DNA of 64,000 nt from positions 62,001 to 126,000 of the forward strand of contig NZ_ML136872.1 in assembly GCF_004009905.1 (NCBI RefSeq), read 5' to 3'. Below the pieces are notes generated by a model that saw nothing but the letters and a program-made list of their open reading frames with translations, was not told where the DNA came from and ran no database searches. Shown one piece after another: positions 1-64,000 of the stretch (position 1 is the stretch's first letter; each line of letters begins with the position of its first letter). Both the position numbers and the translations under genes were made by a program. The DNA comes from Lactobacillus xujianguonis (GTDB lineage: Bacteria > Bacillota > Bacilli > Lactobacillales > Lactobacillaceae).

Positions 1-138
1 TAAGGCAATTAAATTATTAAAGATTTGAACATTAATTAAGGCATGCACTACACGTAACGCTGACGTAATGATCGTTAAAACCACTACTTGACTAACTAAC
101 AATGGTTCATACTTCAAATATCTAAATAAATACTTCAT
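1..138 (-). CDS. ABC exporter-like membrane protein, N-terminal 46 codons (cut by window edge)
   Basis: Forty-six open codons run from an ATG at 138 off the left edge. The ribosome binding site GAGGTGAG lies 6 nt upstream. The peptide starts MKYLFRYLKYEPLL and then becomes hydrophobic, as in the first membrane helix of ABC exporters that carry a fused ATPase. No ATPase motif is visible here, so the family is inferred from this start alone. The gene lies 88 bp downstream of an rgg-like regulator in the same direction, with a direct repeat between them. An in-frame ATG at 159 is less likely because the ribosome binding site would then fall inside the gene. Regulation by the adjacent Rgg protein is inference. 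Confidence 0.5.
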   Translation of the reverse strand, partial: MKYLFRYLKYEPLLVSQVVVLTIITSALRVVHALINVQIFNNLIAL

Positions 139-190
139 TGTTCTCACCTCGTCATTCATTATTTGACAAAGTAAGTAAAAATAATTTAAT

Positions 191-219
191 TTGTCGTATT
201 TGAAGGTGAATTGTCGTAT
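191..219 (-). promoter_or_regulatory. 9-bp direct repeat, possible regulator operator
   Basis: TTGTCGTAT occurs at 191-199 and again at 211-219, a 20-bp period or about two helical turns. It sits between the rgg-like gene and the ABC gene. Spaced direct repeats of this kind are typical of dimeric activator sites in quorum-regulated promoters of lactic acid bacteria. No convincing -35/-10 pair was identified. Binding by the neighbouring Rgg protein is inference. Confidence 0.4.
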
Positions 220-226
220 ACGCAAA

Positions 227-1033
227 TTATAATTTGGGTAATGTATTTACGAAATCATGCCAGCCGGCATTATCTAGGACTTCAAAGATCTTTTTAGCTG
301 ATTCACGATCTTTTGCAAAAATGGCTTGATAATAGTTAGTCAAAAGCTTAATTAATAGAAGTGAGTTTTTGATAGGCAGCTTCTTCAAGTATCTAATAAT
401 CCGCTCAGTTAATTCAGGGTGATTAAACTCATAACAAAGATCAAGAAAGTTAATACAGATTGCTCCTATCGTTTCTTGTAAAGCACTGCTCATCCCTTGA
501 GGATCAGAATATTTAGCCAGAATACTGTTCACTAAAAAGCTAACCTCATCAATGTTATAAACCCGTATCGTTTCGCGAAAAATCTGCAAAGAATTTTTAT
601 CCCATCCATTATTTTGAAAAACAAACTGTTTCAGTTTTTCTTTTAAATCAGTAGGAATTGCATCTGTCTTTTTCAAATAAACTTCATTTAGGTGCAATTG
701 CAGTTGTAAATATTTTTTCTGACGGGATTCAGGTAAAGCATCAATTTTTCTTTCAAGATTATAAAAAGAAGCCCCATCTTTCTGTTGTAAAGCTCGATCG
801 ATTTCGTGCAAAATGTTTTCGTCAGGACGATTACTATTCTGAAACTCGGCAAAGAATCGCTCATAATTAATGTTATTAGCAGCCAAAATATGCAATAATT
901 CGTCAGCACCAATATTATGGATGCCACGTTCAACTTTGGAATAAAACGATACTGAAACTACTCCAGCCGCCATTTCTGTTTGTGTTAAACCTAAGGATAT
1001 TCGAATTTCTTTGAGAGCTTGTCCAATCGTCAT
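227..1033 (-). CDS. Rgg/GadR/MutR-family transcriptional regulator
   Basis: A 268-residue protein with an N-terminal XRE-type helix-turn-helix at about residues 6-60 (TQTEMAAGVVSVSFYSKVERG). A long, mostly helical C-terminal region follows, as in Rgg proteins, where this part forms TPR-like repeats that bind a peptide pheromone. It is slightly shorter than the usual 280-300 residues. The ATG at 1033 has GAGGAG just upstream. The gene precedes an ABC-type gene in the same direction, an arrangement common for Rgg regulators that control an exporter or peptide system. I found no short hydrophobic pheromone gene beside it, so its ligand is unknown. A stand-alone regulator not responding to peptides remains possible. 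Confidence 0.8.
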   Translation of the reverse strand: MTIGQALKEIRISLGLTQTEMAAGVVSVSFYSKVERGIHNIGADELLHILAANNINYERFFAEFQNSNRPDENILHEIDRALQQKDGASFYNLERKIDALPESRQKKYLQLQLHLNEVYLKKTDAIPTDLKEKLKQFVFQNNGWDKNSLQIFRETIRVYNIDEVSFLVNSILAKYSDPQGMSSALQETIGAICINFLDLCYEFNHPELTERIIRYLKKLPIKNSLLLIKLLTNYYQAIFAKDRESAKKIFEVLDNAGWHDFVNTLPKL

Positions 1034-1109
1034 TTTCTTTTTCTCCTCGCATTATTTTTTACTTTACCTAAAACCATTCCCACAATCAAGCTGCTATAAT
1101 ACTAATATC

Positions 1110-1349
1110 ATGAAAAAGATTTTCTTATTAAGATCTTTGTTGGCAGCCCTAAACTTAACCGCCTGTCAGCAAAAATTCGCTCAACCAAGATCAAACAATG
1201 CTAGTAGGTCAACCACCTCACAGCATAAACATCCTACAAGCCAAGCTCAAGTTGCACCCAAAATTACTACTCATAAAAAGTATAAAGGCTTCAAGTTAGC
1301 TACTATACCTGTGCAATATCAGGGCACTTGGTATCGCGGCGACCCTTAT
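1110..1349 (+). pseudogene. Truncated small lipoprotein gene
   Basis: An ATG at 1110 opens a lipoprotein-type signal peptide (MKKIF...LNLTACQQ, lipobox LTAC). A Ser/Thr/Gln-rich linker and the motif IPVQYQGTWYRGDPY follow, which I associate with small surface lipoproteins of this Lactobacillus group. TATAAT at 1095-1100 may be its -10. After DPY at about 1349 the frame continues 30 codons to a stop at 1439, but that tail is simply antisense to the pepO remnant. The C-terminal part of the family is absent, so this is a 5' remnant. It may still make a short secreted peptide. Confidence 0.65.
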
Positions 1350-1773
1350 AAAAGTTGTACGGAAATTCAAAAACTACCCCATCTTCAGATTCACTCAAAG
1401 CTTGTAAGTCTGAAAAACTCTTTAAGTTGGTCAACGTAGCAAGATCTTTTTGAATTGGTTTAGCACCATCGGAATTACGTTTGGCAAAATCTTTAGCCAT
1501 CTTGTATAATTCAACGGCTTTTTTAAGATTTGGAATGTCGGGAATTTTATTTTTGCCTGAAATAAATTTATCCAAATCTGTCATCATGCGCTTTTCAATT
1601 CGCATGTCAATTTCAGTATTAACTCCAATTTCAGTCCGGTCTGCAGGAATGACTGCATCCTTTTGCCATTCAGAGTTAACAGCTAAATATAAGTTGTCTT
1701 GTGGGCGGGCATTAACATCTGGCTTAGTTAAATCACCAACACCGCCACGTACTTTTTGGTTAAAATGGATCAT
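1347..1773 (-). pseudogene. 5' remnant of endopeptidase pepO (M13 family)
   Basis: The first 140 or so residues match the N-terminus of lactobacillar PepO, a neprilysin-like zinc metallopeptidase (RPQDNLYLAVNSEWQKDAVIPADR). Full-length enzymes are about 630-650 residues with HExxH and GENIAD motifs near the C-terminus. Here the frame breaks off at about 1347 after the FPYNFY region and runs into antisense of the lipoprotein remnant, so the catalytic domain is missing. The ATG at 1773 keeps GAGAGG upstream. It cannot encode an active peptidase. The shared breakpoint with the converging lipoprotein gene points to one deletion or rearrangement that joined two once-separate genes. Confidence 0.75.
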
Positions 1774-1838
1774 CGAATCCGTCCTCTCTTTACTTTTTTG
1801 TTAAGCCTATTTTAATGCTAAATGAATTTTGGCAAAAG

Positions 1839-1867
1839 AAAAAGTTGTAGAAAAACTACAACTTTTT
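1839..1867 (-). terminator. Terminator downstream of the FAD-linked oxidase gene
   Basis: Inverted repeat AAAAAGTTGTAG / CTACAACTTTTT with a 5-nt A loop, rich in T on both outer sides, so it could work in both directions. It lies 24 bp beyond the oxidase stop and before the pepO remnant start. Confidence 0.8.
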
Positions 1868-1890
1868 GCTTTTTAATTTGAATTTACAGT

Positions 1891-3294
1891 CTATTCAGCT
1901 GGGAAAATCTTGTCAGGGTTAATGACATAATTTGGATCAAAGACGCGCTTAATCTTTCTCAAAATATCAGTGTAATCCTTGCCATAATAACTTTCGAACC
2001 AGTCTTTTCTAGCATAGCCAATCCCGTGCTCACCAGACATATTTCCATCTAATGACTTAGCGGTCTTGTACAATTCTGTAATAACATAATCGCTCTTCTT
2101 CTTAAATTCTTCATCACTCATGTCATCGGAGCAAAGGTAAATATGCAAGTTACCATCCCCGGCGTGCCCAAAGTTTGGAATCCGCATATTTTGTTCTTTC
2201 TCTAATTCATCAATGCGGTGCAAGACATCAGGGATATGGTTGATTGGAACACAGATATCCACTTCATCCATCTTAGGCGTTGATTTTTGAATAGCTAACA
2301 GCAATGCTTCACGGCAAGCCCAAATCTTCTTAGCTTCTTCTGAATCAGCATCCAAGACAACAGCCTTCATCGCGTTAAATGGCTTAGTTGCTGCTAAAGC
2401 TTGCTTAAGTTCAGCTTGTAATTCTTCATCAGTAAAGGCATCAATTCCTAAAATAATGAACCCATCCCCTTCACTAATTGGGAAGGTTTCATTATAGTAT
2501 TTCTCCCATAATTGAATAACCTTACGGCCCATAAATTCAACGGTCGTTGGTACTACACCTGAAGCCAAAATGGCTGGGATAGACTTAATCGCATCGTCTA
2601 AAGTAGGGAATGGAATAATCGCGTTAATCGCCTTTCTTGGGCGTGGATATAAGCGGATCGTAACTTCAGTGACAACACCCAAAGTCCCTTCAGAACCGAT
2701 AATGATGTCCTTTAATGAATAACCAGATGCGGATTTAACTGCCTTACTACCAAATTTGTAAAGCTTGCCATCAGTTAAAGCCACTTTTAATTCACGGATG
2801 TGTTCACGAGTAACCCCATACTTAATCGCCTTTAAGCCACCAGCGTTAGTATCGACGTTCCCACCAATTGCAGCCCAGTGCATGGCTGGTGCTGGCATGT
2901 AAGTGAATGGCTTATCGGCTAAAAATTCTTCGATATCCTTTAATCTAATGCCTGCTTGGACGGTCATGTTTAAACTTTCTGGACTATATTCTAAGATCTT
3001 GTTCATCTTAATCATGTCCAGTGAAATCCCACCATCAACCGTTAAGTTAGCTCCCATTAAGCCAGTTGAATTACCACGGGGTACTAATGGAATATTGTGA
3101 TCACTAGCATACTTCACTACTTTAGTTACTTCTTCATTAGTAACTGGTTGAATGACTAAATCAGGCATGGCTCGAACGGTCTTAAACTGATCGTGATCCC
3201 AGTGCTCAGTTGGTTTAGTAATAAATCTTTCATCATCGCTAATATAAGTCTTTAAAATGTCCAAGTCATTTTGATCAATTTTATGATATTGCAT
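1891..3294 (-). CDS. glcD: FAD-linked oxidase, GlcD / D-lactate dehydrogenase type
   Basis: A 467-residue flavoprotein of the glycolate oxidase GlcD/D-lactate dehydrogenase family, expected to oxidise a 2-hydroxy acid such as glycolate or D-lactate. The FAD-binding (PCMH-type) domain fills about residues 35-215 with PRGNSTGLMGAN and the glycine-rich GGNVDTNAGG. The C-terminal domain carries GHAGDGNLHIYL and the family signature NMSGEHGIG. Length is normal for the family. No partner subunit genes (glcE, glcF) are adjacent, so it probably works alone. It is monocistronic, between terminators at 1839 and 3388, and its promoter carries a cre site, implying repression by CcpA on preferred sugars. 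The exact substrate cannot be read from the sequence. Confidence 0.85.
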   Translation of the reverse strand: MQYHKIDQNDLDILKTYISDDERFITKPTEHWDHDQFKTVRAMPDLVIQPVTNEEVTKVVKYASDHNIPLVPRGNSTGLMGANLTVDGGISLDMIKMNKILEYSPESLNMTVQAGIRLKDIEEFLADKPFTYMPAPAMHWAAIGGNVDTNAGGLKAIKYGVTREHIRELKVALTDGKLYKFGSKAVKSASGYSLKDIIIGSEGTLGVVTEVTIRLYPRPRKAINAIIPFPTLDDAIKSIPAILASGVVPTTVEFMGRKVIQLWEKYYNETFPISEGDGFIILGIDAFTDEELQAELKQALAATKPFNAMKAVVLDADSEEAKKIWACREALLLAIQKSTPKMDEVDICVPINHIPDVLHRIDELEKEQNMRIPNFGHAGDGNLHIYLCSDDMSDEEFKKKSDYVITELYKTAKSLDGNMSGEHGIGYARKDWFESYYGKDYTDILRKIKRVFDPNYVINPDKIFPAE

Positions 3295-3340
3295 ATTATT
3301 CTCCCTTTTCTAAATTAAATCGCTGAAACTCAACAGTTTC

Positions 3341-3370
3341 ATTCTACGGGAATTTTGTAAGCGCTGTCAA
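3341..3370 (-). promoter_or_regulatory. glcD promoter with overlapping cre site (CcpA)
   Basis: On the minus strand, -35 TTGACA (3370-3365) and -10 TAGAAT (3346-3341) are 18 bp apart, 47 bp before the glcD start. TGTAAGCGCTGTCA at 3356-3369 fits the catabolite-responsive element consensus TGWNANCGNTNWCA at every defined position. It covers most of the -35 hexamer and part of the spacer. Such placement predicts repression by CcpA. Confidence 0.8.
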
Positions 3371-3387
3371 AAATATGATCTTTTTCA

Positions 3388-3424
3388 CAAAAGAAAAAGC
3401 CTGCTAGCTTCACTGCTAGTAGAC
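3388..3424 (-). terminator. Terminator of the heterodimeric ABC exporter operon
   Basis: GTCTACTAGC pairs with GCTAGCAGGC (with G-U pairs) on the minus strand, followed by TTTTTCTTTT. It lies 14 bp after the stop of the downstream exporter subunit. Confidence 0.8.
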
Positions 3425-3437
3425 TAAAAAAATTATA

Positions 3438-5222
3438 TTAGTGATTATTTTGCAAAGTATATAAGTTATAGTAATAACCCTTCTTAGCTAATAATTCCTC
3501 ATGTGTACCCTTTTCAACAATCCGGCCCTTATCCAAAACAATAATTTGATTGGCATCAGCAATCGTCGATAAACGGTGGGCAATCGCAAGAGTTGTCCGC
3601 CCCTTACGCAAACGCTTAAGACCTTCTTGAATTAAAGTTTCAGTCTCAGTATCGACATTAGCGGTTGCTTCGTCTAAAACTAAAATCTTCGGATCAGTTA
3701 CCAAAGTCCGCGCAAAGGAAATCAATTGTCGTTGTCCCTGACTAAGTTCACCGCCGCCCTCAATCACCTTGGCGTGATATTTACCAGGCATCTCTTCAAT
3801 GAAGTTGTCAGCTTGCACAGTCTTAGCTGCCGCTTTGATTTGCTCGTCGGTGATCTTGTCATTATATAAACGAATATTAGAAGCAATATCACCATAAAAC
3901 ATGAATGGTTCTTGTAAGACCAAACCTAATTTCTGCCGCAATTCTTCTTTAGGATATTTCTTCAGGTCAACGCCATTAATCAAAATTTGTCCTTGGTAAT
4001 ATTCATAAAAACGCATCATGACGTTAATAATCGAACTCTTACCAGAACCCGTATGACCGACAATCCCCAACGTTTCACCAGGGTTAACAGTAAAACTGAT
4101 ATCATGCAGAATTTCATTTTTGCCATCATAAGAAAAGCTGACATGCTTGAATTCAATTTTACCTTGGGTGATCGTTAAGCCTTTTTGCGCATCTTGTTTT
4201 GGTTCATACTCCGTATTATCTAAAATGCAGAAAATTCTTTTACCAGCAACAATCCCATCTTGAAACAGTGTCATCTGGTCCATCATCGTTGAGATGGGGT
4301 TAAAGAACTGAGAAATATACTGTGAGAAAGCATATACTACCCCTGCTGGGACAAAAGTCTTTTGCAAAGGAAAGCCAAAGTACATCAAGGCGACTGACAA
4401 GGCAAGTGAATAGAGCAAACTAGTCAATGGTGATAACAACAGTGAATTAATCCGGATCATATTGAACCGCGTATTCATCAAGCCACCATTTTCTGCTTCA
4501 AACTCGCCAGTCATCCGTCCTTCTTGTTTGAACTGCTGGATTAAAGAAACTCCTTCAATTGATTCATTCAAGTTAGTATTAATTCGGCTCAATCGTTCAC
4601 GATAATTCCGATACAGCTTAGAACTCTTTCTTGAATAAAGCCAAATTACTAAAAGTAAAATAGGCAAGAACGCTAACATCAACCAACCTGCTGTTTGATT
4701 AGTCAAAAACATGGTGACTAAAGCTGAACCAACTGAGAAGACACTAATCACGACTGTTGATAAAACCGTTAAGAAATTACTTAAGGTCATCGTATCATTA
4801 GTCACTCGGGAAACAATTGACCCAGCTGGTGTCTGGTCAAAATAGCGCATCCCTAGTGAATGAAGCTTACGATAAAGCGCCTGCCGTACACTTTCCAATG
4901 ATTTTTCTGAACCAAGAGCAAAGAAAAATTGATAGGTAAACTGCAAAATTGCCTTAAGTAGTGAACCAGCCGCATACAGAAAGCCCGCAAATAAAATAAC
5001 TTGCACAGTCGCCGTTTGTTTTAAAAGAAAATGATCAAGGAAATACTGCAAGCCAAATGGTAAAAGCATATTAATCACACTGACTAAGAATGCTCCGACA
5101 GCCGCAATGATCATCTCCGTCTTAAACATCTTCACAAATCCTAACAAACGTTTAAAGATTTGCATTTGTTCTTTGACCGGAATTTCTTCAGACCAAACTG
5201 ACTTAAACTCATCGTTATTCAT
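3438..5222 (-). CDS. ABC multidrug exporter half-transporter, LmrD/YheH-like (catalytic Walker B)
   Basis: A 594-residue half-transporter: six-helix membrane domain (about residues 30-330) followed by a nucleotide-binding domain with Walker A GHTGSGKSS, signature LSQGQRQ and Walker B ILVLDEATANVD. The catalytic glutamate (DE) is intact. The upstream gene encodes the partner, whose Walker B ends DD. This matches the asymmetric LmrCD-type heterodimer that exports drugs or lipophilic compounds. The start was taken at ATG 5222, 6 nt after AGGTG; GTG 5231 and ATG 5228 in the same frame are alternatives. It overlaps the end of the partner gene by 8 bp, so the two are translationally coupled. The transported substrate is unknown. 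Confidence 0.88.
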   Translation of the reverse strand: MNNDEFKSVWSEEIPVKEQMQIFKRLLGFVKMFKTEMIIAAVGAFLVSVINMLLPFGLQYFLDHFLLKQTATVQVILFAGFLYAAGSLLKAILQFTYQFFFALGSEKSLESVRQALYRKLHSLGMRYFDQTPAGSIVSRVTNDTMTLSNFLTVLSTVVISVFSVGSALVTMFLTNQTAGWLMLAFLPILLLVIWLYSRKSSKLYRNYRERLSRINTNLNESIEGVSLIQQFKQEGRMTGEFEAENGGLMNTRFNMIRINSLLLSPLTSLLYSLALSVALMYFGFPLQKTFVPAGVVYAFSQYISQFFNPISTMMDQMTLFQDGIVAGKRIFCILDNTEYEPKQDAQKGLTITQGKIEFKHVSFSYDGKNEILHDISFTVNPGETLGIVGHTGSGKSSIINVMMRFYEYYQGQILINGVDLKKYPKEELRQKLGLVLQEPFMFYGDIASNIRLYNDKITDEQIKAAAKTVQADNFIEEMPGKYHAKVIEGGGELSQGQRQLISFARTLVTDPKILVLDEATANVDTETETLIQEGLKRLRKGRTTLAIAHRLSTIADANQIIVLDKGRIVEKGTHEELLAKKGYYYNLYTLQNNH

Positions 5223-6978
5223 TTGCATCACCTACTTTCTCTTCTAATTCTTGCCGGCGCCACATCTCAGCATACCAACCATCTTCGGACAATAATTGCT
5301 CGTGATTCCCGCGTTCGACAATCCGACCATTCTTTAATACCAAGATCAAATCCGCATTCATCACTGAAGTTAAACGGTGCGCCGCAATTAAAGTGGTCTT
5401 GCCTTGGCGTTCTTTCTTAAGTGATTTCAAAATTTCAGTTTCGGTCTTAGCATCAACTGCCGACAAGGCATCATCCATAATCAAAATCTGACTATGTTTT
5501 AACAGAGCCCGAGCAATTGACATTCGCTGCTTTTGCCCACCTGAAAGTGAAACTCCATTTTCACCAACTAAAGTTTGATAAGAGCGCGGCATTTGTAAAA
5601 TATCATTGTGTAAATCACTCTTTTTAGCTGCTTCAATGACTTGATTATCTCCAGCATCAGCTTGTGAGAAAGAAATGTTCTTTTGAATGGATGTTGAGAA
5701 CAAGTAATTATTCTGCGGTACATAAGAAATTTGACGCAACAAAACATTTAATGGAATTTCACGAATATCGTGACCATTTAAAGCAATTTGGCCATCATAA
5801 TCATCAAACTCCCTTAATAATAGTTGGATAATGGTCGTCTTCCCTGAGCCAACCCGGCCCACAAGGCCTAAGGTTTCACCTTTATGCAAAGTAAAATCAA
5901 TCTTTTGTAAAACCGGAATGTCCTTTTCATCAGGATAGGCAAAGGATTTAATTTGATACTTTAAGTCGCCATCAATGTCCTTAGCAGTTAAACTTTCGTC
6001 GGCATGAGCATCGGTGATTAGTGGTTGCTCATCCAGTAATTTTTGCACCCGATCATAACTCGCACTACCACGCTCTAAGATATTATATAAATAACCAATG
6101 GCAAACATTGGCCACACCATGTTCCCAATATAAGCAATAAAGGAAACTAATTGTCCAATTGATAGCACATGATTAGTTACTAGTAGACCCCCGTAAATGA
6201 TCGTAATCGTGTAAGTTAAGCCAATGATAATTGTGCCTAACGGATCAAACAAGGAATCCCAGACAAAGACCCGCCGATTAATTTTTATTGTATCTTGCAC
6301 CATTTTGTCAAAAGCAGCTGTATCTTCTTTGCCTTGACCAAAAGTCTTTAAGACTTTAATGCCTGAAACTGATTCTTGTGTCTTATTATTTAAGCGCGAA
6401 AAAGCAGCTTGTGATTCATTAAAGGCATCATGCAGACGGTTACCTAACTTTTGTGCACCCCAAGCCAAAAATGGCAGTGGCAATAAAGCCACAATGGTTA
6501 ACCGGACATCGACAAAAATGATCATGGCAATCATTGTCGAGACCCCCATCATCAAAGAGTCAACTAAAGTTAACACCCCATCACCAGCTACATTTTGAAT
6601 GGCAGAGACATCGTTAGTGGCATGGGCCATCAAGTCTCCTGTTCGGTGCCGCTGATAAAAGGTGCGGTCCATCTTCATAAAGTGTGCAAATAATTTTGAC
6701 CGCATTTGTCGTTCTAGTTCGGCAGCTCCGCCCCAAATTTGTTTACGCCAAAAATAGCGCAAAATATACAAGACAATCGCGGCCGCAATCACCGCCAAAA
6801 TGAGCATCCCATACTGACCCCAACTAATGTGGCCTTGATCTAATTGGTCTGCCATTAAACCTAGAACTCTTGGTGGGACCAAGTTAGCAAATGACGTTAA
6901 TGCTAAAAAGGTAATCCCAATAATATATCGTGTCTTTTCCTTCTTAAAAAACCAACCTAGTTTTTTAAAAATACCCAT
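5215..6978 (-). CDS. ABC multidrug exporter half-transporter, LmrC/YheI-like (degenerate Walker B)
   Basis: A 587-residue half-transporter: membrane domain over about residues 15-310, then a nucleotide-binding domain with Walker A GRVGSGKTT, signature LSGGQKQ and Walker B ILIMDDALSAVD. An aspartate replaces the catalytic glutamate after the Walker B aspartate, the mark of the degenerate subunit in heterodimeric exporters (LmrC, YheI, TM287-type). It is the first gene of a two-gene operon and overlaps the second. The ATG at 6978 follows GGGGGGTGA. A terminator at 7000-7030 lies only about 20 bp upstream, so it relies on read-through or on a promoter overlapping that hairpin, which I could not define. 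Confidence 0.88.
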   Translation of the reverse strand: MGIFKKLGWFFKKEKTRYIIGITFLALTSFANLVPPRVLGLMADQLDQGHISWGQYGMLILAVIAAAIVLYILRYFWRKQIWGGAAELERQMRSKLFAHFMKMDRTFYQRHRTGDLMAHATNDVSAIQNVAGDGVLTLVDSLMMGVSTMIAMIIFVDVRLTIVALLPLPFLAWGAQKLGNRLHDAFNESQAAFSRLNNKTQESVSGIKVLKTFGQGKEDTAAFDKMVQDTIKINRRVFVWDSLFDPLGTIIIGLTYTITIIYGGLLVTNHVLSIGQLVSFIAYIGNMVWPMFAIGYLYNILERGSASYDRVQKLLDEQPLITDAHADESLTAKDIDGDLKYQIKSFAYPDEKDIPVLQKIDFTLHKGETLGLVGRVGSGKTTIIQLLLREFDDYDGQIALNGHDIREIPLNVLLRQISYVPQNNYLFSTSIQKNISFSQADAGDNQVIEAAKKSDLHNDILQMPRSYQTLVGENGVSLSGGQKQRMSIARALLKHSQILIMDDALSAVDAKTETEILKSLKKERQGKTTLIAAHRLTSVMNADLILVLKNGRIVERGNHEQLLSEDGWYAEMWRRQELEEKVGDANE

Positions 6979-6999
6979 TAAGTCACCCCCCTATTTTTG

Positions 7000-7030
7000 A
7001 GCAAAAGAAAAAGACGAGATAATCCGTCTT
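7000..7030 (-). terminator. Terminator after the UPF0154 gene
   Basis: AAGACG...CGTCTT with an 8-nt loop on the minus strand, followed by TTTTTCTTTT. It lies between the UPF0154 gene and the ABC exporter operon. The stem is short, so termination may be partial. Confidence 0.65.
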
Positions 7031-7055
7031 CCTACTAGCTATTCAATAATTGAAT

Positions 7056-7280
7056 TTACTTACCTTGTTGTTGATGCTTCATCATGTTCATCACTTGGTT
7101 AACCTTCTTAGCTGAAGGTTTTTGACCCATTTGTGACATCATAGCAACAATCATATCTTCGCTAATTGGAGGATTATCTTGGAAATATTTCTTCATATAT
7201 GCTCTTGCACCATAAAATCCGCCGATTAAACCGACAGCTAGTGCGACAATAATTAATACAATTGCTAAACCTAAATTCAT
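7056..7280 (-). CDS. UPF0154 (YneF-like) small membrane protein
   Basis: A 74-residue protein with one N-terminal membrane helix (residues 3-25, LAIVLIIVALAVGLIGGFYGA). A charged cytoplasmic tail follows, with the conserved pattern KKYFQDNPPISEDMIVAMMSQMGQKPSAKKVNQ that defines the YneF/UPF0154 family. The function of the family is unknown. Length is typical. The upstream site GGAGG lies 11 nt before the ATG. It is the second of two small minus-strand genes lying divergent from lexA, after the YnzC-like gene, a neighbourhood also seen around lexA in Bacillus. Confidence 0.9.
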   Translation of the reverse strand: MNLGLAIVLIIVALAVGLIGGFYGARAYMKKYFQDNPPISEDMIVAMMSQMGQKPSAKKVNQVMNMMKHQQQGK

Positions 7281-7348
7281 AATCTAATAAATCCTCCATT
7301 ACCTAACATTAATATCTTACCTAATTTCAGGTATTTTTCAAGACTAAA

Positions 7349-7597
7349 TTAATCTTTTCTCAAGCCTTTTCTTCTTTGAGCTCTTTTAGCTCTTTCAGAA
7401 GTAACTTCCTTACCGTTCTTATCGATAATTACGGTATCTTCTAATTGTTGCTTGAAGCCCGCTCTGAAGTTAGCAATAAACTTCTTATGCAATTCTTTTC
7501 TTTCGGCTTCCTCTTCAGGAGTCAAGCCTTGTTCTTGTTTCTTGTGATAAAGTTCGTTAATACGAGCAGTAACTTTTTTCTCTTCTTCTTTGTCCAT
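7349..7597 (-). CDS. UPF0291 / DUF896 (YnzC-like) protein
   Basis: An 82-residue, highly charged helical protein (MDKEEEKKVTARINELYHKKQEQGLTPEE...) of the DUF896 family. The C-terminal region TVIIDKNGKEVT is typical. In Bacillus, YnzC is encoded beside lexA and belongs to the SOS-induced operon. Here the gene is divergent from lexA across 140 bp that contain one SOS box. Whether that box also controls this gene is inference. The start was placed at ATG 7597, 6 nt after GAGGTG, rather than the in-frame GTG at 7606. Its molecular role is not established. Confidence 0.88.
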   Translation of the reverse strand: MDKEEEKKVTARINELYHKKQEQGLTPEEEAERKELHKKFIANFRAGFKQQLEDTVIIDKNGKEVTSERAKRAQRRKGLRKD

Positions 7598-7662
7598 TTT
7601 TAACACCTCTATTTATAATGTAGTTTACAGTATTTAGCCTTTAAAAAAAAGCAAAATAATTT

Positions 7663-7711
7663 AGAACGCTTGTTTGTAATTTTTGGATTTTTCTGTTAAA
7701 CTTAATATAAA
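7663..7711 (+). promoter_or_regulatory. lexA promoter with SOS box
   Basis: AGAACGCTTGTTTG at 7663-7676 fits the Gram-positive LexA operator core GAAC-N4-GTTY. A promoter follows, TTGGAT (7683-7688) and TATAAA (7706-7711) 17 bp apart, 26 bp before the lexA ATG. The box therefore lies just upstream of -35 and indicates autoregulation. It also lies in the divergent promoter region of the YnzC-like gene. Confidence 0.7.
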
Positions 7712-7737
7712 GCAAATTTGAATTGAGGTAAATAACA

Positions 7738-8364
7738 ATGCCAAGAAAAGAACATGAAACGAAACAATTAGAAATCTTGAAATTTATTTATGACACTGTC
7801 GAAGATCGTGGCTTTCCTCCAACAGTTCGGGAAATTTGTGCCGGAGTTAACTTATCTTCAACTTCCACAGTTCACGGTCACCTATCACGACTGGAAAAGA
7901 AAGGCTTAATTGTTAAAGATGCAACTAAGCCACGTGCACTAGAAATCACAGCTGAAGGTCGGAAAGAATTAGGGATTAAGCCAACTACAATTCCAATTGT
8001 CGGTGTAGTTGCAGCCGGTCAACCAATTTTAGCCGTTGAAGACACAACTGAATATTTTCCATTGCCACCAGATTTAAAGAATGATGCGGGAGAATTATTC
8101 ATGTTGCGCATTCACGGCGACAGTATGATCAATGCCGGAATCTTTGATGGTGATGAAGTGATCGTTAAGAAGCAAAGTACGGCTGAAAATGGTGAAATCG
8201 TGATTGCGATGACTTATGAAGATGAAGCAACGTGCAAACGTTTCTATAAAGAAAATGGTCATTACCGTTTGCAACCTGAAAATGATACGATGGATCCAAT
8301 TATTTTGAACCACGTCACGATTTTGGGTAAGGTAGTCAGCCTATACAGAAATAACATTGATTAA
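7738..8364 (+). CDS. lexA: LexA repressor, SOS response
   Basis: A 208-residue LexA. The N-terminal winged helix-turn-helix (about residues 1-70) contains [10 protein letters not shown] and [17 protein letters not shown]. The C-terminal self-cleaving domain carries the scissile Ala93-Gly94 in GVVAAGQPI, catalytic Ser129 in GDSM and Lys167 in EATCKRFY. All key residues are present, so it should be a functional RecA-responsive repressor of DNA-damage genes. GAGG lies 9 nt before the ATG. The SOS box upstream points to autoregulation. It is monocistronic and ends at a strong hairpin terminator. The neighbouring minus-strand genes for a uracil-DNA glycosylase and a Nudix enzyme fit a genome-maintenance neighbourhood but have no visible SOS box. 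Confidence 0.97.
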
Positions 8365-8366
8365 TT

Positions 8367-8399
8367 AAAAAGTGTTTGGACTTGCCAAACACTTTTTTT
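8367..8399 (+). terminator. lexA terminator (bidirectional)
   Basis: AAAGTGTTTGG / CCAAACACTTT with a 5-nt loop and T7 on the plus side. It also sits at the stop of the convergent SGNH hydrolase gene (8398) and can serve both. Confidence 0.9.
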
Positions 8400-9183
8400 A
8401 TTGCAAAATTTTAGTTAATTTTTCCTCAAAAACCGGTAACCATTTTTCGCGATAACCTGCTCTAGTCGGATGGATTTCATCCGCCATATACAAACTATCT
8501 TGATCTTTAAAATCAGGATTGTGATAAAGATCAATTAATTCTAACCCATACTTTTGCACAATTTCTTGTGCGCGATCGACCATTTTGGAATAAAGGTCAT
8601 TCTCAAAATAAGGATTCGTATAGATGACAATCGGACAATGCCAAGTTGCTTGGGCTTTGGAAACAATATACTCTAGCGCACCCGTGATGGTCTTGGTATC
8701 AAACTTGCCATCTTGACTCAATTCTCCTAATTGTTGACTACCACGCTTGGTATCATTAGTTGATAATTGCAAGACAAATAACTCTGGCTTAGCCTCGGGC
8801 AATTCTTTGTTGAAGCGAGCAACATATGAATCACCAGGCTCAAAGGCAGCTTCATCAACCAAGGTTGTACCATTCTCGGCATCCTTAATTGCTTCAATTC
8901 CGTCTCTTTTCCATAAATAATCAACAAAGGATTCACCTAATGCGCCAAAACCAAAAGTTACCGATGATCCTAAGAACAAGATCTTTTTATTAAGTAGTGG
9001 ACTAATGACAGTCTCGGTACTGTTGACGCTATACTTGCGACTATTCCCAGGTAAATCAGCAAGTTCTTGGAAGTATTTTTGCATTAAAGGTTTTCGGTCA
9101 GCTTCCATTCTTAATTCCGCTAAAGCCACCTTTGACAAGTCATTATTTTGTCCTAAAGAGATCAAAAAGGTTTCATTACTCAA
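8398..9183 (-). CDS. SGNH/GDSL-family hydrolase
   Basis: A 261-residue SGNH-fold esterase/lipase-type hydrolase. After an N-terminal extension of about 65 residues come block I with the nucleophile Ser74 (LFLGSSVTFG), a later LQLSTNDT (block III Asn) and the C-terminal DEIHPTRAGY carrying the catalytic Asp and His. No signal peptide is visible, so it is probably cytoplasmic. The substrate, perhaps an acyl or acetyl ester on carbohydrate, is unknown. The start is TTG at 9183, whose TTGA overlaps the stop of the upstream glycosylase gene, implying translational coupling. It is last in a three-gene operon Nudix-UDG-SGNH. Confidence 0.82.
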   Translation of the reverse strand: MSNETFLISLGQNNDLSKVALAELRMEADRKPLMQKYFQELADLPGNSRKYSVNSTETVISPLLNKKILFLGSSVTFGFGALGESFVDYLWKRDGIEAIKDAENGTTLVDEAAFEPGDSYVARFNKELPEAKPELFVLQLSTNDTKRGSQQLGELSQDGKFDTKTITGALEYIVSKAQATWHCPIVIYTNPYFENDLYSKMVDRAQEIVQKYGLELIDLYHNPDFKDQDSLYMADEIHPTRAGYREKWLPVFEEKLTKILQ

Positions 9184-9836
9184 TTTATTTTCGCTTCTTT
9201 CTTTAAGTATGGCTTAATAACCAACCAATCTTTGGCAATTTGCTCGGTTAATTTTCGATTGTAAAAGACCGCCGCAGGATGATATTGCGGAAAAATTGTA
9301 TATTTCTCCTTAGACCACACGTAACCATCTTCTTGGTCATTTAATTGTAAAATCGGTGTATCTTTAATTACTGTGCCATGCTCTTGGGAAATCTTGTGTC
9401 CAGGTCCTAATAAACGCTCTAAGGCAGTATTTCCCACGGCTACAATTAACTTTGGCTGTACTTGCTTAATTTCGTAATCAAAAAGTGGTGCATGCGCTAA
9501 AATCTCTTTTTTAGTAGGTTTGCGGTTAGGATATTTGGTCACCTTTTTATTTTCGCGCTTACTGAAGACCTCTTTCACGCTATAAGGCCGACTACGGACT
9601 GCAGAAGTGATATAGACGTCTTCGCGCTTCAGACCAATTGAAGCTAGCGACTTCATTAATTCCTTACCAGAATCACCGTGAAAAGGAATATGGGACTCAA
9701 TTTCTTCTCTTCCTGGTGCTTCACCGACGATCATTAGCGCCGGATGAATTGGCCCAGCTCCTTCATTGATCCCTTCTATTTTCATCCCTTGAGCACGTTT
9801 TTCGACTTTTTGCCATAATTCTTTTGGATAATGCAT
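9180..9836 (-). CDS. Uracil-DNA glycosylase superfamily protein, cysteine-free
   Basis: A 218-residue protein of the uracil-DNA glycosylase superfamily, closest in layout to family 4: motif A LMIVGEAPGREEI, then FHGDSGKEL, a central PKLIVAVGNTALE and the C-terminal QYHPAAVFYN. It should excise uracil or a related base from DNA. Family 4 enzymes normally hold a 4Fe-4S cluster on four cysteines, two of them near the N-terminus; this protein contains no cysteine at all, so it must be cluster-free. The residues between motif A and the centre include a lysine/arginine-rich insert (about residues 95-115). It lies 1 bp after the Nudix gene and overlaps the SGNH gene. Substrate range is uncertain. 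Confidence 0.8.
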   Translation of the reverse strand: MHYPKELWQKVEKRAQGMKIEGINEGAGPIHPALMIVGEAPGREEIESHIPFHGDSGKELMKSLASIGLKREDVYITSAVRSRPYSVKEVFSKRENKKVTKYPNRKPTKKEILAHAPLFDYEIKQVQPKLIVAVGNTALERLLGPGHKISQEHGTVIKDTPILQLNDQEDGYVWSKEKYTIFPQYHPAAVFYNRKLTEQIAKDWLVIKPYLKKEAKIN

Positions 9837-9837
9837 T

Positions 9838-10257
9838 TTAAGCCTGCTTTTTCAAATATTCAGTAGCATCCAGCAGCATTTGTTCTAACCCGCGTCCTTT
9901 AACAAAATAGGCTGGCCCTTCACTAGCAGTAATCCACTTAGAGTTGAGAATTTCTTCTTTTTGATCAACTACTGCTTGGTCAGGATTATACTCACTTAAA
10001 AAGAAATCGACTTTTTTGATAGTTCCTTCTTCAGTATGATATTCAGTTTGACGTTGAAAATTAAAGTCAAACTTAGGATGTAATCCCACTTCTTCGGCAA
10101 CCTCTCTTTGAGCAGCTTCTTTTTCAGTTTCACCTGGTTCAAGGTGTCCTTTTGGAAAGCCCCAACTGTGATGCAAAACACTTTTAACAATTAAAAATTC
10201 CAATTGACCATTATTTTTACGGTAAATAATACTACCGGCTGAATGTTCATGTATCAT
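9838..10257 (-). CDS. Nudix hydrolase, diadenosine tetraphosphatase (MutT-like) type
   Basis: A 139-residue Nudix enzyme. The Nudix box at residues 37-59 (GHLEPGETEKEAAQ followed by REVAEEVGL) fits GX5EX7REUXEEXGU exactly, giving the metal-binding helix. The preceding FPKG and the overall length resemble bis(5'-nucleosyl)-tetraphosphate pyrophosphatases. Expected reaction: hydrolysis of a nucleoside diphosphate linked to another group. The ATG at 10257 is preferred, 8 nt after GAGGGGG; TTG at 10260 is an in-frame alternative. It is the first gene of the operon with the glycosylase and SGNH hydrolase, suggesting a shared nucleotide/DNA sanitation context. The precise substrate is inference. 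Confidence 0.88.
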   Translation of the reverse strand: MIHEHSAGSIIYRKNNGQLEFLIVKSVLHHSWGFPKGHLEPGETEKEAAQREVAEEVGLHPKFDFNFQRQTEYHTEEGTIKKVDFFLSEYNPDQAVVDQKEEILNSKWITASEGPAYFVKGRGLEQMLLDATEYLKKQA

Positions 10258-10383
10258 CAATATTTCCCCCTCGTATTGGCTTAATTATACACGAAAATTA
10301 AGAAATAATTTAGTAAGAGCAAGGATTAGACTAGTTGTGATACACTTAAGTAGCTAATCTTTTTAAAAAATCAGGTGAATTAA

Positions 10384-11019
10384 TTGAATAAGAAAACAAA
10401 AGGTATCATTGTTTGGTGGGTGGAATTTTTAGCCTTCCTAGCAATCTTGTGGGGTGGTCTGCTAGCCCTGAATACTTACGTCTTAGCCAATTGTACAGTT
10501 TCAGGGATTTCAATGGAACCAACCTTTGACAATGGTGAAAGAGTGGTCGCTGTCCGCCATGCGCAATTAAAACGCGGTGAAGTGGTAGTTGTTGATGCAC
10601 CAGATGAGCCAGGTGCGTTGTACATTAAGCGAATTATCGGGATGCCCGGTGATAAGCTCGTCAGCAAGAACAATCAAATTTATATCAATGGCAAAAAAAT
10701 TAATCAGCCGTGGCTAAAAGCTGGTTGGAAACTAACCGATAATGGTGAAGATGGCTTTACTGGAACAAAATACTCACAAACGCAGAACTTTACCATTAGT
10801 TCCTTAGCCAAAACTGCCAATTATCGCCGTTTCTACACGACTAAGCAATTAAAAACCATGCAAAAGACCAATCGTGTTCCGAAAGGTACTTATTTCGTCA
10901 TGGGAGACCACCGGAGCGTTTCAAAAGATAGCCGCTATATTGGTACTATCAAACGAAGCAAAATCGTTGGTGTGGTTAAATTTAGTTACTGGCCATTAAA
11001 TAAGATTAAGTTTTATTAG
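10384..11019 (+). CDS. lepB: Signal peptidase I
   Basis: A 211-residue type I signal peptidase that removes signal peptides of exported proteins at the membrane. One N-terminal membrane helix (about residues 8-32) anchors the extracytoplasmic catalytic domain. The nucleophile Ser43 is in SGISMEPT and the general base Lys82 in YIKRIIGMPGD; GDHR and SKDSRYIG near the C-terminus are further conserved boxes. The start codon is TTG at 10384, 5 nt after AGGTGA, with no nearby ATG in frame. The gene stands alone on the plus strand, and a structured repeat starts 6 bp after its stop. Length is normal for Gram-positive enzymes. Confidence 0.95.
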   Translation: MNKKTKGIIVWWVEFLAFLAILWGGLLALNTYVLANCTVSGISMEPTFDNGERVVAVRHAQLKRGEVVVVDAPDEPGALYIKRIIGMPGDKLVSKNNQIYINGKKINQPWLKAGWKLTDNGEDGFTGTKYSQTQNFTISSLAKTANYRRFYTTKQLKTMQKTNRVPKGTYFVMGDHRSVSKDSRYIGTIKRSKIVGVVKFSYWPLNKIKFY

Positions 11020-11025
11020 AAATCA

Positions 11026-11155
11026 GTGGGAAGAAACTTCTCGAAAAATAGCCGAGATAGTGTAGAACCGAATTAGAATACGTAGTATTCAATTCGTGTT
11101 CGTAACTATAGTCGGCTATTTTTGTTTCTGACCACGACAATTCTGAAATGGAGAA
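11026..11155 (+). repeat. Structured dispersed repeat, copy A
   Basis: A 130-bp element starting 6 bp after the lepB stop; the first 110 bp (11026-11135) form one long hairpin. From outside in: GTGG/CCAC, GAAAC/GTTTC, AAAAATAGCCGA/TCGGCTATTTTT, ATAGT/ACTAT, GAAC/GTTC, CGAATT/AATTCG, GAATAC/GTATTC, terminal loop GTA. Symmetric GTA/GTA internal loops separate two of the helices. Copy B at 17011-17140 has 97 of 110 core bases identical, and 12 of the 13 differences are six compensated base pairs. It could act as RNA in the 3' region of lepB or as a REP-like DNA element. I do not recognise it as a named family. Confidence 0.85.
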
Positions 11156-11177
11156 GACAAAAAAACAAACAGAAAAA

Positions 11178-11256
11178 AGCACCATCTTCCACATAAATGT
11201 GAAAAATGATGCTCCAAACTGACCAGGCTCCCCTCCTAGTCAGTTTAGTTTTTTTC
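11178..11256. terminator. Back-to-back terminators, one with a C-rich loop
   Basis: Two hairpins. The first, 11178-11213, has 17-nt arms (AGCACCATCTTCCACAT / ATGTGAAAAATGATGCT, paired with G-U on the minus-strand RNA) and six T on the minus side, so it ends minus-strand transcription. The second, 11216-11246 (AAACTGACCAGG / CCTAGTCAGTTT, loop CTCCCCT), is followed by AGTTTTTTTC on the plus side, so it ends plus-strand transcription from lepB. The single-stranded CUCCCCU of a plus-strand transcript is complementary to Shine-Dalgarno sequences, as in C-rich-loop regulatory RNAs; that role is inference. Confidence 0.7.
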
Positions 11257-11257
11257 T

Positions 11258-11394
11258 AAAAAAGCAAACAAAACCAGATGCCTACCTCTGATAACTTTAA
11301 GTAAAAGACTTTTTCGCTAACGCGAACGCATGCTATTACCGAATCATCAATCAGAAATTAGTTTCTCATCTGGTTTCATTCCCTTCTTCACAGT
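11258..11394 (-). ncRNA. Candidate stand-alone structured small RNA
   Basis: A minus-strand region of about 137 nt between its own promoter and a T-rich end (TTTTGTTTGCTTTTTT). It folds as a rod over 11271-11376: AAACCAGATG/CATCTGGTTT closes it, then UUUCUGAU/AUCAGAGG, GUAAUAG/CUUUUAC (one mismatch) and a tip hairpin UUCGC-GUUA-GCGAA, separated by internal loops. No convincing coding frame exists and no minus-strand gene follows, so a leader role is unlikely. The rod with bubbles recalls 6S RNA, but it is clearly shorter than known Firmicutes 6S RNAs (about 190 nt), so I leave the family open. Confidence 0.55.
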
Positions 11395-11400
11395 AAATTA

Positions 11401-11428
11401 AGAATATCATACTATTCTTATGTGTCAA
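11401..11428 (-). promoter_or_regulatory. Promoter of the candidate small RNA
   Basis: Perfect -35 TTGACA (11428-11423) and -10 TATTCT (11406-11401) with a 16-bp spacer on the minus strand. It lies downstream of the rplS terminator, so it does not serve the ribosomal operon, and points into the otherwise gene-free stretch. Expected start of the RNA is near 11394. Confidence 0.7.
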
Positions 11429-11454
11429 CCTTTTTTATCAAAAGGGCTGAACTA

Positions 11455-11486
11455 AGCAAAAAGTCAACTCAAAACGAGTCGACTTC
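11455..11486 (-). terminator. Terminator of the ylxM-ffh...rplS operon
   Basis: AAGTCGACTC / GAGTTGACTT with a 5-nt loop on the minus strand, followed by TTTTTG, 24 bp after the rplS stop. Confidence 0.85.
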
Positions 11487-11509
11487 CTGTTGTTACTAAT
11501 TCAATGAAA

Positions 11510-11857
11510 TTAGCGACGTGCTTCTGCAATTCTTGCAGACTTACCCTTACGGTCACGTAAGTAGTAAAGCTTAGCACGACGTACACGACCATGACGTACT
11601 ACGTCAAGCTTAGCAACACGTGGGTCGTTAATTGGGAAGGTACGTTCAACACCAACACCTGAAGCAATTTTACGAACAGTGTAAGTTGCAGCAATGCCAG
11701 TACCCTTCTTCTTAATAACAACACCTTCGAACATCTGAATACGTTCGTGGCTACCTTCAACAACACGTACGTGAACACGAACAGTGTCACCAGCACGGAA
11801 AGCTGGGATATCGTCACGAATTTGTTCTTTAGTTAATTCTGCAATTAATGGATCCAT
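11510..11857 (-). CDS. rplS: 50S ribosomal protein L19
   Basis: A 115-residue L19 ([30 protein letters not shown]...). It binds 23S rRNA near the 30S interface. The start is ATG 11857, after GGAG; an upstream in-frame extension is not protein-like and lies in the leader. The SH3-like core [13 protein letters not shown] and the basic C-terminal region with [14 protein letters not shown] are intact. It is the last gene after trmD, separated by 110 bp that contain an L19-leader-like structure and a possible promoter, so it can be expressed apart from the upstream genes. A terminator follows. Confidence 0.97.
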
Positions 11858-11861
11858 AATA

Positions 11862-11947
11862 TTTTTTCTCCTTCTTCGGCATTCATTCACGCACCAGCGC
11901 CAGCGGAACACCCATAACTTATTTTGTGGCTTTTGCCACGCAGTATA
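11862..11947 (-). promoter_or_regulatory. rplS promoter and L19-leader-like RNA
   Basis: A -10 TATACT (11947-11942) with a weak -35 TTAAGC 18 bp upstream, inside the trmD end, precedes a leader with hairpin GTGGC-AAAA-GCCAC. A GC-rich segment with TTCCGCTGGCGCTGG follows, just before the rplS ribosome binding site. Position and the stem-loop resemble the L19 leader motif of Firmicutes, thought to bind L19 and control rplS. The assignment rests on position and appearance, not on a covariance search. Confidence 0.5.
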
Positions 11948-11967
11948 GTTTATCAGATATCGTCAGC

Positions 11968-12687
11968 TTAAGCAAGGTCTGCTTTGATTTGACGCAAAAT
12001 TTTTTCTTCTTCTGGACTTAAGCTGCGCTTTTCTAACATATCTGGTCGATGAAGATAAGTTGCCTTTAAAGCTTGATAATGACGCCACTCAGCGATCTTT
12101 TGGTGGTTGCCACTAGTTAAAACCTCTGGCACTTTTTGTCCCTCAAAATCAGCTGGACGTGTATATTGGGGATATTCAAGTAAACCATGTGAGAAACTTT
12201 CTTCAACTGGAGACGCCTCATTACCTAAAATCCCTGGAATTAAGCGGACAGTGGCATCGATCATACTCATGGTTGGCAATTCGCCACCAGTGAGCACATA
12301 ATCGCCAATTGAGACCGTTTCATCAGCTAAATCATAAACTCTTTGATCAAAACCTTCATAGTGACCACAGATAAAGGTGAGCTCATCTTCTTTAGCCCAA
12401 TCTTGTGCCATTTGTTCATTGAACGTTTTACCTTGCGGAGCGGTAATAATCACCTTCCCAGTTGAAGGCAAGGAATCCAGTGCCTTTTTAATTGGCATAA
12501 TTTGTAGGACCATGCCAGCACCTCCACCATATGGCGTATCATCAACATGATGATGGACATCCGTCGTAAAGTCACGAAAATTGACTAAGTTTAACTGCCA
12601 CTTATTATCTTCTAGTCCTCTACCAAGCATTGAAACTTGCAGCGGGGTAAACATATCTGGAAAAAGTGTTAAAACATTAATCTTCAT
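11968..12687 (-). CDS. trmD: tRNA (guanine-N1)-methyltransferase (m1G37)
   Basis: A 239-residue TrmD, a knotted SPOUT methyltransferase that makes m1G37 in tRNAs reading CNN codons and prevents +1 frameshifts. The S-adenosylmethionine-binding knot is seen in [12 protein letters not shown] and the following [10 protein letters not shown]; the [13 protein letters not shown] motif and [15 protein letters not shown] are also conserved. Length is normal. It overlaps the end of rimM by 11 bp, indicating coupling, in the widespread order rpsP-rimM-trmD-rplS. Expression follows the upstream ribosomal genes. Confidence 0.98.
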
Positions 12688-13192
12688 CGCGTAACCCCTC
12701 CATTAATTCCACAAACACTTGCTTATGCTCAATATCAACTTTTTTCACTACATCCTTAATGTATGGTAACCAAAATTCTTTGCCGTTTTCTTCTTTAACC
12801 AGCCAAATATCATTTGCACCAGGTGCTTCAATATCAGTTATTTCGCCAATCAAAGAACCAGTTTCATTGTCCAAAACCTGGCAGCCTAAAATATCACGGT
12901 AGTAGTAAGAACCGGCCGGCAATTCCTGTTGATTAGCTTCACTAACGACCAAAGTTTTCCCTTTTAACTTTTCGGCTTGGTCAATATCAGTTATTTCTTC
13001 AAATTGGACTAACCAAAATTGCTTAAAGGGACGCCCACTTTTGACCGTTAAAACTTCTTCAGGTTGATCCTTTAAAGCTAATTCTGAGCCAGCACTAAAG
13101 CGTTCATTGGGAAAGTCCGTAATCACGGCTACTTTAACTTCACCATTTAAACCATGGGTGGTTAAAATTTTTGCGACATCGTAATATTGCAT
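12677..13192 (-). CDS. rimM: Ribosome maturation factor RimM
   Basis: A 171-residue RimM that binds S19 and helps 30S head assembly. The N-terminal beta-barrel starts [19 protein letters not shown] and the C-terminal PRC-barrel contains [30 protein letters not shown] 13192 is the start, 6 nt after AAAGGTG; the longer frame upstream overlaps an intergenic hairpin and is not conserved-looking. Between rpsP and rimM there is a terminator-like hairpin instead of the KH-domain gene found here in many Firmicutes. It overlaps trmD by 11 bp. Confidence 0.96.
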
Positions 13193-13217
13193 TCTTTTCA
13201 CCTTTAAAATTCGTAAG

Positions 13218-13252
13218 AAAAAAAGTTTGAAGTACAAAACTCCAAACTTTTT
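13218..13252 (-). terminator. Internal terminator/attenuator between rpsP and rimM
   Basis: AAAAAGTTTG / CAAACTTTTT with a 13-nt loop, followed by more T (TTTTTTTCTT) on the minus strand, 14 bp after the rpsP stop. It probably lowers rimM-trmD transcription relative to rpsP. The stem is A-T rich, so read-through is likely. Confidence 0.6.
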
Positions 13253-13266
13253 AAGTAATTATTTAA

Positions 13267-13539
13267 TTACTTGTTGTACTTTGCATCGTGCAACTTCTTC
13301 ATAAGGCCAGCACCTGAAAGAAGTGATCTAACAGTGTCTGAAGGTTGAGCACCCTTTTGAAGCCATTCAAAAATCTTGTCTTCTTCAAGCTTCAATTCCT
13401 TTGGTTGTGCAACTGGGTTGTAGTAACCAACTTGTTCGATGTAACGACCATCACGTGGCATACGTGAGTCGGCAACAACGATTCTGTAGAATGGCTTTCT
13501 CTTGGCACCAGCACGGTGCATACGAATTTTAACTGACAT
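13267..13539 (-). CDS. rpsP: 30S ribosomal protein S16
   Basis: A 90-residue S16 with the canonical start [26 protein letters not shown] and [12 protein letters not shown]. It binds 16S rRNA and is needed for 30S assembly. AGGAGG lies 8-13 nt before the ATG. It follows ffh by about 90 bp and precedes rimM, the common order in Firmicutes. The hairpin after its stop suggests that much of the transcript ends here, fitting the higher need for a ribosomal protein than for RimM and TrmD. Confidence 0.97.
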
Positions 13540-13631
13540 AAATTAATTTCCTCCTAAAACTTAACGATTAATAATATACCACCAAAGCAAATGGGTGTAA
13601 AGTGTTTTTCCTTAACAGTTAAAAATATTTT

Positions 13632-15062
13632 TTATGAATGGAATCGTTTCATCTTCTTCATGCGCTTGCGTTTATTCTTCTTGAATTGCTTTCCCATCTT
13701 GCGCATTGCCATCTTAGCCATTGGTGAATTCATTCCTGGCATACCTTGTAACGCCTTAGTATTACCTTTGGTAATCTTGGACATCATGTCGCGGGCCTGC
13801 TTGAACTGCTTAATCATCCGGTTAACTTCAACCACTGGGCGGCCGGAGCCGGCTGCAATTCTACGTCTACGACTAGGATTCAAGATATCTGGATCTTCTC
13901 GTTCTGCTTCGGTCATTGAATAAACGATAGCCTTAGTATGAGCGATTTGTTTTTCATCAACACTTAAATTCTTTAATTGCGGATTGTTGGCCATCCCTGG
14001 GATCATCTTCATGATTTGATCTAGTGGTCCTAATTTTTGCACTTGTTCTAATTGATCAATAAAGTCGTTGAAGTCAAAGGTATTCGCCTTCATCTTTTCA
14101 GCAACTTTTTCAGCTTCTTTAGCATCGTAATCTTGTTGAGCCTTTTCAATCAAGGTCAACATATCACCCATGCCTAAAATTCTTGAAGCCATCCGATCTG
14201 GGTGGAAGTCTTGTAAATCAGTTAACTTTTCCCCTTGACCAGTATAAATGATCGGCTTACCAGTAACGGCTCTAATTGAAAGGGCAGCACCACCACGAGT
14301 ATCACCATCAAGTTTCGTCAAAATGACGCCAGTCACATCAAGCCGTTCGTCAAAGCCTTTAGCGACATCTGTAGCAGCTTGACCAGTCATGGCATCAACA
14401 ACTAATAGAATGTTATCGGGAAGAGCAACTTCTTTTACTCGTTCCAATTCTTCCATTAATGGTTCGTCAATTTCAAGTCGACCGGCCGTATCAATAATGA
14501 TATAGTCATTCTTATTTTTATCAGCTTCTGCCAACCCATCTTCAACGATCTTAGCGACATCTTTTTCATCAGCTTCGTTAAAGACAGGCACGTCTAATTG
14601 TTGACCAATTTGCTTCAACTGATCAATGGCAGCTGGACGGTAAATATCGCCAGCAATTAATAATGGGCGCGCCTTTTCAGTTTGTTGTAAATGATAGGCA
14701 AGTTTACCAACAGTTGTCGTTTTACCAGTACCTTGTAAACCAACCATCATGATAATTGTTGGGATATGCTTAGACTTGTTTAAGCCAACGGCGGTTTCAC
14801 CCATCATCTTAGTCAATTCTTCATTAACAATCTTAATGACCTGTTGACCTGGGTTTAAACTTTCTTGAACTTCCTTACCCAGCGCTTCTTGCTTGATTTT
14901 CTTAATAAAGTCCTTAACGACTTTAAAGTTAACATCGGCTTCTAATAAAGCTAACCGGATTTCACGACTGGCTTTATTGATATCTTCTTCCGAAATCTTG
15001 CCTTTACCAGTTAAATTTTTTAATGCTTTTTGAATTCGTTCACTTAAATTTTCAAAAGCCAT
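13632..15062 (-). CDS. ffh: Signal recognition particle protein Ffh
   Basis: A 476-residue SRP GTPase that binds 4.5S RNA and signal sequences and docks on FtsY. The N domain spans about residues 1-90 and the G domain about 95-295, with P-loop GLQGTGKTTT (108-117), DTAGR and TKLDGDTRGG. The methionine-rich M domain follows, with the RNA-binding GSGRPVVEVNRMIKQF. The C-terminus is very basic (KKNKRKRMKKMKR). It lies 3 bp after ylxM. The usual neighbour ftsY is also in this window but separated by about 3.3 kb of other genes. Confidence 0.98.
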   Translation of the reverse strand: MAFENLSERIQKALKNLTGKGKISEEDINKASREIRLALLEADVNFKVVKDFIKKIKQEALGKEVQESLNPGQQVIKIVNEELTKMMGETAVGLNKSKHIPTIIMMVGLQGTGKTTTVGKLAYHLQQTEKARPLLIAGDIYRPAAIDQLKQIGQQLDVPVFNEADEKDVAKIVEDGLAEADKNKNDYIIIDTAGRLEIDEPLMEELERVKEVALPDNILLVVDAMTGQAATDVAKGFDERLDVTGVILTKLDGDTRGGAALSIRAVTGKPIIYTGQGEKLTDLQDFHPDRMASRILGMGDMLTLIEKAQQDYDAKEAEKVAEKMKANTFDFNDFIDQLEQVQKLGPLDQIMKMIPGMANNPQLKNLSVDEKQIAHTKAIVYSMTEAEREDPDILNPSRRRRIAAGSGRPVVEVNRMIKQFKQARDMMSKITKGNTKALQGMPGMNSPMAKMAMRKMGKQFKKNKRKRMKKMKRFHS

Positions 15063-15065
15063 GGG

Positions 15066-15407
15066 TTATTCTCCCCTCATCTTATTCAACAATTTGACTA
15101 ATTCTGCTTTAGCCACTTGTTGATCATTATTATCAATTGCTAATACTGCATCGGCAAGACTATTTTCAATCTTGTCATAATCTTGCTTCATATGCAGTTT
15201 ACTTTCATAATTCTCAAGGATCTTACTTGAGCGTTTTAAATTATCATAGACAGCTTGCCGCGAGACTTCATGATTAGCAGCAATCTCACCTAGTGAAAGA
15301 TCATTATAATAGTAATCTTCAAAGTAATCTTGCTGACCTTGCGTAAGCAAGCTGCCATAGTAGGCATATAAATCGCCTAATTTTTCATTCTTTGTTAGTT
15401 CATCCAT
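15066..15407 (-). CDS. ylxM: YlxM/p13-like SRP-associated helix-turn-helix protein
   Basis: A 113-residue UPF0122 family protein with a sigma-4-like helix-turn-helix (DLSLGEIAANHEVSRQAVYDNLKR, roughly residues 36-59). The gene almost always sits directly before ffh, here 3 bp away. Work in streptococci and clostridia links YlxM to modulation of SRP, though the mechanism is only partly known. It has the typical length. It is the first gene of the ylxM-ffh-rpsP cluster; no clear promoter was identified in the 150 bp shared with the divergent permease gene. Confidence 0.93.
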   Translation of the reverse strand: MDELTKNEKLGDLYAYYGSLLTQGQQDYFEDYYYNDLSLGEIAANHEVSRQAVYDNLKRSSKILENYESKLHMKQDYDKIENSLADAVLAIDNNDQQVAKAELVKLLNKMRGE

Positions 15408-15507
15408 TTAAGTTTCACCGTTTTTAAGTATAGCAAAAATCCCCTCTTTTTAGAATTGACTACGCCTAATTTCATTGTTAAAATGAGTTGATTTTTACTT
15501 TTATTTT

Positions 15508-15536
15508 TTAAGTTACTTCTAATTTCATGATATAGT
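15508..15536 (+). promoter_or_regulatory. Promoter of the amino-acid permease
   Basis: TTAAGT (15508-15513) and TATAGT (15531-15536) with a 17-bp spacer and a TG one base before the -10 (extended -10). It lies 23 bp before the GTG start. Confidence 0.55.
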
Positions 15537-15559
15537 AGTGTACAAGGATTTGAAACATT

Positions 15560-16990
15560 GTGAATCTTTTTCAAAAGATGAATCGAAAAGAAGATCCACG
15601 TGTCTATGAGAATAAGGATGGACATTTAGTGCGATCTTTAAAAGTAAAAGATATTTTAGCTCTAGGTGTGGGAACCATTGTCTCCGCCTCAATTTTTACT
15701 TTACCTGGTGAAGTAGCGGCGATGCATACTGGTCCAGCGGTTGCAATTTCCTTTATTTTAGCTGCAGTTGCGGCAGGGTTAGTAGCCTTTGCTTATGCAG
15801 AAATGGCGGCAGCAATGCCTTTTGCCGGATCAGCCTACTCTTGGATCAACGTCATTTTTGGTGAATTCTGGGGCTGGGTTGCTGGCTGGGCCTTGCTTGC
15901 CGAGTACTTCCTTGCCTTAGCCTTTGTTGGTTCTGGACTTTCAGCTAACTTGAGAGCCTTAATTGCTCCGCTAGGCTGGAAATTACCAGCTGCGCTTTCC
16001 AATGCTTTTGGGACTGATGGCGGAGTCATTGATTTGATCTCTGTGCTCTCAATTGCCTTAGTTGGAATTTTAATTTCAGTTGGTGTAGGCCGGGTGGCAC
16101 GAGTTGAAAATGCCTTAGTTGTTTTAAAAGTATTTGCAATTCTACTCTTCGTCGTAGTGGGTGCCACTGCTTTAAAGGCTGGCAATTACCAACCTTTCAT
16201 CCCTAAGTACCACCCAACTGCCAATGGTCCGTTTGGTGGTTGGCAAGGGATCTATGCCGGGGTAGCCATGATTTTCCTATCATATATTGGCTTTGATTCA
16301 GTGGCCGCTAATTCCGCTGAAGCGATTGAACCTGAAAAGACCATGCCACGAGGAATCATTGGTTCTTTAGTTATTGCAGTTGTCTTATTCGTCAGTGTTA
16401 GTTTAGTTCTGGTAGGAATTGTTCCTTATCAAGAATACGCTGGTAACGCTGAACCAGTTGGTTTAGCCTTAAGAGCTGCTAATCATCCAATTGTGGCTGT
16501 TGTGGTACAAACAATTGCAGTCTTGGGAATGTTCACGGCATTAATCGGAATGAGTATGGCTGGTTCAAGACTGATCTATTCCTTCGGTCGTGATGGGATG
16601 TTACCTAAGGCTTTAGGTAAGCTTGATGAAAATCACCGTCCAAACAACGCTGTCTTAACTATTACCTTAGCAGCAATTATTATTGGGACGATCTTTCCCT
16701 TCTCAGCTTTATCACAATTGATTTCCGCTGGGACCTTAATTGCCTTCATGTTTGTTTCCTTAGCGATTTATCCATTAAGAAAACGAGAGGGGCAAGACAT
16801 CGTTGATCCATCTTTCAAGATGCCACTTTTCCCAGTTTTACCTTTCTTAGCCTTTCTTGCATCTTTAATTGTCTTCTTAGGCTTGGACAAGCAAGCTAAG
16901 TTATATGCTGGTATTTGGTTTATTTTAGGAGTTGTCATCTACCTAGTTTATGGTGTGCGGCATTCTAGCTTAAACAAAAAAGAAAAATAA
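15560..16990 (+). CDS. Amino-acid permease, APC superfamily
   Basis: A 476-residue transporter with about 12 predicted membrane helices. The APC signature is near the N-terminus (DILALGVGTIVSASIFTLPG, with the helix-1 glycine-rich break), followed by FAYAEMAAAMPFAGSAYSW and, in helix 6, IFLSYIGFDSVAANSAEAIEPEKTMPRGI. These match cationic/neutral amino-acid permeases of the CAT/YfnA branch, which exchange or import amino acids. The substrate cannot be set from sequence. The start is GTG 15560, 11 nt after AAGGA; ATG 15578 has no ribosome binding site. It is monocistronic on the plus strand, followed by copy B of the structured repeat and a terminator. Confidence 0.88.
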   Translation: MNLFQKMNRKEDPRVYENKDGHLVRSLKVKDILALGVGTIVSASIFTLPGEVAAMHTGPAVAISFILAAVAAGLVAFAYAEMAAAMPFAGSAYSWINVIFGEFWGWVAGWALLAEYFLALAFVGSGLSANLRALIAPLGWKLPAALSNAFGTDGGVIDLISVLSIALVGILISVGVGRVARVENALVVLKVFAILLFVVVGATALKAGNYQPFIPKYHPTANGPFGGWQGIYAGVAMIFLSYIGFDSVAANSAEAIEPEKTMPRGIIGSLVIAVVLFVSVSLVLVGIVPYQEYAGNAEPVGLALRAANHPIVAVVVQTIAVLGMFTALIGMSMAGSRLIYSFGRDGMLPKALGKLDENHRPNNAVLTITLAAIIIGTIFPFSALSQLISAGTLIAFMFVSLAIYPLRKREGQDIVDPSFKMPLFPVLPFLAFLASLIVFLGLDKQAKLYAGIWFILGVVIYLVYGVRHSSLNKKEK

Positions 16991-17010
16991 TTTTAGCTAT
17001 TAAAAAGTGA

Positions 17011-17140
17011 GTGGGAAGAAACTTCTCGAGAAATAGCCGAGATAGTGTAGAACTAAATTAAAGCACGCAGTGCTTAATTTATGTTCGTAACTATAGTCGG
17101 CTATTTCTGTTTCTGACCACGATAATTCTGGAATGGAGAA
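17011..17140 (+). repeat. Structured dispersed repeat, copy B
   Basis: Second copy of the element at 11026, starting 21 bp after the permease stop, in the same orientation and the same core length (110 bp). Compared with copy A the inner helix reads TAAATT/AATTTA and AAGCAC/GTGCTT with loop GCA, and the outer helix has G-C instead of A-T at one step. All paired changes are compensated. The 20 bp after the core (GATAATTCTGGAATGGAGAA) match copy A at 18 positions and can form a small ATTCT/AGAAT hairpin. Both copies lie directly 3' of plus-strand genes facing minus-strand operons. Confidence 0.85.
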
Positions 17141-17143
17141 TGC

Positions 17144-17183
17144 AAAGAGTCTGGGAAAGTTATTTCCCAGACTCTTTTTCTTT
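17144..17183 (+). terminator. Bidirectional terminator between permease and pepD
   Basis: AAAGAGTCTGGGAAA / TTTCCCAGACTCTTT with a 4-nt loop and T-rich plus side. It ends the permease transcript (including the repeat) and lies 13 bp beyond the convergent pepD stop. Confidence 0.92.
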
Positions 17184-17195
17184 TTGCGCTATTTA

Positions 17196-18617
17196 TTATA
17201 AGTTAGCATCCATGTTGAAGGTCAACTTAGACATGCTGATGGAATCAACCATCATTTGACCCCAAAGCTTTTCAGTATCCTTCTTAGTGTGAGCAACTGT
17301 TTCTTGGTTAGCCTTTGTTAAGTAGGCAGTTAATTCTTCACCTGACTTACCTTCAGCACCTTTGATTACTTCTTCAACACGAGCTCTGTAGTAACGGTTA
17401 AGTTCAGTTAAATAAGTAGTATCAAGTTGAACAAATTGTGGGTAATGACTTTCTACCAAAGCAGCAACTGACTTGTAGTACCACCAAGCATCATTCATGT
17501 TGTAATCCATAGAGGTGTTGTTGTATGAAGGATCAGTATCACTCATATTAGCAAAGAATGGAACATATGGAGTGAAAGTTGGTCCACCAATACATAACCA
17601 CATAATGGCAGCACGATCAGCTGGAACATCGCTTCTAATTTGCAAAATGTGGGAGTTTTGCGTCCGGTTCAAGCCAATTGGACGGAAGCGGTGCTTTTCT
17701 TCATCGGTTCCTTTACCAAATGGATCAAATGGGGTGTCTTGGTAGTGTGAACCCAAGGCAAATTGGATATCTTCGCGACTAATCTTCTTAGCAGCCTTAC
17801 GGATAAATGGAATGTCGCCATCTTCTGGATCTTGTTCAATTTCTGGGTTAAACAACTTTTGAATGTACCATTGACGGTTAGTGTTGTAGTGACGATCTTG
17901 TTCAGTGTAAGTACCAAAAATATGACGGAAGTTCCAACCTTCGTGGTCAGTGTTCAAATGGTGTTCTTCAACAAATTCACGAATACCATCGCTCCACATA
18001 AAGTAATCTGGATTGTCAAAATCAACTTGTTCAATGGCTACCCGGTTACCTGTCGCAGCATAACAATCATCTGGAATTCGTTCAGCAACCCAGTGGTGAC
18101 CAGTAACAATTTCCATGTACCAGATTTCATCCTTATCACTGAACAAAACTGAGTTACCAGCTGGTGAACCATACTTAGCGATTAATTTACCTAAGTAGCA
18201 AACACCATCTCTAGCTGAATGAATGTATGGCAAGACTGAGGTTTGCATACAATCTTCGTCCAAACCATCCTTAACTAATGGATCAAAAGCTAAAGTTCTT
18301 TCATTACCATAAGTTGATTCAGTACATGACATCGCAACGTTTTCTTCGTTAATACCACTTTCGTCGTAATAACCACGATGCTTGTAATCAACATTTGGTA
18401 CAGCTGGTACACGTTGAGCATCTTCTGGTAAATCCATTTCGAACTTGTTAAGCCAAGACTTAATATGTTTCTTTTCGCCGTGACGAGCTGGTTCAATAAT
18501 AAACTTTTGTGGGGTAATTGGTCTAAAAGTATCATCGTTACGAGCAATCATCGTTGTCCCGTCGATTGAAGCTTTTTTACCAACTAAAATAGTTGTACAA
18601 GCACTATATTCTTTCAT
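17196..18617 (-). CDS. pepD: Dipeptidase, C69 (PepD) family
   Basis: A 473-residue Ntn-hydrolase dipeptidase that cleaves dipeptides in the cytoplasm, completing peptide use after Opp uptake. After MKEYSA comes Cys7, the expected autocatalytic nucleophile, followed by TTILVGKKASIDGTTMIARNDD, the family start. Length is normal (about 470). ATG 18617 follows AAGGAG; the frame extends 13 codons upstream without support. It lies 44 bp after ftsY in the same direction, so it may be co-transcribed, but it is not part of the usual smc-ftsY-ylxM order and looks inserted. The bidirectional hairpin after its stop ends transcription. Confidence 0.92.
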   Translation of the reverse strand: MKEYSACTTILVGKKASIDGTTMIARNDDTFRPITPQKFIIEPARHGEKKHIKSWLNKFEMDLPEDAQRVPAVPNVDYKHRGYYDESGINEENVAMSCTESTYGNERTLAFDPLVKDGLDEDCMQTSVLPYIHSARDGVCYLGKLIAKYGSPAGNSVLFSDKDEIWYMEIVTGHHWVAERIPDDCYAATGNRVAIEQVDFDNPDYFMWSDGIREFVEEHHLNTDHEGWNFRHIFGTYTEQDRHYNTNRQWYIQKLFNPEIEQDPEDGDIPFIRKAAKKISREDIQFALGSHYQDTPFDPFGKGTDEEKHRFRPIGLNRTQNSHILQIRSDVPADRAAIMWLCIGGPTFTPYVPFFANMSDTDPSYNNTSMDYNMNDAWWYYKSVAALVESHYPQFVQLDTTYLTELNRYYRARVEEVIKGAEGKSGEELTAYLTKANQETVAHTKKDTEKLWGQMMVDSISMSKLTFNMDANL

Positions 18618-18661
18618 AGTTTTCTCCTTATTATTCTTTAAAATTAAACTTAACACTAATT

Positions 18662-19951
18662 TTAGACTAATCCATGGAAAAGTCCAATCGCGTAATTGGC
18701 GGCATCAAAATCAGCCAAATCTTCAGGCTTTTCGCCAAGACCAACTAATTTTACTGGTAATTTCATTTCGTTGCGGATTGCTAACACAACCCCGCCTTTG
18801 GAAGAACCATCTAATTTAGTTAAAACTAAGCCGGTTAATTTGGTAGTTTTATCAAAGTCTTTGGCTTGAAGTAAGGCATTTTGACCAGTTGAGCCATCTA
18901 AAACTAACAAAGTTTCAGTTGGTTGATTAGGGGCTAACTTTTTGATTGTTCTTTGGATCTTTTCCAGCTCTTTCATCAAGTTAGCCTTATTCTGCAACCG
19001 TCCAGCCGTGTCAACTAATAAGTAATCAACATGTTCATCAATTGCTCTTTGAGTTGCGTCATAAACAACTGAAGCTGGATCAGCCTTTTCCTTACCAGTC
19101 ACCACCGGAACGTCAACGCGCTTACCCCATTCAACCAATTGTTCAACCGCACCAGCTCTGAAGGTATCGGCTGCTGCCATTAGGACAGTTTTACCTTGAT
19201 CCTTAAAACGCTTAGCTAATTTACCAATCGTCGTAGTTTTACCAGCGCCGTTAACCCCAACAAAGAGATAAACATTTGGCTTTTCATCTTCGTTGTAAAT
19301 TAATTTTTCATCGTCGCTGTCACCATTTTGATCATACAAGTCCACTAACTTTTCAACGATGACCTTCTTTAAGTCATCCCGTGACTTGGCATTTTGTAAT
19401 TTAGCTTCATCCCGCAGTTCTTCGGTTAATTGTTCGGCGGTTTCAAAGCCAACATCAGATTCAATTAGTAAATCTTCCAAATCATCAAAGAAGTCTTCAT
19501 CAACCGTTCTGAATTTGGCAAAGAAAGCATTCAAGCGGGCAACAAAACCTTTATTGGTTTTTTCTAGCCCTTTTTCATATAATTCTTTCTTTTCTTCTTC
19601 AATTGATTCTTCACTAACAGGTTCGTCTACTTCTTCAGTAGTTTCTGCTTCGCTTGCTTCTGGTTCAGTTTCCTGTTCTTCCTCTGGTGCAGAAGGTTCA
19701 AGCTCTGTGACTTCACTTGCTACTTCTGGTTCGGTTGGTGCAGAAACAGGTTCAGTCACCTCAGGTTCAGTTGGCGCTGCAGCTGGTTGCGTGGGTTCTG
19801 TAGCCGTGAGTTCAGGCTCTGTTGGTTCTGTTGCAGCTTCATCTGGCTCAGTTGCTTGTTCCGGTTCAGTAGCTGCAACTTCCTCTTTCTTTTCTTCTTC
19901 GTCTTCTTTTTTACCAAAAAGAGATTTTTTAATTCGGTCAAATAATCCCAT
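18662..19951 (-). CDS. ftsY: SRP receptor FtsY with long acidic TEP-rich linker
   Basis: A 429-residue SRP receptor GTPase. A short basic start (MGLFDRIKKSLFGKK) is followed by an acidic, low-complexity region at about residues 20-125 with nine Thr-Glu-Pro triplets. The NG domain follows: helical N domain (130-210), P-loop GVNGAGKTTT (232-241), DTAGR and TKLDGSSKGG. It docks Ffh at the membrane for co-translational insertion. The linker is longer and more repetitive than in most Gram-positive FtsY and probably varies between strains. The ATG overlaps the smc stop by one base (TAATG), so translation is coupled to smc. Confidence 0.97.
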   Translation of the reverse strand: MGLFDRIKKSLFGKKEDEEEKKEEVAATEPEQATEPDEAATEPTEPELTATEPTQPAAAPTEPEVTEPVSAPTEPEVASEVTELEPSAPEEEQETEPEASEAETTEEVDEPVSEESIEEEKKELYEKGLEKTNKGFVARLNAFFAKFRTVDEDFFDDLEDLLIESDVGFETAEQLTEELRDEAKLQNAKSRDDLKKVIVEKLVDLYDQNGDSDDEKLIYNEDEKPNVYLFVGVNGAGKTTTIGKLAKRFKDQGKTVLMAAADTFRAGAVEQLVEWGKRVDVPVVTGKEKADPASVVYDATQRAIDEHVDYLLVDTAGRLQNKANLMKELEKIQRTIKKLAPNQPTETLLVLDGSTGQNALLQAKDFDKTTKLTGLVLTKLDGSSKGGVVLAIRNEMKLPVKLVGLGEKPEDLADFDAANYAIGLFHGLV

Positions 19952-22900
19952 TAAGCTTCCACCTCATTCTTTATATCTTTTAGTGAGACTGACAAAATTT
20001 GGGAAACACCTGATTCTTGCATGACTAACCCAAATAATTGGTCAGCTTGTTCCATGGTTCCACGACGGTGCGTAATAACGATAAATTGAGTGTGCAAATC
20101 GTATTTTTGTAAGAAGCGAGCAAAACGCGCAACATTGGCATCATCTAAAGCTGCTTCTACTTCATCGAAAATACAGAATGGCACTGGATTGACTTCAAGC
20201 ATGGCAAAGAGCAAAGTAATCGCCGTTAAAGCCCGTTCACCACCAGACAGGAGGCTAAGACGTTGCAACTTTTTGCCAGGTGGTTGAGCAATCATTTCAA
20301 CCCCAGTAGTCAGCATATCATCTGGATCAGTTAAAACTAACTTAGCGCTACCGCCACCAAACACCACTGGGAAGATCTTCGTGAAATGTTCAGAAACTTG
20401 CTTAAAAGTGGTCTCAAAACGACTGCGAACTTCTTTATCTAATTCATCCATTGATTTTTCCAAGTTAGTCCGCGCTTTTAGCAAGTCATTTTGTTGCCCA
20501 TTTAAGAAATCATACCGTTTCTTGACATTTTCATATTCTTCAATGGCATCTAAATTAACTGGACCAATATCTTCAATCGACATCCGGTGGAGTTTAACAG
20601 CCTTCTTTAATTTATTGCGATTTTCTTCAGTATTATCAATCGTCGCCTTATTGAGAGCTGCCTCGTAAGTCAAAGCATAGTCTTCACGCAAAGTCTCTAA
20701 TTTTTGATCCATCTTAGAGTCAAATTTAGCAATTTGAACTGAATAATTCTTTTGCTCTTCAGCGGCATCTTTACGTAAATCATAATTACGACTGGCCACT
20801 TGTTCTAATTGATTAATTTTAGCATCAAATTGGCCCAACTTGGCGGACAAGTCATTAAGTTGTTGTTGCAGATCCTTTTGCTGTTGCGCAATTGTTTGGC
20901 GATCAGCTTCTAGTTGCGTCTTTTGTTTTTGCGAAGTCTCCCCATTATCAGAGAGTGTCTGCAACTTGTGCGTCAACTGATCTAATTGTGCTAGATCATT
21001 CTTAAGCTGGGTTTGCCGTTCATGACGTTGATTGGCTAAGTTTTCAAGTTTATTCGCAAAAACAGCGATCTGCGGAACTAAATCTGCCACCTCAGCTTGC
21101 ACCTTTTTATTCAGTGAAGTGAAATTCTTAATGCGATCTTCCATTGTCGCCATTGCTTGTTTAAAGTCACTGGCTTGATCAGCTAAGCTGTTTTGTTTAT
21201 CCTTTGCTGCTTTAATCTGAGCTTCCAGGTCTGCAATACGATCATCCCGCTCACGCAAACGAGAATTATAAAGTGCACTAGCATCAGCCAAGCGGTTAAC
21301 TTCTTTTTCTTGACTTTGATATGACAAGGCAGCTTCATTTAACTCTTGCGTTGCCGCCTGCAAGTCAGTTTGTAAATTAGCTAACTCTTGTTTAGCTTGG
21401 TCTGCTTCATCACTAATCTTGCCTAAACTAGCTTGATCAGCTTTAAATTGTTTCTGCAAGCTCAAAATCTTGCCCTGCAATTGATTTATCTCAGCCGTTG
21501 TTTGCAATGGCGAATTGTTACGTAAGTTTTTCACGCCCCCAGTCATTGAACCACCTGGGGAAATAACATCCCCATCTAAGGTAACAATGCGGTAGCGACC
21601 AACTCGTTGAGCAACCTTCATGGCGGTTTCAATTGTATCGACAATAATGACGCTGCCCAGCAAATAGTTAATAGCCGGCGTTAAATCAACATCGGTATTA
21701 CTAGTAACTAATTCACTAGCCACTCCTTTAAAGCCTGCAAAAGACTGTAAAGTAGTGACAGTTGAGCGTGGAATCGTGTATTGGCGTAAACCGTCTAATG
21801 GTAAAAACGTTGCTCGTCCAGCGTGATTCTGTTTAAGTTTATTGATTGCATCCCGAGCACTAGTTTTGGTCTTGGTAACTAGATTCTGTACTCCGCCACC
21901 TAAAGCCGTGGTCATCGCTGCTTCTAATTCAGCTGGAAAAGTAATTAATTCACCAACTGCTCCAATCACACCCGGATAATCAGCTAAATGATTCAAAACA
22001 TTTCTTACGCCGAAATAGTAACCTTCATGCCGCTTTTGAATATTAACTAGGGCTTCGTGACGGGCACTAATCTTTTGCAATTGATTTCTTTCCGCCGCAA
22101 CTGTTTGCCGCAAAGCTTGCAATTGCTCTTCTAATTGCTGTGCTTCTTGCTCTTTAGCAGTATAATCAGCTTCTTTTTGCTTACGTAAAACCTTTAATTT
22201 CTGTCCTTGCGTTTGCAAAGTAGCAAGTTCTGCTTTAGCCTTATCTAATTGCTCAGCTACATCATCATTGTGATAAGAAGTATCATCATTTATTCGCTTC
22301 AACTCGGATTGCAAATAGACAATTTGGTTATTATTTGAAGTTTGATCCTGCAATAGCTGAATATAATCATTACGCTTTTCATCAAGTTGATGATTGAGAT
22401 CTTCAGGATTCGCCTTTAGCGTGCCAACCAGTTTAGCTCTTTGCGCCTTTAATTGATTTTGCTGAGCAGTTAGTTCCTGTCGTGACTTGTCTTGTCGAGC
22501 TAAATCTTTCTCAATTTCAGCGATAGCTTCTTTTAAGTCAGCTACTTGCTTACGATATTCGTTTTTAGTTGCTTCATCAAATTGCTTAGACTGTTCTGTC
22601 ATCTGCAAATCAGCATTGATCTTCGAAAGCTTTTCTGTCAATTGCAGTAACTGACTTTGAATTTCTTCGCGTTTTTCGCGCAAAGCTTGATATTCAGCCC
22701 GTTTCTCTGTAACCGAAGCTTGAGATGACTTAACTTCTTGATCTAACTTACTGAGTAAAGACTGATTATCATTCGCTTCTTTTTGCATCGCCAGTTTTTG
22801 CTCATTTAGCGTTTGAATTTCAAAGGCTAACAGGGTCTTCAACTTTTGATCAAGACCAGCTTTTTGGAATTGATATTCCTTAGCTAAAGAACTTTGCTCA

Positions 22901-23517
22901 TGCAAGGGTTCAACGCGACCTTCCAGTTCCTTAACTAAATCATTAATTCTAATTAAGTTGTCATTGGTCTTTTCTAATTGCGCTTGAGCTTCTTCTTTTT
23001 GTTGCTTGAAGTGTAAAACCCCAGCTGCCTCTTCAAAGATCTCACGCCGCTGCTCTGGACGTGAGTTTAAGATTTGATCAACTCGGCCCTGGGAGATAAT
23101 CGCTAAGCTGTTTTGAGAAATTCCTGAATCAAGAAATAATTCTCGGACATCTTTTTGGCGAACGTTTTGATGATTAATCAAGTATTCATTATCACCAGAA
23201 CGTAGAATTCGTCTTGTAACAGCTACTTGATCACTATCAAAATGCAAGTCACGCTTTTTATTATCGAAAACTAGGGTGACTTCTGCTCGATTAAGCGGCT
23301 TCCGAAATTCACTACCAGCAAAGATGACGTCGCGCATGTTATTACCACGTAGGCTCTTAGCTCGACTTTCACCCATTGCCCAGCGAATCGCTTCAGTAAC
23401 ATTGCTCTTACCACTACCGTTAGGTCCGACGATGCCAGTGATACCATCACCGAAATGAATCGTGGTTTTGTCTGCAAAGGATTTGAAACCATCAATAATT
23501 AATTCTGTTAATGGCAC
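19951..23517 (-). CDS. smc: Chromosome segregation ATPase SMC
   Basis: A 1188-residue SMC, normal length. The N-terminal head has P-loop GPNGSGKSN (31-39), and the first coiled coil runs from about 165 to 500. The hinge lies at about 510-660 (YPGVIGAVGELI ... GGSMTGG), followed by the second coil and the C-terminal head with signature LSGGERALTAITLLFAML and Walker B FCIFDEVEAALDD. It works with ScpA/ScpB (not in this window) to organise and segregate the chromosome. The start is GTG 23517, 5 nt after GGAGGGG. It lies 11 bp after rnc and overlaps ftsY by one base, the widespread rnc-smc-ftsY operon. Confidence 0.98.
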   Translation of the reverse strand: MPLTELIIDGFKSFADKTTIHFGDGITGIVGPNGSGKSNVTEAIRWAMGESRAKSLRGNNMRDVIFAGSEFRKPLNRAEVTLVFDNKKRDLHFDSDQVAVTRRILRSGDNEYLINHQNVRQKDVRELFLDSGISQNSLAIISQGRVDQILNSRPEQRREIFEEAAGVLHFKQQKEEAQAQLEKTNDNLIRINDLVKELEGRVEPLHEQSSLAKEYQFQKAGLDQKLKTLLAFEIQTLNEQKLAMQKEANDNQSLLSKLDQEVKSSQASVTEKRAEYQALREKREEIQSQLLQLTEKLSKINADLQMTEQSKQFDEATKNEYRKQVADLKEAIAEIEKDLARQDKSRQELTAQQNQLKAQRAKLVGTLKANPEDLNHQLDEKRNDYIQLLQDQTSNNNQIVYLQSELKRINDDTSYHNDDVAEQLDKAKAELATLQTQGQKLKVLRKQKEADYTAKEQEAQQLEEQLQALRQTVAAERNQLQKISARHEALVNIQKRHEGYYFGVRNVLNHLADYPGVIGAVGELITFPAELEAAMTTALGGGVQNLVTKTKTSARDAINKLKQNHAGRATFLPLDGLRQYTIPRSTVTTLQSFAGFKGVASELVTSNTDVDLTPAINYLLGSVIIVDTIETAMKVAQRVGRYRIVTLDGDVISPGGSMTGGVKNLRNNSPLQTTAEINQLQGKILSLQKQFKADQASLGKISDEADQAKQELANLQTDLQAATQELNEAALSYQSQEKEVNRLADASALYNSRLRERDDRIADLEAQIKAAKDKQNSLADQASDFKQAMATMEDRIKNFTSLNKKVQAEVADLVPQIAVFANKLENLANQRHERQTQLKNDLAQLDQLTHKLQTLSDNGETSQKQKTQLEADRQTIAQQQKDLQQQLNDLSAKLGQFDAKINQLEQVASRNYDLRKDAAEEQKNYSVQIAKFDSKMDQKLETLREDYALTYEAALNKATIDNTEENRNKLKKAVKLHRMSIEDIGPVNLDAIEEYENVKKRYDFLNGQQNDLLKARTNLEKSMDELDKEVRSRFETTFKQVSEHFTKIFPVVFGGGSAKLVLTDPDDMLTTGVEMIAQPPGKKLQRLSLLSGGERALTAITLLFAMLEVNPVPFCIFDEVEAALDDANVARFARFLQKYDLHTQFIVITHRRGTMEQADQLFGLVMQESGVSQILSVSLKDIKNEVEA

Positions 23518-23528
23518 AAGTACCCCTC

Positions 23529-24212
23529 CTACTCAAGATTTTGCAAAGCCTTCTTGGCTGCTTGCTGTTCAGCTGCTTTTTTATTGTGTCCTTCGCCCTG
23601 AGATTGAACCTTACCATTAATTTTCAGTTCAACCACGAAGTGAGATGGCAACTGTGATTCACTAATCGTGACATATTCAATGTTGACTGGACCATCTTGC
23701 TGCAATAATTCTTGTAAATCTGTCTTATAGTCACGGGAATCGTCAAATTCACCCTTATCAATTAAAGGATAGACTGTTAAATGCAAGAAGTATTGCACTG
23801 CCTTCATCCCTTGATCAAGGAAAAGTGCACCATTAAATGCTTCAAAAACATCTTCAAGCAAAGTCTTACGATGACGAGCACCAGCTTTTTCTTCTCCGCG
23901 ACCCAGGTTTATTTCATCTTGAAAACCACATTCAATTGCGAATTCAGAAAAGCCTTCAGTTCGAACGATGTTAGACCGCATCCGCGTCAATTCACCTTCA
24001 TTTAATTTGGGATAATGCCGGTAAAGATAATCGGAAACTGCCAATTCTAGCACAGCATCGCCTAGAAATTCTAGCTTTTCATAATCCCGCGCTTCATCGG
24101 GATGTTCATTTGCATAAGAAGAATGAGTAAAAGCTTCTTCAAGCAATTCAAGATTGTTAAATTTAATTTTATATTTATCGTTTAATTGTTTAATAAATTT
24201 TGTGCTTACCAT
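23529..24212 (-). CDS. rnc: Ribonuclease III
   Basis: A 227-residue RNase III that cleaves double-stranded RNA, including rRNA precursors. The catalytic domain (about 1-150) carries the signature YEKLEFLGDAVLEL and the second acidic motif EDVFEAFNGALFLD. A C-terminal double-stranded RNA-binding domain (about 155-226) ends GEGHNKKAAEQQAAKKAL. All catalytic acids appear present. It starts the rnc-smc-ftsY operon behind a TATAAT promoter just after the opp operon terminator. In many Firmicutes acpP lies directly upstream; here oppDFBCA lies between acpP and rnc. Confidence 0.97.
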   Translation of the reverse strand: MVSTKFIKQLNDKYKIKFNNLELLEEAFTHSSYANEHPDEARDYEKLEFLGDAVLELAVSDYLYRHYPKLNEGELTRMRSNIVRTEGFSEFAIECGFQDEINLGRGEEKAGARHRKTLLEDVFEAFNGALFLDQGMKAVQYFLHLTVYPLIDKGEFDDSRDYKTDLQELLQQDGPVNIEYVTISESQLPSHFVVELKINGKVQSQGEGHNKKAAEQQAAKKALQNLE

Positions 24213-24235
24213 ATTTCTGCCTTTCGTACCTATAA

Positions 24236-24257
24236 ATTATACCAGTTTTCATAGACA
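24236..24257 (-). promoter_or_regulatory. rnc-smc-ftsY promoter
   Basis: Minus-strand -10 TATAAT (24241-24236) with TG one base upstream (TGGTATAAT, extended -10). A weak TTTGTC-like -35 lies about 16 bp further upstream at the edge of the opp terminator. It is 23 bp before the rnc ATG. Confidence 0.65.
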
Positions 24258-24260
24258 GAC

Positions 24261-24295
24261 AAAAAACAACCTGAGTCATTTTCAGGTTGTTTTTT
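24261..24295 (-). terminator. opp operon terminator
   Basis: AAAAAACAACCTGA / TCAGGTTGTTTTTT with a 7-nt loop, A/T-rich on both outer sides, 21 bp after the oppA stop. Confidence 0.92.
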
Positions 24296-24316
24296 GAGAT
24301 TATTTGTTTATGAAAA

Positions 24317-26071
24317 TTACTTAGTGAAAGCAACGTCGTTCCAACCAAGGTCAGAATCGTTAGAAACTGAGTAGCCAGTCAACTTGCTGTTAACAGCAGT
24401 AATTTTGTATGCATTTGAAACTGGTACTACATATGCTTCATCGAACATGTACTTTTGCCACTTCCATAAAGCGTTCTTGCGGTATTCAGTATTCAAAGCC
24501 TTCTTGCCATCCATTTCAGCAAGTAACTTGTTGTTTTCCTTAGTTACGAAACGTGAGAAGTTAAATGGAGCCCGTTCACCGTAAAGGTTGTTTTGTGAAG
24601 GATCACCCGCTAAGCTCCAACCAGCCATGAACATATCAATACCTGGATCGTCGTTTTGAACCTTGTCGTAGAATGAGTTACCTTCAATCAAACGACCACC
24701 AGTTAACTTAACGTTCAAGCCCATCTTCTTCCATTGTTGGATGTAGTTTTGGATGATTGGTTCTTGAGTTGAGCTACCAGTCATGGCTGCCAAGTGAATA
24801 GTTAATGGCTTACCGTTAGGTTGGACACGGTAAGTACCCTTCTTCTTGTAACCAGCCTTGTCCAAAAGTTCGTTACCCTTCTTAATGTTGTAAGTGTAAC
24901 CCTTGATATCCTTATCAAAGAATTCACCGAAGGCCTTTGGTACCAAAGTAGGAATTCTGAAGGTTAAGCCTTGAGTATAACGCTTGTTAACTTGATCAAC
25001 GTTCATACCATAAGCAATAGCTTGACGCAAAGCCTTGTTGTTCATCTTTGCGTTCTTGTTCATGACGTTCTTGCCAGCCTTCTTGTCCCACTTACCAACC
25101 TTGAAACCAAGGTAGTTGTATGAAAGTGGAGTGTTGGCAATAAAGTTGTAGCCCTTAGTATTCTTAACTTGTTGCCATTGTGAGTTAACAACATCAATAA
25201 TGTCAAACTTGTGTGACTTAAGAGCTTGAGCAGCTGAGTTTGAAGAAATTACAGTTTCAGTAATCTTCTTGATGTGTGGTTGACCCTTGTAGTAGTACTT
25301 GTTTGGTGACCAAGTTACTGATTGACCACGAACAATCTTATCAATCTTGTATGGACCAAAGAATAATGGCTTTTGACGAACCTTGTCAGATGAAATCAAC
25401 TTATTCATTGGTACATCTTTCAAGTAGTGGTAAGGAGTTGCAGACTTCCAGAAGTAACCTGAACCAATCATGTTCATACCTGGGTACATTTCCTTAAAGT
25501 GAATTACCAAGGTATTACCATTTTCACCATTAGGCATTTCCAAGCCCTTGATAGTCTTAGCTTTGCCTTCATGGAATTCTTTGAAGCCCACAATGTTTTC
25601 CAATAGAGATGAATATCTTTGTGATCCACTCTTGGAGTTAGCAATGATTTCATATGGGTATTCCATATCTTTAGCAGTTACAGGCTTACCATCTGACCAC
25701 TTAACACCCTTTTTAAGTTTGAAGGTAATAGTCTTAGCTTTATTATCTAATTTAAAGGTAGCAGCACCTTTGTTAGTAATTTCATAGCTTCCGTTTGAAG
25801 TAACCAATGATTCATGACCAAATTGACCAACAGTATCATCAATTGAATCAGTTGACAAAGTATCTTCAAAGATACCCTTAAATGGGGTATTAGCTAAAAT
25901 AGCATATTTTAATGTACCACCATTCTTCTTTGGCTTATTTGGAACAGTTTGTGGAAACTTTTCCTTTGAAGCATCTTGATTATTAGCATTGTTCTTGTTA
26001 CCACAAGCAGCTAAAGCTAATGCAGCACCGGTTAATAAACCGATTGAACCTAAAGCTTTAATTTTATTCAT
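24317..26071 (-). CDS. oppA: Oligopeptide ABC transporter substrate-binding lipoprotein
   Basis: A 584-residue lipoprotein of the family 5 solute-binding proteins. The signal peptide ends in lipobox LAAC with Cys23. The mature part has the family motif LKKGVKWSDGKPVTAKDM and the long Venus-flytrap domain. It captures peptides outside the membrane and hands them to OppBC. It is the last gene of oppDFBCA, separated from oppC by 190 bp that hold both a hairpin terminator and a separate promoter, so it can be made in excess over the membrane components. A start ATG at 26071 follows GGGAGG. Peptide-length preference is not readable from sequence. Confidence 0.95.
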   Translation of the reverse strand: MNKIKALGSIGLLTGAALALAACGNKNNANNQDASKEKFPQTVPNKPKKNGGTLKYAILANTPFKGIFEDTLSTDSIDDTVGQFGHESLVTSNGSYEITNKGAATFKLDNKAKTITFKLKKGVKWSDGKPVTAKDMEYPYEIIANSKSGSQRYSSLLENIVGFKEFHEGKAKTIKGLEMPNGENGNTLVIHFKEMYPGMNMIGSGYFWKSATPYHYLKDVPMNKLISSDKVRQKPLFFGPYKIDKIVRGQSVTWSPNKYYYKGQPHIKKITETVISSNSAAQALKSHKFDIIDVVNSQWQQVKNTKGYNFIANTPLSYNYLGFKVGKWDKKAGKNVMNKNAKMNNKALRQAIAYGMNVDQVNKRYTQGLTFRIPTLVPKAFGEFFDKDIKGYTYNIKKGNELLDKAGYKKKGTYRVQPNGKPLTIHLAAMTGSSTQEPIIQNYIQQWKKMGLNVKLTGGRLIEGNSFYDKVQNDDPGIDMFMAGWSLAGDPSQNNLYGERAPFNFSRFVTKENNKLLAEMDGKKALNTEYRKNALWKWQKYMFDEAYVVPVSNAYKITAVNSKLTGYSVSNDSDLGWNDVAFTK

Positions 26072-26124
26072 TAAAATAACCTCCCGATTATTGTGGACTT
26101 TTTTGAATCAAGTTGATATTTAGA

Positions 26125-26153
26125 ATAATAACACAGAATTAACTTATTGTGAA
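26125..26153 (-). promoter_or_regulatory. Internal oppA promoter
   Basis: TTCACA (26153-26148) and TATTAT (26130-26125) on the minus strand with a 17-bp spacer, 53 bp before the oppA ATG and downstream of the oppC-oppA hairpin. It would give oppA its own transcript. Confidence 0.65.
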
Positions 26154-26200
26154 GTTTAAATTAGAAAAAATATGAAAAAAGTTTTAATTATAGCTTTATA

Positions 26201-26239
26201 AACAAAAAGAATAGCATAAACTCAACACTTATGCTATTC
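26201..26239 (-). terminator. Intercistronic terminator between oppC and oppA
   Basis: GAATAGCATAA / TTATGCTATTC with a 9-nt loop on the minus strand, followed by TTTTTGTTT, 22 bp after the oppC stop. Together with the internal promoter it separates oppA expression from oppDFBC. Confidence 0.8.
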
Positions 26240-26261
26240 ATAAAGTTTTTATTAAGTTCAA

Positions 26262-27173
26262 TTAATTTTCACGTTGACGAGCATCAGCAGCCTTTTGCAA
26301 AGCACGACCAACATAGTTAATACTCAATGAAATAATCAAAAGTAAAATTGCAGCTGGCATCCATAACCAAGGACGAGTAGTAACGTTAACAGGATCATTA
26401 GCATACCCAATTAAAGTACCAAGAGATGGAGTAGTGATTGGTAAACCATAACCAATAAATGAAAGTCCAGTTTCAACACCAATGTTACCGGCAATCCCCA
26501 AAACTAAATCAATGATGATCATTGAAGAAATATTTGGTAATACTTCTCTAAACATGATTTGCAAATCACTAGATCCCGAAGTCTTCGAGGCCATAACATA
26601 TTCTCGTCCACGCTGTGCTAAAACGAAACTTCTGTAATACCGCGCCGAACTCGTCCAGCCAAAGATCGAAATCATTCCTACTAAAGTGTAGGCGTTGTAG
26701 TTAGGAATAACTGTTGCCAAAACAATCAAGATTGGAAAATTTGGCATAATCTGGATGAAGTCGACAATTCTCATAATGATGGAATCAATGATACCGCCAT
26801 AGTATCCTGCAAAAATACCAACAATTAAACCAACAACCATGGAAATCAAAGTTACTGAAATACCAATCATGATAGAGTTACGTCCACCCATGATTAATAA
26901 TTTCAAAATATCACGACCACCTTCGTCAGTACCGAAGATATGGCCATTTTCACCCCAAGCATAGTAGGATTCAGCAATGTTAATTTCTGTAACTTGTGAC
27001 TTGTTTAAGAACAAAGAACCGACAAAACAGAATAGTAAAATTGCTATTACAATACAAAACGCTGTTAACGCTGCTTTATCTTTAACAATTTCGCGTAAAA
27101 CAATTCGAATTCCTAATGGAGGAGTTGAAACCTGTTGACTGTTATCTTTTTTCATTTTTTTATCTTTAGCCAT
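26262..27173 (-). CDS. oppC: Oligopeptide ABC transporter permease OppC
   Basis: A 303-residue inner-membrane permease with six predicted helices and a basic N-terminus (MAKDKKMKKDNSQQ). The binding-protein-dependent transport signature (EAA loop) appears around EYVMASKTSGSSDLQIMFREVLPN, which contacts the ATPases. It forms the channel with OppB. ATG 27173 follows GGGAGGAG at a good distance and starts 13 bp after the oppB stop; the in-frame extension to 27215 would overlap oppB and lacks support. Confidence 0.94.
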   Translation of the reverse strand: MAKDKKMKKDNSQQVSTPPLGIRIVLREIVKDKAALTAFCIVIAILLFCFVGSLFLNKSQVTEINIAESYYAWGENGHIFGTDEGGRDILKLLIMGGRNSIMIGISVTLISMVVGLIVGIFAGYYGGIIDSIIMRIVDFIQIMPNFPILIVLATVIPNYNAYTLVGMISIFGWTSSARYYRSFVLAQRGREYVMASKTSGSSDLQIMFREVLPNISSMIIIDLVLGIAGNIGVETGLSFIGYGLPITTPSLGTLIGYANDPVNVTTRPWLWMPAAILLLIISLSINYVGRALQKAADARQREN

Positions 27174-27186
27174 TTTCTTCTCCTCC

Positions 27187-28146
27187 CTACTGAATTCTGA
27201 TTCTTGGGTCGACAATACTCATGATAATATCTGAGAGCAAGTTACCAATTAAAGTTAAAATACCGTAAAGTAAGATTAAAGCTGTCAAAGTCGTATAATC
27301 ACGTTGAGAAATTGAATCCATGAACAATTGTCCCATACCAGGATAATTGAAGACAGTTTCAATAATAACGGAACCACTAAGTAAACCAGTAATCGTGTTA
27401 CCAAAGAAAGCAGCGATTGGTAAAAGTGAGTTTCTCAAAATATGTTTATTAAAGACGACTTTTTCAGGAACACCCTTTGAGCGAGCAGTCCGAACATAAT
27501 CTTCTACTCGGTTATCCAAAATACCAATTCTCAAGTATTGAACAGTACCTGTGGTAGAAATTACAGCAGCTAAAATTGCTGGTAATAGCATATGATAGAA
27601 TCTACTCCAAATAACTGGGAAGAATCCAGATGCACTACCAGAAACAGAACCAGATATTGGGAACCAACCAAGCGTATAGCCAAAGAGCCAGATACCTAAA
27701 ATGTAAACCACGAAACCTGGAATAGCGAAAGTAATGTAGTTAAAGATCTGAATCAAAGTGCCTTGCCAGTGACCTTCACGACGACCAGCAGTAATTCCCA
27801 TTGGAATAGCTAAAGCATAAGTAATTACAACGGTTAACAAGGATAGCCAGAAGGTATTAACAGCACGATCGGCAATTAATGAAGTAACTGAAACGTGTTG
27901 AACATAACTAGTACCTAAATCACCATGGAATAAATTACCAACCCAACGGAAATATTGTACCCAAATTGGATCATTTAACCCAGCAGCTTGTCTTAAGCGA
28001 GCAATTTCTTTAGGGTCCGTGTTAGGGTTAATCAAACCGGTAAATGGATCCCCTGGCATCATTTTAGCCAAAATAAAGACAATGATACTTAAAACGATTA
28101 GCTGTGGAATCATGATTAAAAGACGTCTTAAGACCGTTTTCCACAT
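27187..28146 (-). CDS. oppB: Oligopeptide ABC transporter permease OppB
   Basis: A 319-residue permease with six predicted helices. It starts with the typical OppB membrane segment ([18 protein letters not shown], then MMPGDPF) and carries the EAA-type loop [25 protein letters not shown]. It pairs with OppC to form the peptide channel. It lies 2 bp after oppF. The order oppD-oppF-oppB-oppC-oppA matches the lactococcal/lactobacillar oligopeptide operon rather than the enterobacterial oppABCDF. Confidence 0.95.
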
Positions 28147-28148
28147 TA

Positions 28149-29111
28149 TTATTTGCCCTCCATTTCATTCAATTCAGCACTTGGTAAGGCAACGTAATGA
28201 GTCGTAGTAAGTTTTTGTAATGGAAATACTCGACCGTCTTTGTCGTACCACTTACTTTGGTCATTGCGATATTCTGCTTCAACTTCCAAACGGTGCTTCT
28301 TGTGCTCTGCACGGTGTTCAACATCGACCTTCGGAATAGCTGATAGTAAACGCTTGGTATAAATGTGCATTGGATGCTTATAGATATCATCTTTAGTACC
28401 CAGTTCTACTAAACGTCCACGGTTCATAATCGCAATATTCTCTGACATGTGGCGAATAACACCTAAGTCGTGAGAAATAAACAGATATGCAATATTGTAT
28501 TGTTGTTGAATATTCTTCATGAAGTTCAAAACCTGTGCTTGAACTGAAAGGTCCAAGGCACTAGTTGGTTCGTCAGCAATGATCAACTTAGGATTAGTAG
28601 CTACCGCACGGGCAACCCCAATTCTTTGTCTTTGACCACCAGAGAATTCGTGTGGATACTTGTAAATCGCATCACTTGGCATCCCAACGATATCAAGTAA
28701 TTCTTGTACACGTTCACGTTCTTGATCAGTCGTCAAATTTTCAAAGTTTCTAATTGGTTCCGCAATAATGTCCTCAATTCTCTTTCTTGGGTTCAAACTG
28801 GACATTGAATCCTGGAAGATCATTTGACCATCTTTGTTGTAATTTAACTTTCTTCGGTTAGAAGCCTTAGTAATATCTTGACCTTTGTAGAAAATTTGGC
28901 CACTGGTGACCTTTTCAATCCCAACGATCGCCTTACCGGTGGTAGATTTACCTGAACCAGATTCACCAATTAAACCGTAAGTTTCACCTTCATTAATGGT
29001 TAAATTAATACCATCAACGGCACGAACATAATCAGTAATCCTATTCCAGAAACCAGAACGAATTGGGTAGTGAACCTTTAAATCTTTAACTTGAATAATT
29101 TCTTTACTCAT
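28149..29111 (-). CDS. oppF: Oligopeptide ABC transporter ATPase OppF
   Basis: A 320-residue ATPase with Walker [10 protein letters not shown], signature FSGGQRQR and Walker [13 protein letters not shown]. The OppF/DppF C-terminal extension follows, ending in the [15 protein letters not shown] tail. It drives peptide uptake as a heterodimer with OppD. It lies 3 bp after oppD and 2 bp before oppB. Length is normal for the family. Confidence 0.95.
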
Positions 29112-29114
29112 AGA

Positions 29115-30152
29115 TTACTCTCCACTTACTGAATTAACTTCTTGAGGTGCTGGTTGGTCTTCAAAGTGGAAACTCTTCCAGCAAGTACATCTTACCCAAT
29201 GACCTGGTTCAACTTCATGAACTTGAGGATTTTCTTCATGGGCACTTGCTGGAATCCAAGGAATTCTAGCAGCGAACCGATCCCCAGTACGAGGCATATT
29301 CTTCAATGATGGCACTGTACCATGAATCACAAGAAGTTCTTCGTCACTATCGCCTTCATTTTGTGGCATGGAGTTCAACAAAGACCGTGTGTATGGGTGT
29401 AATGGATGTTCAAAAATTGTCTTAACATCGGATTTTTCAACGATTTGACCGGCGTACATAACGGCAACTTCATCAGCAGTTTCAGCTACGACACCTAAGT
29501 CGTGAGTAATCAAGACAATACCTGAGTGAGATTGCTTTTGAATATCTTGCAGCAAGTCCAAAATCTGCGCTTGAATAGTAACATCAAGAGCAGTTGTTGG
29601 TTCATCGGCAATGATGATTTCTGGCTTGCAGGCAATGGCCATCGCAATCACGACACGTTGACGTAAACCACCAGACAATTCGTGGGGATACATCATGTAC
29701 ATTTCTTCAGGATTTGGCATCCCAACTTGATTAAATAGCTCAATTACTCGTGCCTTACGTGCCTTTTCATCCATATCTGTGTGGTAGTAAAGGGTTTCGG
29801 CAACTTGATCACCAACACGCATTAATGGGTTTAAGCTGGCTAATGGATCCTGGAAAATCATCCCGATCTTATCACCACGAATCTTATTGAATAAAGATTC
29901 ATTCAAACCAACTAAATTAAGCTCATTGTAGAGAATGTCCCCGGTTACTTTAGTATTTTGATGATCGTATAAGCCAATAATGCTTGATGCGATCGTGCTC
30001 TTACCACAACCAGATTCACCAACAATGGCCAAAATTTCATCTCGTTTTAAGGTCAGATTGACATCATCTGCAGCATCATAAAACTTGCCTTGCAAGCGAT
30101 ATGCTGTGTGCAGGTGCTGGATATCTAACAAGAGATCACTTTGCTTCTCCAA
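29115..30152 (-). CDS. oppD: Oligopeptide ABC transporter ATPase OppD
   Basis: A 345-residue ATPase, first gene of oppDFBCA. Walker A GESGCGKST, signature LSGGLRQR and Walker B IIIADEPTTALD are intact. The C-terminal OppD extension contains the RFAARIPWIPASA region and a cysteine pair in VRCTCW; such ATPases often bind an iron-sulphur cluster on three to four cysteines, but too few are visible for certainty. The start is TTG 30152, 8 nt after GGAGG, with no closer ATG. The promoter overlaps the acpP terminator upstream. The operon supplies peptides to the peptidases encoded in this region. Confidence 0.94.
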   Translation of the reverse strand: MEKQSDLLLDIQHLHTAYRLQGKFYDAADDVNLTLKRDEILAIVGESGCGKSTIASSIIGLYDHQNTKVTGDILYNELNLVGLNESLFNKIRGDKIGMIFQDPLASLNPLMRVGDQVAETLYYHTDMDEKARKARVIELFNQVGMPNPEEMYMMYPHELSGGLRQRVVIAMAIACKPEIIIADEPTTALDVTIQAQILDLLQDIQKQSHSGIVLITHDLGVVAETADEVAVMYAGQIVEKSDVKTIFEHPLHPYTRSLLNSMPQNEGDSDEELLVIHGTVPSLKNMPRTGDRFAARIPWIPASAHEENPQVHEVEPGHWVRCTCWKSFHFEDQPAPQEVNSVSGE

Positions 30153-30219
30153 AGGTCATTCCTCCATCTTACTGTACTTATTTATTAAAAGGTACTTAAG
30201 TTTCTTAATTTATTTTCTA

Positions 30220-30248
30220 ATTATAAACATAAAGCCGCCCTCATGCAA
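30220..30248 (-). promoter_or_regulatory. oppDFBCA promoter
   Basis: TTGCAT (30248-30243) and TATAAT (30225-30220) on the minus strand with a 17-bp spacer, 68 bp before the oppD TTG. The -35 lies in the loop of the acpP terminator hairpin and the spacer covers one of its arms. No CodY-type or other operator was recognised. Confidence 0.72.
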
Positions 30249-30267
30249 ACTGAGAACGGCTTTTTTT
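30234..30267. terminator. Terminator between acpP and opp
   Basis: GCCGCCCTCA / TGAGAACGGC with a 7-nt loop (G-U pairs on the minus RNA). The better T-run (T7) is on the plus side, while the minus side has TTTATGTTT. It lies 9 bp after the acpP stop and probably ends acpP transcription. Confidence 0.7.
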
Positions 30268-30275
30268 CAAAAAAA

Positions 30276-30518
30276 TTATTCTTGGTGAGCTTTGATATAA
30301 GCAACAGCGTCGCCAACAGTTTTAATTTTTTCAGCCTCATCATCGGGAATTTCAGCGCCAAACTCATCTTCTAGTTGCAAAATAAATTCCACTAAGTCAA
30401 TTGAGTCAGCATCTAAATCACTAGAAAAATTAGTATCCTTAGTAATCTTATCTGCATCAATATCAAAATTATCAGCAATTAAGCCCTTAATCTTATTAAA
30501 AATTTCTTCTTCGCTCAT
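30276..30518 (-). CDS. acpP: Acyl carrier protein
   Basis: An 80-residue acidic four-helix protein. The phosphopantetheine site is Ser39 in LDADSIDLVEFI, with isoleucine where most ACPs have leucine (DSL). It carries growing acyl chains. It follows plsX by 11 bp, so it is coupled to phospholipid precursor synthesis. The fabD/fabG genes that often sit between plsX and acpP are absent here, so fatty-acid synthesis genes must be elsewhere or this ACP serves mainly PlsX and related enzymes. Confidence 0.95.
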   Translation of the reverse strand: MSEEEIFNKIKGLIADNFDIDADKITKDTNFSSDLDADSIDLVEFILQLEDEFGAEIPDDEAEKIKTVGDAVAYIKAHQE

Positions 30519-30529
30519 ATATCCTCCTA

Positions 30530-31528
30530 TTATTTAGCAAACGTAGCCTTAACCTCGCCTACTAAATCTTCGTCTAACATTTTATCAATTTGTTTCAAGG
30601 TATAGTAAATTGGTCTTTCATTAGAACGACCATGAGTTTTAACAACCGGAGAATTTACTCCCAATAAGACGGCCCCACCATGAACAGCTGTATCGTACTT
30701 GTTCTTTAGGTCGTTAACAGCATTCTTAATCATTAAGGCACCAATCTTTGTCATTAACCCATTATTAAGCAAACTATCCTTTAAGGAGTGGAGTAAGACG
30801 CTCGACATCCCTTCCACACTCTTTAAAGCAATATTACCAGAAAAACCGTCAGTTGCAACTACGTCCGCCTTACCGGTCATAATTTCGTTACCTTCAATAT
30901 TACCGATAAAGTTTAAATCACTCTTTTGAAGCAACTCATATGCAGCTTGGTGAATTTCGTCACCCTTATCGCTTTCGGCACCATTATTAAGTAGAGCAAC
31001 ACGCGGATTTTTCACATCACGAATTTTTTCAGCATAAAATGAAGCCATTTCAGCCCATTGCAAAATATATTCTGGTTTAGTCTTGGCATTTGCCCCAACA
31101 TCGACAATATTAAAGCCTTTATCAGTATTTTGAGCAGGCAAAGTTGGCATTAAGCCTGGGCGACTAATTCCTTTAATCCGGCCAATAATGAAAATTCCAC
31201 AAGCAAGTAAAGCTCCAGTATTACCTAAAGAGAACAAAGCATCAGCCTTGCCTTCTTTCACAAAATTGGCAGCTTCAACCATTGATGAATGTTTCTTGGT
31301 TCGCATGGCTTTAACTGGCTCATCTTCATCATTAATTACTTCAATAGTTGGAACAATCTTTAATTGATCATTAATTTCATCAGCAGGGATTACTTGTCTC
31401 AATTGTTCTTTATCACCAAATAAAATGAATTGCGTCTGAGGAAGTTCTGCTCTAACTTTTAACACTCCATCGACAATTGCCTTAGGCGCATTTTCTCCAC
31501 CCATGGCATCAATTGCGATTCTTTTCAT
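30530..31528 (-). CDS. plsX: Phosphate acyltransferase PlsX
   Basis: A 332-residue PlsX that converts acyl-ACP and phosphate to acyl-phosphate, the acyl donor for PlsY in glycerolipid synthesis. It starts MKRIAIDAMGGENAPKAIV and carries ALFSLGNTGALLACG and VATDGFSGNIALKS, all typical. Length is normal. Upstream are recG and fakA; FakA phosphorylates exogenous fatty acids, so fakA, plsX and acpP together form an acyl-phosphate supply group. No FapR gene lies next to plsX, in contrast to Bacillus. Confidence 0.97.
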   Translation of the reverse strand: MKRIAIDAMGGENAPKAIVDGVLKVRAELPQTQFILFGDKEQLRQVIPADEINDQLKIVPTIEVINDEDEPVKAMRTKKHSSMVEAANFVKEGKADALFSLGNTGALLACGIFIIGRIKGISRPGLMPTLPAQNTDKGFNIVDVGANAKTKPEYILQWAEMASFYAEKIRDVKNPRVALLNNGAESDKGDEIHQAAYELLQKSDLNFIGNIEGNEIMTGKADVVATDGFSGNIALKSVEGMSSVLLHSLKDSLLNNGLMTKIGALMIKNAVNDLKNKYDTAVHGGAVLLGVNSPVVKTHGRSNERPIYYTLKQIDKMLDEDLVGEVKATFAK

Positions 31529-31549
31529 GAAATAATCACCTAATCTTTT

Positions 31550-33592
31550 CTAAATTCTATTTTGTTCCAGTTTTTTATATTCTAGCACCTCGCGCAGAGA
31601 TTCGTGAACTGCTTTTTTTAGTTCTGGATCAGCTGCTATTAATTCTTTAGCAACCTTTTGAGCAACCACCATCGTATTGTAGTTGTTCACGACATTTCCA
31701 ACGCGAAACTCTGGTAAACCTGATTGGGCTTTGCCAAAAAGGTCACCTTCGCCGCGCATCTTGAGGTCTTCTTCAGCTAATTTAAAACCATCATTAGTGG
31801 CAGCAATAATTTTCATCCGAGCTTTACCTGATTCAGTTTTGGGATCAGCAATGAACATGCAGTAACTTTGCGTCTGGCCACGACCAATCCGGCCTCGCAG
31901 TTGATGCAATTGACTCAGACCAAACCGCTCAGCATTATAAATGATCATCATATTCGCATTTGGTACGTCGACCCCAACTTCGATGACGCTGGTTGTTACT
32001 AAGATATTGATTTCGCCAGCAGCAAAATCCGCCATAATTTCATCTTTTTTAGCCCCAGGCATCTGTCCATGAAGCAAGACAACCTTTTGATCTGGAAAAT
32101 CATGGCTTAATTTTTCATGTAATTCTTCGGCATTCTTTAAGTCCATCGTTTCAGATTCAGTAATTAAGGGTGTCACTGCATAAATTTGAAAACCAGCCGC
32201 TAGCTGCTCTCGCATCAGGCGATAAACATCATCCATCTGACTACTTGTTTTCCAAGCTGAAATAATCGGCTTGCGCCCTGCTGGTAAATGACGAATTTCA
32301 GACACGGTCATGTCCCCATAAACCGTTAAAGCTAAAGTTCGCGGAATTGGCGTGGCTGTCATCGCCAGAATATCAGGATCTTCACCCTTATTGATCAAAG
32401 CCTGCCGTTGGCCAACCCCAAAGCGGTGCTGTTCATCAATAATGACTAGACCCAAGTTTTTGAAAATAACATTATCTTGAATCAAGGCATGTGTCCCAAT
32501 GACCACATTGATTGTGCCATCAGTTATTTCACGATAGATTTCTCGTCGCTCCAAAGTCTTGGTATTACCAGTCAGTAAAGCCACTCGCACGCCAAAAGGT
32601 CGTAACAATTCATCGATCTTCTTAAAGTGCTGGGTCGCTAAAATTTCAGTTGGCACCATTAAAGCAGCTTGATAACCAGCAGTAATTGCCGCATAAATAG
32701 CATAAATTGCTACAACTGTTTTACCAGAACCAACATCCCCTTGCAAAAGACGGCGCATTTGCCTTGGAGAATGTAAATCAGTAAAAATTTCATTGACCAC
32801 TTCTTTTTGGTCAGCTGACAATTCAAATGGTAATGAGGATGTAAGTTTAGCGATTTCTGTTAAGTCATAGTCTTTAGCCTTGCCTCGTGCCTTTTGATTA
32901 TTGCTGGCAGTTAACTCAGCTAGTTGAATCTGAAAGATAAAGAACTCTCGAAAAATTGCACTTCGTTTGGCAAGTTCTGCTTCTTGACCATTCTTAGGAT
33001 GATGCATTTTAACGATAATTTCCTGATCTGATAATAAGCTATATTTTGGCCTAATTGCAAGCGGTACAATATCTTTTACTTCAGGTAAAAAATCTTCAAT
33101 CGCTAAATTGATTAAATCAACTAGTTTCTTTTGTCGCACATGCTTGTTAACCGGATAAATCGGCGCCATACCACTATCATTTTCCTTAGTAACGACAAAC
33201 TTGAAGCCAGATAAACTCTGACGAGCAACATTATATTTACCATAAATTGCTACTTCTTGACCGATTTCTAGCTGTTTTTTCAACCAGGGCTGGTTAAAAA
33301 AATTGACCATGATCACATCATGGTCAATTCTTAGTTTGAAGCTTAGACGACTCTTTTTGTAGCCAAAACGGCTCACAAACGGTTCAGTCGCTACAATCCC
33401 TTTTAGCATTACCTTTTGACCATCCATGATTTGGTCTAAAGGTAAAGTTTGCAATTCATCATAGCGAAACGGAAAGTAGAATAATAGATCATAAATACTA
33501 TAGATTCCTAAGCTTCCCAAATTGGCTGCAGTTTTTGTTCCAACTCCTTTTAAATCGGTCACAGGAGAAAATAATGCATTATTTTTAATCAT
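31550..33592 (-). CDS. recG: ATP-dependent DNA helicase RecG
   Basis: A 680-residue RecG that reverses stalled forks and processes branched DNA. The N-terminal wedge/OB domain spans about residues 1-230. The helicase core has Walker A LLQGDVGSGKTVVA, the DEQH box VIIDEQHRFG, TATPIPRTLAL, and the C-terminal motif QLRGRIGRG followed by the RecG-specific DEGFK-like segment (ATNDGFKLAEEDLKMRGEGD). ATG 33592 starts just after the fakA stop codon; TTG 33601 is an in-frame alternative overlapping fakA. It follows the order fakA-recG-plsX. Confidence 0.96.
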   Translation of the reverse strand: MIKNNALFSPVTDLKGVGTKTAANLGSLGIYSIYDLLFYFPFRYDELQTLPLDQIMDGQKVMLKGIVATEPFVSRFGYKKSRLSFKLRIDHDVIMVNFFNQPWLKKQLEIGQEVAIYGKYNVARQSLSGFKFVVTKENDSGMAPIYPVNKHVRQKKLVDLINLAIEDFLPEVKDIVPLAIRPKYSLLSDQEIIVKMHHPKNGQEAELAKRSAIFREFFIFQIQLAELTASNNQKARGKAKDYDLTEIAKLTSSLPFELSADQKEVVNEIFTDLHSPRQMRRLLQGDVGSGKTVVAIYAIYAAITAGYQAALMVPTEILATQHFKKIDELLRPFGVRVALLTGNTKTLERREIYREITDGTINVVIGTHALIQDNVIFKNLGLVIIDEQHRFGVGQRQALINKGEDPDILAMTATPIPRTLALTVYGDMTVSEIRHLPAGRKPIISAWKTSSQMDDVYRLMREQLAAGFQIYAVTPLITESETMDLKNAEELHEKLSHDFPDQKVVLLHGQMPGAKKDEIMADFAAGEINILVTTSVIEVGVDVPNANMMIIYNAERFGLSQLHQLRGRIGRGQTQSYCMFIADPKTESGKARMKIIAATNDGFKLAEEDLKMRGEGDLFGKAQSGLPEFRVGNVVNNYNTMVVAQKVAKELIAADPELKKAVHESLREVLEYKKLEQNRI

Positions 33593-33593
33593 T

Positions 33594-35252
33594 TTATTCA
33601 ACTGAAACTAAGAAATGGTAAACTGGTTGGCCACCATCGTGAACTTCAAATTCGAGATCATCATGCTTAGCTTCGACTGCTTTAACTACTTCATCAGCTA
33701 AAGACTTATTAGCATCGCGCCCAAACATGATGGTTACAATTTCTGAATCTTCATCAAGCATCTTTTCGATCATTTCAGTTGTAGCAGCTACTAAATCAGC
33801 ATTATCAACCTTGATCTTGCCATCAACAATGCCAAGGTAATCATCTTTATGAATTTCAACATCATCAATGTTAGTGTCACGGTTAGCTTGTGTAACTTCA
33901 CCTGAAACAACTGAATCTAAGTCTTCAGTCATTGCTTCCACGTTTTCATCAACAGAAGTATCTGGATCAAATGAAAGCATTGCGGTTAAACCTTGAGAAA
34001 TGGTCTTGGTTGGCACAATTCCTACTGGAATATCACTAACTTCAGCAGCTTGCTTAGCAGCCATAACGATATTACCGTTATTTGGTAAAATAATGGCCTG
34101 CTTAGCGCCAGACTTCTTAATGGCATCAATAATATCAGCAGTTGAAGGGTTCATGGTTTGTCCACCAGAAATAATCCGGTTGACCCCTTCACTTTCAAAT
34201 AACTTGCGAATTCCGTTACCTGAGCAGACAGCGATGACAGCAAAATCAACTGCATCTTGCTTTTCTTCATCGTCATTAACGATGGTTTCGTGTTGAATCC
34301 GCATGTTATCAATCTTGATCTTACCTAATTGACCAAATTGGCTACCATATTGGAAAACATCACCTGGGTGTTCAGTGTGAACGTGAACTTTGGCAACTTC
34401 ACCATCTGAAACAGCTAATAATGAGTCACCTAATTCAGATAAGTGCTTTCTGAATTCTTCCAAGTCAAACTTCTTCTTGTTAGGCACATCAGCAGTTAAG
34501 TCAACCATAATTTCAGTACAGTAACCATTAGCAATATCTTGCGTTGCTAATTGACTTTGAACTGATTGGTGGTGCATGGCATTGATCATTTCATCCATTT
34601 CAGTTTCATCTGGTTGATATTGATCAGCAAAGTTTTCACCAAGTAAACCTTCTAAGAAACCTTCATAGATGAATAACAAACCTTGACCACCGGAGTCAAC
34701 AACACCGACTTGCTTTAAAACTGGTAATAAGTCAGGGGTAGTCTTCAAAGCCTTCTTAGCTCCTTCAACTACCGCCTTCATTACTTCTTCTACATCATCA
34801 GTGTCATTGGCCTTTTCGGCACCTTCTTGAGCAGCAACGCGTGCAACAGTTAAAATAGTTCCTTCAACTGGCTTCATTACTGCCTTATAAGCAGTAGTTA
34901 CCCCATTAGAAAAGGCATTTGCTAACTCTTGGGCATTTAAAGTCTTCATCCCTTGAGTTGCCTTGTAAAAGCCTCTGAACAATTGTGAAGTAATAACACC
35001 ACTATTACCACGAGCACCCATCAGCATCCCGCGAGCAAGACTTTCGGTTAAGTCGCCAACGCTAGTGCTTTGATTCTTAGTAACTGCTCTTGCACCACTT
35101 TCAATGGTCAAATTCATATTGGTACCAGTATCACCATCGGGAACTGGGAAAACATTCAATGAGTTTACAAACTCAGCATTCTTTCCCATTCGGTGCGTAG
35201 CAACCCGGACCATGTCTCTAAATTGTTTACTATCTATTTCTTTTAAAACCAA
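33594..35252 (-). CDS. fakA: Fatty acid kinase catalytic subunit FakA (DhaL/DegV-like, YloV)
   Basis: A 552-residue protein of the YloV/FakA family. The N-terminal DhaL-type ATP-binding domain (about 1-200) has the Mg-ATP motif NVFPVPDGDTGTNM and RGNSGVITSQL. A central domain (HVHTEHPGDV) and a C-terminal DegV-like fold follow. FakA phosphorylates fatty acids presented by FakB (a DegV protein, not in the window) to acyl-phosphate, which joins the PlsX pool. The start is TTG 35252, 8 nt after GGAGG. It lies 20 bp after the asp23-like yloU gene, the usual partner. Confidence 0.93.
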   Translation of the reverse strand: MVLKEIDSKQFRDMVRVATHRMGKNAEFVNSLNVFPVPDGDTGTNMNLTIESGARAVTKNQSTSVGDLTESLARGMLMGARGNSGVITSQLFRGFYKATQGMKTLNAQELANAFSNGVTTAYKAVMKPVEGTILTVARVAAQEGAEKANDTDDVEEVMKAVVEGAKKALKTTPDLLPVLKQVGVVDSGGQGLLFIYEGFLEGLLGENFADQYQPDETEMDEMINAMHHQSVQSQLATQDIANGYCTEIMVDLTADVPNKKKFDLEEFRKHLSELGDSLLAVSDGEVAKVHVHTEHPGDVFQYGSQFGQLGKIKIDNMRIQHETIVNDDEEKQDAVDFAVIAVCSGNGIRKLFESEGVNRIISGGQTMNPSTADIIDAIKKSGAKQAIILPNNGNIVMAAKQAAEVSDIPVGIVPTKTISQGLTAMLSFDPDTSVDENVEAMTEDLDSVVSGEVTQANRDTNIDDVEIHKDDYLGIVDGKIKVDNADLVAATTEMIEKMLDEDSEIVTIMFGRDANKSLADEVVKAVEAKHDDLEFEVHDGGQPVYHFLVSVE

Positions 35253-35272
35253 CCTAATAACCTCCGCTTGCG

Positions 35273-35635
35273 TTATTCATCAAGTACTTTAACGCTTTGA
35301 ATGATGACATTAACGGCCTTTGTATCAATGCCTAATTGATTCTTCAAATTATATTTGACACTGCTTTGAACATTACGACTAACTTCCGAAATCTTCAAGC
35401 CATAGCCAACAATAATGTAGACATCTACCGTAATTTCATTATCTTCAGACTTGACAACAACACCGCGCTTGTAATTGGCCCGATTAAGAATTCCATCGAA
35501 ACCATCACGAATGGCATTCTTAGAAGCCATTCCTACAACGCCGTAATTAGACGTAGCTGCACTACCAACAACAGTTGCAATTACTCCGTTTGAAATATCG
35601 ATCAAACCATTTTTTGTTTTGATTTTAACAGCCAT
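35273..35635 (-). CDS. Asp23/Gls24 family protein YloU
   Basis: A 120-residue Asp23/Gls24-type protein (MAVKIKTKNGLIDISNGVIATVVGSAATSNYGVVGMAS). The family forms membrane-associated assemblies linked to cell-envelope stress in staphylococci. The yloU-yloV pairing is conserved in Firmicutes, and its role here is probably tied to fatty acid kinase function, though the mechanism is unknown. It is divergent from rpmB. A second family member lies at 53451-53882. The ATG follows GGAGG. Confidence 0.9.
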   Translation of the reverse strand: MAVKIKTKNGLIDISNGVIATVVGSAATSNYGVVGMASKNAIRDGFDGILNRANYKRGVVVKSEDNEITVDVYIIVGYGLKISEVSRNVQSSVKYNLKNQLGIDTKAVNVIIQSVKVLDE

Positions 35636-35736
35636 GTTTCTCCTCCGTCTTCATTGTCTCGAATATACGTATTCATTTTATCATAGTAAACTACAAAAGC
35701 GCAGTAAAACCTATTTATTAAAAAATACTTTTCCTG

Positions 35737-35765
35737 TTGAATTAAAGTTCAAGATATGCTATCTT
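35737..35765 (+). promoter_or_regulatory. rpmB promoter
   Basis: TTGAAT (35737-35742) and TATCTT (35760-35765), 17-bp spacer, 38 bp before the rpmB ATG. Confidence 0.7.
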
Positions 35766-35803
35766 AATTAAGTATGAAAACACATATAAAGGAGGTTTAG
35801 CAA

Positions 35804-35989
35804 ATGGCAAAAGATTTTGTGACAGGTAAGAAAACTACTTTTGGTAACAAGCGTTCACACTCAAAGAGATCAGCTCGTCGTGCATGGAAGCCAAACCTTC
35901 AAAGAGTTCGTATTCTTGTTGACGGTAAGCCAAAGCGCGTATGGGTATCTGCTAAGACTTTGAAGTCTGGTAAAGTAACTCGTGCCTAA
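35804..35989 (+). CDS. rpmB: 50S ribosomal protein L28
   Basis: A 61-residue L28 ([20 protein letters not shown]...), very basic and of normal length. It is the cysteine-free form, lacking the zinc ribbon of some L28 proteins. AAAGGAGG lies 8 nt upstream. It is a single gene on the plus strand, divergent from yloU-fakA, with its own promoter and terminator, as in most Firmicutes. Confidence 0.97.
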
Positions 35990-36002
35990 TGATTAACCAA
36001 GC

Positions 36003-36032
36003 CCTTACAGAACTATCTGCGGGGTTTTTATT
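36003..36032 (+). terminator. rpmB terminator
   Basis: CCC...CAGA-ACTA-TCTG...GGG hairpin followed by GTTTTTATTTT, about 20 bp after the rpmB stop. Confidence 0.7.
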
Positions 36033-36079
36033 TTGCAAAAAAGTAAGTAATTAAGTACAACATTTGTGCAACAACAAAA

Positions 36080-36122
36080 GAAGAGCATGGAAATGAGTCA
36101 TCATTTTCCTGCTCTTCTTTTT
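36080..36122. terminator. Bidirectional terminator between rpmB and the 101-residue gene
   Basis: GAAGAGCA...TGCTCTTC-type stem extended by GGAAA/TTTCC and TGA/TCA, with T-rich flanks on both strands. On the minus strand it follows the gene at 36125 by 2 bp, and it backs up the rpmB terminator. Confidence 0.8.
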
Positions 36123-36124
36123 CT

Positions 36125-36430
36125 TTATTTCATAATATTGTGATGTTTGTCATCATCAGGAATTTCACTTGCCATCCGCTCTTGAATTGGCGTGTAAGCA
36201 TATTCCGTGATTAATTCCCCTAGCTTAGTTGGCAAGCCAAGATCTTGATAAGTCACATTACGTGATAAACCATTAATGGTAGCAACTTCTTTATGATTCT
36301 TTTTATCAAAAACATGCACATGATCTTTATGCAAGTATTTCTTAACATCATTCTTTACTCGATCAAGCTCAGCTTCAAAGCGTCCACCTTCAACATCACT
36401 GACTTTATTTTCAAAATCACTGTATTTCAT
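36125..36430 (-). CDS. Uncharacterised 101-residue protein
   Basis: I do not recognise this family. The 101-residue protein is charged, with no membrane segment, signal peptide or cysteine. It begins MKYSDFENKVSDVEGGRFEAELDRVKNDV, probably helical (about 1-35). A mixed middle part (HVHVFDKKNHKEVATINGLSR) follows, and the tail ends DDDKHHNIMK, rich in Asp, His and Lys. GAGG lies 7 nt before the ATG, and a strong terminator follows the stop, so expression is credible. It lies 45 bp after thiN in the same direction, possibly as the last gene of the prpC-prkC-rsgA-rpe-thiN operon. Confidence 0.75.
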   Translation of the reverse strand: MKYSDFENKVSDVEGGRFEAELDRVKNDVKKYLHKDHVHVFDKKNHKEVATINGLSRNVTYQDLGLPTKLGELITEYAYTPIQERMASEIPDDDKHHNIMK

Positions 36431-36475
36431 AATCTAGCCTCATTTCTTTTATCTGCTTCTATTGTACACGCATTT

Positions 36476-37162
36476 CTAGAGATTATGAAAGCGATTAATA
36501 TCTTTTGAATAAATTGCCGCAATCATGCCCTCGTCAAACGAAATTTCAAATTCAGGCTGATGTGGTAAAAACTCATTAGACGAAAAAACTCGTGGATAAT
36601 TTGCCGAAAAATTATCTAACTCATACCGAGCATGTTTGATGGAAAAATTTTTTACTCCCGTCAATCCGGCAAAACCGATATAGGGATAAGTCAAATCCTG
36701 CTGCAATGAATGTTGACCTGGATTAAAAAATAAAATTTTATTTTGCTGATCAAGAATGGTTACTCGCTCTGCAAATTGCCGAATTGCTTGATTCAGTAGC
36801 ATCAATAAATTGATCAAAAAATGATCAATCCGCCCACCCGTTGCTCCTAAAATCGTTAATTGCGTAACATGATAATCATCAAACACCGTTTGCAGCATCA
36901 GTTCTGAATCGGTCCAATCTTTAATCGGATTGGAATAGCGGATATCCGGCACATTACTTTCAATACGGGATAAATCTTTAGGCTTGAGTGAATCAAAATC
37001 GCCAACTGCTAAATCTGGCACAATACCCAATTCTTCTAAATATAAGGATCCGCGATCAACACCGACCACTAAATCATGAGCATATTTTGCTTTCAAGAAC
37101 CGCTTTTTGATGTCTTCGGGCCATAAATCTGTCGGCCCACCTAGTAATGCATATGCTTTCAT
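36476..37162 (-). CDS. thiN: Thiamine pyrophosphokinase
   Basis: A 228-residue thiamine diphosphokinase that makes thiamine pyrophosphate from thiamine and ATP. Motifs: VVGVDRGSLYLEELGIVPDLAVGDFDSL near the N-terminus and LTILGATGGRIDHFLINLLML in the middle, both typical of the family, then a C-terminal beta domain. Its ATG overlaps the rpe stop (ATGA). The rpe-thiN pair after rsgA is conserved in Firmicutes. This allows use of salvaged thiamine; no biosynthetic thi genes are present in the window. Confidence 0.93.
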   Translation of the reverse strand: MKAYALLGGPTDLWPEDIKKRFLKAKYAHDLVVGVDRGSLYLEELGIVPDLAVGDFDSLKPKDLSRIESNVPDIRYSNPIKDWTDSELMLQTVFDDYHVTQLTILGATGGRIDHFLINLLMLLNQAIRQFAERVTILDQQNKILFFNPGQHSLQQDLTYPYIGFAGLTGVKNFSIKHARYELDNFSANYPRVFSSNEFLPHQPEFEISFDEGMIAAIYSKDINRFHNL

Positions 37163-37809
37163 GAGGCCATAATTCTCTCTAACTTCTGCATTTGGCTGGC
37201 AAAATCAGCAGCTTCATATAAATACGAGCCCACCACAAAAACATTAGCACCGGCATCTTTAGCTAACTTAATGGTCTGATCATTAATCCCACCATCAACT
37301 TCAATAGGCAGTTCTGATCCGGCTATTTCTCTAATTTCTTTAATTCGATTAGCTGATTCCGCAATAAATTTTTGCCCGCCAAAGCCAGGATGAACAGTCA
37401 TAACTAGTACTTGCTTAATTTTGCCTAAAAATGGCTTAATGACCTTGACTGGTGTATCTGGATTCAGAACTAACGCCCCAGCTACATGATGGTCAGCTAA
37501 ATAATCTAGCCAATAATTGAGCTTCGCCTCACTCATTGCTTCATAATGCAATTCAACGCTGTCAGCGCCAGCCTTCACAAAAGCCGGAACAAGATCATCA
37601 GGATGATCACTCATAAAATGGATTTCCGATTTAATTGATGGGAACTCCCGCTTAAAATCTGATACCAATTGTGGTCCAAAAGATAAGTTAGGAACAAAAT
37701 GCCCATCCATAATATCAATATGAAAACGACTGATTCCAGCTGCAACAGCTTCATCAATATCTTTTTTTAAATTTAAATTATTTGCATTCAAAATAGATGG
37801 TGCAATCAT
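37159..37809 (-). CDS. rpe: Ribulose-phosphate 3-epimerase
   Basis: A 216-residue TIM-barrel epimerase that interconverts ribulose 5-phosphate and xylulose 5-phosphate. It begins MIAPSILNANNLNLKKDI and carries FHIDIMDGHFVPNLSFGP, LVMTVHPGFGGQKF and VDGGIN, covering the metal and phosphate sites. ATG 37809 is preferred since family members start MIAPSIL; TTG 37812 is in frame and slightly closer to GGAG. The gene overlaps thiN by 4 bp and follows rsgA by about 20 bp. Confidence 0.96.
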   Translation of the reverse strand: MIAPSILNANNLNLKKDIDEAVAAGISRFHIDIMDGHFVPNLSFGPQLVSDFKREFPSIKSEIHFMSDHPDDLVPAFVKAGADSVELHYEAMSEAKLNYWLDYLADHHVAGALVLNPDTPVKVIKPFLGKIKQVLVMTVHPGFGGQKFIAESANRIKEIREIAGSELPIEVDGGINDQTIKLAKDAGANVFVVGSYLYEAADFASQMQKLERIMAS

Positions 37810-37829
37810 CAACTTCTAATCTCTCCCAT

Positions 37830-38726
37830 TTACTTCAAATATTCAGGTAACCGTCCCTCACTAATTTCGGTCCGCATTGCCAAATAATCATCATAACGCG
37901 CTGGTAGGATTTCGCCTGCAGCCAGCAATCTTTTCACTTCACAGGCTGGTTCTTTTAAATGTTGGCACCCGCGAAACTTACATTTGCTGCTGGCTTTTTT
38001 AAATTCAATAAAGTAGTTACACAATTCATTGAGCTTAATTGGGGTTAAGTCAATTGAAGAAAAGCCAGGGGTATCAGCTAAAAAGCCCTGTCCCATCTTA
38101 AATAATTGCACTTGTCTTGTTGTGTGTTTACCCCGATTTAAAACTTGCGAGATTTCACCAGTTGCTTGATTGGCATCCTTTTTTAACTTATTTAATAAAG
38201 TTGACTTGCCAGCACCAGATTGTCCTGCTAAGGTCCAAATCTGTCCTGCTGCGATTAAATTAGGTAAATCTGCTGCCAATTTAGTCGCATCATCATAAAC
38301 AGGGTAGCCAATTTTTTCATAATAGGCCAAAATTTCCTTAATTTGACCTAACTTATCGCTATTTTTAAGCAAGTCACCTTTTGACAAATAAATCGTAACT
38401 TGGACTTTCTGCCAACTAAAAAAGTTTAAAAAGCGATCAAGCAGTGCTACTGAGAAGTCAGGTTGCACTGCAGAAATAACTAACAAAACGTGACTAACAT
38501 TAGCCACAGCTGGGCGTCCGATGCGATTCAAACGTGGCAAAATTTTAACTAAGTAACTCATGCCTTGATCATCAATCTGAATCTCAACATGGTCACCGAC
38601 AGCCGGTTTTTGCTTCTTCTGTCGAAATACACCACGTGCTCTTGTTCTGATTAACCCCTCACTAGTTTGCACGTCATAATAACCTGCAATCAAACCAGTT
38701 ACGGTGCCTTCAGCTTGCCTTGTCAT
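37830..38726 (-). CDS. rsgA: Ribosome small subunit GTPase RsgA
   Basis: A 298-residue circularly permuted GTPase that checks late 30S maturation. An N-terminal OB fold (about 1-65) precedes the permuted G motifs: [10 protein letters not shown] (G4), [14 protein letters not shown] (G1), DTPGFSS (G3). The C-terminal zinc motif includes CKFRGCQH and [10 protein letters not shown]. It overlaps prkC by 4 bp. The prkC-rsgA pairing is conserved, and RsgA (CpgA) is a known PrkC substrate in Bacillus, so phosphorylation here is plausible but unproven. Confidence 0.96.
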
Positions 38727-40744
38727 TTAGTCACCTTTTCATTCAAAATTGTCTCGCCATCACGTACTACTCTTAATTGACCTGAACCATCCTTTAGTGA
38801 GAATGGAATTGAAAAGCTCATATCACGCTTAATGTACAGATCACGATAAATATTACCTAAAGAGTGGTCATCATCGCGAATGTAAATTTGCACATGATTA
38901 CCCTTGGCATTTTCTTTTTCTTCTGCTTCACGATGATTATCACCCTGTGTTTCGTCAGCAGGAGCTTGATAATCAACGGTAAAGGTCTTAGTCACATTGG
39001 TATCTTTAGCATCTTCTTTTGGCCCTTTAGAAACTACTACTGTGACCGTTGAGCCACGTTTTACCCGCGTGCCGGCATCTGGTCGCATGGAAATAATCAT
39101 GCCCTTTTCAACATGATCTGAATATTCTTGGATTATTTGTAACGTTAAGCCATATTCTTTGGCATAATCCTGCGCACTCTTCAAAGAATAATTCTTCAAA
39201 TCCTTTAATTTGATTAAATTCTTCTTTGGCTTTGGTGCTTTGCCTTGGGAAACTACCAAAGTAATAGTTGTCTGTTTTGGTTTAACTTCAACACCAGCAG
39301 CAATACTTTGCGAAATGACTTTTCCTTCATCAATGTCATTCGAATATTGGTTTTCTCGAATGACATCAAATCCCAATTCTTCTAACTTAGTGGCAGCTTC
39401 TTCGTAGTCAGTATTCTCTACATCAGGAACTTTGATCATTCCCGCGCCACTAGAAATTACTAGGTCAATAACTTGACCTTTCTTTAGCATCTCACCTGCA
39501 GCCGGTTTGGTTTCAATCACCTTACCAACGGCAACACTATCAGAATGCCGTTTAACTGTATTACCAATCGTAAAACCAGCATCTTCGATTTTAGCTTTGG
39601 CCTTACCTTCAGCAAGATTAGTTACATCTGGTACTCTAACTCCAGCTGGTTGATGATCTTGATTTCCACCTAAGGCAAAAATCATGATGAGCACAATTAA
39701 TACAGCGGCAATTCCCATAAAAATAAACCACCATTTATGAGCTCTAACTCCCTGCCAGAAATCATGATGTTGCTCTTTCGCAGTTTCTTTAGGGGAAGAT
39801 TTTTCTTGCTCAGTGTTTTGCTTAGTCACATCATTATCAGCCTTTTTAAAGCCAGGCAGGATAATAGTTTCATCATCATTAATACGATGATTAGGTACAA
39901 AGACTTCTTCATCTTTACGACTAAAGTCTAAACTTGTATCCAGATCCGCCTTCATTTCCTGAGCTGTGGCATAACGATCGCGTGGATCTTTAGCAGTAGC
40001 TCTTAATACCACATTTTCTAAAGCTTGCGGAACTTTTGGATCTTTTTTACGAATTGATGGAATTGGTTCTTGGGCATGCTTTAAAGCAATTGAAACTGGC
40101 GTTTCACCGTTAAACGGCACTTTACCAGTTATTAACTCATAAAGAATAATCCCTAAAGAATAAATATCTGATTGCTTAGTAACTAGACCACCACGAGTTT
40201 GTTCAGGTGACATATAATGCACCGAACCCATTACTGAGTTGGTTTGGGTGATGGAACTCTGATTAAGCGCAACTGCAATTCCAAAGTCAGCAATTTTAAC
40301 ATTACCGCGCCGATCCAGCAGAATGTTTTGCGGTTTCAAATCACGGTGAATGACATTATGCTTATGAGCCAAAGCAACCGCACTTAAGATTTGGTCCATG
40401 ATCCGAATCACTTCATGTAAATCAAGAGGTGAATTTTCACCAATATATTCTTTCAAATCTGGGCCATCAACGTATTCCATTACCATGTAAGGTAAACCTT
40501 GATCAGTCCCGACATCAAGCACAGAAACGATATTTGGATGACTTAATTCACTAGTTGCTAGGGCTTCTCGCTGAAACCGTTCTTCGATTTGAGGTTCTTT
40601 TTGCAAATCTAACCGTAAGACTTTGACGGCAACTTTTCGCTGCAAAATGATATCTTCAGCTAGATAAACATTGGCCATGCCGCCTTCACCCAAAGTATCG
40701 ATAATGCGGTAGCGTTCACCAAGCAAATAAACTTTATCAATCAC
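38723..40744 (-). CDS. prkC: Ser/Thr protein kinase with PASTA domains (PrkC/StkP)
   Basis: A 673-residue membrane kinase. The cytoplasmic kinase domain (about 11-270) has G-loop [10 protein letters not shown], Lys41 in [14 protein letters not shown] with Asp135 and DFG (153-155). A linker follows, then one membrane helix (about 337-358, [21 protein letters not shown]). Outside lie three PASTA repeats (starting at about [24 protein letters not shown] and [12 protein letters not shown]) and a C-terminal extension of about 95 residues after the last repeat. PASTA domains sense muropeptides or lipid II and tune wall synthesis and division. It overlaps prpC and rsgA by 4 bp each. Confidence 0.96.
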
Positions 40745-41490
40745 TTGCCTTCATCCTCCTTGTTCCAAATCAAGCAGACGGTAATATTGTCACCACCACC
40801 TAATCGATTTGCCTCATTGATCAGTTTATTACAACGATCTTTCAAAGAGAGATCCTTGGTTGCCAAAATCTGTTGGATTTGCGGATCACTTAAAGAATTG
40901 GTCAAACCATCAGTGCACAATAAGATAATATCGTTGTCATTCAGCTTAATCGTGGTAAATTCTGGATCAATCGTACTTGAAACACCTAAAGCTTGAGTGA
41001 TGATGTTCTTTTGGGGATGATGCTTAGCTTGTTCTTTGGTAATTTGCCCCATTTTTACTAATTCATTAACTAAAGAATGATCTTCAGTTAATTGGGTAAA
41101 TTTCCCATCGGCATAGCTATAACCACGCGAATCACCCAAATGAGCAATTAAGGCATTATCAGCAAAGGCAAAAGCTAGCACAATCGTCGTTCCCATTCCA
41201 TTTAGATCAGAAAAACGATCTGCGGCTTTTAAGATAGTTTCATTTTCAGTATTAAGCTGCACATCAAGCCACTTACGGGCAATTTTCGAGTCAGTAAAAT
41301 CAGTTGCTTTAAAATTATGTCCTAAATGAGTCACGGCCATCGTAGAAGCTACATCGCCGCCTTGATGTCCGCCCATCCCATCACAGACAATTGCTAAAGT
41401 AATATCGCTTTTATTTTTAAAAACTCGAACAAAATCTTGATTGCTTTTACGTATTCTACCAATACTTGAAGCATATGCTGTTTCAATCAA
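40741..41490 (-). CDS. prpC: PP2C-family protein phosphatase PrpC/Stp
   Basis: A 249-residue PPM/PP2C phosphatase that reverses PrkC action. Metal-binding motifs are intact: SNQDF near the start, VCDGMGGHQGGDVAS, AHLGDSRGY, CTDGLTN and GGDNITV. The start is TTG 41490 (then IETAYASSIGR), 8 nt after GAGG; longer frames upstream overlap rsmB and are not family-like. It lies directly after rsmB and overlaps prkC by 4 bp, so kinase and phosphatase are made together. Confidence 0.95.
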   Translation of the reverse strand: MIETAYASSIGRIRKSNQDFVRVFKNKSDITLAIVCDGMGGHQGGDVASTMAVTHLGHNFKATDFTDSKIARKWLDVQLNTENETILKAADRFSDLNGMGTTIVLAFAFADNALIAHLGDSRGYSYADGKFTQLTEDHSLVNELVKMGQITKEQAKHHPQKNIITQALGVSSTIDPEFTTIKLNDNDIILLCTDGLTNSLSDPQIQQILATKDLSLKDRCNKLINEANRLGGGDNITVCLIWNKEDEGK

Positions 41491-41494
41491 AAAT

Positions 41495-42826
41495 CTAACC
41501 TCGTAATTTAAACTTCGCAATAAAAAAGCCGTCACTGCCATAACTATCTGGCAATATTTTAAGCATTCCAGTCTTAGTCCCGATCTTGGACAATTCAAAC
41601 GGAACTAGCTCAAAGTTAGGATGACTAGCTAAAAATTGTTTAACTACATCTTCATCTTCTTCAAGAGAAATAGTACAAGTTGAGTAAACTAACTCACCAT
41701 TTTCTTCAAGTAGATGACTAACATGATCCAAGATTGACAATTGAATTTTTTGTAAATTTAACAAATCTTGTTTCTTTTTGGTGTAACGTATTTCTGGTTT
41801 TCGTCTTAGTAATCCCAAACCAGAACATGGTGCATCTACCAATATTCTAGCAAATTGTTGCCCAGAAAAGTATTCATCCGCCTTCCGCGCATCAATTGCT
41901 TTAGTCTTGACCTGATCGGCAACGTGCATTCTAGTCGCATTTTGCCGTACTAAACGCAACTTTTTTTCATGAATATCTAAAGCAGTAACTTGCCCTGTCG
42001 TCAAATGTTCTGCAATTTGCACCGTTTTACCACCTGGTGCGCTACATGCATCTAGGACTTCTTCATCACCGTTAAAGTCAAAAGCATCAACCACTAAGCT
42101 GGCTGCTTCATCTTGCACTGTTAATTGGCCGTTCTTAAATAAAGTAGTCTCTACAATTCCGCCATGAGCTAAAACATAGTTATTTGCTGCTAATTGAGAA
42201 GCTTGAGGCTCATAGCCTAATTTAGTTAAAGCAACTAAAGTTTGCCGCTGATTAGTTAAGCTAGACAAGCGCACACTATTTTTGGCTGGTTCATTAATTG
42301 ATTGCAGAATGCTAGCAGTCCGTTTAAAACCCCAATTAGTGACAAAATATTTGACCAACCAAATTGGGATACTCTCTTTCACACTTAAATATTTAAACCG
42401 GTCTTTTTCTGGCGGCAAAATTTTTCCGCGCCGCGTTAAAGCCCGTAAGATCCCATTTGCTACGCGAAAACCACCCGAATGTTGCTTACCAAATTCCTTG
42501 GCTAATTTATTGGCTTCATCAAGCACCGCCCGAGTTGGAATCTTATCTAAAAAGAAAATTTGATAAGCTGACATCAATAGCAATGGTTTTAAATACTTTT
42601 CTGAGAGCTTGGTTTTAATTAAATCATGGAGTTGGTAGTCCAAAAAGATCCGATATTGAATTGTCCCATAAACTAATTTGGTAGCTAGATTCTTATCTGC
42701 TTGCGATAAATGCGCACCTTGTAAGCTATTATTCAAACTGATATTAGAATATGAACCATCTTGCAAGACTCTAATTAAAGTTGCAAGGGCAATTGCACGG
42801 GCGCTTTTTTTATTCTTCGTCGACAA
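41495..42826 (-). CDS. rsmB: 16S rRNA m5C967 methyltransferase RsmB
   Basis: A 443-residue RsmB (Sun). The N-terminal NusB-like RNA-binding domain covers about 1-150. The methyltransferase domain contains the SAM motif VLDACSAPGGKT, the catalytic VDAPCSGLGLLRRKPEIR and YSTCTISLEEDE, giving both conserved cysteines. The best start is TTG 42826, 6 nt after GGAG and within the 3' end of fmt (17-bp overlap); an ATG at 42862 is further upstream in the same frame without a better ribosome binding site. The order priA-fmt-rsmB-prpC-prkC is the standard Firmicutes one, except that rlmN is missing between rsmB and prpC. Confidence 0.95.
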   Translation of the reverse strand: MSTKNKKSARAIALATLIRVLQDGSYSNISLNNSLQGAHLSQADKNLATKLVYGTIQYRIFLDYQLHDLIKTKLSEKYLKPLLLMSAYQIFFLDKIPTRAVLDEANKLAKEFGKQHSGGFRVANGILRALTRRGKILPPEKDRFKYLSVKESIPIWLVKYFVTNWGFKRTASILQSINEPAKNSVRLSSLTNQRQTLVALTKLGYEPQASQLAANNYVLAHGGIVETTLFKNGQLTVQDEAASLVVDAFDFNGDEEVLDACSAPGGKTVQIAEHLTTGQVTALDIHEKKLRLVRQNATRMHVADQVKTKAIDARKADEYFSGQQFARILVDAPCSGLGLLRRKPEIRYTKKKQDLLNLQKIQLSILDHVSHLLEENGELVYSTCTISLEEDEDVVKQFLASHPNFELVPFELSKIGTKTGMLKILPDSYGSDGFFIAKFKLRG

Positions 42827-43757
42827 TTTTTTCTCCTGTGGTAAACTTACTGCCTTGGCCATTCAAAAAGTTCTTAACTTCCATTCGCTTCTTACCGGAA
42901 GGTTGTAATTCAAGTAACTCTAGTACTGTTCCATTCGCAAAACTAATGGCGAAGCGACCTTTATTGGCAACAACTGTACCTGGTGCTAAGTCAGTTGTTT
43001 CATCACTGACTTGAGCTTTCCAGACCTTCAAACGTTTACCATCTACCATCATGTAAGCACCAGGGTCAGGATTAAGGGCCCGCACTAAGTTGTTAGCTTG
43101 AGCGGCTGTCATTTCTAAAGTGATTTTTTCTTGTTCTTTAGAAATGTTAGGTGAAAAGACTACTTGGTCTGGATCTTGAGCTACCTTCTTAACTGTGCCA
43201 TCAATGATTTTTGGCAAAGTTTCTAATAACAAATCACGACCAACATAAGATAGTTTTTCAAACAAGCTACCACTAGTATCGTCTGGTTGAATCTCGATGG
43301 CTTTTTGGGCATACATATCGCCAGCATCCATCTTTTTAACCATTTCCATGATCGTGACGCCGGTCTTCTTATCCCCATTTAACAAAGAATATTGGATTGG
43401 CGCACCACCACGATACTTAGGTAATAATGAACCGTGTACGTTAACTGCAGCAATTTTCACTGAATTTAAGAATTTTGTTGGCAAGAATTGTCCATAAGCG
43501 GCCGTAACAATTAAGTCAGCGTGCATGTTGATCAATTCTTCCATTTCAGGTGAACCAGATAATTTAACTGGTTGAAGCACCTTTAAATTATGCTTTTCAG
43601 CAGCAACTTTGGCAGGGGTTTTGGTAATTTTTTGTTTACGTCCCACTTTTTTATCGGGTTGGGTAACAACAGCCTTGATTTCATAGCCATGATCAAGTAA
43701 TCCTTCAAGTACAGGAACTGAAAAATCTGGAGTTCCCATAAAAATAATTGATGTCAT
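42810..43757 (-). CDS. fmt: Methionyl-tRNA formyltransferase
   Basis: A 315-residue enzyme that formylates initiator Met-tRNA using 10-formyl-tetrahydrofolate. The N-terminal catalytic domain has IIFMGTPDFSVPVLE, VNVHGSLLPKYRGGAPIQ and the Asp-containing GVTIMEMVKKMDAGD; the C-terminal OB-like domain (about 205-315) binds tRNA. ATG 43757 lies 8 nt after AAGGAG. It follows priA by about 12 bp. The def gene (peptide deformylase), which often sits between priA and fmt, is absent here. FolD in this window supplies the folate precursor. Confidence 0.96.
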   Translation of the reverse strand: MTSIIFMGTPDFSVPVLEGLLDHGYEIKAVVTQPDKKVGRKQKITKTPAKVAAEKHNLKVLQPVKLSGSPEMEELINMHADLIVTAAYGQFLPTKFLNSVKIAAVNVHGSLLPKYRGGAPIQYSLLNGDKKTGVTIMEMVKKMDAGDMYAQKAIEIQPDDTSGSLFEKLSYVGRDLLLETLPKIIDGTVKKVAQDPDQVVFSPNISKEQEKITLEMTAAQANNLVRALNPDPGAYMMVDGKRLKVWKAQVSDETTDLAPGTVVANKGRFAISFANGTVLELLELQPSGKKRMEVKNFLNGQGSKFTTGEKIVDEE

Positions 43758-43769
43758 CAAAAAAACTCC

Positions 43770-46166
43770 TTAAATGATGCGTTCGGGTTCATTATCGATA
43801 TAAACATTCAAACCATATTTTTTAATCTCTTGGGCTGAATATTGAATTTGATGTAGTAGCGAATTAAGATTCATTTCTTTTTTATATTTTACCAGTATTT
43901 GGTAATAATATTGATTTTTTAAACGAGAAATTGCACTTGGAGTAGGTCCGAGAATGATTGTTTCGGGGTGTAAATTTCGCGTTAGGCGTCTTTTAATGCG
44001 AAAAGCTTCCTGGGCTGCATGCTGTTCATTCTTTGAAGCAACTGAAATTAACACCGTGTAAAAATACGGTGGATAATTACCAGCATGCCGGACGCGCATT
44101 TCATAACCATAGAAGCGTTCATAATCCTGACTTTGAGCTAATTTAATTGCATAATGATCAGGATTGTAGGTCTGAATTAACACTTCGCCTGTTTTCTCTG
44201 CCCGCCCTGCTCGGCCTGAAACTTGCGTTAATAATTCAAAAGTTCGTTCTGAGGAATTATAATCTGGCACCCATAAACTTGTGTCAGCACTAATCACACC
44301 GACTAAAGTAACATTAGGGAAGTCTAATCCCTTAGCAATCATTTGCGTTCCAAGTAAAATATCAGCTTCATGATTGCCAAATGCATCTAAGATTTTCTTA
44401 TAACTGCCCTTTCTTCTAGTCGTATCCACATCCATACGCAAAATACGTACTCCTGGAAGAAGTTCTTCTAATTCTTCTTGAACTTTTTGCGTACCAGTTC
44501 CTAAAAAGCGAATATGCTCACTTTGACATTGCGGACAACGTTGCGGAATTGGCTCAGTATAACCGCAATAGTGGCATTGCATCATGCCTGTATCTTTATG
44601 CATGGTCAAGGATAAATCACAATTAGGACACTTCATAACGTAACCACATTCCCGGCAAAGCATAAAATTGGCGAATCCGCGCCGATTTAACATCAGAATA
44701 ACTTGTTCTTTTTTGGCAAGCCGGTCTTTAATGGCGTCCACTAATTCAACAGATAAATCAAATTGACCGCCGGCAAATTGTACATGCTTTAAATCAATGA
44801 TTTTAACCTCTGGCAGTTTCTTTTGATTTGCTCGTTTAGTTAAGCGTAAAAGTTCATAGACACCCTTTTGTGCCCGGGCACGGCTACCTAGTGACGGGGT
44901 AGCACTTCCTAAGACTAAGGGACAGTGATTATAATGACTGCGCCAAATAGCCACGTCTCGTGCGTGATAACGAGGATTGTCCTCTTGTTTATAAGAAGAT
45001 TCATGTTCCTCATCAATTACAATCAAACCGATATTATCTAAAGGAGCAAAAACAGCACTCCGCGCTCCAACTACGACCCGCGCTTCACCACGACGAATCC
45101 GGCGCCATTCATCATAAAGCTCCCCTTCTGATAATCCACTATGTAGAACCGCAACTTCACCGCCAAAACGTGCCTTCACCTGGCGCACCATTTGCGGAGT
45201 TAAAGAAATTTCAGGTACCAGCATTAAGGCGTTGCGCCCTTCAGCCAAAGTTTTACTGATTGCATGCAAATATACTTCCGTTTTACCACTACCAGTAATC
45301 CCTTCAAGCAAGAAGGTTTGATCCTGCTTTTCTTCAATTGCAGTCGTAATCTTGCTCAAAGCTGCTGTTTGTTCGTCGTTTAAAGTAACTTTTTTGTCAG
45401 GTTGATCTTCATCAAAACCCGCTAACGGATCCCGATAAACTTCAACAGCTTGTTTCTTTAACCACTTTTTCTTAACTGCGGCCGTTAAAGTTGCAGTATT
45501 AACGCCCGCTTCTTTTTCCAATTCTACTTGTCGCTTAGGATAGGCATCATAGTGCTGAATAATATCTTGCAATAAATGGCGTTGGTTAACTGCATTTGGC
45601 CTAACTGATGCTAAGATTTTTTCATATTCAGCCTTACTCTGACAAAGTTGGTATTCATTTTCGGTTTTCTTTTTAGCCCGGTTTTCGACTAAATATTCGA
45701 TCTTAGCCTCATCATGGCGTAATAGTTTTCTTGCTAAAGCAATTTGCTTAACATCGGTCATCTTGTTCAGATCAACCGGATCTCCTTGAAAAAGCGGTAA
45801 TTGTTTTGCTTTTTCAGTTAAAGGAGTCAAGATCTTGCGGTAATTAGCCCGCATTACTCTTGGCAACATCGTTTTTAAAATTGAAATCCGATAAGAAAAA
45901 ACATGATCGGCTAGATCGGCTGAAAGTTGTACTAATTCAGGTGTTAAAGGTGGCATTTCATCGACAACTAATAAGAGGTCTTTTAATTTACCTTGAAACT
46001 GACTAGTTTCAGATAGACCAACAACAAAACCTTGCAATTTTCTTGGTCCAAAAGGCACAAAAACGCGAGAGCCGACTTCAACATCTTGCAGTTCATCGGG
46101 AACATGATATTCAAAAATTCGATCAGTCTGCTTAGCAGCTATATCTACAATAACCTGAGCAATCAT
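43770..46166 (-). CDS. priA: Primosomal protein N' (helicase PriA)
   Basis: A 798-residue replication-restart helicase. The N-terminal 3'-DNA-binding domain starts MIAQVIVDIAAKQTDR. The helicase core has Walker A LLEGITGSGKTEVYL, the DEEH box VIDEEHESSYKQ and GSATPSLGS. A zinc-binding insert has eight cysteines (CRECGYVMKCPNC and then CHYC and CPQC). The helicase C-terminal motif QVSGRAGRAEK is intact. ATG 46166 follows AAGGTGA; the frame extends 12 codons upstream across an intergenic palindrome. The neighbour coaBC, usual between rpoZ and priA, is missing. Confidence 0.96.
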   Translation of the reverse strand: MIAQVIVDIAAKQTDRIFEYHVPDELQDVEVGSRVFVPFGPRKLQGFVVGLSETSQFQGKLKDLLLVVDEMPPLTPELVQLSADLADHVFSYRISILKTMLPRVMRANYRKILTPLTEKAKQLPLFQGDPVDLNKMTDVKQIALARKLLRHDEAKIEYLVENRAKKKTENEYQLCQSKAEYEKILASVRPNAVNQRHLLQDIIQHYDAYPKRQVELEKEAGVNTATLTAAVKKKWLKKQAVEVYRDPLAGFDEDQPDKKVTLNDEQTAALSKITTAIEEKQDQTFLLEGITGSGKTEVYLHAISKTLAEGRNALMLVPEISLTPQMVRQVKARFGGEVAVLHSGLSEGELYDEWRRIRRGEARVVVGARSAVFAPLDNIGLIVIDEEHESSYKQEDNPRYHARDVAIWRSHYNHCPLVLGSATPSLGSRARAQKGVYELLRLTKRANQKKLPEVKIIDLKHVQFAGGQFDLSVELVDAIKDRLAKKEQVILMLNRRGFANFMLCRECGYVMKCPNCDLSLTMHKDTGMMQCHYCGYTEPIPQRCPQCQSEHIRFLGTGTQKVQEELEELLPGVRILRMDVDTTRRKGSYKKILDAFGNHEADILLGTQMIAKGLDFPNVTLVGVISADTSLWVPDYNSSERTFELLTQVSGRAGRAEKTGEVLIQTYNPDHYAIKLAQSQDYERFYGYEMRVRHAGNYPPYFYTVLISVASKNEQHAAQEAFRIKRRLTRNLHPETIILGPTPSAISRLKNQYYYQILVKYKKEMNLNSLLHQIQYSAQEIKKYGLNVYIDNEPERII

Positions 46167-46183
46167 TTTATCACCTTGCAAAA

Positions 46184-46213
46184 AATGACCTCCATTGATC
46201 AATGGAGGTCATT
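46184..46213 (-). terminator. Perfect 30-bp palindrome between rpoZ and priA
   Basis: AATGACCTCCATTGATC and its exact complement form a perfect 30-bp palindrome followed on the minus strand by T-rich TTTTTTGCAAGG. It lies 4 bp after the rpoZ stop, and the priA ribosome binding site follows the T-run directly. It looks like a terminator or attenuator that reduces priA expression. Confidence 0.7.
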
Positions 46214-46217
46214 CACT

Positions 46218-46445
46218 TTAATCATCAACGAGATTAACTTCTCTATGAGCCGGATCAACTGTTACTTTACCAGCGGCAATTTCTTCTAATGCTTTGCCAA
46301 CTGCCTTATCACATTTGAAGCTACTTAAAGTAGGTGGATCACCTGCTTCAAGTTCATGAGCTCTTTTAGCAGCTAAAACTGATAGTGAATAACGTGAATC
46401 AACGTGTGACAGTAATTTATCAATTGATGGGTATGTAATTCTCAT
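46218..46445 (-). CDS. rpoZ: RNA polymerase omega subunit
   Basis: A 75-residue omega subunit ([32 protein letters not shown]...), with the conserved S-R-Y-S-L-x-x-x-A-A-K-R-A pattern. It assists folding and assembly of the beta-prime subunit. It lies 2 bp after gmk, the conserved gmk-rpoZ pair. A perfect palindrome follows the stop. Length is normal for Lactobacillales. Confidence 0.95.
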
Positions 46446-46447
46446 AG

Positions 46448-47062
46448 TTAATCCTCCCTGACCATTTTACGGTAGTCATCAATAACTCGCTTAACGCTAA
46501 CATGTTCTGCGTCAACAATCGCCTTAATATGATCGACGGCATTGGCAACAGTATCATTAACTACCGCATAATCATAATCTTGCATTACTAAGATTTCCTT
46601 ACGGGCTTGTTTAATTCGACCCATAATCACATCTTCAGATTCTGTACCGCGCCGCTCTAAGCGCAAGTGCAAAGTATGTAAGTCTGGCGGTGTCAAGAAA
46701 ATAAAGACTCCGTCTGGCATCTTTTCACGAACTTTTCTTGCACCATTAACATCGATTTCCAATAAAACATCCTTACCTTCATCTAGCATCTTCTTAACTG
46801 GTGCCAGAGGAGTACCGTAATGATGTCCAACGTATTCATTATATTCCAGAAGTTCACCTTGGTTAATAGCTTCTTGAAAACGTTCTTCACTTACAAAGAA
46901 ATAATCTTTACCATCGACTTCACCAGGGCGCGGCTTCCGAGTAGTCATTGATACTGAATACTCAAATGGAAAAACCTTGTTTTCAACAATTGCGCTCTTA
47001 ACAGTTCCTTTACCAACACCAGAAGGACCTGAAAGGACGAGTAACAAACCTTTATGTGCCAT
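46448..47062 (-). CDS. gmk: Guanylate kinase
   Basis: A 204-residue kinase that phosphorylates GMP to GDP. P-loop [13 protein letters not shown] near residue 10, then the GMP-binding region with [11 protein letters not shown]-type residues ([21 protein letters not shown]), [16 protein letters not shown] and [21 protein letters not shown] lies upstream of the ATG. It begins the gmk-rpoZ-priA transcript, with a promoter 19 bp upstream. Confidence 0.97.
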
Positions 47063-47080
47063 GCCAAACTCTCCTACAAA

Positions 47081-47109
47081 ATACTAATATAATTATTTTG
47101 CACTATCAA
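47081..47109 (-). promoter_or_regulatory. gmk-rpoZ-priA promoter
   Basis: TTGATA (47109-47104) and TAGTAT (47086-47081) on the minus strand, 17-bp spacer, 18 bp before the gmk ATG and downstream of the recN terminator. Confidence 0.65.
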
Positions 47110-47149
47110 TGGCTTATTTTCAAGTTTTCATGACTAAAAGAAGTGAGGA

Positions 47150-47184
47150 TGCTAAAAAGTCTGGGAATATTATTTCTCAGACTT
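47150..47184 (-). terminator. recN operon terminator
   Basis: AAGTCTGAGAA / TTCCCAGACTT on the minus strand with a 6-nt loop, then TTTTTAGC, 5 bp after the recN stop. Confidence 0.8.
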
Positions 47185-47188
47185 CCAC

Positions 47189-48874
47189 TTATTTTTTCTC
47201 TTTAAAACTCCGCATTAAGTCTACTGCATTCTGCTTAGCCGCATCAGTAACATCACTGCCTGCCATCATTTGCGCAATCGCAGTAATTGTCTCTTCCGTT
47301 GTCAACGGTCCAACTTGCGTAAAGGTGGCACCGTCTTTAACTTCCTTAGCAACTAAGTAACGTTGGTCCCCAGCTGCAGCTACTTGCGGTGAGTGAGTAA
47401 TCGTAATTACTTGCTTATTTTCACCAATTGAATGCATCTTGCGTCCAATGGCTGCTGAAACTCGACCAGAAACTCCAGTATCAATTTCATCAAAAATCAT
47501 CGTCCCAACTGGTTCAACCTTACTGAAGATTGCCTTCAAAGCTAAAATCAGCCGTGATTGTTCCCCACCAGAAACTATCTTAACTAATGGCATTAAATCT
47601 TCACCAGGGTTAGGCGCAATTAAGAAAACAATCGCATCGGTTCCTTTACTAGTAAAAGTTTTAGTTTCTTCAAAATTAATTGAAAACCGCGCTTTTTCCA
47701 TGTAAAGATCAGCTAGTTCCTGTTTAATTTGGTGTTCCAATTGTTGAGCCACCTTCTCGCGGATTTGGTGTAATTCACGCGCTTGCTCAGTTAATTTTTC
47801 TTCTAACTTAGAAACCTCAGCCTGTAATTTTTCTTCATCAAGGCCACCAGTTTCAAATTGACTTAATTCTTTTTGAACCTTTGCATAAAACTTAAACACA
47901 TCGGCTAAAGTTGGACCATACTTTTTCTTAAGCGAATTCAAAGTGTCCAAGCGGTTAGTCACATATTGGAAACGCTCCTCATCAAAGTCGATGGAATCCA
48001 TTAAATTAGACAATTCACTGCGAGCATCATTGAGCGCATAAACGCCATCATCAACAGTCTTGGCAAAATCCTTAAACTTATTACCAAACTCAGTTAAATC
48101 AGTAGCTGCGTTTTGGGCATCCCCTAACAAAGTGGCAATCCCATGCTCATCATCGTCATACAACTGCATAAAATAATTTGCGGTATCCGCAATCTTTTGG
48201 TAATTGTTTAATTCGTTGTATTCATCTTCTAATTTTTCATCTTCGTCAGGATCTTCTAGATTAGCTGCCTCTAATTCATCATTTTGAAATTGCAAAATAT
48301 CTTGCTTTTGGGCTAATTCCTGCGCACCTTGACGCAAATGACGCAATTGACTGGTATATTTTTGCCATTTGGCAAAATTAATTTGATAAGCAGCTAACTG
48401 ATCATGAAAAGCTTGATCAGCATAATTATCAACTAAATCAATTTGCCGATCCTGATCCATTAAAATTTGCTGGTCATTTTGACCATGAATATCAACTAAA
48501 TAATTGCCAATTTCTCGCAAGACATTAATCGTCGTTAGTTGACCATTAATTCGCACCACATTGCGGCCCTGAATTGCTAATTCACGACTAATAACTAACT
48601 GATCATCGTCATGCGGCAAACCATATTGTTCACACAGCTGTGAAATCTTTTCTTTTTGGCCTTTTAAGGCAAAAAGACCCGTAATAACTGCTTTTTTTTC
48701 GCCACTGCGGATCATTTCTTTTTGACCACGACCGCCCATTAATAAAGAAACGGCATCAATTAAGATCGACTTACCAGCCCCTGTTTCCCCAATTAAGACA
48801 GTCATTTTCTCTTGAAAGCGAACCTTTAAGCTCTTAATAATGGCAAAATTTTTAATATCTAATTCCACTAACAT
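47189..48874 (-). CDS. recN: DNA repair protein RecN
   Basis: A 561-residue SMC-like ATPase for double-strand break repair. N-terminal head: MLVELDIKNFAIIKSLKV and Walker A GETGAGKSI; two coiled-coil stretches (about 150-210 and 290-370). C-terminal head: SGGEQSRLILALKAIF and Walker B MIFDEIDTGVSG, ending with HSPQVAA. It is the last gene of the folD-xseA-xseB-ispA-tlyA-recN operon, 10 bp after tlyA. The arginine/ahrC-type regulator gene that often sits between tlyA and recN is absent. No SOS box was seen nearby. Confidence 0.96.
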   Translation of the reverse strand: MLVELDIKNFAIIKSLKVRFQEKMTVLIGETGAGKSILIDAVSLLMGGRGQKEMIRSGEKKAVITGLFALKGQKEKISQLCEQYGLPHDDDQLVISRELAIQGRNVVRINGQLTTINVLREIGNYLVDIHGQNDQQILMDQDRQIDLVDNYADQAFHDQLAAYQINFAKWQKYTSQLRHLRQGAQELAQKQDILQFQNDELEAANLEDPDEDEKLEDEYNELNNYQKIADTANYFMQLYDDDEHGIATLLGDAQNAATDLTEFGNKFKDFAKTVDDGVYALNDARSELSNLMDSIDFDEERFQYVTNRLDTLNSLKKKYGPTLADVFKFYAKVQKELSQFETGGLDEEKLQAEVSKLEEKLTEQARELHQIREKVAQQLEHQIKQELADLYMEKARFSINFEETKTFTSKGTDAIVFLIAPNPGEDLMPLVKIVSGGEQSRLILALKAIFSKVEPVGTMIFDEIDTGVSGRVSAAIGRKMHSIGENKQVITITHSPQVAAAGDQRYLVAKEVKDGATFTQVGPLTTEETITAIAQMMAGSDVTDAAKQNAVDLMRSFKEKK

Positions 48875-48884
48875 TAAAAATCAC

Positions 48885-49697
48885 CTACAAACCATTTACT
48901 GCCCGTTCAACAACTTCACCAGCTTCACCAGACCAGAGCTTTTGACCACCATGGGCTTCATCTTTTTGTAAATGAATCAAAAATTCAATGTTGCCTTTAC
49001 CACCTTTAATTGGTGAATAATCAACACCTAAGACATCAAAGCCAATTTTCATTGCTTCATTCATCGTATGCTCAATTACTTGCCGATGTACTTCGTGATC
49101 ATGAACAATACCATGCTTACCAACATTTTCTGGACCAGCTTCAAATTGCGGTTTAATTAGACAAACTGCATCGCATTGATCTTTTAAGATGGCATACATC
49201 GGCGGCATGATTAAGTCCAAAGAAATAAAAGAAACATCAGTCATGGCAAAATCAGGTAAACCTTGATCAAAATCTTCGGGCTTACTGTAACGGAAATTCT
49301 GCTTTTCCATGACAACTACGCGTGGATCATCGCGCAACTGCCAAGCCAATTGATTATAGCCTACATCTAAGGCATAAACCATCTTGGCGCCATTTTGCAG
49401 GGCCACATCAGTAAAACCACCAGTTGAAGCCCCAATATCAAGGCAGATCTTGTCTTTTAGATCAATATTGAATACCTTTAAGGCTTTTTCTAGTTTAAAA
49501 CCACCACGAGAAACATATTTCTTACCATCATCTTTAACAATAAATTTTTCATCAAGCGGAAACTTGGTACCACTTTTATCAATTCTTTGATGATTATGAT
49601 CTTGCACTAGTCCAGCCATAATCGCTCTTTGAGCTTGCGAACGGGAATGAAAAATCCCTTGTTCAGCTAATAAAACATCTGCTCTTTCTTTTGCCAT
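48885..49697 (-). CDS. tlyA: TlyA-family rRNA methyltransferase
   Basis: A 270-residue protein with an N-terminal S4 RNA-binding domain (about 1-60, KERADVLLAEQGIFHSRSQAQRAIMAGLV). An FtsJ-like methyltransferase domain follows, with SAM motif ICLDIGASTGGFTDVALQNGA, then MTDVSFISLDLIMP and the C-terminal LIKPQFEAGPENVGKHGIV. Annotated hemolysins of this family are 2'-O-ribose methyltransferases of rRNA; a hemolytic role is not supported. It starts next to ispA (ATG directly after its stop) and precedes recN by 10 bp. The dxs gene commonly placed between ispA and tlyA is absent. Confidence 0.94.
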   Translation of the reverse strand: MAKERADVLLAEQGIFHSRSQAQRAIMAGLVQDHNHQRIDKSGTKFPLDEKFIVKDDGKKYVSRGGFKLEKALKVFNIDLKDKICLDIGASTGGFTDVALQNGAKMVYALDVGYNQLAWQLRDDPRVVVMEKQNFRYSKPEDFDQGLPDFAMTDVSFISLDLIMPPMYAILKDQCDAVCLIKPQFEAGPENVGKHGIVHDHEVHRQVIEHTMNEAMKIGFDVLGVDYSPIKGGKGNIEFLIHLQKDEAHGGQKLWSGEAGEVVERAVNGL

Positions 49698-50567
49698 TTA
49701 TAGCACCTTTTGATATAAAGCTAAAAAGCCTGCCAAAACTTCACCATTCAAGCCATGAAGATCATCTTGGGCTTGCTTAATTAAGTCACGTAATTCTTGA
49801 CGACTACGATCAATTCCAAGCAAGGTCAAAGTATTATTCTTTCCCTCTTCTTGATCCTTGTGAGTAGCTTTTCCAGCTTCTTCACTAGTTTCAACAACAT
49901 CGACTAAATCATCATAAATTTGGTAAGAACGGCCAAAGACCTTAGCAAAGCCAACTAGCTTGACTTGTTCAACTTGGCTAGCTTTAGCATAAACAGCTGC
50001 CATTTCAACACTAGCTTGAATTAAGCACCCAGTCTTAAGCCATTCCATGCGATTGATAAACTTAGCATCCCCGGCAACACTAGCATTATTAGTAGAATCA
50101 ATATCTAAATATTGGCCCCCAACCATACCGTTGGGACCAACAGCTTGGGTAATAATCGCAACCAGCTTAGCAGAATTACTGCCTTCTGCAATCCACTGAA
50201 TTCCCATTGGTAGTAAAGCATCCCCAGCTAAAATAGCTTCAGCTTCACCCCATTTTTTATGACTAGTCAATTTACCGCGACGATAATCATCATTGTCCAT
50301 CGCTGGTAAATCATCATGAATTAAAGAATAGGTGTGGATTAACTCAATCCCACAGGCAATTCTTACTTCAGTAGTGGTAATTTCTTTACCTAAAGCATTC
50401 AAAGTTGCTAAAAACAACAATGGTCTTAATCTCTTACCACCAGCCATCACTGAGTAAGCCATGATTTGACTAATCTTTTGATCATCAACTTCACTAGCTA
50501 AGTATTCTTCTAAATACTGATTAATAACTGGTGTCCATTCTTCTTGAAAATATTTAAAAGCTGACAT
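49698..50567 (-). CDS. ispA: Farnesyl diphosphate synthase (IspA-type)
   Basis: A 289-residue trans-prenyltransferase that builds farnesyl (or geranyl) diphosphate, precursor for undecaprenyl phosphate used in cell-wall synthesis. The first aspartate motif is LIHDDLPAMDNDDYRRG, the second YQIYDDLVDV; GGKRLRPLL binds the substrate diphosphate. It lies 2 bp after xseB in the common xseA-xseB-ispA order. With no dxs beside it, isoprenoid units probably come from the mevalonate route, as known for lactobacilli. Chain length specificity is inferred from the family. Confidence 0.93.
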   Translation of the reverse strand: MSAFKYFQEEWTPVINQYLEEYLASEVDDQKISQIMAYSVMAGGKRLRPLLFLATLNALGKEITTTEVRIACGIELIHTYSLIHDDLPAMDNDDYRRGKLTSHKKWGEAEAILAGDALLPMGIQWIAEGSNSAKLVAIITQAVGPNGMVGGQYLDIDSTNNASVAGDAKFINRMEWLKTGCLIQASVEMAAVYAKASQVEQVKLVGFAKVFGRSYQIYDDLVDVVETSEEAGKATHKDQEEGKNNTLTLLGIDRSRQELRDLIKQAQDDLHGLNGEVLAGFLALYQKVL

Positions 50568-50569
50568 AA

Positions 50570-50812
50570 TTATTCCTCTGGTGCTGCGGCATTATTTGGA
50601 TCTAGTTTGTGTTCAGTTCCATCACTATCAATTAACTTAGCCACAGTTTCTTCGGCTTGAGTTAATTTTTGATCAAGATCGCGACTAATCTTGACTCCTT
50701 CTTGGAATTGCTTCAAGGCGTCTTCCAAAGGCACATTACCATTTTCAAGATTAGTGACTATTTCTTGCAAGCTCTTTAATTGTTCTTCAAAATTATTTTT
50801 CTTTGTTGCCAT
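50570..50812 (-). CDS. xseB: Exodeoxyribonuclease VII small subunit
   Basis: An 80-residue XseB (MATKKNNFEEQLKSLQEIVTNLENGNVPLEDALKQFQEGVK), the helical small subunit that binds XseA to degrade single-stranded DNA. ATG 50812 lies within the xseA end (20-bp overlap), with GAGGAAAG upstream. The family core LxxIVxxLExGxxxLExxLxxFxxG is intact. Residues after 65 form an acidic tail. Confidence 0.94.
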   Translation of the reverse strand: MATKKNNFEEQLKSLQEIVTNLENGNVPLEDALKQFQEGVKISRDLDQKLTQAEETVAKLIDSDGTEHKLDPNNAAAPEE

Positions 50813-52160
50813 TTTCTTTCCTCTCAACTGCTGTTATTGTAGCAACGGCTTTACCATCTTTAAAGTGTAAATTTAACTGCTCTTGCTGCTTTATCTGGGT
50901 GGTAGAACTAATCGTCTTTCCCTGATCATCTGTCGCATAAACAAAACCACGTTCAAGAGTTTTTAACGGGCTATAGTCATTCAACTGCTGTACAGCTTGG
51001 GCGAATTGATTACGCTCTTGACCTAGATAATGCTTAATTGCTGCAGCTAAATTTTGCGTGTAAAAACTACGTCTTTGTGCTAATTCTTTAATACGTTTAT
51101 CGGGACTAGCTGCTGACAAGCGCTGCGCTAATAAATGATAATTCTGCTTTGAGCGCTCAAGCTGGTTATTCATGCTATTAGCCAAACGCTGTTTTAATAA
51201 ATCAACGGTTTGAATCTGTTGATCATACAACCTGGTTGGCTCACGCAAAACGACCGAGTTCTTAATTCGTTTTAAAATGTCACGCTTTTGCCGAATAATT
51301 GTTTGCATGCTGGCTAGTAACCGACTACGCAATTGACTAATATTTGCTAACTCATCCGCTAAATTAGGCGTAGCATATTCAGCTGCAGCTGTTGGCGTTG
51401 CTGCACGAGCATCAGCTACCAAATCACAGAGGGTGGTATCTGTTTCATGTCCTACTGAAGAAATCACAGGCATTGGCATGTCATAGACTTGCCTTACTAC
51501 CTCTTCTTCATTAAATGGCCATAGATCTTCTAATGAACCACCACCACGGCCAATGATCATAACATCATATTCATCTCCGTGTGCAGCTATTTGCTTCATC
51601 GCATTAACTAGTGTCTCAGCAGCAGTATCCCCTTGCACTTGGGCAGGAAACAGATCGATTTCGGCATGAGGGAAACGCCGATTTGCTGTCACCATAATAT
51701 CGTGAATAACTGCCCCTGATGCACTAGTTACCACCGCGATTTTATCAGGAAAATGCGGCAACGGACGCTTATGTTCTGGATTAAATAAACCTTCCTTGGC
51801 CAGTTTTGCTTGCAATTGCTTTAGCTGCTCATAAAGGGCACCTAACCCTGCCGGTTCCATACTTTCAGCATAGAACTGATATGAACCTTGCGGTCCATAA
51901 ACACTTACATAACCGGTAACGTAGACCTTCATTCCCTCTTCGGGCTTAAATTTAACCTTATCAAAGTAGGAACGAAACATGACTACGTTAATTTTTGATT
52001 TTTCATCTTTTAATGAAAAATACTGGTGAGAATTCCTCCGAAAACGAAAATTGGATAATTCTCCCTGCAAGAAGACCTTGTGTAAGTATGGGTCATTTTT
52101 GAACTTTTGGGTAATATAATAGTTTAAATCTGTAACAGTCAGATACTTATTATCTGCCAT
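50793..52160 (-). CDS. xseA: Exodeoxyribonuclease VII large subunit
   Basis: A 455-residue XseA. The N-terminal OB fold (about 1-100) has YLHKVFLQGELSNFRFRRNSHQYFSLKDE. The catalytic domain carries PDKIAVVTSASGAVIHDI, the conserved IIGRGGGSLEDLWPFNEE and SSVGHETDTTLCDLVADARAATPTAAAE (seen at about 215-275). A long coiled coil and a C-terminal beta domain follow. It overlaps folD by 11 bp and xseB by 20 bp, indicating tight coupling. Confidence 0.96.
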   Translation of the reverse strand: MADNKYLTVTDLNYYITQKFKNDPYLHKVFLQGELSNFRFRRNSHQYFSLKDEKSKINVVMFRSYFDKVKFKPEEGMKVYVTGYVSVYGPQGSYQFYAESMEPAGLGALYEQLKQLQAKLAKEGLFNPEHKRPLPHFPDKIAVVTSASGAVIHDIMVTANRRFPHAEIDLFPAQVQGDTAAETLVNAMKQIAAHGDEYDVMIIGRGGGSLEDLWPFNEEEVVRQVYDMPMPVISSVGHETDTTLCDLVADARAATPTAAAEYATPNLADELANISQLRSRLLASMQTIIRQKRDILKRIKNSVVLREPTRLYDQQIQTVDLLKQRLANSMNNQLERSKQNYHLLAQRLSAASPDKRIKELAQRRSFYTQNLAAAIKHYLGQERNQFAQAVQQLNDYSPLKTLERGFVYATDDQGKTISSTTQIKQQEQLNLHFKDGKAVATITAVERKENGNKEK

Positions 52161-52998
52161 TTGCTCTCCTTGTTAACTTAACGACTTGCTCCATTAAGGA
52201 TTCGACCGTTAATGGACCAACACCACCTGGGACCGGTGTAATCCAGCTAGCTTTTTCTTTAACTTCGTCAAAAGCAACGTCACCAACTAATTTACCATTG
52301 ACATGATTAATACCGACGTCAACAACAACGGCGCCTTCTTTAATTTTATCAGCTGTAATCAAGTTAGCTTGACCTGCTGCAGAAACTACAATGTCAGCGT
52401 TCTTTAAGTAATATTCTGGATTTTGCGTCTTAGTATGTAAGAGTGAAACAGTCGCATTTCTCTCTTGCATTAAAGCAGCTAACGGTTTACCAACAATATT
52501 GCTGCGGCCAACAATGACAGCATCTTTACCAGCTAGTTCAATGCCATAATGATCAAACATGGCAATAATGCCGGATGGGGTTGCCGGCTCAACGAAGTGG
52601 TCACCTTGCCATAAGCGGCCCATATTGCTTGGTGTCAGGCCATCAACATCTTTAGCAGGATCAATGGTCTCCATCAAATGGTTAACATTAATTTGCTCGG
52701 GGGCTGGAAGTTGGACCATCACACCATAAACCTTAGGGTCAGCATTTAATTTTTTAATTAAATTAATGACGTCTTCTTCTGTTTCATCATTAGGAAGTTG
52801 ATAAATTTTTTCTTCAATGCCAATTCTTTCAGCCTGACGTTTTTTCGTCCGGACATAAAGTTTGCTAGCAGGATTGTCACCAATATTAATTACGCAAAAA
52901 AGTGGCTGAATTCCGTCATTTTTTAAAATCTTTACTGTTTCTTTTAATTTGTCTGCACGTAATTTTGCTAGTTCTTTTCCATTCAGAATCTTTCCCAT
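52150..52998 (-). CDS. folD: Bifunctional methylene-THF dehydrogenase / cyclohydrolase FolD
   Basis: A 282-residue FolD that makes 10-formyl-tetrahydrofolate from methylene-tetrahydrofolate. The catalytic region has KLYVRTKKRQAERIGI (conserved Tyr/Lys) and YGVMVQLPAP. The NADP site is VIVGRSNIVGKPLAALM, and the C-terminus has TPVPGGVGPLTVESLM. ATG 52998 follows AAGGAAG; the TTG at 53007 is in frame but its spacing is too short. It begins the folD-xseA-xseB-ispA-tlyA-recN set, after an attenuator-like hairpin behind nusB. Confidence 0.96.
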   Translation of the reverse strand: MGKILNGKELAKLRADKLKETVKILKNDGIQPLFCVINIGDNPASKLYVRTKKRQAERIGIEEKIYQLPNDETEEDVINLIKKLNADPKVYGVMVQLPAPEQINVNHLMETIDPAKDVDGLTPSNMGRLWQGDHFVEPATPSGIIAMFDHYGIELAGKDAVIVGRSNIVGKPLAALMQERNATVSLLHTKTQNPEYYLKNADIVVSAAGQANLITADKIKEGAVVVDVGINHVNGKLVGDVAFDEVKEKASWITPVPGGVGPLTVESLMEQVVKLTRRANGR

Positions 52999-53019
52999 CA
53001 ATATCAACTTCCTTTTCTA

Positions 53020-53047
53020 CAAAAATAGCCGGCAAATTGCCGACTAT
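53020..53047 (-). terminator. Internal terminator between nusB and folD
   Basis: ATAGTCGGC / GCCGGCTAT with a 5-nt loop on the minus strand, followed by TTTTTGT, 4 bp after the nusB stop. It probably ends part of the efp-asp23-nusB transcripts. Confidence 0.8.
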
Positions 53048-53051
53048 CAAT

Positions 53052-53450
53052 CTATTTTTCAACAAAGTTTGCTAGCATACCATTAATGAATGGTTTGACT
53101 TTTGGATCAGCAAATTCATCGCACAAGTTTAGAGCTTCATTAACCGCAGCTTTGGGTTCAATTTCCACGCTATCTTGAATTTCGTATAAAGCAATTTCTA
53201 GAATTGCTACCGCGATGGGATTAACTCGCTCCAAGCGCCAACCATTTTTCAGGTGCTTACTTAAAGCTTCTTTTAATTCATCACGATTAGCAATTACGCC
53301 TTCAATTAGAGTTTTAGAATAGGCAGAAAGTTGCTCAAGATCAAGCATTGCAACGGTCTTCACTTCAACTTCTGCGGCAGTTAATTCTGGATCTTGATTA
53401 GCCAAAAAAACTGCTTGCATAGCAACTTTACGACTTTCATGTTGATTCAT
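53052..53450 (-). CDS. nusB: Transcription antitermination factor NusB
   Basis: A 132-residue NusB that binds boxA RNA with S10 in rRNA antitermination. It starts MNQHESRKVAMQAVFLANQ and carries WRLERVNPIAVAILEIALYEI and AVNEALNLCDEFADPKVKPFINGMLANF, covering the conserved helices. Its ATG follows directly on the stop of the asp23-like gene (TAAATG). The efp-yqhY-nusB order is common in Firmicutes. Confidence 0.95.
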   Translation of the reverse strand: MNQHESRKVAMQAVFLANQDPELTAAEVEVKTVAMLDLEQLSAYSKTLIEGVIANRDELKEALSKHLKNGWRLERVNPIAVAILEIALYEIQDSVEIEPKAAVNEALNLCDEFADPKVKPFINGMLANFVEK

Positions 53451-53882
53451 TTACTCTTGATTGTCCTCCGGAAACAGCTCCGTTGTATCTTCTGCTTCTT
53501 GGTCTTCATCTTCAGGGAAGACTAAGCCTACAACGTGAATGTTGATTGCCTTTAATTCCAAATCAGTCATTTGCACCAATTGAGCTTTGAGTGTTTTTTG
53601 CATTTGAGCACCAACACTTGGCACATTAACGCCAGCTTCAAGATAAACATAAACATCTGCTACCAGCTTGTTATCTTCATCAACACTGACATTAACACCT
53701 TTGCCACGATCTTCACGACCCAAAACATGCTTAATTCCTGAAGTTAAATTACCGCGCATACTAACAACGCCATCAATTTTTTCAGCAGCAATGCCTAAAA
53801 TAACCTCAAGCACACTTGGATCAATCTTGATTTGTTCACCGTTTTCTTCGCCACTCAAGAGAATTTTTGAACTATCTGCCAT
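53451..53882 (-). CDS. Asp23/Gls24 family protein YqhY
   Basis: A 143-residue Asp23-type protein (IDPSVLEVILGIAAEKIDGVVSMRGNLTSGI in the first third) with an acidic C-terminal tail (FPEDEDQEAEDTTELFPED). YqhY in Bacillus is linked to acetyl-CoA carboxylase control and sits between acc or efp genes and nusB. Here it sits between efp and nusB, so YqhY is the better match than YloU. A paralogue lies at 35273-35635. Its exact role here is unknown. Confidence 0.88.
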   Translation of the reverse strand: MADSSKILLSGEENGEQIKIDPSVLEVILGIAAEKIDGVVSMRGNLTSGIKHVLGREDRGKGVNVSVDEDNKLVADVYVYLEAGVNVPSVGAQMQKTLKAQLVQMTDLELKAINIHVVGLVFPEDEDQEAEDTTELFPEDNQE

Positions 53883-53901
53883 TTTATTACCTCAAAAACA
53901 A

Positions 53902-54471
53902 TTACTTGTTTGCACGTGATACGTAAGTACCGTCGGCAGTGTTAATAGTCAAAACGTCTCCTTCGTTAATGAAGAATGGAACGTTAACTACTAAACCAGT
54001 TTCCATTGTAGCTGGCTTACCACCACCTGATGAAGTATCACCCTTGATGTTAGGTTCAGTCTTAGCAACCTTCAAATCAACAGTGTTAGGTAATTGAATA
54101 CCCAAGGTTTCACCTTCGTGCATAATTACGTTAACTACCATGTTTTCAAGTAAGTAGTTAGCTTCGTCACCAATTTGTTCGTTTGGAATTGCTAATTGGT
54201 CATAAGTATTAGTATCCATGAATACGTAACTTGAACCATCATTGTACAAGTATTGCATTGCCTTAGTTTGAATATCAGCAGTTTCAACCTTAGCAGTTGA
54301 ACGGAAAGTATATTCTTGTACAGCACCGGTTCTTAAGCTCTTAAGCTTTGAACGAACAAAAGCACTACCCTTACCTGGTTTTACGTGTTGGAATTCAACG
54401 ATTCGCCAAAGATCATTGTTGTATTGAATGGTCAAACCGTTCTTGAATTCGTTAACTGAAATCATTGTCAT
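53902..54471 (-). CDS. efp: Translation elongation factor P
   Basis: A 189-residue EF-P that relieves ribosome stalling at polyproline. Three beta-barrel domains are expected; the N-terminal KOW-like domain contains [18 protein letters not shown], with tip Lys34 as the candidate modified residue. The C-terminal OB domains contain [18 protein letters not shown] and end in [20 protein letters not shown] lies 6 nt upstream of ATG 54471; a second in-frame ATG two codons later is the start by analogy with MISVNDF forms. It is downstream of the Xaa-Pro peptidase gene, a common pairing. Confidence 0.96.
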
Positions 54472-54531
54472 ATTAATTCCCTCATTTCTACATATCTATG
54501 TTACCAATTTGCAAGCCATTTGGCTATATAT

Positions 54532-55641
54532 TTACAAAGAAAGAAGCTCATCTTTTGGTAAAGTGGATAAAGTTTCCGGTGTTTGATCATGAATTAAAAC
54601 ATCATCTTCAATTCTCACGCCGCCTTTATCTGGCAAGTAAATACCAGGTTCCACTGTGTGAACCATGTTATTAACCAACTTTTGACTTCTAAATGGCAAA
54701 GCAGGCTGACATAATTCATGAATTTCTAAGCCAATGCCATGCCCGATTCCATGACCAAAATATTGACCATAGCCTTGCTCTTTAATATAGTCTCTTGCTG
54801 CGAGATCAACATCTGCACCAGTATTACCAACTACTGCGGCAGCTATTCCACGTCTTTGGGCTTCATGCACAATATCATAAATTTTGTGCATTTCGGCATC
54901 AACTTTACCTAAAGCAACAGTTCTAGTAATATCAGCGGCATATCCATTATAGAAGCTCCCGAAGTCAATCACAATCATGTCGCCTTCTTCAAGCTTTTTA
55001 TCGCTAGCAACACCATGAGCCCAAGCTGAACGAACTCCTGACGCTACAATTGTATCAAAATCTGGGCCGTCTCCGCCATTAACTTTAAAAAGATAATCAA
55101 GCTTAGCTGCAATAGCTCGTTCCTTAACGCCAGGTTTAATCATTGGTAAAATCTGCTTAAAGCTTTCCATTGAAATGTCAATGGCTTTACGCAAGGCAGC
55201 AATTTCTAATTCATCTTTGACATTGCGCACCCGTTCAACTAGTTCTTCGCACATTTCAAACTCTAAATTTGAATTAAGAGCAACTAGTTTTTGATATTCA
55301 GCAGCAGAAACAAATTCACCTTCAACTAAAACACGCTTTAAATTCAATTTTTGCAAAGCTTTAGTAATTTCATCATAATCATTACCATGCTTCATGATGA
55401 CGGTTAATTCACCTGGAGCTTGCGCTTTAATTTGACCCGCAAACCTTGAATCAGAAAGTAAAATCCGTTCACCACTACTAGTTAAAATTAGCTGTGCCTC
55501 TTCACCAGTGAAATTAGTCAAATACCGATAATTAGCTTGATTAAAGATAATCATGGCATCAGCATTTTGGGCTTTAATCAAGTCACAAACTTTATTAATC
55601 CGTTGATTAATTAAGGTCAATAATTCCTGTGTTTTATCCAT
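54532..55641 (-). CDS. pepP: Xaa-Pro aminopeptidase (M24 family)
   Basis: A 369-residue M24 metallopeptidase that cleaves the first residue before proline. The N-terminal creatinase-like domain spans about 1-135. The pita-bread domain carries the dinuclear metal ligands in VIDFGSFYNGYAADITRT (two Asp), GHGIGHGIGLEIHE (His), VEPGIYL (Glu) and VRIEDDVLI (Glu). Length matches YqhT/PepQ-like bacterial enzymes, so it could equally be named pepQ (dipeptidase); the efp-linked gene is usually called pepP or papA. It lies 60 bp before efp. Confidence 0.9.
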   Translation of the reverse strand: MDKTQELLTLINQRINKVCDLIKAQNADAMIIFNQANYRYLTNFTGEEAQLILTSSGERILLSDSRFAGQIKAQAPGELTVIMKHGNDYDEITKALQKLNLKRVLVEGEFVSAAEYQKLVALNSNLEFEMCEELVERVRNVKDELEIAALRKAIDISMESFKQILPMIKPGVKERAIAAKLDYLFKVNGGDGPDFDTIVASGVRSAWAHGVASDKKLEEGDMIVIDFGSFYNGYAADITRTVALGKVDAEMHKIYDIVHEAQRRGIAAAVVGNTGADVDLAARDYIKEQGYGQYFGHGIGHGIGLEIHELCQPALPFRSQKLVNNMVHTVEPGIYLPDKGGVRIEDDVLIHDQTPETLSTLPKDELLSL

Positions 55642-55657
55642 TTTTAGGCCTCTTGTA

Positions 55658-55688
55658 TGAAAAAAGCGGGAAGCAGTTTGCTTCTCGC
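55658..55688 (-). terminator. rplU-rpmA operon terminator
   Basis: GCGAGAAGCA / TGCTTCCCGC on the minus strand with a 3-nt loop, followed by TTTTTTC. It lies 20 bp after the rpmA stop and 17 bp before the pepP start. Confidence 0.88.
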
Positions 55689-55707
55689 CTTCTTTGCATT
55701 TTAAGTC

Positions 55708-55998
55708 TTACTTAGCTTCTTCAGCTGGAACAACTGAAACTTGCTTCTTGAACTTGCCAAGACGTTCAAACTTAACAACACCATTTACTAATGCAAATAA
55801 AGTGTCATCTCCACCGCGGCCTACGTTAGCACCTGGGTGAATCTTAGTACCACGTTGACGGTAAATAATTGAACCTGCGTGGATTTCTCGACCGTCACCA
55901 ACTTTGGCACCTAAACGACGACCAGCTGAGTTACGACCGTTGGCAGTAGAACCGCCACCCTTGTGGTGGGCAAATAATTTCAAACCAAAAATATTCAT
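55708..55998 (-). CDS. rpmA: 50S ribosomal protein L27 (precursor form)
   Basis: A 96-residue L27 of the Firmicutes type with an N-terminal extension. The start [24 protein letters not shown] contains the LxLFAxxKGG site that the cysteine protease Prp (YsxB) cuts so that the mature protein begins AHHKGGG. Mature L27 reaches the peptidyl transferase centre. ATG 55998 lies 8 nt after AGGTG; ATG 56004 is too close. In most Firmicutes the order is rplU-prp-rpmA. Here rplU is followed by rpmA after about 18 bp, with no room for prp. Confidence 0.95.
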
Positions 55999-56016
55999 TA
56001 TCATTTCACCTCTGAA

Positions 56017-56328
56017 TTAAGCTTCAATCTTTTCAACTGTAACCTTAGTGTAAGGTTGACGGTGACCATATTTGCTGTGTGAGTGCTTCTTTGGCTTGTA
56101 CTTGAAAGTTACAACCTTCTTTTCCTTGCCTTGCTTTTCAACTTTAGCAGTAACCTTAGCGCCTTCTACTAATGGGGCACCAACCTTAACATCCTTGCCG
56201 TCTGCAACAAGAATTACTTGGTCAAAGGTAACTTCCTTACCTTCTTCTGCATCAAGCTTTTCAACGAACACAACATCGCCTTCAGCAACTTTGTATTGCT
56301 TACCACCGGTCTTAATAACTGCGTACAT
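56017..56328 (-). CDS. rplU: 50S ribosomal protein L21
   Basis: A 103-residue L21 ([25 protein letters not shown]...), with the conserved C-terminal [24 protein letters not shown]. It is bound in the 50S subunit. ATG 56328 follows GGAGG; a long in-frame extension upstream falls in the RNA leader and is not protein-like. The leader upstream has features of the L21 leader motif. The transcript covers rplU-rpmA and ends at the terminator near 55670. Confidence 0.97.
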
Positions 56329-56336
56329 TTGTACAC

Positions 56337-56455
56337 CTCCGAAAAAAATACTTAGACTCGCCAAATGAGGTGTCTTCTTCGTCGAAGAACTTCTAACCTC
56401 AAATTGTGCGGTTGCAGATGTGGAGGTCTCCACAAATACAACTACTATAGTCTAC
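56337..56455 (-). promoter_or_regulatory. rplU promoter and L21-leader-like RNA
   Basis: -10 TATAGT (56449-56444) starts a leader of about 110 nt. It contains GTGGAGACCTCCAC (perfect hairpin), CTGCAACC, and a strong stem TTCTTCG/CGAAGAA, before the rplU ribosome binding site. A -35 TTTTTG lies 17 bp further upstream. Position and the GTGGAG...CTGCAACC pattern resemble the Firmicutes L21 leader, which may let free L21 repress its own gene. No covariance search was possible. Confidence 0.65.
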
Positions 56456-56484
56456 TACCATTAAAACAAAAATTCAATCAAAAT

Positions 56485-57324
56485 TTACATCCCCCAGCGC
56501 CCGCCATGCACTTTAGCAACACTTGAAGTAATAATAAAGGCGTCGGGATCAATCTCATGAATTTTAGTAATCAAAGAACCATATTCATTAGTATCAACAA
56601 CAATTAATAATTGTTTCTTTTTATCATCGCTATAGCCGCCAACCACATCATAAATAGTTAAGCCCTGGTAGTCAGCTTGCAATCTCTCACGAATAGCTTC
56701 TAGATTAGTATTACTCATAATCCGCACCTGGTATTTTTTATCAAAACCAGTTTCGGTGTAATTCATCGTAATTGCCGTTACTAATTGAGAAAAAGCAGCC
56801 AAGAAAAAGGCATTCCAACCATCAACGAAGATATTCATGATAATAACGATCATATCAACGCACAATAAAGTTACGGCTGGATTTAAGTAAAAATACTTCT
56901 TCAAAATCATTGGGATAATCGTTGTCCCACCACTTGAAGCATTTACCCGATATAGTAGTGACACTCCCAGCCCCATTAAGGCGCCACCGTAAATAACTGC
57001 TAATAAATCATTTTCAGTGGCTTTAAAACTCGGCGTAATTTGCATCAGTAATGGCAAAATCAAACTTCCCAAAGCAATATTCTTTGTGGTTGTTTTACCC
57101 AGAAAAATCCAGGCAACGATTAACAGCAAAACGTTAACCACAAAAACCGTAATTGAACGATTTATGCCCCAGACAGCATCAACTAAGATTGAAATTCCAG
57201 TGGTTCCACCGGCGGCAATATTAATTGGCCCATAAAAGAGGTTAATTGAAATTGCAATAATTTCTAGTCCGGCTATAAAAAGTAGCCAGCGCATCCAAGA
57301 ATGTTTAGCTAAATTAGTTTTCAT
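56485..57324 (-). CDS. YitT-family membrane protein
   Basis: A 279-residue protein with about five predicted membrane helices in the first 190 residues. It starts WMRWLLFIAGLEIIAISINLF and carries the family motif AAGGTTGISIL and, later, SSGGTTIIPMIL. A C-terminal soluble DUF2179-type domain (about 200-279) has EYGSLITKIHEIDPDAFIITSSV. The function of the YitT/DUF161 group is unknown. The ATG follows AAAGGATG. It lies 124 bp upstream of the rplU promoter region in the same direction. Confidence 0.85.
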   Translation of the reverse strand: MKTNLAKHSWMRWLLFIAGLEIIAISINLFYGPINIAAGGTTGISILVDAVWGINRSITVFVVNVLLLIVAWIFLGKTTTKNIALGSLILPLLMQITPSFKATENDLLAVIYGGALMGLGVSLLYRVNASSGGTTIIPMILKKYFYLNPAVTLLCVDMIVIIMNIFVDGWNAFFLAAFSQLVTAITMNYTETGFDKKYQVRIMSNTNLEAIRERLQADYQGLTIYDVVGGYSDDKKKQLLIVVDTNEYGSLITKIHEIDPDAFIITSSVAKVHGGRWGM

Positions 57325-57412
57325 TGATGCATCCTTTCTAAAAGTTAGTACATCAATTGTACCTGGAGATAGGTATACAAAACAAGGAATTTACGCAAAC
57401 ATAAGAAATTAT

Positions 57413-58762
57413 TTATTTTTTCATTTGATAATCAATCCTTTGATTGCCCTCATAGGCAGGTAACCCTTGATCGGCCCGGTATAATGCTCGTTCAAAAGAC
57501 TGATAACCTTTACTTGAACTTACCGCAAATTTAACACCATATTTGCTAGCAAACTCACGAATATTCCAAGTTGAATCATGTGCCGCAAAGGCAGTCACAA
57601 GAACAACGATATCAAGGTCTTTAATTTGCTTTTCAATAACTTTTTTCTTACCTTCAAAAGCATCAATTGGAATAGGAATCCCATGATAGCGCGTAACGAT
57701 TCCTTCTAAAATCGCCTCATTCTGATTGTCACCAATGGCAATTCCGACTCTTTGGTAGTGTAAATCCAAATCAAGTTTGGCAATTTCTTCATCACTCTCA
57801 CTATTTGACTTATCTTTTTTCTTCTTAGTATTGGCAATCCGCTTGGGTGGGTCAACTTCATATATCCACCGAATTTGGACCGCATCAGCCGGATTTTTCT
57901 TTAAACGGACATCACCTTCATACCAAGCTAAGTCAACAATCGAGCCATCTTCAAGATGGATATTTTCCCCTTGATAATAACTAGAATCAACGGCTAACGT
58001 AATCGCCTTACCGCGAATATGCAACTTTTCCCCGCGAATATTGCGACTAATTGATAAATGACCCGGACGGCCTTGGACGACTGCATATTTGAAGTCTGCG
58101 ATTTGATCATAATCGCGCTTACGCATTTTACGAAAACCGACTACCCGCAAAATTTCCGCTTCATAGTTAGGATTGGTCTTATCTTCCAAAGCTTCAACAA
58201 TATCGCCAGTCTTCAAATTCAGCGGATGAACTTGGGATTCTTTCACCGTGAGGACTGTTTCACCATTGTCATTGATTAAATCAGCACCAGAAACTAACCG
58301 GATCACAGTGTAACGGCGGCCTTTACGATAATCACGCTTTGGCTTCTCAACTGGCTTCATTGCTTCCTTGAAAATCTTCGAATTAACTGCTTCCTTTGTT
58401 TCAACGGCTGTTTGCACCGCTTGATCAAGCCGGCCTAATTCTTTGCCATAATTTTTACCGACGCCAGGAACAAAGGTTAATTTATGCAAAGCTGATAAAG
58501 TTTGCTTTTTAGCTTCAGGATTTCCTGGGGCTTCAATTAACGCGGTTAAACCATTAAGCAATTGCTTTACTTGCTTGGCATTACTATTGTTTTGCGCAAT
58601 ACTGGCTGTTTTAACCGGCTTAGTTTTAACTGGCTTAGTATTTTTACCATCATCCGCCATCGCAATGATGGCTTTAATCGCCGTTAAACTATTTTGCAGG
58701 CTCTGATCGTCACCAGCCGTTTTTTGTAAGATTCTTTTTAAATCATTACGATAATCAAACAC
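57413..58762 (-). CDS. Large cytoplasmic protein with DUF2325-like C-terminus
   Basis: A 449-residue soluble protein with no signal peptide or membrane helix. Three parts: an N-terminal helical region (about 1-130, Lys/Thr-rich linker KPVKTKPVKT at about 43-52); a central beta-rich region (about 140-300, with WYEGDVRLKKNPADAVQIRWIYE); and a C-terminal domain (about 325-449). The C-terminal stretch VVLVTAFAAHDSTWNIREFASKYGVKF then SSSKGYQSFERAL resembles DUF2325 proteins. A charged hinge (KKKKDKSNSESDEE) precedes it. Start GTG 58762 follows GAGGAAAG. Function is unknown; I can support only the C-terminal resemblance. Confidence 0.7.
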   Translation of the reverse strand: MFDYRNDLKRILQKTAGDDQSLQNSLTAIKAIIAMADDGKNTKPVKTKPVKTASIAQNNSNAKQVKQLLNGLTALIEAPGNPEAKKQTLSALHKLTFVPGVGKNYGKELGRLDQAVQTAVETKEAVNSKIFKEAMKPVEKPKRDYRKGRRYTVIRLVSGADLINDNGETVLTVKESQVHPLNLKTGDIVEALEDKTNPNYEAEILRVVGFRKMRKRDYDQIADFKYAVVQGRPGHLSISRNIRGEKLHIRGKAITLAVDSSYYQGENIHLEDGSIVDLAWYEGDVRLKKNPADAVQIRWIYEVDPPKRIANTKKKKDKSNSESDEEIAKLDLDLHYQRVGIAIGDNQNEAILEGIVTRYHGIPIPIDAFEGKKKVIEKQIKDLDIVVLVTAFAAHDSTWNIREFASKYGVKFAVSSSKGYQSFERALYRADQGLPAYEGNQRIDYQMKK

Positions 58763-58821
58763 GCTTTCCTCAACTCCATGAAAAATTACTGCCTTTAATT
58801 ATATACTTACTTTTTATCATT

Positions 58822-58855
58822 AAAAACAAAAACTGTTTCCATCAAGGAAACAGTT
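58822..58855 (-). terminator. rbsK terminator
   Basis: AACTGTTTCC / GGAAACAGTT with a 5-nt loop on the minus strand, followed by TTTGTTTTTAA, 5 bp after the rbsK stop. Confidence 0.9.
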
Positions 58856-58860
58856 CTAAA

Positions 58861-59778
58861 TTATTTGCCATAAACAGCCGTAATCTTGGCTTTAGTTGGA
58901 ATTGATGGCATGGCCCCTTTACCTTGGACTGTAATTGAAGAAGCACGTTGACCATAATCAATCGCAGCCTTTAAGTTGGACAAGTCTGGTTTTAAAACGG
59001 AACTTAAAGCGCCAATAAAGGTATCCCCAGCGCCTGTCGTATCAACTGCCTTAACCTTATAAGCTTTGACAAAACCTTCTTCTCGACCGCAAGCGTAGTA
59101 AACGCCTTTTTCACCTAAAGTAATTAAAGTAGCTTTGACACCTTTAGCCGTAAAATAAGCTGCATTTTGCTTCATGTCGGCTTCAGTTTCAACTTTTAAG
59201 CCGGTAATCGCACTACTTTCAATTTCATTAGGAGTAATGATATCAGTTAAAGCTAGCAATTCATCACTAATCTTTTGGGCAGGAGCAGGATTTAAAATCG
59301 TTACCACACCATGCTTTTTAGCAATCTTAAAAGCTTCAATGGTGGTAACTATCGGCGTTTCAAACTGAGCAATAATATAGTCAGACTTAGCAATCACGTC
59401 TTCTGCAACTAAAGCTTGCTCAGGGTTAACAACTCCGTTAGCACCAGCATAAACTAAAATACTGTTTTGTCCTTTTTCATCAAGCAAAATTTTGGCTGAA
59501 CCTGTTTCAACCATTTCATTAATGGTAACGTGAGTTAAATCAATGCCTTCTTTTTCCATCGTTTGCCGCATCAATTCACCGTTACGGTCATCCCCAACAC
59601 TACCAATAAAATGAACTTGCGCGCCGCTTCTTTGCGCTGCTACTGCTTGATTGGCTCCTTTACCGCCAGCTGCTGAAGAAATACCGTCAACATGGATGGT
59701 TTCTCCAGGTAAAGGAATGCGCGGAATGGCATAAGTATTATCGACATTAATGCTGCCTAAAACTGTAATTTCTGTCAT
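58861..59778 (-). CDS. rbsK: Ribokinase
   Basis: A 305-residue PfkB-family sugar kinase, ATP-dependent ribose 5-phosphorylation being the best guess. N-terminal motif GGKGANQAVAAQRSGA and C-terminal DTTGAGDTFIGAL (ATP-binding, catalytic Asp) are intact. The start IXVLGSINVDNTYAIPRIPLPGET fits ribokinase. It has its own promoter and terminator; no ribose transporter or rbsD lies beside it, so it may also serve internal nucleoside turnover. AAGGAG precedes the ATG. Confidence 0.9.
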   Translation of the reverse strand: MTEITVLGSINVDNTYAIPRIPLPGETIHVDGISSAAGGKGANQAVAAQRSGAQVHFIGSVGDDRNGELMRQTMEKEGIDLTHVTINEMVETGSAKILLDEKGQNSILVYAGANGVVNPEQALVAEDVIAKSDYIIAQFETPIVTTIEAFKIAKKHGVVTILNPAPAQKISDELLALTDIITPNEIESSAITGLKVETEADMKQNAAYFTAKGVKATLITLGEKGVYYACGREEGFVKAYKVKAVDTTGAGDTFIGALSSVLKPDLSNLKAAIDYGQRASSITVQGKGAMPSIPTKAKITAVYGK

Positions 59779-59808
59779 TTTTTGTCTCCTTCTTGAATGC
59801 TTTCTTAT

Positions 59809-59838
59809 ATTATCCCACGTTCAAGGAAGCTCTTACAA
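59809..59838 (-). promoter_or_regulatory. rbsK promoter
   Basis: TTGTAA (59838-59833) and GATAAT (59814-59809) on the minus strand, 18-bp spacer, 30 bp before the rbsK start, downstream of the tautomerase terminator. Confidence 0.6.
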
Positions 59839-59841
59839 CTA

Positions 59842-59887
59842 GAAAAAAATAAGTGTGAAGAAACCTCTCGAGAAGTTTCTTCACACT
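59842..59887 (-). terminator. Tautomerase terminator, sharing sequence with the structured repeat
   Basis: Hairpin AGTGTGAAGAAAC / GTTTCTTCACACT with loop TTCTCGAGAG on the minus strand, then TTATTTTTTTC, 6 bp after the tautomerase stop. Its minus strand reads TGAGTG(T)GAAGAAACTTCTCGAGA, which matches the 5' end of repeat copy B at 23 of 24 bases. Confidence 0.85.
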
Positions 59888-59893
59888 CAACCA

Positions 59894-60073
59894 TTAAGCA
59901 CGCCATTCACCGTTATTACCATATGAACGCTTACCTAATTCATTAATAATCACATGAATATGTTCCTTAGGAGCACCAGTGTCCTTGTGCACTGCTTCAG
60001 TGACATCTTTCATCAAATTGGTTAATTGTTCATCGGTTCTACCCTTGATCAATTCAATATGTACAAAAGGCAT
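59894..60073 (-). CDS. 4-oxalocrotonate tautomerase family protein
   Basis: A 59-residue protein starting [20 protein letters not shown]; after methionine removal the N-terminal Pro1 is the catalytic base of this family. The residues [19 protein letters not shown] and ending GEWRA are typical of short bacterial 4-OT-like tautomerases. The natural substrate is unknown; most such proteins in lactic acid bacteria are uncharacterised. ATG 60073 has AAGGAAG upstream. It lies 15 bp after the ECF S-component gene, so the two are likely co-transcribed. Confidence 0.88.
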
Positions 60074-60088
60074 TTTTCTCTTCCTTTC

Positions 60089-60691
60089 TTAAACGGCAAC
60101 TCTCTTCAAAATAGTATTCAACGGAAGTGCAATAATTGGTGTCACAATTGCCGTAAAAATTGCTTCCACAATCCCATTGAATCCTAAAGCTGTCACCAAA
60201 ACCACTAACAAAGATTGACTTCCACTTGTATTGCCTAAGTATCTTAGCAAAGTAGCAGCATGATTCATAAACAGTAAACTTGTTAAGCCAATAACAAAAA
60301 CCGTATTGGTCAAAGAAGTAGTTAAACCACTTAATACATAGCTCAATTTATGTTGCTGCATTCTGTTAACAATCAGCCCCGGAAACCAACCAGCTAAAAT
60401 ACTAGGAACAAGTGAAATTAGTGGGTTTTGAAAAAGCATCAAACTAACCATATCACCTGGCTGAGTATATGCAAGCACTAATCGCGTAATTCCCCAAAAA
60501 AGTCCAAATAAGAGCCCAGATTTTGGCCCCATAATTGAAGCATAAATTGCAATTGTTAAGGGAATCGTCGTGATCGCTGGTAAAGCTGGAATTAGCCGCA
60601 CATAGCCAATATTAGGGACAAAAGTTTGTAGTAACAAAATGGCCGCAAATAAGGCGGTAATGGTTAAATTAAGCGTTTCTTTTCTTTTCAT
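60089..60691 (-). CDS. ECF transporter S component (vitamin-type, perhaps pantothenate)
   Basis: A 200-residue integral membrane protein with about six helices, typical of S components that bind a vitamin and share an EcfA-A'-T module encoded elsewhere. The start MKRKETLNLTITALFAAILLLQTF and the segment IPLTIAIYASIMGPKSGLLFGLFWGI fit the family, the latter reminiscent of pantothenate (PanT) proteins. Substrate specificity cannot be fixed. ATG 60691 lies 7 nt after AAGGA; TTG 60706 in frame has no support. No riboswitch was visible in the short gap to the upstream gene. Confidence 0.85.
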   Translation of the reverse strand: MKRKETLNLTITALFAAILLLQTFVPNIGYVRLIPALPAITTIPLTIAIYASIMGPKSGLLFGLFWGITRLVLAYTQPGDMVSLMLFQNPLISLVPSILAGWFPGLIVNRMQQHKLSYVLSGLTTSLTNTVFVIGLTSLLFMNHAATLLRYLGNTSGSQSLLVVLVTALGFNGIVEAIFTAIVTPIIALPLNTILKRVAV

Positions 60692-60742
60692 CTTTTTATC
60701 CTTCAAGTTGTAATGACTTACATTATATAAGATGAAGGAGAT

Positions 60743-62221
60743 TTAGACAAGCTTTTCTCGCTTTAAAAAGTGCGCCCACTTCTTCTGTAAATGCTTAAAG
60801 TTAAACTGTTGCGCATGTTTATATGCACCAGCTGAATATTCAGTCAATAACCAGGGATTATTGAAAAGATGATCAATGGTCTGTGTTAATTGGTTAGTAT
60901 TATCAGCTGGCACTAGTACACCGCTTTTACCGTCAGCAATAATATCACTTGGGCCATAATTAATATCATAGCTAACTACAGGACAACCATGAGCTTGTGC
61001 TTCCAGAATTGCCATGGCAAAACCTTCGTTCTTACTAGTTAAAACTTCTAATTGTGCAGAATTATAAACTTCCGTCAGGTCTTGCTCAAAGCCACAAAAG
61101 TGAATGTAGTCGCCAGCATCATGATCAGCCACAATTTTTTGTAGGCGTTTATTTTCCGGTTCATCGGTATTATTACCATAGATGTTTAATTTTAATTCTG
61201 GATGCTCTTGATGCAAACTGATAATTGCTTGCAGTAAGTGACTTAACTGCTTAACGGCATCGACGCGAGCAACGGCAATAATTTGACCTAGTTTTCGCTG
61301 TTCAAACGGTACTTTTTCCTCTTTTTGAATAAATGTAACAGGAATGGCATAAGAATTTTCCACTTGCAACTTCTTAGTGACGTTTTCAGCTTCTTTTCTG
61401 GTTGAAGAAATGGTTCCGCGCAATTTACCGTCTGCAACCATTTCACTCACTGGTTGATAGACTGTATAAACTTGATCATCAATTTTTCCACTAGGAGTTA
61501 AAGCGGAGTGGAAGACGACATAGCTTGGGACAGTTTGCTTCATCTTCTTAATGGCGGGTAAAACTTGCGTACAACGATCACAATAAAAGACAGCTTGCTC
61601 ATCATTAGCCGCTAATTGATCTAAAAAGAAGGCTTGAAAATCTTCAAGCTTATCAAAACGCATTTCTTCACCATCACGATGCAACTCAATCATTGTTAAT
61701 AAGGGCTTTTTTTGCGTGCTTTGACAAAAATATTCCCGAATGACGGGATTTTCGGCAACATCCATAAATTCCCGCATCATTAAATGGACCTGATCATCAA
61801 AATATTCTACATAATTAAGATAATTATGTAAGAAAAACTGACGCTTAACGGTGAAACCATAACGATCTAAATGATCGACGTAATAAAGATGATCATTGTA
61901 TGTGTGGGCTTGAATAATAGTTTTGCCAGCAATCAAGGCATTATTTCCGTCTCGTTCACCCACCTTGGTTAACATTTCATTCAATAATGCTTCAGTATCA
62001 CCTTTACTACTAGTTGGCAATTGTTGAAAATATTGAAAAATATTAATCACGCACCCCTCAGTGTGGAGCTTAGTTTGACTTTCTTCACTAAAATCATTTT
62101 TTTCAATTTCGACAATTTGACTCTCTTGCCCCAACGCATCAAAGATCTGCATCCGCTTTACTTGGGCTAATTCGATTGCAGAAGTATCATAGTCTTCTCT
62201 AGTTGATATAAAATAGTGCAT
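60743..62221 (-). CDS. GT4 glycosyltransferase, TagE/Gtf1-like
   Basis: A 492-residue cytosolic glycosyltransferase. The N-terminal half is of the Gtf1/TagE type (ISTREDYDTSAIELAQVKRMQIF); the C-terminal GT-B domain has IAVARVDAVKQLSHLLQAI and the nucleotide-sugar site EGFAMAILEAQAHGCPVVSYDINYGPSDII, with the EX7E pair. Related proteins glucosylate poly(glycerol-phosphate) teichoic acid or glycosylate surface adhesins. No partner genes (gtf2, secA2) are nearby, so teichoic acid modification is the likelier role, but this is inference. GAGG lies 8 nt before the ATG. Confidence 0.85.
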   Translation of the reverse strand: MHYFISTREDYDTSAIELAQVKRMQIFDALGQESQIVEIEKNDFSEESQTKLHTEGCVINIFQYFQQLPTSSKGDTEALLNEMLTKVGERDGNNALIAGKTIIQAHTYNDHLYYVDHLDRYGFTVKRQFFLHNYLNYVEYFDDQVHLMMREFMDVAENPVIREYFCQSTQKKPLLTMIELHRDGEEMRFDKLEDFQAFFLDQLAANDEQAVFYCDRCTQVLPAIKKMKQTVPSYVVFHSALTPSGKIDDQVYTVYQPVSEMVADGKLRGTISSTRKEAENVTKKLQVENSYAIPVTFIQKEEKVPFEQRKLGQIIAVARVDAVKQLSHLLQAIISLHQEHPELKLNIYGNNTDEPENKRLQKIVADHDAGDYIHFCGFEQDLTEVYNSAQLEVLTSKNEGFAMAILEAQAHGCPVVSYDINYGPSDIIADGKSGVLVPADNTNQLTQTIDHLFNNPWLLTEYSAGAYKHAQQFNFKHLQKKWAHFLKREKLV

Positions 62222-62274
62222 GTTTATCCTCGGTTTATAATTATTATCTACTTATATAATAATTTTAGCGCAAA

Positions 62275-62308
62275 AACAAAAAAGACAACATCTTAACGAC
62301 ATTGTCTT
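62275..62308 (-). terminator. pepX terminator
   Basis: AAGACAATGTC / GATGTTGTCTT with G-U pairs on the minus strand, followed by TTTTTTGTTTTTG, 17 bp after the pepX stop. Confidence 0.85.
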
Positions 62309-62324
62309 CCTCGAAACTCAATCA

Positions 62325-64000
62325 TTATTTTTGATAAAACTTAATTTCAGTTTGGGCTAAATCAATAGTATAAGTTTCATCTTCAAGTGGCCGCTTAGTC
62401 ATTCCTTGATCAGTTGAGTAAATAATCAAGGCCAAACTCGAACCACTTGGAATTGTATAGTAAGTTGGTTGCAACTTAAAAGTCAAGTCAACGAATTGAC
62501 CGGCTTCAAGCTTGCTTGGCTTCTTCATATCTTGATAATTTTGTAAGTTCATATGAGCCTTAGTAATTAATTTGGCTTTAGTTAATTTATCGGGCATAAA
62601 TTCTTGTAAAGTATCAGTACCAAAGCGGTAACCTAACTCTTGGCCACCCCGCATCAAGAATTTTGGTGTAGCAGTTAGGCGCTTGCGATCACCTAATTCA
62701 ACTAAGGCAACGGAAAGTTGACCCTTTGGTAAAGAGCCAGCTACTCTCACTTTAACTTCAGGACGACCAACAATTGTTACGGGATGAATAAATTCATCAG
62801 TTGTAAAGCGTAGACTTGGTTTGGACCATTTTTCGTCGCCGCAAATAAACTTGTATTGCCAGTCACTTTCTGAAATTATAGCTGCCGTAAATTCCTTACC
62901 ACCAACATCAGTAAAGCTTTGCTTTTCTTTGCCATTACCATCTTTAGTCAATTCTTGACTATCAGTTGGGTAGTAAACAACTTCTTGGCCTAAGTCATCA
63001 GCCCAATCTTTTTCTTCATGCCACTTATCAGCCTCAAGGTTATCTTGAATCATAACCGTTGGCCATTGCTTGTCAGCATTATTTTTAAGACCTAATAATT
63101 CATGAACAAACCAAAGATTCATTAAATCAGTAAAATCAATGGAAACCAAATTATTCATGTTGTAGTGTGGGCCTTGGTGCAAGAACAAATGGTGCTTAAT
63201 TGGCAAATTCTTGACCTTTTGCCAAATCTTGTAAACATTCTTTGGCTTAACATTCCAGTCATTCAAACCATGAACTGAAATCCAAGAACATTTAATGCCA
63301 TCAGTATGGTGGCGGTAGTTTCTTGCTTCCCAGTAATCAGAATATTGACCAGTTGTCCGATCTTCTTTAGTTAACAAATCTTTTTGCATGGCATCATACT
63401 TCGGTTTGATCTTAAGATATGAGCCGGCATCCCACAAGTTAGATTGGCAAGTTTCTGCTAATAAATCAAGATCTTCACCCTGGCAATCTTCCGGAGCAAT
63501 GACTAAACCATGTTCACGATAGTAGTCGTACCAAGAAGAAATTGCAGCTTCAGACACAACGGTCTTTAAACCAGCTACTCCCGTAGTAGCAACGGCAATT
63601 TGCAAGGTTCCTAGATAAGAACGACCAGTCATCCCGATATTACCATTACACCATGAAGCTTTAGTTTCGTGCTTTCTGGTGCGATCAGTATAAGCAATCC
63701 GATCGCCATGAAGCCACTCAATTACTTCTTTAGCAGATTCGGTTTCTTCAGGAGCACCGGTAATTCTTAAGCCGTCACTGCCGCGCGTTCCGATTCCGCC
63801 AGCAAAGACACTAGCAAAACCACGCGCTAACAAATATTCGTTCAACGGATAAGAAGACTTGTGGACTGCTTTTTCAGTTGCTGGTTTATCTTCGGCAGCA
63901 GGCTTAGCAGCCTTGACAATTGGACTAGCCACATATTGCGGATCATTCCATTCAGTAGCGTCAGACAAGTTTTCGTCAACTTTATGATTTCGCTTTTCAT
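62325..64000 (-). CDS. pepX: X-prolyl dipeptidyl aminopeptidase, C-terminal 558 codons (cut by window edge)
   Basis: The frame stays open to the right edge, so the N-terminal part (about 230 residues of a usual 790) lies outside. The visible part holds the S15 alpha/beta-hydrolase catalytic domain: nucleophile in [10 protein letters not shown], Asp in [11 protein letters not shown], His in [10 protein letters not shown], then the C-terminal jelly-roll ending in [16 protein letters not shown]. PepX removes Xaa-Pro dipeptides from casein-type peptides and with Opp and PepD serves growth on protein. It ends at a clear terminator. The catalytic residues seen are intact. Confidence 0.95.

Follow-up and report, generated by a model that had tools for sequence, protein, structure and literature searches.

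Lactobacillus xujianguonis carries a family of short palindromic repeats, two copies of which lie in the window, the 64,000-nt stretch of DNA analysed here. We interpret the repeat as a non-autonomous, non-coding interspersed element that inserts immediately behind stop codons and replaces the intrinsic terminator of the gene it follows, and we give this reading a probability of roughly 0.55. According to it, either the hairpin, through a GC-rich inner stem and the U-rich stretch UAUUUCUGUUUCU, or a terminator attached behind it would end the transcription of the upstream gene. The repeat unit would be mobile and would have passed between species. Its arms would stay complementary mainly by template switching, in which one arm is recopied from its partner, or by exchange between copies; selection for the hairpin could act alongside such recopying, or not.

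The repeat unit and its two copies in the window

The preliminary description had reported a two-copy element, and in the window both copies are indeed 110 nt long (Table 1). Its count of 13 differences between them was exact: one lies in the triloop (T/C), and the other 12 make up six double changes that keep pairing. An ORF placement check agreed that both copies lie 3' of plus-strand genes, with minus-strand genes facing them. Genome-wide, the number two did not stand: there are 16 full copies in the host, in addition to deleted forms, and six in Candidatus Lactobacillus pullistercoris (G002). The element boundaries were drawn too narrowly as well. The similarity between copies runs beyond the 110-nt end into a conserved 23-nt tail (GAYAATTCTGGAATGGAGAATGC) and then, at many copies, into a terminator; this tail and terminator module had been missed, as had the other copies and the replacement of terminators in relatives. 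The whole unit comprises the 110-nt hairpin, the 23-nt tail, and often an intrinsic terminator, and measures about 140–185 bp.

Table 1. Positions of the two repeat copies, their associated parts, and the genes upstream of them in the window.
Feature	Position	Strand	Remark
Repeat copy 1, 110-nt imperfect hairpin with GNA-type triloop	11026..11135	+	6 nt past the stop of the signal peptidase-like gene
Conserved 3' tail, copy 1	11136..11158	+	no plus-strand terminator found in the next stretch
Repeat copy 2, 110-nt imperfect hairpin	17011..17120	+	20 nt past the stop of the APC-type permease gene
Conserved 3' tail, copy 2	17121..17143	+	
Intrinsic terminator (predicted) after copy 2	17144..17177	+	other copies have the same terminator type behind them
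Putative signal peptidase I-like gene, upstream of copy 1	10384..11019	+	named from its own sequence; plain terminator behind it in relatives
Putative APC-type amino-acid permease-like gene, upstream of copy 2	15560..16990	+	named from its own sequence

The repeat folds into one long imperfect hairpin. Its outer stem consists of GTGG..CCAC and AGAAAC/GTTTCT, with a 2×2 loop; most copies have GA/GA in this loop, and some (e.g., L017, L022, and L025) have Watson–Crick pairs there. The further parts are a 6-nt bulge on the 5' side, a 12-pair stem, a 5-pair stem, a 3×3 loop, an apical stem, and the triloop. Most copies start with GTGG; GTGA and GTGT occur too. By eye, the inner stem is GC-rich and the U-rich stretch lies behind it in the 3' arm, the hairpin's own U-tract being mediocre. 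The RNA fold of copy 2 reached −49.5 kcal/mol (z = −8.3) and the DNA fold of copy 1 reached −29.7 (z = −9.1), and none of 200 shuffles was equally stable in either case. Pairing of the 5' bulge (TTCTC) with the tail (GAGAA) as a pseudoknot was considered by eye and dropped; it was compensated in some copies (TACTC/GAGTA) and mismatched in others.

Two further features of the window were noted. At about 11165–11430 on the minus strand, a non-coding block that is also present in G021 and G026 separates copy 1 from the 3' end of an rplS-like gene. It contains a promoter-like site (11428–11401) and a terminator-like site (11215–11176) on that strand, and it is a possible candidate for a small RNA gene of about 220 nt; the Rfam matches in it were below gathering scores. 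An L21_leader (RF00559) at 56344–56423 on the minus strand, with 62.3 bits, was the sole match in the window above the gathering score.

Gene ends, terminators, and repeat-free sites in relatives

Placement was counted for 25 copies, using ORFs of at least 60 aa picked by length. Twenty-one copies begin 0–22 nt past the stop codon of a same-strand ORF. The remaining four (L014, L030, L031, and L032) are antisense to both neighbours, each lying past the end of an opposite-strand ORF by 66–78 nt. Downstream, 14 copies are followed by an ORF on the opposite strand, ten by one on the same strand, and one by no ORF; ten copies sit between convergent ORFs. The genes upstream appear unrelated to one another. 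For five copies (L017, L020, L021, L023, and L033), the role of a strong terminator fits badly, since a same-strand ORF begins 19–76 nt downstream, unless promoters lie between. Two arrangements were observed besides. At L025 (2304–2609), two convergent copies, each behind its own gene, flank one common terminator. At L033 (about 2318–2800, G002), the repeat stands directly before a short ORF that resembles the 3' portion of a gene for an oligopeptide-binding protein, much as a deletion ending at the repeat would leave it.

A plus-strand terminator within 100 nt after the hairpin was found by script in 12 of the 25 copies, and eight of these terminators have the core CT(G/A)GGAAA in common. 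The script found none in the other 13; among these, one can be seen by eye in each of the deleted forms L027 and L028, and L014 has one on the other strand only. The strict terminator pattern TCTGGGAA..TTCCCAGA occurs at seven places in the host, four of them directly 3' of a repeat, and at three in G002, two of them in that position; there was no occurrence in G021. The four lone CTGGG-type terminators were examined and are without a repeat. This terminator type is thus tied to the repeat (6/10 places adjoin one) and not exclusive to it (4/10 are lone). We set aside the view that the individual genes have the CTGGG terminator as their native one, given that six of ten places adjoin the repeat and that the ldh gene of relatives has a different terminator. 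Since the terminator also occurs away from repeats, the repeat may prefer to insert beside terminators of this type. L085 and L143 have a plain terminator instead of the hairpin body, immediately upstream of the repeat's 3' end. This suggests that a plain terminator and the hairpin body may be interchangeable.

The search for empty sites, proposed in the preliminary description for related strains, was made in related species and was fruitful at three genes. The greA locus was present in 11 of the 12 relatives searched; all 11 had a plain terminator there and were 109–121 nt shorter than the carrier. The host has the repeat at this site, and the same script found no terminator in it. Behind lepB, the host has the repeat and all four relatives inspected have a plain terminator. 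In two of these four, the hairpin ranked best by the script lies further downstream than an earlier one, which can be seen next to the stop codon. At ldh, G002 is the repeat carrier, and a terminator was found by script in nine of 11 relatives; in the other two (G030 and the host), the inverted repeat of this terminator can be recognised by eye, there with a mismatch or a longer loop. In G002, the inverted repeat of the relatives is gone, and the repeat and a different, CTGGG terminator are found instead. No clear empty site emerged at APC/pepD or pepC, which were uninformative because gene order or terminators vary among all species. As judged from terminators predicted in the sequence, the repeat stands in place of the ordinary terminator at three orthologous sites (lepB, greA, and ldh). 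Here an interspersed repeat would have replaced terminators in nature.

A variant of this process would be a mobile terminator cassette, which spreads by swapping its hairpin for the resident terminator hairpin via the A- and T-tracts common to all terminators. Its palindrome would be kept by arm-to-arm copying, and perfect covariation would arise with little or no RNA selection. We consider this version rather doubtful.

Distribution, putative mobility, and covariation of the stems

In the search of Lactobacillus genomes that had been called for at the outset, a covariance model built from 22 copies was run on 75 genomes of the genus. It returned these 16 copies in the host and six in G002, so that two of 75 genomes are carriers; the other 73 gave no match at an E value of 0.01, with stricter filters applying above 40 genomes. 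A blastn search over 60 relatives yielded the same two carriers. In a family-wide sample of 301 genomes, the repeat was seen in the host only, with at most two candidates per genome scored among the matches listed, G002 being either not drawn or missed. The search of the host DNA gave 20 matches, two of which were listed copies matched a second time on their self-complementary strand. Internally deleted or partial forms were seen at L027, L028, L035, L084, L085, L086, L143, L144, L145, and L146. There was no match to the repeat in phages and plasmids (distant blastn) or in viral contigs (exact pattern).

A three-gene tree of 12 species placed the host with G021 (0.989) and G002 with G026 (0.961), so the carriers are not sisters; neither tree partner had a repeat match. 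The best identity between copies of the two species was 95%, compared with 84% for pepD, 86% for ldh, and 88% for greA between the carriers. The fetched loci of both species shared no flanks at matches over 180 nt. The carriers not being sisters, the copy identity exceeding the gene identity, and the lack of common flanks point to a transfer between species, probably followed by independent spread. Together with the non-carrier relatives, the two carriers offer a tractable system for studying repeat movement and the ending of transcription.

The means of movement was considered next to these data. The preliminary description had mentioned a REP/MITE-like hairpin mobile element; the interspersed hairpin holds, but the host has no match to the Y1 transposase family (PF01797). 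A DNA hairpin moved single-stranded by a Y1/HUH-type enzyme, like REP/REPIN with RAYT, would agree with an imperfect, extragenic palindrome 3' of genes, with the compensated arms, and with the stability of the DNA fold (z = −9.1). Given a host genome that is 99% complete and has no PF01797 match, a single partial match (73 aa) in G002, and full matches in the non-carriers G021 and G027, we find this route very unlikely; no copy beside a transposase gene was noticed among the fetched loci. It is also quite unlikely, if less so, that the repeat is a cut-and-paste MITE whose outer stem provides terminal repeats for an IS transposase out of view. Size, AT-richness, terminal complementarity, A-rich flanks on both sides, and patchy distribution suit a MITE. 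The terminal stem plus tail is asymmetric, however, homology searches with the whole repeat found no IS with such ends, and no clean target-site duplication was seen by eye, the A-rich flanks making any duplication ambiguous.

The compensated differences between the two window copies had been taken to exceed random drift and to argue for selection on structure. Across the 22 copies, 98.4% of the 944 stem cells hold standard pairs, and pairing drops to 35–47% in slid structures. Further copies with uncompensated stem changes, which would have spoken against a structure, contribute to a small extent only (15/944 stem cells not standard). Double changes were seen in 18 of 43 pairs (shuffle mean, 7.2) and in 66 cells (shuffle mean, 17.8), and none of 500 shuffles reached either value. 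Further standard pair types were not in excess (24 compared with 23.1 in shuffles, reached by 168/500). Parsimony on a FastTree tree gave 28 branch events that hit both partners, 27 of them pair-keeping, and 19 that hit one side only, whereas the null had a mean of 3.7 and a maximum of 10 in 1000 trials; in these counts the linked pairs are not independent, and the copy tree is uncertain owing to recombination between copies. A trace of recombination was observed by eye in the apical stem of L031 and L032, where the 5' arm of one haplotype meets the 3' arm of another and mismatches result. Independent drift is rejected, the double changes lying well above the shuffles.

The other half of the argument held in part. 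The structure is real and its compensation exceeds chance, but selection on RNA is not the sole alternative to drift. Selection on plus-strand RNA predicts an excess of G-U pairs. The non-Watson–Crick stem cells comprise four G-T, seven A-C, and eight others among the 944, and with G-U no commoner than A-C, nothing points to wobble pairing in a plus-strand RNA. Twelve of the 27 pair-keeping double events are transversions on both sides, which cannot pass through G-U. Three apical pairs change as one in eight of 22 copies, and the six double changes in the window form a few linked blocks. Template switching, exchange between copies, or a constraint on the DNA hairpin explains the covariation at least as well as RNA selection does.

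These counts bear directly on the possibility that the repeat is a structured RNA under selection, i.e., a 3' UTR element or a small RNA that binds a protein or ligand or protects the transcript, its compensatory changes being fixed by RNA selection. The excess of double-change pairs (18 compared with 7.2; 0/500) suits such an RNA, as do the fixed asymmetric loops (the 6-nt bulge, the 3×3 loop, the GA/GA 2×2 loop, and the GNA-type triloop) and the strand bias towards the upstream gene (21/25). The wobble counts and the double events that bypass G-U are at odds with it, and so are the unrelated genes in front of the copies, the restriction to two of 75 genus genomes, the several internally deleted copies, and the lack of an Rfam match above the gathering score. 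On balance, an RNA under selection seems unlikely. The Rfam search, suggested together with the remark that no named family was known, bore that remark out. Over the whole window no repeat match exceeded the gathering score, and the overlapping matches at 10980–11520 were all below it. In 11 of the 22 fetched loci, searched with E up to 1, MIR8001, His_leader, and Spy1186876 overlapped the repeat or the terminator, all below gathering scores.

Template switching can produce multi-base compensatory changes in one event, without G-U intermediates (PMC8794818). The likeness to the hairpins treated there lies in these multi-base changes, for which no G-U intermediates are needed. In that study, RNA genes are reconstructed by a four-point method, whereas we propose the process for a repeat, from counts of stem changes. 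For RNA discovery, the covariation of this repeat is also a warning that a palindrome present in many copies can yield overwhelming covariation statistics and yet wobble counts without a sign of selection on the transcribed strand.

Comparison with known repeats

Among the papers listed in literature searches, no Lactobacillus repeat of this kind could be recognised from a title or abstract opening. REP/REPIN with RAYT are defined by the head GT(A/G)G, a short palindrome, and the flanking of a rayt gene (PMC2817692). They resemble the Lactobacillus repeat as extragenic imperfect palindromes with complementary stem changes (PMC2817692). At the foot of the Lactobacillus hairpin, most copies have GTGG and others GTGA or GTGT. 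This hairpin is about four times longer than a REP, and its host has no Y1 transposase match (PF01797).

BOX and RUP of S. pneumoniae are tightly folded intergenic elements of roughly 100–200 bp, enriched between convergent genes and regarded as parasitic (PMC3049150). Their terminal repeats resemble those of an IS, whereas no such IS was found for the Lactobacillus repeat; BOX is also modular with a repeatable boxB, which has no counterpart here. SPRITE is described as a terminator-like small interspersed pneumococcal repeat near gene 3' ends, perhaps co-opted as a terminator, and consists of an 18-bp duplex with a long U-rich tract behind it (PMC3049150). It shares with the Lactobacillus repeat the small size, the interspersed occurrence in one or a few related species, the terminator-like character, and the position near gene 3' ends, which in our case applies to the 21 of 25 copies within 22 nt of a same-strand stop. 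The difference lies in the 110-nt multi-helix hairpin, the tail, and the often separate terminator, and the two are likened in kind, by description, not by sequence. We regard the terminator-like repeat as a new family among small interspersed repeats, named repeats having been checked through Rfam, phages, plasmids, viral contigs, and genomes, and SPRITE by description only. By analogy, its nearest kind would be BOX, RUP, and above all SPRITE.
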